In this document: in pieces, positions 1 to 21,052 of the stretch
Layout of the letters: the number at the start of each line of letters is the position of its first letter
Numbering within the stretch: position 1 is the first letter of the stretch
Origin: a virus
Length of the DNA: 21,052 nucleotides
Strand: one strand, 5' to 3'
IMG/VR virus record: IMGVR_UViG_3300042695_000792
Location: 1-21,052 of that record
Made by a program: the position numbers and the translations under genes
Notes under the pieces: generated by a model
The model's input: the letters and a program-made list of their open reading frames with translations, nothing else
Told to the model about the DNA's origin: nothing
The model's database searches: none

Positions 1-804
1 CATTACTTTTCTTACGGTAAATAGCTTTTGGGTAGTATTTTTTACCCCGTTTAAATTTGTTATATAATTTTCATTTAACAAGTAAGCGTTGACATTTATA
101 TCGAACGTTGTTTTGATATTACGATCTTCGCCGTCGTTAACTTCTTGTTCGATGCTATAACTGTCTATCCTAGCTCTAAATTTAAATCTCTCAGCGTCAC
201 CCCAGTAGTCTTTAGCTGCGTAGTTTATTTGTTCCAGTAACTTATTATTTTGATCTACATAATCAGTCCAAATGATGCATTCGTATGTTATATTTACGTG
301 AACTGGTAAACTTACGCTATAAATTTGTTTGGTTGGTTTGCTAGTAAAAACACCTTTATTCATTAGATCAAAACGATCATACTTGTTTTTTTCACTATAA
401 TTCATTATAGTTTCGTAGTTTAGATAACGATTAAACGTGGCAAGTTCTTTGTTATTTTCAACACTTTTTCTACGAAACATTATGGCTGGCAACAATATTT
501 TGCCTTGATTATCTCTAATATGACCAAACTTTTTCATAGCAAACCATCTTTCAGGATTGCCATATATAACTGGTACTTTTACAACTTCACCATTATCATT
601 AACTTGAAGTCTGAGTGTATCATTCAAAGTATTAATAATAGCTGTATCAATATCTAATAAAGTAACCGTGAAATTTTTCTGTTTATCAGTATCACGGCGA
701 GTTGCATTGGCTCTATTATAAAGCTTTTTACTATCTGATTGAGCTGATGCGTTTTCAATCGGATTTGGCGGTGGATTTACATTAGTATTTGGACCCCATG
801 CCAT
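1..804 (-). CDS. 15: Tail sheath stabilizer / tail completion protein, gp15-like (3' end outside window)
   Basis: The frame is open from an ATG at 804 to the left edge of the window: 268 codons without a stop, so the C-terminus is missing. T4 gp15 is 272 aa, so little is probably lost. The family forms the hexameric ring that caps the tail tube and sheath and joins tail to head. The visible similarity to T4 gp15 (from memory) is patchy but in order: a VPVIYGNPERWF segment where gp15 has VPITYASKEHF, an LPAIMF strand, then a KQIYSVSLPVHVNITYE segment followed by a helix and a final strand. The gene begins 3 bases after the stop of the gp14-like gene, and 13-14-15 is the T4 order, which supports the call. 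Identification is by sequence pattern plus gene order; no alignment was run. Confidence 0.72.
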   Translation of the reverse strand, partial: MAWGPNTNVNPPPNPIENASAQSDSKKLYNRANATRRDTDKQKNFTVTLLDIDTAIINTLNDTLRLQVNDNGEVVKVPVIYGNPERWFAMKKFGHIRDNQGKILLPAIMFRRKSVENNKELATFNRYLNYETIMNYSEKNKYDRFDLMNKGVFTSKPTKQIYSVSLPVHVNITYECIIWTDYVDQNNKLLEQINYAAKDYWGDAERFKFRARIDSYSIEQEVNDGEDRNIKTTFDINVNAYLLNENYITNLNGVKNTTQKLFTVRKVM

Positions 805-807
805 AAA

Positions 808-1377
808 TTATGTTTGTCTTTCTACGAGGTTAAGTTTGCTTAGTCTTGTGTAATGAGTATTAACAATTAAACTCAAAGACTTGTCTGGATGACCACCCGC
901 AAATTGTTCTTGGATAACATTATCAATTTCGTAATAACGTTGATTGTACAAAACCAAATCGCCAATTTCTGGAAAATAGTTGGTGGTAATACAATCACGT
1001 TCTCTGAATCTATAAACAATGTCTTGTTTTCTATCAGGTCCATAACCTTGATTTTCAGTATTAATATCTTCACGTTGAACAAGACAACTCAAATCAATAC
1101 CCGAATAGAACACCTTTCCTTTGTCACTGCTACTTTCACCATAAATATTGGTATTGGTTTCATAAGCAGCAATCTTAAATACTTGAACAACACATTCAAT
1201 TATATCACCTATTAATTCAGAACTAACGCTGTTCAAGAAGTTTAAGTCTCTTGAAGAAAAATATCTACCAGGTGAATAGTTGTTATTATAAATACCAACA
1301 TCTGTGCGAGTTGATGTCCAATATTCTTTAAATTTTGGATCCGTTTTTGGATACTGTGGAGATACAGGTGCAGCCAT
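808..1377 (-). CDS. 14: Neck protein, gp14-like head completion protein
   Basis: This 189 aa protein corresponds to T4 gp14 (256 aa), which with gp13 forms the neck at the portal vertex. A central segment (about residues 60-75, VVQVFKIAAYETN) resembles the gp14 WKFAAYLNSFEGYEG region. A later segment, PEIGDLVLYNQRYYEIDNV (about 136-154), matches the gp14 pattern of 'GDLIYFP...FEINWVE'. It is shorter than T4 gp14, mainly at the C-terminus. The start ATG at 1377 is preceded by AGGA about 9 bases upstream, one of the few clear Shine-Dalgarno-like sites here. It lies 5 bases after the gp13-like gene and 3 bases before the gp15-like gene, so the three are almost certainly co-transcribed. Confidence 0.75.
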   Translation of the reverse strand: MAAPVSPQYPKTDPKFKEYWTSTRTDVGIYNNNYSPGRYFSSRDLNFLNSVSSELIGDIIECVVQVFKIAAYETNTNIYGESSSDKGKVFYSGIDLSCLVQREDINTENQGYGPDRKQDIVYRFRERDCITTNYFPEIGDLVLYNQRYYEIDNVIQEQFAGGHPDKSLSLIVNTHYTRLSKLNLVERQT

Positions 1378-1382
1378 ATGTT

Positions 1383-2606
1383 TTATCCTATATAAATATG
1401 TAAAGGTACACGGGACAACATCTTATTCATTTCTTCACTTTCTTTTCCTTTATTTTCTAATTGATTAACACGAAGTGTCTTTTCCAACATATCTCTTAGT
1501 TTTTCAAGCAATGAATCTTTTTCTTCTTTGGCTTCGGATCGTAATTCAGCGCCATCAAGAGTTACTTCTCCACCAGGAATTGGTACTGTACTATATTTTT
1601 GAAGAATCCGACCCAATGTTTCCTTACACAACGCTAAGAAATATTTTTTAATCCACTGTTTACCAGGCTGATTAATTTTACAATATGTGCAGTATTCGTA
1701 TGGAATATCACTGGGGTCACTAATATATTCATAACGAGATCCACTATAAAAGTTGGTAATATCACGTTCACTTTCAACGATGTAATCTATATATACCTTG
1801 AAATTTTCAGATGGTATTGGAAATATTCTCAACTTGTTATTACCTAAAATTTCAAAACTATAAGCGCTTTTACGAACCATATCATTGAATTCAATGGCCT
1901 GTACACGTTCCAAATCTTCAAAAATAGGAGTCATCAAGAATTGTGTAGCAGGACTATAAGCCCCAAATCCCATTTCACCGAGTACGTTACTGTAACTCAT
2001 TCCTGTCATACTAAATGGATCGTATATACGAGCAATTGCTGGGGGTCTATTATGAAATATTCTTTTTACTTCAATTCGTGACCCAGTTAAATGTTCAATG
2101 TCTCGACCAATTAAGGTATTCAAGTCATAAACCTGATGTGTTTTGCCAGGGTTGATACTACCACTAATAGTTACATAGTTACGCTTAACTTCATATTCAC
2201 CGCCAACAAGTGCTTCGGCTCCATATTGTTTGCTCAGTTGAACTATAAAAGGTAAACCAGTACTCTTTACGCCCATCCCCGTTAAATTTTTATATTTATT
2301 TTGAGGCAATCCCTGTAAATCAACCATGTTGTTAACAATATTAAATTCATTAACTACACGGTTATATTCTAGTACAGATTCTTCAAAACATGCGTAGAAA
2401 TTAACGTCGATCATTTCAATATCAACGATTGGATACCCCAACCGTTTTGCTGCCCACATCGCACTGCTACTACAATCATTTGCAAATGTGGTTTCAGCTC
2501 CAACGCAACTTTCGTTTAGATAATAGCCAAATGGCACAGTGTTTATATTAACACTACTACCACTCCCGGGCCATCTTACCCTATCTTGGTCCAAATTAGC
2601 ACTCAT
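1383..2606 (-). CDS. 13: Neck protein, gp13-like head completion protein
   Basis: This 407 aa protein is longer than T4 gp13 (309 aa) but shares its ends. Residues 54-90 (KRLGYPIVDIEMIDVNFYAC and onward) match the gp13 N-terminal 'RRLGAPIINVELT..QIYDCI' helix region. About residues 320-370 contain KQWIKKYFLALCKETLG followed by PGGEVTLDGAELRSEAK, equivalent to gp13 'WVKDYATALAKE...PGGVTIDGQRLIEEA'. The protein ends in HIYIG as T4 gp13 ends in GILVG. A roughly 50-residue N-terminal extension and a longer middle account for the extra length. It belongs to the portal-vertex neck ring sealing the DNA-filled head. The ATG is preceded by TATTTATA and 4 bases, with no evident Shine-Dalgarno sequence. 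Confidence 0.85.
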   Translation of the reverse strand: MSANLDQDRVRWPGSGSSVNINTVPFGYYLNESCVGAETTFANDCSSSAMWAAKRLGYPIVDIEMIDVNFYACFEESVLEYNRVVNEFNIVNNMVDLQGLPQNKYKNLTGMGVKSTGLPFIVQLSKQYGAEALVGGEYEVKRNYVTISGSINPGKTHQVYDLNTLIGRDIEHLTGSRIEVKRIFHNRPPAIARIYDPFSMTGMSYSNVLGEMGFGAYSPATQFLMTPIFEDLERVQAIEFNDMVRKSAYSFEILGNNKLRIFPIPSENFKVYIDYIVESERDITNFYSGSRYEYISDPSDIPYEYCTYCKINQPGKQWIKKYFLALCKETLGRILQKYSTVPIPGGEVTLDGAELRSEAKEEKDSLLEKLRDMLEKTLRVNQLENKGKESEEMNKMLSRVPLHIYIG

Positions 2607-2610
2607 TGAT

Positions 2611-2618
2611 TATAAATA
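2611..2618. promoter_or_regulatory. TATTTATA-N4-ATG element at the gp13-like start
   Basis: On the minus strand TATTTATA lies exactly 4 bases before the ATG of the gp13-like gene. Read on the plus strand it is TATAAATA, identical to the T4 late-promoter core, but that orientation points away from gene 13. The same spacing recurs at 3974-3981 and 12861-12868. Function is unknown: it could be a promoter element giving a very short leader, or a translation-initiation signal. Confidence 0.35.
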
Positions 2619-2645
2619 TCTCTGGAGTGAGATAATACAACTAAA

Positions 2646-3875
2646 TTAGTGGATTAATAACCAAGTACCCACTACATCTGCTCTATTTGCACTATCGTCG
2701 CCGTCACCTGGTTTAACTATAACATTCCACTTTGGTTTATCTCCCACAGGAATTTTCATCATTTCATCGTAGGTAATGACACTGTCTTCAGAAACATTAT
2801 ACTTTAATGCTAACTTTTTCTTTAAAATATCAATAGCGGATGGGGATTTATAAACCAACTTTTTAATTGTTTTATTTGGCTTATCTGGATCTGGTACTTC
2901 TTCTCTATCAACTAAATCAGCAAACATTTGCTTTGGTACTACAGTTGAATGTTTAGTTGTTTTAAAATCGACTTGTTTTTCTTGATCAGGTTTTGCACCC
3001 GCACTAAAATTCATCTTGAAATTGACTGGTTTATCACCTTTAGCCACATCTGCCATTTTAGTATAAGCATAAAAGTCTACGTTGGGAAATGTTTTTGCAA
3101 CACTATATGCTAGGTTTACATAATCAGGACTAAAGAAATCGCCTGAATCATGCCATCTAATCACAGTTTTTACATTTTTCTTTGAATTTTTTTCAACTGC
3201 TGCACGAATTTCGTTTGATAACATATTTTTATAACCATCCGGATCGTTCAACAAAAAGTTAAGTTGTCTTGTTTGCGATGTGTTAACTGGTACATATTGT
3301 ACATAACCGCCTTTTTTAGCATAACAATAAACTTTGCATGCACCTGCGCCTGGACACGTATTTATGATAACAAATTTTTGATTCTTTTCGTCATAACCAA
3401 GTCCTTGTAAAGCTGGCAATCCTATATTATAAAACTGAGTACTTTCACCGCCACTGTGTGAAATTTTTTCATTTTGTTTTAAAATCTTATCAGGACGTGT
3501 GGTGATATGGGTTTTTAGTTTGTTTAAATCAAACCTACGGCCACTTGGATCTACAATTTGTATCTCTCTGGCAAGCTTTGGATGTACATATGGATACTTG
3601 AATTTATCAGTTGGATCTTTTGTAGTAGTATACTTTTGTTTACCTTTTTTATCCAATTTAGGCAATCCAGTTTTCTTATAAACTGCAGGTTGACCGGCCG
3701 ATCTGTCTAAATATCCTTGTAATTCATCGGATGGCAATTCTGTGGTGCCAGCGCCTAACATATCAGCTTCGTCTAATTCTTGTGCAACAAATGAATCTAA
3801 TGACTGTACAGCCGATGCTGGTAATCCTAGACTTTCATACATTTTAACTTCGGTTAGCAAATCGATTAATTTCAT
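2646..3875 (-). CDS. GP88-family protein with Cys cluster, possible packaged cargo
   Basis: This protein resembles the phage 'gene product 88' family known from mycobacteriophages, whose function is unknown. Key signs are the Cys-rich segment NTCPGAGACKVYCYA (about residues 172-186), a conserved TRQLNF, and RWHDSGDFFSPDY (about 240-252) followed by FYAYTK. The three cysteines with spacing C-x5-C-x3-C could bind metal or a cluster; no specific radical-SAM CxxxCxxC motif is present. I chose ATG at 3875 (409 aa). An in-frame TTG at 3902 would add nine residues with no better leader. With the ATG start the protein begins MKLIDLLTEV, resembling T4 capsid-targeting peptides ending in L-x-E. About 110 N-terminal residues precede the family core. 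It is transcribed just ahead of the neck genes, with a 39-base gap. Confidence 0.7.
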   Translation of the reverse strand: MKLIDLLTEVKMYESLGLPASAVQSLDSFVAQELDEADMLGAGTTELPSDELQGYLDRSAGQPAVYKKTGLPKLDKKGKQKYTTTKDPTDKFKYPYVHPKLAREIQIVDPSGRRFDLNKLKTHITTRPDKILKQNEKISHSGGESTQFYNIGLPALQGLGYDEKNQKFVIINTCPGAGACKVYCYAKKGGYVQYVPVNTSQTRQLNFLLNDPDGYKNMLSNEIRAAVEKNSKKNVKTVIRWHDSGDFFSPDYVNLAYSVAKTFPNVDFYAYTKMADVAKGDKPVNFKMNFSAGAKPDQEKQVDFKTTKHSTVVPKQMFADLVDREEVPDPDKPNKTIKKLVYKSPSAIDILKKKLALKYNVSEDSVITYDEMMKIPVGDKPKWNVIVKPGDGDDSANRADVVGTWLLIH

Positions 3876-3943
3876 ATGTGTTTTGTTATTCTTACTTTTC
3901 AACTGCCGTTACCTTTTATTACACGGTTATACTTTTCTTTGAG

Positions 3944-3951
3944 TATAAATA
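3944..3951 (+). promoter_or_regulatory. T4-late-like promoter core TATAAATA for the plus-strand island
   Basis: A perfect match to the T4 late promoter core TATAAATA lies 34 bases before the ATG of the lipoprotein gene. Initiation about 6 bases downstream would give a leader of about 28 bases. The match is sequence-only. An AT-rich genome yields a few chance copies, but this one lies in the divergent intergenic gap in the correct orientation. Confidence 0.4.
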
Positions 3952-3973
3952 TCAGTTTTATTATAAAAAGTAA

Positions 3974-3981
3974 TATTTATA
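3974..3981. promoter_or_regulatory. TATTTATA element; late-like TATAAATA on the minus strand
   Basis: On the plus strand this is TATTTATA, 4 bases before the lipoprotein ATG, the same arrangement as at the gp13-like and 140-aa genes. On the minus strand it reads TATAAATA, pointing toward the GP88-like gene with a predicted leader of about 90 bases to the ATG at 3875. Both readings are possible and the sequence alone does not decide. Confidence 0.35.
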
Positions 3982-3985
3982 TTAT

Positions 3986-4951
3986 ATGAACTTTAAAAAG
4001 CAACTGTTTTATACTATTGTAATTTTGATATTAACTGGATGTATTTCATCAGAGGTTAAATCAGCAAAGCAAGTTAGTGTGGCACAAGATGCCGTTGCAA
4101 AACAAGAAGCCAAAGTAGACAATACAATGGTAGAATTGGAAAAAGTAGAAAAAGGTAAAATAGTACAAACTTCTTCTTTATCAATTGGTATTCAACATTC
4201 GTTAAGTCAAGTAACTAATGCGCCTATACAAGTAGAAACAGCTAAATCTTTGAATGAACGAGTAATTTCTATCGTTGGTTCTCCACACATAGATGAAATT
4301 AAAAGAATTAAAGCTACAGTTGATCTGCTTAATTCTCAAGTAGCTGAAGAACGAAAAAAAGGTGATCAATTATTATCACAACGGGACGAAATCATAAACA
4401 AATTACAAAAAGAAAAGTCTGCTTTAAAAGAAAAGTATGATGATGAACTTTGGCAAATGACTGATAAAGCAAAAGAAATTGCAAAAGAAGCAGATCAAAG
4501 CAAGGCTACACTTGATACAATGAGTGGTATGTTTGGATTAAATGCTGTATTTTGGGGTTTAAAAAAGTTCTTTATTAGTGCTTTAACCGCAATTATCATA
4601 TTTGTTGTAGTATTCGTTATACTTAGAATATTAGCAACAGTACATCCAGCAGCTGGTGCAGTATTTAGTATATTCAATATGATCGGATCCGGACTATTAA
4701 GTTTGGTAAAAGTATTAACTCCACATGCATTTGAAATATCTAACTTTGCTTCAAAAGACAAAGTTGATGAATATAAGTCCCCACTTACTAAGATAGTTGA
4801 TGTAATTCAAGAACTCAAAGAAAAGCAAAAAGAATCTCCTGACAGAGTATATCCATTGACCGAAGTGTTAAAGAGATTTGACAAAGAAATGGACAACTCT
4901 GAAAAAGATTTGATTGATGATATCTTGAAAGAACAAAAGTGGACGAAGTGA
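3986..4951 (+). CDS. Coiled-coil lipoprotein with internal membrane segments
   Basis: This 321 aa protein is not assigned to a known family. It starts with a short basic N-terminus and a hydrophobic stretch ending in the lipobox LTGC (Cys19), predicting signal peptidase II cleavage and lipid attachment. Residues about 27-60 and 100-172 are charged, heptad-like and probably coiled coil. A strong membrane segment covers about 195-218 and a second hydrophobic, Gly/Ala-rich stretch about 221-243. The last 75 residues are charged. A protein lipidated at one end and membrane-inserted in the middle could bridge two membranes, as unimolecular spanins do, although their membrane segment lies at the C-terminus and they lack this tail. 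It is the first gene of the plus-strand island; the MscS-like gene follows after 69 bases. It lacks a Shine-Dalgarno sequence; TATTTATA precedes the start. Confidence 0.75.
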   Translation: MNFKKQLFYTIVILILTGCISSEVKSAKQVSVAQDAVAKQEAKVDNTMVELEKVEKGKIVQTSSLSIGIQHSLSQVTNAPIQVETAKSLNERVISIVGSPHIDEIKRIKATVDLLNSQVAEERKKGDQLLSQRDEIINKLQKEKSALKEKYDDELWQMTDKAKEIAKEADQSKATLDTMSGMFGLNAVFWGLKKFFISALTAIIIFVVVFVILRILATVHPAAGAVFSIFNMIGSGLLSLVKVLTPHAFEISNFASKDKVDEYKSPLTKIVDVIQELKEKQKESPDRVYPLTEVLKRFDKEMDNSEKDLIDDILKEQKWTK

Positions 4952-5020
4952 GATAATTAAATATATTTATTATATAATTGTTTTAGGTGTTAAACTCGTT
5001 TTAAATAACCAAAAACAAAT

Positions 5021-5410
5021 ATGGACACAAATACTGTACAAGTAATTTCAGAAAAAGTATTAGAATCAACAGCGCAAGATATGACAGGCAAATATGTCTG
5101 GATGTTCTTAGCCGGTTTAGTAATTCTAATATTCAAATCAAGCATTGAAAAGTTAGCAGCTGCGCTTTTTATGTTTATTGGATCCGATTATAAAGAAGAT
5201 GACGTTGTATATGTTGATGGTAAACCAGGAAGAATTGTACGTGTAGGTTTAACCAAAACGGTATTCTTTATATATGATGTAGTAGATGGTAAGGTTGTAG
5301 GTGGCAGTAAATTAGTTATTCAAAATGAAAGATTGGCCGGTCTAAATATAGAAAAACCACTACCTCAGTTGGATTTGGCTCGTTTCAAAAAAGAAAACAA
5401 ACAAGACTAA
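5021..5410 (+). CDS. Small membrane protein with MscS-like beta domain
   Basis: This 129 aa protein has one hydrophobic segment at about residues 25-38 and an amphipathic helix at about 41-54 (IEKLAAALFMFIG). A beta-rich stretch at about 57-108 follows, with DDVVYVDGKPGRIVRVGLTKTV and later SKLVIQNERL. This order (last transmembrane/pore-lining helix, then the Sm-like beta domain with a G-x-V-x-x-I/V-G-L strand and an '(I/V)PN'-like end) is that of the MscS mechanosensitive-channel family. Here the outer helices and the C-terminal alpha/beta domain are missing; MscS itself is 286 aa. It could be a minimal channel, a decoy or a membrane scaffold. It lies 7 bases before the ankyrin-cyclase gene, so the two are very likely co-translated. 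MscS-family members that respond to cyclic nucleotides are known, but no nucleotide-binding domain is visible here. Confidence 0.65.
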   Translation: MDTNTVQVISEKVLESTAQDMTGKYVWMFLAGLVILIFKSSIEKLAAALFMFIGSDYKEDDVVYVDGKPGRIVRVGLTKTVFFIYDVVDGKVVGGSKLVIQNERLAGLNIEKPLPQLDLARFKKENKQD

Positions 5411-5417
5411 TTTACTT

Positions 5418-7196
5418 ATGGCAATCAATATTTTTACCCACATTAAACGAGGGTTGTATGATAACGTATACAATTGCATCGAAAAAGAAAAAATAGACGT
5501 TAATCAGAGAGATGACGATACCGGCAATCCACCATTGGTTGTTGCAGTAGAAGAAAATCAAATAGAAATAGTCAAATTGTTATTAAATCGTGGCGCCGAT
5601 GTAAATGTAAAAGATTGGACAAGCAAAAATACTGCATTAGATATATCTGAACAAAAAGGGTTTAAACACATTTCAGAATTATTGCAAGGTCGAGGTGCAA
5701 AATATAGTAGTGGTAGCAGTTTTCATTTGGCTGCTAAGAATGGTGATATTGTTTCTATTGAAGAAATGTTGAGTAAAAAACAAGATATCAATGAAGTTGA
5801 CGCTGGTAAAGGTTGGACAGCACTACACTATGCGGTTAATTATGGACAAAAACATTTGGTTGAATATTTAATTGTTAAAGGTGCTGATGTCAACAAGAAA
5901 GATTTCTTAGGTAAAAACAATCCAATAGATGTGTTATCCAATGTTAATAGAGGTGAAATTGTTAAGTTGTTAAATAAAAATGGCGCTAAATCTGCTGGTG
6001 GTGTTAATATTCATTTTTGTGCTGAAACCGGTGATTTTGAAGGTGTACAGTCATTTTTTGATAAAGACGGTAAAATTAATGGTAGAGATGAAAAGAATGG
6101 ATGGATGCCATTACATTACGCCGTTAATGCTAACGATGTTGATATGACGGAGTTTTTGGTACATTTGGGTGCAAATGTTAATGGTGCAGATTTTAAGGGA
6201 GAAATTGCTCCGTTAGACATTGCATTCAAGACAGGCAATGTAGAAATGCAAAGTTATTTACAAGCCAAAGGTGCTTTAAGAAAGAAGAAACACGATACGG
6301 GTGGTAATGGTAAAGATGTAAACATTTATATTACAGATGAAGTTAAGAAACAAATTGCGTTATTCATTGAAAAACGCAATCGTGAAGAAGAAGCAATAAA
6401 GAAACTAGAAGCAGAACAGACTGCAAAAGAACCAAAAAAGAAAGATGCACCAACAAAAAAGATTAACTGGAAAGACTTTTTAAAATTAAAGAATATGCCG
6501 GTTGTAGAAAAGAAAGAAGAACAACCAAAGGTTGAAGTACCAAAACCAGTTAAACAAATAGTTCGTAAAGTTGACAAGATCGACGTGGAAGTCAAATCAG
6601 GACGATTACAATTAGATACTGAACAAGAAGGTTTCATATTCTTTATGGATATTGTGGCTTACAGTAAAAAAACCACAGATGAACAAAAGAAGGCTTGTAA
6701 AGACTTGGGTACACTAGTTAAATCTACAATGCAATATAAAACAGCTAATGCTCTTGAAAAGTTGATTATATTACCCACCGGAGATGGTATGGTAATGGGA
6801 TTTTTCACGTATCTAGAAGATGCAATGAATTGTGCCGTTGCTATAGCTAAAGCAGTAAAAGATAGACCCGACTTACAAATGAGAATGGGTGTACACTGTG
6901 GACCTGTAATTCCAATGGAAGATATCAATGGAAATCTTAATATAAGCGGTGATGGAATCAATTATGCTCAAAGAGTAATGGATGCGGGTGAAACAAATCA
7001 TTTATTAGTTAGTTCAGCTGTAATGTTGAAATATGATAGACCAGCATACGTTTTGGTAAATGATTTGGGGGATGTAATTGTAAAACACGGTGTAATAATG
7101 CATTTGTACAGTTTACACGGTACCGAGTTTGGTAACAAAGAATTTCCATCAAGTAGAGTAAAAAAAGCAGAACCAACAACAAATAAACCATTATGA
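5418..7196 (+). CDS. Ankyrin-repeat / class III nucleotidyl cyclase fusion protein
   Basis: This 592 aa protein has three parts. Residues about 1-288 hold roughly six ankyrin repeats in three paired units (GWTALHYAV near 132-140, GWMPLHYAV near 228-236, repeated GADVN). Residues about 300-400 are a charged Lys/Glu/Pro-rich linker. Residues about 405-570 form a class III cyclase catalytic domain: FFMDIVAYS supplies the first metal Asp (D411), LPTGDGMVMGF the second (D456), then RMGVHCGP, and GINYAQRVM supplies the catalytic Asn and Arg (N515, R519), followed by DLGDVIVKHG. All metal and transition-state residues are present, so it should be active. The two purine-selecting positions of mammalian-type adenylyl cyclases (Lys 4 before the second Asp, Asp 7 before the Asn) are L452 and N508, so the substrate (ATP, GTP, CTP or UTP) cannot be assigned. 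No transmembrane segment is seen. It overlaps the next gene by 4 bases. Confidence 0.9.
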   Translation: MAINIFTHIKRGLYDNVYNCIEKEKIDVNQRDDDTGNPPLVVAVEENQIEIVKLLLNRGADVNVKDWTSKNTALDISEQKGFKHISELLQGRGAKYSSGSSFHLAAKNGDIVSIEEMLSKKQDINEVDAGKGWTALHYAVNYGQKHLVEYLIVKGADVNKKDFLGKNNPIDVLSNVNRGEIVKLLNKNGAKSAGGVNIHFCAETGDFEGVQSFFDKDGKINGRDEKNGWMPLHYAVNANDVDMTEFLVHLGANVNGADFKGEIAPLDIAFKTGNVEMQSYLQAKGALRKKKHDTGGNGKDVNIYITDEVKKQIALFIEKRNREEEAIKKLEAEQTAKEPKKKDAPTKKINWKDFLKLKNMPVVEKKEEQPKVEVPKPVKQIVRKVDKIDVEVKSGRLQLDTEQEGFIFFMDIVAYSKKTTDEQKKACKDLGTLVKSTMQYKTANALEKLIILPTGDGMVMGFFTYLEDAMNCAVAIAKAVKDRPDLQMRMGVHCGPVIPMEDINGNLNISGDGINYAQRVMDAGETNHLLVSSAVMLKYDRPAYVLVNDLGDVIVKHGVIMHLYSLHGTEFGNKEFPSSRVKKAEPTTNKPL

Positions 7197-7405
7197 AAAT
7201 GATACCTTTGGGAAGACAATATCACGCAAGTGTTGTTAATACAGATTTGGATGTATATAAAATAAAAGATAAAGTAATGGGTGTACGTACAAGTAATCAT
7301 CCAGGTCCATTTCAAATTTCAGATAAACTCGGTATCATTAAAGATAACGATACCAAGATCAGAATTGTAGTTTATAATTCAAAAGGCTTGTTTTATTTAA
7401 TATAA
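7193..7405 (+). CDS. Small protein of unknown function (70 aa)
   Basis: The ATG overlaps the stop of the ankyrin-cyclase gene in an ATGA junction, the usual sign of translational coupling, which is the main reason to accept this short frame. The product is basic, with no membrane segment and no recognised domain. The second half (KIRIVVYNSKGLFYLI) looks like beta strands. Its stop is immediately followed by the promoter of the Mom-like gene, so it ends the island's first operon. It could be a small partner or regulator of the cyclase; there is no direct evidence. Confidence 0.55.
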   Translation: MKMIPLGRQYHASVVNTDLDVYKIKDKVMGVRTSNHPGPFQISDKLGIIKDNDTKIRIVVYNSKGLFYLI

Positions 7406-7408
7406 ATG

Positions 7409-7436
7409 TTGACATTCTTTATTATAGGTTTATAAT
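7409..7436 (+). promoter_or_regulatory. Near-consensus sigma70 promoter for the Mom-like gene
   Basis: TTGACA (7409-7414), a 16-base spacer and TATAAT (7431-7436) match both bacterial sigma70 hexamers exactly. Initiation about 7 bases after the -10 box falls on or next to the A of the ATG at 7443, implying a leaderless or nearly leaderless mRNA. A late-like TATAAATG (one mismatch to TATAAATA) lies at 7401-7408. This suggests early expression of the modification gene by host polymerase, plus possible late expression. Confidence 0.65.
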
Positions 7437-7442
7437 GGGGGA

Positions 7443-8216
7443 ATGTCCGAATATTGTGATACCTCATTGCTTTATCTCAAAAGTATCAATAAGAATGTTG
7501 CAAAAACTCTTATTGAAAAAAACCATTATACACACAAATGGTCTCTTTGTACTGTAGCTTATGGAGTTTATTATAAAGAGTATATTGAAAGCACATTCTT
7601 TGGTGGTTTTAACGAACGCCTAATAGGTGTATTAGTATATGGAAATGCCGTGGGTAGAAATGCAAGTACCAGCATATGTCCTCTACTTACTAATAACAAT
7701 GTGTTGGAATTAACACGACTGTGGATTGCAGATGGTTATGGTAAAAATATAGAAAGCTATTGTATAGCTGAAAGTTTTAGATTATTAAACACAGATTATC
7801 CACAAATAAAATGTATTCTTAGTTACGCGGATAGTGAAGCTGGTCACGTTGGAACAATATATCAAGCAACTGGATTTGTATATCAAGGTGATAACTATGT
7901 GGATATTGCACTGATGCCTAACTATAGTGTTAGTTTAATTGGCCCCACTGAATATGATTGGATACATAGTAGAAGTGTATATGCACGTTGGAAAACACAC
8001 AGTGTAGATAAACTAAAAGAACGTATTGGTAGAACATTTTGGCGCAAACGTGAAAGCGGTAAACATCGTTATATCAAGTTTATAAGCAACAAGATAGAAA
8101 ATAAGAAACTGGTTAAATCTCTTAAACATAAAGTTCTACCTTATCCCAAAGATACTTCGTTCAAAGAAGAAGTGCAAGAAATCGTTGTAGAAAATACCAA
8201 CGAATTTTTCGATTAG
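7443..8216 (+). CDS. Mom-like GNAT protein, predicted DNA adenine modification
   Basis: This 257 aa protein matches the Mom family (phage Mu Mom, which adds a methylcarbamoyl group to the N6 position of adenine in DNA and blocks many restriction enzymes). Matching signs are an N-terminal KNHYTHKW segment (residues 26-33), LIGVLVYGNAVGR (60-72), the central LELTRLWIADGYGKN (88-102), and SYADSEAGHVGTIYQATGF (127-145), the GNAT-fold core of the family. A C-terminal KHRYIKFI and LPYPK (232-236) are typical of this group. Mu Mom is 241 aa, so length fits. It is the last gene of the plus-strand island, has its own sigma70-like promoter, and ends 8 bases before a strong terminator. The start at 7443 is the only usable ATG before the conserved N-terminal segment. 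Target sequence and exact modification are unknown. Confidence 0.82.
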   Translation: MSEYCDTSLLYLKSINKNVAKTLIEKNHYTHKWSLCTVAYGVYYKEYIESTFFGGFNERLIGVLVYGNAVGRNASTSICPLLTNNNVLELTRLWIADGYGKNIESYCIAESFRLLNTDYPQIKCILSYADSEAGHVGTIYQATGFVYQGDNYVDIALMPNYSVSLIGPTEYDWIHSRSVYARWKTHSVDKLKERIGRTFWRKRESGKHRYIKFISNKIENKKLVKSLKHKVLPYPKDTSFKEEVQEIVVENTNEFFD

Positions 8217-8223
8217 TGCAAGA

Positions 8224-8251
8224 AAAAACCCCAACTTTCGTTGGGGTTTTT
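8224..8251. terminator. Bidirectional intrinsic terminator
   Basis: A 7-bp GC-containing stem (CCCCAAC / GTTGGGG) with a TTTC loop is flanked by five A's on the left and five T's on the right. It therefore gives a stem plus U-tract on both strands. It lies between the stop of the plus-strand Mom-like gene (8216) and the stop of the minus-strand capsid gene (8276) and should end both transcripts. Confidence 0.93.
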
Positions 8252-8275
8252 GAGTTATTTTATTTCTACTAAGTA

Positions 8276-10114
8276 TTATACGGTATCGAGATCACCGATA
8301 ATAACTTTTCCATAGAACTCTGGGCGCACGACCTTCTTAGCGTAGCGGGTCATTACACCTCTACGTGGAGTGAAGTTCACTGGATCATAGACCAATGGAG
8401 TTTGGATTAGTGGGATATAAGGAGCATATACTGCGCCTGTTTCTAGGAAGTTATTTCCACGGAAACCAACCAATACGATATTATCGGTCATATATGGGTT
8501 CTTGTAAACTTGGAAGCGACTTGCGAAGCTACCAACACGTGCAACGCCCATTGCGAACTTAGCACTGTCACCATCGGTGTTTACTACATATCCTGGAATT
8601 GATTCCAAGATGGTTGCTACGTCTGGACTTACGACCAAGAAGTTAGCACCACCACGGAGGGTCAATTTTTGGATTGTGTTAGATACCTTTTGAATCTTGT
8701 TACCAAGAGTTTGGAACCAAGTGCTCTTAACGTAAGCTGTACGATTTGCAGAAGCATTTGCATTACGTGTGAATACTGCGTCACCAGTAGTTGCATTCAA
8801 TCCCTTGCTGAATTCAACACCGATTTGGGCGGACCAAGCTTCGGTAGTTATACCTTGAACGGCACCGTTCAACATTTCTAGGATTTCTAGATCGATTTCC
8901 ATAGATACGTATTCACTCAACAGAGCAGTCAATTCTGCTTCTGCATCAATAGAGTGATATGCGTTCAAGTCTTGCGCTAATTCTGGGGTCCAGACTGCCT
9001 TTAGTTTACGGGTCTTAGCAACGATTGGTTCGCTGTTTAGTACCAAGTTAACTTCTGGGATACTGATATCAGTGTCGATGCTTTGAGTAGCAACGTTAGC
9101 AGCTGTACCAGAACCTTCACCTGGTGTCTTACCAGCTTCAAAGTCACCACGTAGGTTGTCCGTAGGTTGTAGACTATAGATCAATTTAAGTCTTGGACCG
9201 GAGGCGGCGCCAGCGAATGTACTCTGTGAAGCGGATACGATGTATACAGTTTGATAGAATGGATTGCTCAAACTACCAGTATTGACCGCTTTGCTGTAAG
9301 TGTTCAACACCACACCGTTTTTAATGAGTGCGCCTGGATTGGTCGCACCTGAACCTGAGATCAAGTTGAATGAACGCACTGCATTCAAGTCAACGTTGTA
9401 TAGATTTCCGTAACTTGATACAGGGGTATTATTATCATCGTGATTCAAGATTACTTTAAACAATTTCTTAGCTACCACGGAACCACTCAATTCAGCATCA
9501 AATTGTACGTCATTCCAAGAAGCGGTTTGAATTGTACCACCGTTATTGGTTGCTCCTGATGAATACGTGATTGTAATAGCGGAACTACTTACTGGACGAA
9601 CTGAATATGCAAAAGCACCTTGGCCGTATAAACCACGTACTGCGCTATCAGTTGAACCCAATTTCTTGCCTGTACCACCAAACAAACTGTCGTTCAATTG
9701 CTTACCGGCGCGGGTAGTTACAGAACTACCGTTGTTCAAGTTGCGCAAATCTGAACCAGGAGCGTTAGTACCATACTTGAAGTCTAGATAGAAGATTAGA
9801 CCAGATGGTAGATTCATTGGTTGAACGCTTACGAATTCCTTCGCAGCGATTTCAGCAAACACACGACGAACCAATGGAAGAGCTACGCCAGCCCATTGTT
9901 CTGAACTGGTAGATGTACCAGTTGTGGTTGCTTCGTCAAGCAATTGTTTTGCTTGATTTTCTAATAGGATTGACATATGTGCTTTTTCAACACCTTTGCA
10001 ACCTTCTAGGAGGCCTGTCTTTTCCCATTTGCCTTGTAGTCCACGTGTTTCTGCCATTAATTTGGCCTGTGGATTCATATTGTTTGTCAATAGACTTTTA
10101 ATATCCATACTCAT
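8276..10114 (-). CDS. 23: Major capsid protein, gp23-like
   Basis: This 612 aa protein is the T4-type major capsid protein (T4 gp23, 521 aa). The signature WAGVALPLVRRVFAEIAAKE followed by FVSVQPMNLPSGLIFYLDFKYGT is nearly identical to known gp23 sequences. The C-terminus (YAKKVVRPEFYGKVIIGDL) is the canonical one. The T4 protease cuts gp23 after Glu65; here LLDE|A at residues 58-62 fits the L/I-x-E rule and predicts a cut after Glu61. The extra length lies mainly between residues about 130 and 340, a Ser/Gly/Thr/Asn-rich region probably carrying an enlarged surface insertion. It follows the scaffold gene by 53 bases and precedes a strong terminator. Its codons look more GC-rich than those of its neighbours, as expected for the most highly expressed phage protein. 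Confidence 0.97.
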   Translation of the reverse strand: MSMDIKSLLTNNMNPQAKLMAETRGLQGKWEKTGLLEGCKGVEKAHMSILLENQAKQLLDEATTTGTSTSSEQWAGVALPLVRRVFAEIAAKEFVSVQPMNLPSGLIFYLDFKYGTNAPGSDLRNLNNGSSVTTRAGKQLNDSLFGGTGKKLGSTDSAVRGLYGQGAFAYSVRPVSSSAITITYSSGATNNGGTIQTASWNDVQFDAELSGSVVAKKLFKVILNHDDNNTPVSSYGNLYNVDLNAVRSFNLISGSGATNPGALIKNGVVLNTYSKAVNTGSLSNPFYQTVYIVSASQSTFAGAASGPRLKLIYSLQPTDNLRGDFEAGKTPGEGSGTAANVATQSIDTDISIPEVNLVLNSEPIVAKTRKLKAVWTPELAQDLNAYHSIDAEAELTALLSEYVSMEIDLEILEMLNGAVQGITTEAWSAQIGVEFSKGLNATTGDAVFTRNANASANRTAYVKSTWFQTLGNKIQKVSNTIQKLTLRGGANFLVVSPDVATILESIPGYVVNTDGDSAKFAMGVARVGSFASRFQVYKNPYMTDNIVLVGFRGNNFLETGAVYAPYIPLIQTPLVYDPVNFTPRRGVMTRYAKKVVRPEFYGKVIIGDLDTV

Positions 10115-10167
10115 ATTTGTATCTTTCTTTATTTAATTACTGTTAGGTTTTTACTCGCAAACTAATT

Positions 10168-11253
10168 TTACTTCTTGATTCCTGCGAGTTTTTGGAATCT
10201 TGAAGTCATCTCGTCAGCGTGTGGTTCTACAATAGTAGATACTGGCTTAGTTGATGATACTTGTTTGCTTGCCAAACCTTCGGTGATAGTGTGAGCAGTT
10301 GTATTGGTTTTTTTCTTGACAACTGATGCACCGGAATTAAATGATTCGGCTAAAACTGTATATGCCAACTTGACTTCACGGATGTTTCTGGTCAAGTCGA
10401 AAGTGTTAATGATCTTAAGTTTTTGATCTTCGGTTAAACTCTTACCTTTGAACAACTTGTTGGTATAAAGCAACTTAGCATTCAATAGGTTGGTTTCAGA
10501 TAGAACGCCCTTCATAAACTTAACAGTGCTTAGAGCTTCTGATAAATGTTTCTTAAGAGATTCGTTTTCTTCGTTGATAGCGACCAAAGCTTCTGCCATT
10601 TCTTCGGCGGAAACTTCGTCTGCATATCCTCCTTCAGAAGGAGATGGAACTTGTGCTGGAGCGGGAGCTGCAGGTACTTGATCTACAGGTGCTTGAGCAT
10701 CAGGAGCAACAGGAGCTGGAGCTGGAGCTGGAGCTAGTGCAGAAGGATCTTCAGCTTCTAGTTCAGCAAGAAGTTCGTCTAGATTAATATCACCCATGTC
10801 TTCGCCCATTTCTTCACCTGTATCGGGTGTTTCAGAAGAACCTTGACTGTGCATTTCGTCAGATACTTCGCCTTCTAATTCAGCTAGAATTTCATCTAGT
10901 TCTTCACTAGTTACTTCATCGCCTTCTTCAGATGAAGCTTCTTCTTCAAGTTTAACATCAAATTCTTGTTTACCGTTTGAAGATGTAGACTTGAGTGTAG
11001 ATGGATTTGCTGGCTTAGAAGTCTTAGCTGTTAAACCATCATTTTTACCAATGTTAGAAGATGCAAGCTTTTCTTCAATCTTACCTTCTTCTTCTTCGGT
11101 TGATTCTTCTGCCATTTCTTCTTTGAGTTTGTCCGCAAACATTTCTTTCATACTGTTTGCAAAACTTTCTTCAAGGAAGGTTTTTGCATTTGCCAATGCT
11201 GTTTCACGAACAGCCTTTGCATCCGCAATACTTTCTTTTAATAGATCGCTCAT
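10168..11253 (-). CDS. 22: Prohead core scaffold protein, gp22-like
   Basis: This 361 aa protein corresponds to the T4 prohead scaffold gp22 (269 aa), which fills the prohead during assembly and is then degraded by gp21. The C-terminal core at about 255-305 (LLNAKLLYTNKLFKGKSLTE, then IREVKLAYTVLAES) is the conserved part of the family. Before it lies an unusually acidic, Ala/Pro-rich stretch: acidic units around 116-130 (EELDEILAELEGE) and 157-170 (LDELLAELEAED), then (AP)n at about 174-202. Many L-x-E sites suit degradation by the prohead protease, including L5-K6-E7 at the very N-terminus. The protein ends in RFQKLAGIKK. It sits between gp21 and gp23 as in T4. AAAGG lies about 14 bases before the ATG. 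Confidence 0.92.
   Translation of the reverse strand: MSDLLKESIADAKAVRETALANAKTFLEESFANSMKEMFADKLKEEMAEESTEEEEGKIEEKLASSNIGKNDGLTAKTSKPANPSTLKSTSSNGKQEFDVKLEEEASSEEGDEVTSEELDEILAELEGEVSDEMHSQGSSETPDTGEEMGEDMGDINLDELLAELEAEDPSALAPAPAPAPVAPDAQAPVDQVPAAPAPAQVPSPSEGGYADEVSAEEMAEALVAINEENESLKKHLSEALSTVKFMKGVLSETNLLNAKLLYTNKLFKGKSLTEDQKLKIINTFDLTRNIREVKLAYTVLAESFNSGASVVKKKTNTTAHTITEGLASKQVSSTKPVSTIVEPHADEMTSRFQKLAGIKK
10712..10735. repeat. GGAGCT hexamer repeat, four copies, in the scaffold gene
   Basis: Four perfect tandem GGAGCT units encode the (Ala-Pro)4 part of the scaffold's Ala/Pro linker. In-frame hexamers can change number without frameshift, so linker length may vary between relatives. 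Confidence 0.9.
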
Positions 11254-11377
11254 AATTATATTTCTGCCTTTCTTATTGTTATTTGTTTATGAAGCTATTG
11301 AAGAACTCCAAAGAAGATAAATCGCTGTCACATCAAAGAATGATGTATTTGAATAATAAATATAATTAAAAACGTAA

Positions 11378-11410
11378 ATATATCAAAATATTTTATATTT
11401 ATTGATATAT
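11378..11410. repeat. 9-bp inverted repeat overlapping a start codon
   Basis: ATATATCAA (11378-11386) and TTGATATAT (11402-11410) form a perfect 9-bp inverted repeat with a 15-base loop. The right arm covers the first two bases of the ATG at 11409. It could hide the start codon in mRNA or be an operator. All but two pairs are A-T, so the stem is weak. Confidence 0.35.
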
Positions 11411-12002
11411 GCCAGCACAAAGTGAAAAGCAAGCGAGACTATTCAGATTAGTACGAGCCTTACAAAAAGGAAAAATTAAACCTGGAAAAGTATCTTCAAC
11501 AGTACGTACAATGGCTAGTACTATAAAACCAAGTAGCGTTAAAGATTTTACCAAACTAAAAGAAATATTGAAAAGTCTCAAAGAGTCTGAGTATTCACTG
11601 AGTGATTTTGACATTATCAAAGGAAAATCTTTTAATCAAGTGTTGAAAGAAAACGAAGGAGTTCCATTTGTCAAAAAAGAAATGTTGATATTTCAAAATA
11701 AGCAAAATGGATTTAGCGGATTTGGCAAAACCAATTTTATTCCAAATGCGCCGGAAAACACACAGATACAAACCGAAATATTCAGTAACGGTAGTACAAA
11801 AAAGTATGTGTTTAAAAAATTAATAGATCAAAAAAATGAAAATTTAATTGTTTATGCTTGTTTTGTACAAAGAACCTATCCTGATCGACCAGAAAAAGAA
11901 ATATTTAGTATGTTGAGTACCGGTGTAGATAAAAACAAAGATAGTGAACAAACAAGTTCGTTAGCAGACTTTATAGATAGAATTAACTCTTATGGCCTAT
12001 AA
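11409..12002 (+). CDS. Unknown protein with DUF3008-like N-terminus (197 aa)
   Basis: The first about 50 residues (MPAQSEKQARLFRLVRALQK, then IKPGKVSSTVRTMASTIK) resemble the short basic phage and bacterial proteins of the DUF3008 type, which begin 'MPAKSKAQ..' and continue with a 'KG..P.S.' motif and a Lys/Ser-rich helix. The remaining about 145 residues are not recognised. They contain an aromatic, beta-rich middle and end in a short helix (ADFIDRINSYGL). It lies on the plus strand, opposite to the surrounding head genes, with the gp22-like gene diverging to its left across a 155-base gap. It overlaps the next gene by 11 bases. TATTTATT lies 5 bases before the ATG, and no Shine-Dalgarno sequence is visible. 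Confidence 0.7.
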   Translation: MPAQSEKQARLFRLVRALQKGKIKPGKVSSTVRTMASTIKPSSVKDFTKLKEILKSLKESEYSLSDFDIIKGKSFNQVLKENEGVPFVKKEMLIFQNKQNGFSGFGKTNFIPNAPENTQIQTEIFSNGSTKKYVFKKLIDQKNENLIVYACFVQRTYPDRPEKEIFSMLSTGVDKNKDSEQTSSLADFIDRINSYGL

Positions 12003-12450
12003 TTTTAATCCCAATTTTTCTAAACATATGAATTCTAAAAAAGATAATTATAAGTTCATAAAAAGAACTGGCGAAGAAAACGCTTATTCAAATCCCGATG
12101 TACGTGAAATGAATAATAGTTATAACAAGTACAAATCGCCAAAATTAATTAACTTTATAAATAATGATAATTTTGAAGAAGAAAAAATGTACAAACTTGA
12201 AGATATAGATAATCCAAATGGATGGAATTTTATGGAGATAGATTTGTTAGGCGAAATGGATTTTCGTATAGATGACGAGTACAGAATGTTCTCTGAAGTA
12301 GAAGTTCCCTCTTTAGATATGGTTAATGAAAAGAGAAAAACCTTCGTCTATAAAACAGACGAAGGTTATGTATTAGAATCAAATAGAAAATATGTTTTTG
12401 AATCGTTTATCTCGATGTTGGAATTTATCGATTCTATACCGATGCGTTAG
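11992..12450 (+). CDS. Unknown acidic protein (152 aa)
   Basis: Not recognised. The N-terminal 60 residues are polar and rich in Asn, Lys and Tyr, probably flexible. The second half is acidic with alternating hydrophobics (GWNFMEIDLLGEMDF, VLESNRKYVFESF). No membrane segment, signal peptide or cysteine cluster is seen. It overlaps the preceding gene by 11 bases, so the two form an operon. Its 3' end overlaps the convergent minus-strand coiled-coil gene by 17 bases. Codons near 12339-12367 also encode a terminator hairpin for the opposing transcript, which constrains this part of the protein (residues about 117-125). Confidence 0.68.
   Translation: MAYNFNPNFSKHMNSKKDNYKFIKRTGEENAYSNPDVREMNNSYNKYKSPKLINFINNDNFEEEKMYKLEDIDNPNGWNFMEIDLLGEMDFRIDDEYRMFSEVEVPSLDMVNEKRKTFVYKTDEGYVLESNRKYVFESFISMLEFIDSIPMR
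12331..12367 (-). terminator. Intrinsic terminator for the minus-strand head operon, inside a plus-strand gene
   Basis: AACCTTCGTCT (12339-12349) and AGACGAAGGTT (12357-12367) form a perfect 11-bp inverted repeat with a 7-base loop. Read on the minus strand, the hairpin is followed by TTTTTCTCTTTT, a good U-tract. On the plus strand no T-run follows. It lies 67 bases past the stop of the minus-strand 140-aa gene (12434), so it most likely ends the transcript carrying 17-20-21. Confidence 0.82.
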
Positions 12451-12856
12451 TACTAACATTGGTTGTTTGTGGATTTTCATTCATTGAATCTGCGATCTCA
12501 AAATAACGTTCCAATCTCATACCAACTTGTTCATACAACATTTCAAGTTGTTGTTCAATAGCTTTCATCTTTTGTGCTTCTTCGTACATCTTAGCGGCAT
12601 CACGTTTGATTTCTTTCATATCACGTTCCACCATTTTAGCTTCCATCCATTCGTTACATTCTTTAATAGCATATCGTTCTGCTAAATTAACAGCTTCCAT
12701 AATTTTTTGTGCTGTTTCATAGACACTATCAGCTTTTAATCCTTTACGATATTCGTTGTAAGATTTAATAACCCCGACCATTTTTGATTTTTCTTCTTTG
12801 GTCAAAGCGACATAAGTCGATTCCGTAGAGTTTTCCAGTAAATGTTTTAATTTCAT
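12434..12856 (-). CDS. Small coiled-coil protein, possible prohead core component
   Basis: This 140 aa protein is highly helical; residues about 40-120 are charged with heptad-like spacing (KEIKRDAAKMYEEAQKMKAI). No family is recognised. It begins MKLKHLLE, which has the L-x-E end of a T4 capsid-targeting peptide. It lies between the prohead protease and the scaffold, so an internal head or prohead-core role (like T4 gp67/gp68 or internal proteins) is plausible but inferred from position and N-terminus only. The start is 12 bases after the gp21-like stop and is preceded by TATTTATA-N4. Its stop overlaps the convergent plus-strand gene by 17 bases, and the operon terminator lies 67 bases beyond. 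Confidence 0.75.
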   Translation of the reverse strand: MKLKHLLENSTESTYVALTKEEKSKMVGVIKSYNEYRKGLKADSVYETAQKIMEAVNLAERYAIKECNEWMEAKMVERDMKEIKRDAAKMYEEAQKMKAIEQQLEMLYEQVGMRLERYFEIADSMNENPQTTNVSTNASV

Positions 12857-12860
12857 ACTT

Positions 12861-12868
12861 TATAAATA
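12861..12868. promoter_or_regulatory. TATTTATA-N4-ATG element at the 140-aa coiled-coil gene
   Basis: On the minus strand TATTTATA occurs in the 12-base gap between the gp21-like stop and the ATG at 12856, exactly 4 bases before the start. The plus-strand reading TATAAATA would be a late-promoter core pointing backward through gp21. Confidence 0.35.
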
Positions 12869-13471
12869 TTATAGTTCTGATAGAATGTTGTGAATAATTC
12901 TTTCAACATTACTATATGGGTTAATTATTATTTTTTGTTCAACGCTTTCATTGATTTTTCCCTGTGGATACATAAAAGCTCCTTGTGTACTTGGATTGCT
13001 TACGAAATCAAACGCAATTAAATCAAAATCGTCTTGTACAACATCTGCATTTTCACGCATATCTTTTTTAACACTTCCTAATCCGCGACTACTAATACCC
13101 AAAAGAATACCTGATTGTAGCAAGTCTCTTAAAATGTTACCGCTAGGCGTAGGAAGAATTTCAACTGTACCAACTAAATCTTTACTTTCCCACCCCATAT
13201 CTACGATATTATGACTTACATTTTTTAAGTTAACAACAGATGATTCTGGGTGATCTAATTCACCCATAGCACGACGTTGTTTAACGAAATTTTGCATATA
13301 TTTCTCAGCTTCTCTCTTCAACACATCTACTGGATACACACGGCCGTTTTGGTTTTTTGCGTCGGCACGTTGTAATACGCCGGTTACGTATAATTTTCCA
13401 TCTTTAAGAGATTCATTTAAAGATGTTTTTTTAAATTCAAATGGTAAAATATCTATCAGTACTTGTTTCAT
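12869..13471 (-). CDS. 21: Prohead core protease, gp21-like
   Basis: This 200 aa protein is a serine protease of the T4 gp21 / herpesvirus-assemblin-like fold (T4 gp21, 212 aa) that matures the prohead by cutting after L/I-x-E. GELDHP (residues 70-75) carries the catalytic His74. GISSRGLGS (125-133) carries the catalytic Ser, and DFDLIAFDFVSNPS (148-161) is the conserved strand region after it. The early segment LYVTGVLQRADAKNQNGRVY (27-46) is also typical. Its substrates should include the scaffold, the major capsid protein and other proteins here with L-x-E sites. It lies 6 bases after the 337-aa gene and 12 bases before the 140-aa gene. Confidence 0.93.
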   Translation of the reverse strand: MKQVLIDILPFEFKKTSLNESLKDGKLYVTGVLQRADAKNQNGRVYPVDVLKREAEKYMQNFVKQRRAMGELDHPESSVVNLKNVSHNIVDMGWESKDLVGTVEILPTPSGNILRDLLQSGILLGISSRGLGSVKKDMRENADVVQDDFDLIAFDFVSNPSTQGAFMYPQGKINESVEQKIIINPYSNVERIIHNILSEL

Positions 13472-13476
13472 ATATA

Positions 13477-14487
13477 TTAAGCTTTAGGTTGTGTTGTTCC
13501 CGTTTGTGCGTTTTGATCTTGAGTAGTCGCATCCTCTTTATCAGCGGTTATTTTGTTTGATGGAACAACATTTTGTTGACTGTTTGGTTCAACTAATGCT
13601 TTTGATTTAGCAACTTGATATTGATCCTTTGGCTTCAAATTATCAGCATTGCCTAAAATTTTAAGTTTAAATCCTGGTTTAACAAAGAATTTAGCCACCT
13701 TTTGTTTATTTTCCTCTCGTCCAATAATTATGATGACATATCTATCATAATAATAATCAATCGCAACGCCTGTTACATTGATTGTATAATCTGTTTCAGG
13801 CTGTTTGTATCCTTTACTAGCTCTAACCACAATCTTCTTACCCAAAATTTTATCCTGTATTGACTTTTGAAGATTATTCTTTAATGCTTCAGTCGAACTT
13901 TTTAATTTTGTATCAAATGCTGTAAAGTCAGGAAGAACATCGTATGTTTTTAAATCTACTGACGGCGCCGCAGCGGGTTGTTTAGGTTGAGCAGGTTGAG
14001 CAGGTTGAGCAGGTTGAGCAGGTTGAACAGGTTGTGGGGCAGCAACTGGTTTATCTTCTTGTTCGTATTTAAGAGTATCAAATCTCTCATACATAGGTAA
14101 AGCACCTTGTTTATATCCAATTAAATTGGGATCCATATCAGGATCATTGTGTTGAACCAAACCATTTTCGTCAGTATATGTATCGCCTAATTCAATTGAT
14201 TGTGCTGGTGTTGCGTAAGCCGGACCACTATACATTTGATTTTCCAACTTATATCCATTACTTCTTTTGATAGCTTTAGCTAACTTATATCCCAATTGTG
14301 TCGCTGCTCTAATGTTTCCTGGTCCACGGCGGCTAAATGCAAATGGTGTTCTAGCAGCATCGCCTCCAACTGAAACAGGACCAGACGCGACCGCACCTGT
14401 ACCTGTTGTACTAGCTTCATTTTTAACCTTTAACTTGGTTAAAATTCGTTTAATCTTTTCTTTAAGATTTTGTTTCATTTTTGACAT
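13477..14487 (-). CDS. Unknown basic/Pro-Gln-rich head-cluster protein
   Basis: Not assigned to a family. With the ATG at 14487 it has 336 aa; an in-frame TTG one codon earlier is less likely. The N-terminus is strongly basic and helical (KQNLKEKIKRILTKLKVK), followed by a Gly/Ser/Thr-rich stretch and RTPFAFSRRGPGN. Residues about 150-172 are a QPA tandem repeat, probably a flexible linker. A compact beta-rich region follows (about 213-285, KKIVVRASKGY ... YYYDRYVIIIIGRE). The last 45 residues are Gln/Thr/Asn-rich. The start lies inside the end of the 292-aa gene (26-base overlap). With that gene it occupies the place between portal and protease where T4 has gp67 and gp68, so an internal-head role is a reasonable guess. 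Confidence 0.72.
   Translation of the reverse strand: MSKMKQNLKEKIKRILTKLKVKNEASTTGTGAVASGPVSVGGDAARTPFAFSRRGPGNIRAATQLGYKLAKAIKRSNGYKLENQMYSGPAYATPAQSIELGDTYTDENGLVQHNDPDMDPNLIGYKQGALPMYERFDTLKYEQEDKPVAAPQPVQPAQPAQPAQPAQPKQPAAAPSVDLKTYDVLPDFTAFDTKLKSSTEALKNNLQKSIQDKILGKKIVVRASKGYKQPETDYTINVTGVAIDYYYDRYVIIIIGREENKQKVAKFFVKPGFKLKILGNADNLKPKDQYQVAKSKALVEPNSQQNVVPSNKITADKEDATTQDQNAQTGTTQPKA
13987..14031. repeat. 9-bp tandem repeat, five units, encoding Gln-Pro-Ala
   Basis: TTGAGCAGG is repeated four times exactly, with a fifth unit TTGAACAGG. On the coding strand each unit gives Gln-Pro-Ala (the variant gives Gln-Pro-Val). In-frame 9-bp units allow length change without frameshift. Confidence 0.93.
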
Positions 14488-15340
14488 CAATCTTTTTAAT
14501 TTCTTCTACTAATTCATACGCATTCAATAAAGATGTCAATTGATTTTCTTTAATTATACCGGCACAAGATTTAGTAGAAAATTGACTAATAACTTCATTT
14601 ATTTTAATTTTAACTACGTCAGATGTAACATTTTTTACTTGGTCTTTTAATACCAAGCTGATTCTTTTGTATTCTTCATTGACATATTTTGTAAATTTAC
14701 TGGAATTTGAAACATTGGTAATATATTCCTTCAATAGTTTCTTTTGATCTGGCAATAAATCGTTGTATTTACTATTGAAATTTTCAATTAAAAACTTGTA
14801 TGCTAACAATCTAACGTCTGCAGTTTGACTTCCATAAACATCCAACGATTCTTGATCCGACTTCTTTTCTTTTGTCAAATTTTCAACGATGTACTCTCTG
14901 GATTCTATTAACTCAGTAACTTCAAACTTAACCCCACTTTTATCTTGGTCTTCAAATAATTTATAAATGGAAGCATATAACTTATAATTTGGGATTTTGT
15001 TCTTTAAAAAATCATCAATGTTATATTTTTCTTTAATTTCTTTGATGATACTATACTTTTGTTTATTTAATTCACGTTCGTCAAGTTTAGATCGTGTTTG
15101 TAATACAACACCCAAAAGTCGTTCGGCCGAAGATACATCTTTACTTTTTTGTTGTAAAATAAAATTATAAAGCTGCACCTCTTTTCCAAGTTCTTTACTT
15201 TCGTGGAAGTACTTGAACATTAAATTTTTAGTAAATGATTCATCTTTTCCCGCTAGAATGTCTGATGTAATTTGTCGAGTGAGTAGTTCAAACAATATTC
15301 CAGCATTCTTGAATTTTGAATGTTTTGCTTTCTTGTGCAT
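14462..15340 (-). CDS. Conserved-looking helical protein between portal and protease (292 aa)
   Basis: No function recognised. The N-terminus KHSKFKNAGILFELLTRQIT is distinctive, and I have an uncertain memory of similar N-termini in unnamed proteins of marine T4-like phages. The rest is mostly helical and charged, rich in Lys and Glu, with no membrane segment or catalytic motif. It follows the portal gene by 56 bases and overlaps the next gene by 26 bases, the T4 location of prohead core genes 67 and 68. An assembly or structural role in the prohead is inferred from position. The start is preceded by an A/T-rich leader with the palindromic TATTTATAAATA at 15353-15364 and no Shine-Dalgarno sequence. 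Confidence 0.75.
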   Translation of the reverse strand: MHKKAKHSKFKNAGILFELLTRQITSDILAGKDESFTKNLMFKYFHESKELGKEVQLYNFILQQKSKDVSSAERLLGVVLQTRSKLDERELNKQKYSIIKEIKEKYNIDDFLKNKIPNYKLYASIYKLFEDQDKSGVKFEVTELIESREYIVENLTKEKKSDQESLDVYGSQTADVRLLAYKFLIENFNSKYNDLLPDQKKLLKEYITNVSNSSKFTKYVNEEYKRISLVLKDQVKNVTSDVVKIKINEVISQFSTKSCAGIIKENQLTSLLNAYELVEEIKKIDVKNETKS

Positions 15341-15352
15341 ATTATTTATTAT

Positions 15353-15364
15353 TATTTATAAATA
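15353..15364. promoter_or_regulatory. Palindromic late-promoter-like TATTTATAAATA
   Basis: TATTTATA and TATAAATA overlap here, so a T4-late-like core is present on both strands. The minus-strand copy (15360 to 15353) faces the 292-aa gene but is only 12 bases from its ATG, giving a very short leader. Sequence match only. Confidence 0.3.
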
Positions 15365-15396
15365 TAATCAATGTGGTTAAATATATAGGAATTATA

Positions 15397-17295
15397 CTAT
15401 TCTTTTATATTTTGTTCGTCCATGAAAGAATTTTTGTTTCCTTCCATCAAACTTTCTTTTTCTTGATCCAACGTTTTTAACAAATCTGTCAGCCCCTTAA
15501 TAGACTCCACAGACAATGGCGATCCATTTTTATATTTGTGCGATACTGATAAATCACTGCGTCTATTGTTTTCTAATGTGCCTAGTGGATCTTCCCCAAA
15601 AGGATATTTACTGGCATCTTTTCTACCAGTTTGATCACGTTTTTCTGATAACTTTGGGGGAGTTGATGGTTCACCACCAGCTTCAGCGCCGGTATCTTTA
15701 CCACTATCATCTCCTCCTTCAGGAGCAGTGTCAGTCCCAGGCTCACTACCACCTGGTTCAGCTCCGCCACCACCGCCGCTTTCACCCTCCTTATCTTTTT
15801 TATTTAAAAAGGATAGAGCTGGATCATTGCCTTCTTCTTCAATCTGCTTAAATCTATAATTTCCTTTAGCGTCGTCGATTAGTTGTTTTTGCAGAGTTAT
15901 CATATCATGATCTGATAAACCAAAGATATTTTCATAAATCCATTTCTTAGAAAATACTTTTTGTTCTTGCATATCTTTGCAAAGTTCCACTTTGCTCTTA
16001 TATACATCGATTTTTTCTTTTTCAAATATAGTGGACGGATTAGTTAATTCCAGTGTAAAATCTACTAATGATTCGTCTCTATATCCTTGGCTATATAAAT
16101 GAATAACCGCAATTTTATTCAATTCACTAACCATAATACGTTGTATACGTTCTACTGTTCTAGCAAATCTTATGTCTTCAGCTGCTAATGTAGCTTTACC
16201 ACTCAATGATTCATCATATCCCAAAAATGCTTTGGGTATCTTAAGTGCTGCCATCATTTTATTACGAAGATACTCAATGTCATCGGTACCAGTCCACTCT
16301 AATCCAGATAAATTTTCAATACTGGTTCCACTATCACTACCACGAACAGGCAAGAAAAAGTCCTCTACCATGTTTTGTAGATTGAATCTTAAATTATAAT
16401 CTCCGGTTTCTTGATCCAAATATGGTACCTTTTTCATTTGGTCCATAATACGTTGCATATGATTGTCAACTTCATTTGGTGGAATATTACCAATATCAAC
16501 TTTGAAAATGCGTTTTTCAGGCGCACGCATAATACGATGAATTAACATTGCGTCTTCCATCAAACTCAATTGTTTCCAAACACGTCGGGCGCCTTCTAAA
16601 GTACTTTTTCCATATGGGAGAAAGTTACTATCGCTCAATAATCTAAAATGAGCAATTTGATAGTTCTCCAAATCCTCCATCTTGTTTCCATATGGCAAAT
16701 TGACTTGAAATTTAACAAAGTTTTTATTGGTCAAATGTGCATTTTCTACACGTGTTACATAATATGTACTCAATGGTTCTACCAAATAAACACCATATTC
16801 AGGGCTAATATGAAGTCGTAGATAAAAATCACCATATTTAACCATACACCGTGACCAACTCCATAAATTAAACTCTATGTTCAAAATATCATAGAATAGA
16901 TTGTGCAAAATGTTTTTAATTTCATCGTTGGAAGATTTGATATGAATTACTTCACCCATTTCATTTCGGGTTGTACATTCATCTGCATAAATGTCCAACG
17001 CAGATGATAGAATTGGATCCATATCCATTGTATCATAATCACGAAATAGTTCTACACGACTGCTTTGATATGATAAATTAAAATCTCTAGTATATTGATT
17101 ATACGAAGTAGTACGTAATCTATTAAACCTGTCTCTTAAACTATTACGATCTGTAGCGTACTGAATTTCATCAGTATCAATAACTTTTAGTTTTTTACCA
17201 CCAATGTTGCGAACGATCACGTCGTTTGAAAACAAACGCTTCAAACGAGCGAATAAAGACCGACTCCGTAATTCTTGAAAAGATTTATCTGACAT
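15397..17295 (-). CDS. 20: Portal vertex protein, gp20-like
   Basis: This 632 aa protein is the T4-type portal (T4 gp20, 524 aa), the dodecameric ring for DNA entry and exit and neck attachment. Family segments in order are YDTMDMDPILSSALDIYADE (about 88-107), VKYGDFYLRLHI, VEPLSTYYVTRVE, MRAPEKRIFKVDIGNIPPNE and the conserved ATLAAEDIRFARTVERIQ near 370-390. The C-terminal about 120 residues exceed the T4 protein: a Gly/Glu/Asp/Pro-rich low-complexity linker (about 505-545, including a run of five Gly), then a charged tail. It follows terminase by 26 bases; in T4 the sheath and tube genes 18 and 19 lie between 17 and 20. Confidence 0.95.
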   Translation of the reverse strand: MSDKSFQELRSRSLFARLKRLFSNDVIVRNIGGKKLKVIDTDEIQYATDRNSLRDRFNRLRTTSYNQYTRDFNLSYQSSRVELFRDYDTMDMDPILSSALDIYADECTTRNEMGEVIHIKSSNDEIKNILHNLFYDILNIEFNLWSWSRCMVKYGDFYLRLHISPEYGVYLVEPLSTYYVTRVENAHLTNKNFVKFQVNLPYGNKMEDLENYQIAHFRLLSDSNFLPYGKSTLEGARRVWKQLSLMEDAMLIHRIMRAPEKRIFKVDIGNIPPNEVDNHMQRIMDQMKKVPYLDQETGDYNLRFNLQNMVEDFFLPVRGSDSGTSIENLSGLEWTGTDDIEYLRNKMMAALKIPKAFLGYDESLSGKATLAAEDIRFARTVERIQRIMVSELNKIAVIHLYSQGYRDESLVDFTLELTNPSTIFEKEKIDVYKSKVELCKDMQEQKVFSKKWIYENIFGLSDHDMITLQKQLIDDAKGNYRFKQIEEEGNDPALSFLNKKDKEGESGGGGGAEPGGSEPGTDTAPEGGDDSGKDTGAEAGGEPSTPPKLSEKRDQTGRKDASKYPFGEDPLGTLENNRRSDLSVSHKYKNGSPLSVESIKGLTDLLKTLDQEKESLMEGNKNSFMDEQNIKE

Positions 17296-17321
17296 ATGAT
17301 TTATCTATAATATATAAGTAT

Positions 17322-18911
17322 TTACATCAACCAAGTTAAACTTTCTTTTTTGTCATTTACCGTGAAATCCATAGTTTTATGATGATCTGGTACCGCGCTT
17401 ACTTGTTTCGGAATTGAAATTTGACTTGAGACTTTTGATATTTTTGAAATGATTGCACGGTTATAAGCTATTTGTTCATTTCTAAGCTTCAACGCTGTTT
17501 CACGTATCCACAATCCAATTCCAATTGCCATAACTAAATCGTCATTATAACCCCTCATCGCTTCTGCTTTGGGTCCGTTCCAAACGAACACATTCAGTTC
17601 TTCATATAATCTTTTAGACTTCATAATCACTTGTTTTTGTCTAAAAAATAACTCCAAATTACTTACGATTAAAGGTCTATTTTTACTAGTTGTTGTAAAT
17701 CCAGGAATTAACTTTTTATCAGCTGTATTTAATTTATTAGAATATGTTTTTTCTACATCAATCACCGTCAAATCAGTTGCGCTATAAAACGTATTTTGAT
17801 AGTCTCGGTCAATAATTTGTTGTAATGTAGCCCACCCTATAGTGTTATTTTCTACCACCAATAAAGCATTGTTATATTCAGTAGCAACACTAACCAATAA
17901 GTTTCCATAATCTTTTGTAGTTAACTGACCTTTATATTCAGCTACTTGTTCCAATGTTTCTATATCTATAACGTGGAATGCACTAAAATCACCACCGTCT
18001 CCTCTAGCACAGTCAGCTGTCAATATGTAGTTTTTACTATAATTAGGATAATCCCAGATCCATAGGTCTTGATTGTTACCTCGCTTTTCAACAGGATCTT
18101 TTAGATGTGTTTGTTTGTAAAACTCAAGAATATCTACACTTACAACTTGATTACCAGATGTACTAAAGTCGCAATCACATTCTTGTGCTGCACCTTTTAC
18201 TCCTGACAACTCAGTTTGTTTATCTCTCCACGTTTGATCTCTTTCTGGGTGTAAATGCCAAGGTAATCTAATTGTTTTAAAATTATTCTTGCCTTCTTCA
18301 GATTCAACCCAAATTTTATGGAAGAAATTGCCAACACCGTTTGGCGTACTTAGTATAATAGCTCTACCACCAGTAGACAGTGTATATTGAGAAGACAGCC
18401 AAATTTCTTCAATACCATCGATAAATGCGGCTTCGTCGATAATTAGTAAAGATAGTGCTGATGAACGACCTGCTGTGCCGGCGGATGAAACTGCTTTGAT
18501 TTGTGAACCATTTTTTAATCGTAATGACAATCTATTATCTTCTACACAAGGAACTTTTAACCAACTTGGAAGGTTATCGTTTGCAAATCTTACCTTAGTG
18601 ACAATTTCTTTCGCTGTTTCTTGCGTAATACTAATACAAAGAATGTTCTTATCATTATGAAATGTCATTAACCACAAACTATAAGCGGCTGTAAGGGTAC
18701 TGATACCCATCTGACGACTCTTAAGAACAATGTTTAATTGATTATCAACAAAGTTTTGTAAAGCATCTTCTTGAAATGGATATAGTTCAAATGCAACCGT
18801 GCCTCTAATAGGATGTTGAATCTTAACATACTTCTTCATAAAGTATATAGGATCCTCTATACACTTCTTATACTCTTGTTTTATTATTTCTCTGAGATTT
18901 GGCTGACTCAT
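17322..18911 (-). CDS. 17: Terminase large subunit, gp17-like
   Basis: This 529 aa protein is the packaging motor ATPase/nuclease (T4 gp17, 610 aa). The ATPase domain shows Walker A SRQMGIS (65-71), Walker B LLIIDE (155-160) and a coupling motif ILSTPNG (186-192). The nuclease domain shows the acidic triad typical of gp17: ILTADCARG (D300), LLVVENN (E354) and YNDDLVMA (D457/D458). The conserved N-terminal PIYFMKKYVKIQHPIRG supports the ATG at 18911, even though this makes a 44-base overlap with the preceding gene. The portal gene follows directly, which fits their physical partnership at the packaging vertex. Confidence 0.97.
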   Translation of the reverse strand: MSQPNLREIIKQEYKKCIEDPIYFMKKYVKIQHPIRGTVAFELYPFQEDALQNFVDNQLNIVLKSRQMGISTLTAAYSLWLMTFHNDKNILCISITQETAKEIVTKVRFANDNLPSWLKVPCVEDNRLSLRLKNGSQIKAVSSAGTAGRSSALSLLIIDEAAFIDGIEEIWLSSQYTLSTGGRAIILSTPNGVGNFFHKIWVESEEGKNNFKTIRLPWHLHPERDQTWRDKQTELSGVKGAAQECDCDFSTSGNQVVSVDILEFYKQTHLKDPVEKRGNNQDLWIWDYPNYSKNYILTADCARGDGGDFSAFHVIDIETLEQVAEYKGQLTTKDYGNLLVSVATEYNNALLVVENNTIGWATLQQIIDRDYQNTFYSATDLTVIDVEKTYSNKLNTADKKLIPGFTTTSKNRPLIVSNLELFFRQKQVIMKSKRLYEELNVFVWNGPKAEAMRGYNDDLVMAIGIGLWIRETALKLRNEQIAYNRAIISKISKVSSQISIPKQVSAVPDHHKTMDFTVNDKKESLTWLM

Positions 18912-19515
18912 ATTTTTCTTCGTATTCTTTTATCTTAGGGGTCAGTTCATCTAATCGTATATCAATAACCCCTATATCTTTAATTAAATCTTCAAATATT
19001 TTATTGTAATCTATATTGCCATCCCATTTTTCAAATGATCCATCTTCTTCAAGAAATGTAACATCTTTATCTTTATTTTCTTCACAGAACTTTTTACTTT
19101 CTTCAAACTTTTTCTTATAATCTTCTAAAATACTACGTTCATTTTTTAAATCCTGCAGTTCATTATAGACATCAAACATACCCATCAATTTTAACTCAGT
19201 TTGAAAATTAATAAAACAGTCGTAACAATATCCAGTTTTAGGCCAAACTCGGTCGTCCAAATAATTGCCCCATCGAACATCCATATTACACGTTTTACAA
19301 CGTTTTTCATTAATAATCGTGGCACGTTTTGAAACTCTGCGTTTACTATTATTCTTCCAAACCCATTTGTGTCCTTGACTATCCTCCCATTCTTCACCTT
19401 CTTTGCGTTTATTGTTCTCCAAATTGGCATCGTAGCCAACTTGTACGAATGGACGATTGCCTTCTAGGTAATCTTTAACGATGCCTAGATTACTTTTACC
19501 TGATGCTTTCTTCAT
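18868..19515 (-). CDS. Zinc-motif coiled-coil protein upstream of terminase
   Basis: This 215 aa protein contains RCKTCNMD (C73, C76) and GYCYDC (C97, C100), a four-cysteine arrangement that should bind zinc. The N-terminal part has a distinctive PFVQVGYDA and GEEWEDSQGHKWVWKN. Residues about 115-150 and 180-210 are charged helices, probably coiled coil. It overlaps the terminase start by 44 bases, so the two are likely coupled. The small terminase subunit (gp16) lies directly before gp17 in T4, so this may be a positional replacement, but T4 gp16 lacks such a zinc motif and no sequence similarity is visible. Confidence 0.72.
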   Translation of the reverse strand: MKKASGKSNLGIVKDYLEGNRPFVQVGYDANLENNKRKEGEEWEDSQGHKWVWKNNSKRRVSKRATIINEKRCKTCNMDVRWGNYLDDRVWPKTGYCYDCFINFQTELKLMGMFDVYNELQDLKNERSILEDYKKKFEESKKFCEENKDKDVTFLEEDGSFEKWDGNIDYNKIFEDLIKDIGVIDIRLDELTPKIKEYEEKYESAKSQRNNKTRV

Positions 19516-19533
19516 AACAAATACGTATTTAAT

Positions 19534-20568
19534 TTATTTCTTAAACTTACTTCCAAGACCTTTTATAATAAAACTTCCTGTAATTTTAAATGGATCACTG
19601 TAAATACTTGAATCTCTCACAACTATACCTTCGTGTTTTTCTAAATCGCCAATTTCACTGGTAGCATTTTTTAATATTTCGTCTCCCAATTTAATTGTGG
19701 TTAAATAAACAATAGTATCATTAACTATTTTATTTACATCTTGACCGGCAAAATCTTGACTGATATTTTTACTATCAACCGATTTTAAAAATTGTTCACG
19801 GGTAATCAGTGGCGTTTTAAACTGTAATCCTTTTAACCAGTCTTTCAAAGACTTAGTTACAGCTTCACCTGTGGGATACAACGTAACTGATTGCGTCAAA
19901 ACACTCGCTAGGTTTGGTTTTGATTTGAAAGTAGTATCAACACTACCCAATACCTTAAAACCACTCTTCATAGCAACCACATTTAATTTGTTTATATAAG
20001 ATTGCATAGCTGTTTTATCATACGGTATTTCAACAGCTTCTCTTGATTTAACACTTCCATCTTTACCAAAAGTTTTTGGCTTAATTTCTTTTAACCCGTG
20101 AATAGCTAAAAAGTTTCCAATTTCTCCATATCCAAGTACATTTGTTTGACCCTCTACATATTCAATGTTGAATAGTATATTAGGATTATCTAATAAACCC
20201 AATGTCTTTAACTCAGTTTGTGTAGATGAAATTGCTGCGTCGAATATATTAATAACTTTAGCCCCTATATTGACAAATCCATGACCAGCTCCAAATCTTG
20301 TTTGTAAGTCCTCAGGTCGCATTCCTTTAATATCAAGCGGTTTTGCTGATCCACGATCCATTACAAATTGACCGTTTACCATACGAATACTTGCATTAAC
20401 ACCGTCAATCTTTACACTGCCAGCTCCTTGTTTTAAAGATTTAACTGATTTTGCAAATACATCTACCAATTTAGCGCCTGTATCGGCAAAATCAAATGGG
20501 TGTGCCATATGTCCACCAACACCGCCTTCACTAATTACTTCGTTTAATATATTATTTAGTCTTATCAT
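19534..20568 (-). CDS. Ligase-like nucleotidyltransferase, possible packaged cargo
   Basis: This 344 aa protein carries motifs of the covalent nucleotidyltransferase superfamily (DNA/RNA ligases, capping enzymes) in order. Motif I is KIDGVN (53-58, candidate adenylylated Lys53). A motif III-like LFNIEYVEG follows at 132-140, motif IV EGIVVR at 313-318, and a motif V-like KITGSFIIK at 328-336. The KIDGVN form is closest to RNA-ligase motifs such as KIHGTN of T4 Rnl2. The spacing between motifs III and IV (about 175 residues) is larger than in Rnl2, so an insertion is present. No OB-fold or zinc domain is evident. It begins MIRLNNILNE, compatible with a capsid-targeting peptide cut after Glu10. 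It overlaps the upstream oxidoreductase gene by 17 bases. The substrate is unknown. Confidence 0.65.
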   Translation of the reverse strand: MIRLNNILNEVISEGGVGGHMAHPFDFADTGAKLVDVFAKSVKSLKQGAGSVKIDGVNASIRMVNGQFVMDRGSAKPLDIKGMRPEDLQTRFGAGHGFVNIGAKVINIFDAAISSTQTELKTLGLLDNPNILFNIEYVEGQTNVLGYGEIGNFLAIHGLKEIKPKTFGKDGSVKSREAVEIPYDKTAMQSYINKLNVVAMKSGFKVLGSVDTTFKSKPNLASVLTQSVTLYPTGEAVTKSLKDWLKGLQFKTPLITREQFLKSVDSKNISQDFAGQDVNKIVNDTIVYLTTIKLGDEILKNATSEIGDLEKHEGIVVRDSSIYSDPFKITGSFIIKGLGSKFKK

Positions 20569-21052
20569 ATGGTTTTAAAAATGTTTTATCAAATACAGGA
20601 ATTGCTTTTTTGTAAGAACTCTTTGTTTCATCAAGAGCATTATCTGTAAATTGCCAATTCCAAAATAATTCATTTGGCGTTTTGAATCCAAAAAATTGTA
20701 ATACTTCTTTTTGTGTTTGAGTAACATCTTTTCCATTCCAATTTTGACCAGTAGCAATAAATCCTGAATCTATATCTTTTACTATATTGCTTTCACCCAA
20801 AGTAGAATGTCTGTTCTCAATCCACGTCAATCTTTCAATTAATTTCTGATAAAAACCGTTAGCTTGTCCCCATCTTACACTAGCAAAAAATAAAACGACA
20901 TCACTTTCAAATAATTCTTTACTTATTTTCCAAAGTTCATCGCTTTTATTATTTATACTAGCCCAACAACGATGTTCGCCTGTAGGATTTTTCTCTTTAT
21001 CTTTTAAGGAAGAATCTTTTGTTCCACAATGATTTCCCCATTTAGATGATAC
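20552..21052 (-). CDS. Flavodoxin-like NAD(P)H/FMN oxidoreductase (5' end outside window)
   Basis: The frame is open from the right window edge to a stop at 20552, giving 166 residues without an N-terminus. An in-frame TTG at 20830 would give only 92 aa but is not the start, because the conserved part lies upstream of it. The segment SDVVLFFASVRWGQANGFYQ is typical of the flavodoxin-like fold of NADPH-dependent FMN reductases ('ADVIVFGSPVYWG..'). It is followed by a helix and FIATGQNWNG, where such proteins have a phosphate/flavin-contacting strand. The missing N-terminus should hold the FMN phosphate-binding loop. The role in a phage is unknown. Its stop overlaps the start of the ligase-like gene by 17 bases. 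Confidence 0.65.
   Translation of the reverse strand, partial: VSSKWGNHCGTKDSSLKDKEKNPTGEHRCWASINNKSDELWKISKELFESDVVLFFASVRWGQANGFYQKLIERLTWIENRHSTLGESNIVKDIDSGFIATGQNWNGKDVTQTQKEVLQFFGFKTPNELFWNWQFTDNALDETKSSYKKAIPVFDKTFLKPYDKTK

Follow-up and report, generated by a model that had tools for sequence, protein, structure and literature searches.

An ankyrin-cyclase, a minimal MscS-family protein and a lipoprotein in one phage cassette: a candidate cyclic-nucleotide switch for the cell envelope

In Pycsar defence, a pyrimidine cyclase is paired with a nucleotide-binding receptor, PycTM or PycTIR. Class III cyclases choose their base through a pair of residues, Lys with Asp or Thr in adenylyl cyclases and Glu with Cys in guanylyl cyclases. 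Bacterial cyclic-nucleotide-gated channels (bCNG) belong to the MscS superfamily. Phage lysis is controlled by holins, antiholins and spanins, T4 lysis inhibition being one instance; a unimolecular spanin combines an N-terminal lipobox with a C-terminal membrane segment. No lysis system known to us relies on a cyclic nucleotide made by the phage itself.

According to excerpts of two reports (PMC9117128, PMC12043709), phages cut or sponge up the nucleotides by which bacterial defences signal. An excerpt of a third (PMC6737242) deals with phage T1, relating its switch between lysis and lysogeny to the metabolic state of the host, and mentions cAMP. A phage that makes a signal nucleotide with its own cyclase would do the reverse. 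Here we describe a phage cassette that is a candidate for this, to which relatives add a sensor kinase and a putative phosphodiesterase. In open-access texts, searched by title and excerpt, we found no description of such a module.

Gene layout and protein families

The window, a 21,052-nucleotide stretch of viral DNA, carries four co-oriented genes (Table 1). An earlier note, made from the letters alone, had called them closely packed, with the 70-residue ORF translationally coupled to the cyclase gene. Indeed, the ORF coordinates leave 69 nt between the lipoprotein and MscS genes and 7 nt between the MscS and cyclase genes, and the cyclase gene overlaps ORF70 by 4 nt (ATGA). It named a T4-like carrier, and T4-type head genes lie on both sides of the cassette, on the opposite strand. 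A Mom-like DNA-modification gene adjoins the cassette.

Table 1. Features of the cassette and its flank, in window positions; residue counts are over 94 non-redundant relatives of the cyclase.
Feature	Position	Strand	Observation
Lipoprotein gene, 321 aa	3986..4951	+	ORF; lipobox, hydrophobic stretch ~187-245
MscS-family mini protein, 129 aa	5021..5410	+	Hydrophobic helix and MscS beta-domain
Ankyrin-class III nucleotidyl cyclase fusion, 592 aa	5418..7196	+	Ankyrins ~15-290, cyclase ~395-570
ORF70, 70 aa	7193..7405	+	Overlaps cyclase stop (ATGA)
D411 codon, first metal aspartate	6648..6650	+	D in 92/94 rows, 2 gaps
L452 codon, at presumed place of substrate-specifying Lys	6771..6773	+	L in 91/94 rows, 2 I, 1 gap
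D456 codon, second metal aspartate	6783..6785	+	D in 93/94 rows, 1 gap
N508 codon, at presumed place of substrate-specifying Asp/Thr	6939..6941	+	N in 90/94 rows, 2 I, 1 T, 1 S
N515 to R519 codons, transition-state Asn and Arg	6960..6974	+	R in 93/94 rows, 1 Q
MscS-cyclase-ORF70 segment missing in relative L158	4979..7390		blastn pieces end at 4978, restart at 7391
Terminator-like hairpin, 3' of Mom gene, closing the + strand gene run	8224..8251	+	4 such sites against 1.8 expected by chance

The largest protein is a fusion of ankyrin repeats (E 5.7e-34) and a class III nucleotidyl cyclase, as had been proposed. The cyclase part exceeds the Guanylate_cyc (PF00211) cut-off (23.4 against 21.9 bits, E 5.2e-5), and although its AlphaFold model is poor (pLDDT 53), Foldseek matches the model to class III cyclases (E 6.3e-8), so that both family cut-off and fold place it in this class. 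Diverged relatives in L226, L223 and L346 score under the PF00211 cut-off. With Ma1120, Rv1900c and CyaC the protein shares the fold, the transition-state Asn and Arg and the two metal aspartates, which are the residues that the earlier note had picked out. The transition-state Asn is kept in every viral and every bacterial row (20 of each) and is I, V or L in the 54 archaeal-group rows (by a 143-cluster grouping in which some near-identical loci, such as loci L451 and L452, stay separate).

The base-choosing residues are a different matter. At what we take to be the places of the canonical Lys and Asp/Thr, the ankyrin-cyclase has Leu452 and Asn508, in contrast to Ma1120, Rv1900c and CyaC and in common with its Verrucomicrobia relatives; the canonical pair is absent from nearly all the relatives counted in Table 1. 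These non-canonical residues lower our confidence in any named product, and we dropped the name cAMP for it.

An excerpt of PMC11224242 lists the base-recognition residues as Y50/D94/R97 in BcPycC, F100/R142/Q144 in EaPycC and F60/K104/F109 in AnPycC. The window has L452, T454 and G457 at these places, which are assigned only by spacing from the second metal aspartate, with metal residue numbers taken from EaPycC alone in that excerpt; L452 and N508 likewise fall at base-recognition places by spacing only.

The MscS-like mini membrane protein of the earlier note also stands, through its relatives. The window protein falls below the Pfam PF00924 cut-off (14.3 against 20.2 bits), as does its L071 relative (19.2 bits), whereas those of L226 (29.3 bits), L421 (28.5) and L451 (31) exceed it, at 32, 32 and 39% identity to the window protein. 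Its AlphaFold model is of low confidence (pLDDT 59), and we take neither this model nor that of the cyclase at face value. E. coli MscS ranks first among its Foldseek matches, at E 0.011, with none at E 0.001 or better. Among the 50 matches listed, 35 are titled MscS-family channels, 3 are untitled membrane proteins and 12 are unrelated, 11 of these being pre-60S ribosome chains. We assign the protein to the MscS superfamily by its beta-domain, from the three relatives above the cut-off and the Foldseek listing, the window protein itself scoring below. Its profile found one PDB sequence, which is unrelated, and a pattern-limited scan of 84,980 species genomes with the alignment came back empty, missing L226, which was found later via the cyclase.

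What the protein shares with the MscS superfamily, bCNG included, is a PF00924 beta-domain after a single long hydrophobic helix. By contrast, its 129 residues include no TM1-TM2 paddles, no alpha-beta vestibule and no cyclic-nucleotide-binding domain (CNBD). Such a family may offer a minimal pore usable in channel work.

The lipoprotein has an LTGC motif that is presumably its lipobox, with Cys19 invariant in 18 of 18 alignment rows, a long charged region that by eye looks like a coiled coil, and a conserved C-terminal tail. It was present in 17 of 20 phage records, records picked via loci found with the same queries. The protein resembles a spanin, a name that we considered and dropped. The hydrophobic stretch is internal by hydropathy, with about 75 residues following it, and the phrog_812 spanin match of the L213 relative covers residues 1-27 only, at E 0.042.

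Lipoprotein, MscS and cyclase are all under strong purifying selection, with median dN/dS of 0.06-0.07 (0.068, 0.066 and 0.059, with 39 of 66, 26 of 91 and 69 of 105 pairs usable, respectively). For ORF70 the median is 0.175 (31 of 45 pairs usable). A family search with ORF70 gave no convincing E-value, and the ORF was found only immediately 3' of the ankyrin-cyclase (architectures of 46 clusters from the first 213 loci).

Neighbourhood conservation, swapping and lysis genes

The earlier note had asked whether these genes stay together in related phages. Seven scans of viral contigs underlie the counts; four of the scans made cover the best 80 of 96, 93, 111 and 287 relatives (the 287 being MscS relatives). 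Of 463 loci, we set aside 79 of cellular origin (L225-L304 without L226) and 19 re-cut from counted records or from family searches. The remaining 365 form 115 non-redundant clusters (blastn, single linkage, 96% identity), one of which takes in 112 loci from the wider clade of the window, including L158-type and receptor-cyclase variants.

The cyclase occurs in 51 of the 115 clusters, 34 of them with an MscS gene within 9.1 kb and 17 without one nearby; where at least 4 kb is available on both sides of the cyclase, MscS is nearby in 23 of 33. Cyclase and lipoprotein share 11 clusters, every one of which has MscS too; wherever the gene order can be seen, it is lipoprotein-MscS-cyclase. The genes are thus found together in relatives, and the first refuting outcome that the note had named did not arise. 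In L226 the ankyrin-cyclase and MscS genes are 1.8 kb apart even though its MscS is so diverged from that of the window.

The association is not strict. MscS stands without a cyclase of the window family in 49 clusters (20 with 4 kb on both sides), the cyclase without MscS in the 17 above and the lipoprotein alone in 10; many of these clusters are cut-short loci. In 12 MscS records of 29-144 kb, which make up 10 clusters, a cyclase of the window family is absent from the whole record, and among 8 cyclase records lacking a local MscS (7 clusters) only G359 has one elsewhere. A rule that MscS and cyclase always occur together was true of the 19 records in which we first looked for both and failed with the wider phage scan. 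A tblastn search with cyclase domain, MscS and lipoprotein found no match in 50,697 annotated phage records.

The module is present in several phage backbones, and its content varies. L158 lacks the MscS-cyclase-ORF70 segment and retains both flanks, the lipoprotein one at 88% and the Mom one at 95% identity, the blastn pieces overlapping by 11 bp in L158; the difference fits an insertion and a deletion equally. In L212 and L142, genes for a barrel protein, a receptor cyclase and an HD protein stand where the ankyrin-cyclase and ORF70 would be, and L168 and L132 carry both cyclases. The receptor cyclase keeps Lys341 and Thr416, which we take to be a CyaC-type pair and which suggests cAMP as its product. 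The HD protein had no meaningful match among PDB sequences. In L346, histidine-kinase and receiver genes lie directly 5' of the cyclase.

Several relatives adjoin lysis genes. L071 has 41 nt between its matched MscS and holin (PF23987, E 9.8e-15) parts, and a LysM-lysozyme gene lies 0.8 kb off; holin and lysozyme are present again in G359, a near relative of that phage (MscS 95% identical). L072 has a protein 70% identical to the L071 holin 64 nt from MscS, its sole match being a PHROG of unknown function. A phrog_2359 holin lies between MscS and ankyrin-cyclase in L065 and L066. Of 24 lipoprotein clusters, 8 have a holin or endolysin gene no more than 1.7 kb from the lipoprotein gene (L190, L191, L199, L204, L206, L213, L065 and L066), and none of the 8 is at the window's head-gene locus. 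In G013 and G359, MscS is beside lysis genes, and the same record carries an ankyrin-cyclase some 30 kb off.

In the window, the 22 scanned proteins gave no meaningful match to lysis families, and phrog_2359, PF00959 and PF07486 had no match in the seven window-type records G001-G007. At the marine-type MscS loci L421, L451, L453 and L462, inspection by eye and five lysis queries recognised no adjoining lysis gene.

A candidate envelope switch and its rivals

We tentatively favour a cyclic-nucleotide switch, encoded by the phage, that would act on the cell envelope and time or hold permeability and lysis, and we give it somewhat less than an even chance. We do so because MscS accompanies every cyclase-lipoprotein cluster, the cyclase is swapped at one locus and relatives are linked to lysis genes. 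The ankyrin-cyclase would sense some cue via its repeats and make a cyclic nucleotide, which would alter a minimal inner-membrane pore of the MscS family, directly or via another factor. This pore may work with the lipoprotein and, in relatives, with the holin, and permeability and lysis would be timed or delayed by infection state. The receptor cyclase, PAS, histidine-kinase and receiver proteins of relatives could be alternative inputs, and their HD hydrolase an off-switch. Against such a switch stand the missing nucleotide-binding domain of the mini-MscS, the non-canonical substrate residues of the cyclase, the cyclase and MscS clusters in which the other is missing, a Verrucomicrobiales genome that has the cyclase and no MscS-profile match, the marine-type MscS loci, and the window and G001-G007, where no lysis gene is recognised with the queries above.

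The earlier note's membrane-associated cyclic-nucleotide module in T4-like phages is supported by the conserved neighbourhood, the retained metal and transition-state residues, purifying selection, and the second cyclase and HD gene of relatives. Its likeness to Pycsar survives in architecture, a class III-type cyclase gene beside a membrane-protein gene with a possible membrane output, and not in membership. Here the module is in phage genomes, has ankyrin repeats and has an MscS-like partner, and a CNBD receptor (PF00027) exceeds the cut-off in 0 of 14 records, some of which may be fragments. A weak PF00027 match (18.2 bits) occurs in G012, which lacks a cyclase of this family. PADLOC models hit the cyclase protein in its ankyrin part alone, and their library may hold no PycC model. 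We dropped the Pycsar filing on the receptor count and the non-canonical base-choosing residues. Of the three functions that the note had offered, lysis or envelope control is the one that the evidence tends to favour, because MscS and lipoprotein relatives adjoin holin and endolysin genes; superinfection exclusion and host rewiring remain as rivals.

The main rival is phage-borne superinfection exclusion or abortive defence, in which a competing phage would trigger the cyclase and the MscS pore would stop the cell, much as in Pycsar. Its cargo-like pattern speaks for it (segment absent in L158, cyclase type swapped, several backbones), as do the adjacent Mom-like gene and the pairing of cyclase and membrane protein that recalls Pycsar in the excerpt of PMC11224242. 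We nevertheless judge it unlikely, given the CNBD and PADLOC results, the latter with the same proviso on its library, and the linkage of relatives to holin and endolysin genes that belong to the phage itself. Separate cargo in common permissive sites, with no functional link among MscS, lipoprotein and cyclase, would explain the lone genes, many of them in cut-short loci; it is very unlikely when MscS is in every cluster with cyclase and lipoprotein, another cyclase takes the first one's place beside the same MscS gene, and L226 keeps its pair at so low an MscS identity.

Alternatively, a host-type cyclase copy might rewire host second-messenger signalling by altering cNMP levels, with MscS acting on its own as an osmotic safety valve. 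Indeed, the cellular protein closest to it is a full-length ankyrin-cyclase in a Verrucomicrobiales MAG (cyclase domain 81% identical, 65% GC contig), and the residue pair of the relatives' receptor cyclase would fit cAMP. Yet a full-length gene at E 1e-40 or better was found in only 1 of 320 genomes searched in Verrucomicrobiales, the phage gene sits in a compact operon with lipoprotein and MscS, and its substrate residues are non-canonical; we regard this rewiring as quite unlikely.

If the product of the envelope switch gates the mini-channel or sets lysis time, second-messenger signalling would be tied to the phage lysis decision. The genes adjoining lysis genes in several relatives suggest that these aquatic phages may control the bacterial envelope by a small signal molecule. 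Doubtful in our estimate is the wider proposal that phages have their own second-messenger transduction for lysis, with exchangeable sensor cyclases (ankyrin, receptor or kinase-fed), an HD off-switch and a holin-associated minimal MscS pore that the cyclic nucleotide would open, leaving it to the phage when the envelope is breached or held.

Outside phages, the Verrucomicrobiales ankyrin-cyclase has neighbours that read like, and are presumably, kdsB and ligA, and its genome has no match to the MscS profile. The next cellular relatives are mostly from Verrucomicrobia MAGs. Among viruses, the class III cyclase fold gave 6 matches at E 0.001 or better, and the 4 that are named are all from giant viruses. 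The guanylate cyclase-domain proteins of Harvfovirus, Faunusvirus and Pandoravirus share this fold in other architectures, and their hosts are eukaryotes.

A variable cassette beside the head genes

We tentatively read the cassette as a phage-encoded cyclic-nucleotide switch at the envelope, with lysis as its most probable target; the sequence comparisons show conservation, gene swapping and the cyclase residues, and enzyme activity, a messenger, gating and the lysis role are parts that we infer. The window, a 21-kb virus record, carries T4-type head genes on the minus strand (terminase, portal, protease, major head protein and adaptor), and its major head protein shares 50% identity with the counterparts of Microcystis phage Mel-JY01 and Flavobacterium phage immuto. 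The cassette occupies the plus strand, with a gp88-type gene at one end and the major head gene at the other. In it, genes for the lipoprotein, the MscS-like protein, the ankyrin-cyclase and ORF70 are followed by one for a Mom-like DNA modification protein. Gaps of 69 nt and 7 nt separate the first three genes, the cyclase and ORF70 genes overlap by 4 nt, and the Mom-like gene starts 37 nt further on. A sigma-70 consensus (TTGACA-16-TATAAT, 12/12 match) precedes the Mom-like gene; weaker promoter-like sites in this region are no more numerous than expected by chance. The gp88-type gene is highly variable across relatives, and in many the first 41 residues alone match.

Coordinates in the window and in related loci (L) and whole records (G)
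Feature	Position	Strand	Remark
gp88-type gene	window 2646-3902		PF17338; adjoins cassette
Segment absent from L158	window 4979-7390
Sigma-70 consensus	window 7409-7436
Mom-like gene	window 7443-8216	+	PF25680, E 1.8e-44
MscS gene overlapping small lipoprotein-like gene	L421:10004-10722; L395:8912-9759
PAS-histidine kinase, receiver, unclassified gene	L346:6739-10597
Small lipoprotein-like and HTH-like genes	L223:2610-2873; L226:6082-7055		by eye
Weak cNMP_binding match	G012:C1:122486-122671		small gene reading like a cupin protein
Barrel-like outer-membrane gene	L074:10810-11514		PF13505, E 4e-4, below cut-off
Barrel-like outer-membrane gene	L346:11556-12263		by eye

Queries for MscS, the cyclase, the receptor cyclase, the HD protein and the lipoprotein were run against viral contigs; together these scans, one of them covering the best 80 of 96 relatives, gave 213 loci including L001. 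The variants share one site, with gp88 on one side and Mom and the major head genes on the other. Lipoprotein-MscS-ankyrin-cyclase-ORF70 is the commonest arrangement there. In L168 and L132, genes for a barrel protein, a second (receptor) cyclase and an HD protein replace ORF70 and the ankyrin-cyclase is retained; L212/L142 read lipoprotein-MscS-barrel-receptor cyclase-HD, without the ankyrin-cyclase; and in L158 and L210 Mom directly follows the lipoprotein. The module also occurs away from head genes (L060, L061, L063, L065, L066, L069 and L074).

Pairing of cyclase and MscS

More diverse queries added a cyclase scan (79 loci; best 80 of 111 relatives) and an MscS scan (best 80 of 287), and the 365 pooled loci fell into 115 clusters. 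The cyclase is present in 51, with MscS within 9.1 kb in 34; among the 33 cyclase clusters having 4 kb either side of the cyclase, the figure is 23. MscS stands alone in 49 clusters and the cyclase in 17, many of them short.

The first whole records are not a fair sample, because they were chosen via loci found with the same queries; among 19 of them, 10 had both genes and nine had neither, and the twentieth, G020, a 26-kb fragment, carries MscS (L072) without the cyclase. The lipoprotein occurs in 17 of the 20, nine of which lack the MscS-cyclase pair; a PF00211 search of four of these nine gave no match. In the second set, all 12 MscS-only records (10 clusters) lack a cyclase of the window's family. 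Of eight cyclase records without a local MscS (seven clusters), G359 has one elsewhere; none was found elsewhere in G356, G358, G362, the pair G360 and G361 (one cluster), or the shorter G363 and G364. These counts therefore make the pairing a strong tendency, not a law. Together with the lipoprotein, the pair forms a regular operon within the window's clade.

Links to lysis genes and the defence alternative

In several relatives, genes of the module lie beside lysis genes. In L071, 41 nt separate the matched parts of MscS and a holin (PF23987, Pam3 gp28), and a lysozyme-LysM gene lies 0.8 kb off; the same arrangement recurs in the closely related G359, whose MscS is 95% identical. L072 encodes a holin-like protein 64 nt from MscS that is 70% identical to the L071 holin, its own family match being solely a PHROG of unknown function. 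A phrog_2359 holin, preceded by a protein of no family with two hydrophobic ends, sits between MscS and the ankyrin-cyclase in L065 and L066. Of the 24 lipoprotein clusters, 8 carry the lipoprotein gene no more than 1.7 kb from a gene for a holin or an endolysin.

Against a lysis role, however, none of those eight clusters is at the head-gene locus, the 22 window proteins scanned include no lysis protein, G001-G007 match none of three lysis families (phrog_2359, PF00959, PF07486), and the MscS neighbours in marine-type L421, L451, L453 and L462 are, by eye, PhoH, structural or other genes. The module could instead serve superinfection exclusion or abortive defence, which would make it a phage-borne variant of the Pycsar-like kind (for Pycsar, see PMC11224242). 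We favour the envelope switch, and regard it as a new kind because the whole set fits no described family and searches of an open-access library gave no account of such a module; a term search of PMC7674155 and PMC12619734 returned no mention of a cyclase.

Protein families, possible inputs and probable host

The window ankyrin-cyclase scores over its Pfam cut-off, and a low-confidence predicted model of it resembles Ma1120, Rv1900c and CyaC. Across 94 non-redundant relatives the two metal aspartates are kept in 92 and 93 (the remainder being gaps) and the transition-state Arg in 93. The transition-state Asn is present in 40/40 viral and bacterial rows; Ile, Val or Leu stands instead in all 54 rows from the archaeal group (L246-L304, including one locus from a TM6 bacterium). 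The base-choosing positions hold Leu for Lys (91/94) and Asn for Asp/Thr (90/94). The G356 and G365 cyclases each have one in-frame stop within the matched region (TAA, TGA).

The window MscS protein scores under the Pfam threshold; relatives in L226, L421 and L451 (32-39% identity) exceed the PF00924 cut-off. Its top Foldseek match is MscS (E 0.011), and 35 of the 50 matches listed are titled MscS-family channels, with 12 unrelated. A further pairing, of MscS with a lipoprotein-like gene, is seen in L421 and L395.

The receptor-like cyclase of relatives, a candidate alternative input, matches PF00211 (E 5.8e-26) and has canonical residues. Its catalytic part is also matched by PHROG families of unknown function (phrog_35576, E 1.5e-50); unannotated cyclases therefore exist in other phage data. 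The HD protein, a candidate off-switch, is of Npun_R2479 type (E 1.3e-14; 54 bits, far under the equivalog cut-off of 400), and its YHNxxH and HD pattern is reminiscent of cyclic-nucleotide phosphodiesterases. A PAS protein gene is also present in relatives. Immediately upstream of the L346 ankyrin-cyclase, the PAS-histidine kinase, receiver and unclassified genes may form a phage phosphorelay. No cNMP-binding receptor exceeded the cut-off in 14 records; the sole weak match is in G012.

Among the matches listed (best 80 of 93), the closest cellular cyclase, at 81%, lies on a contig of a Verrucomicrobiales MAG. Others come from Verrucomicrobia and one Acidobacteria MAG (42-45%) and from ammonia-oxidising archaea (29-37%). 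L226 (47%), taken from a Flavobacteriales MAG, resembles a phage contig (PhoH). The host of the window phage is likely a member of the Verrucomicrobiota. Small lipoprotein-like and HTH-like genes recur near diverged ankyrin-cyclases, and barrel-like genes lie near the module in L074 and L346.
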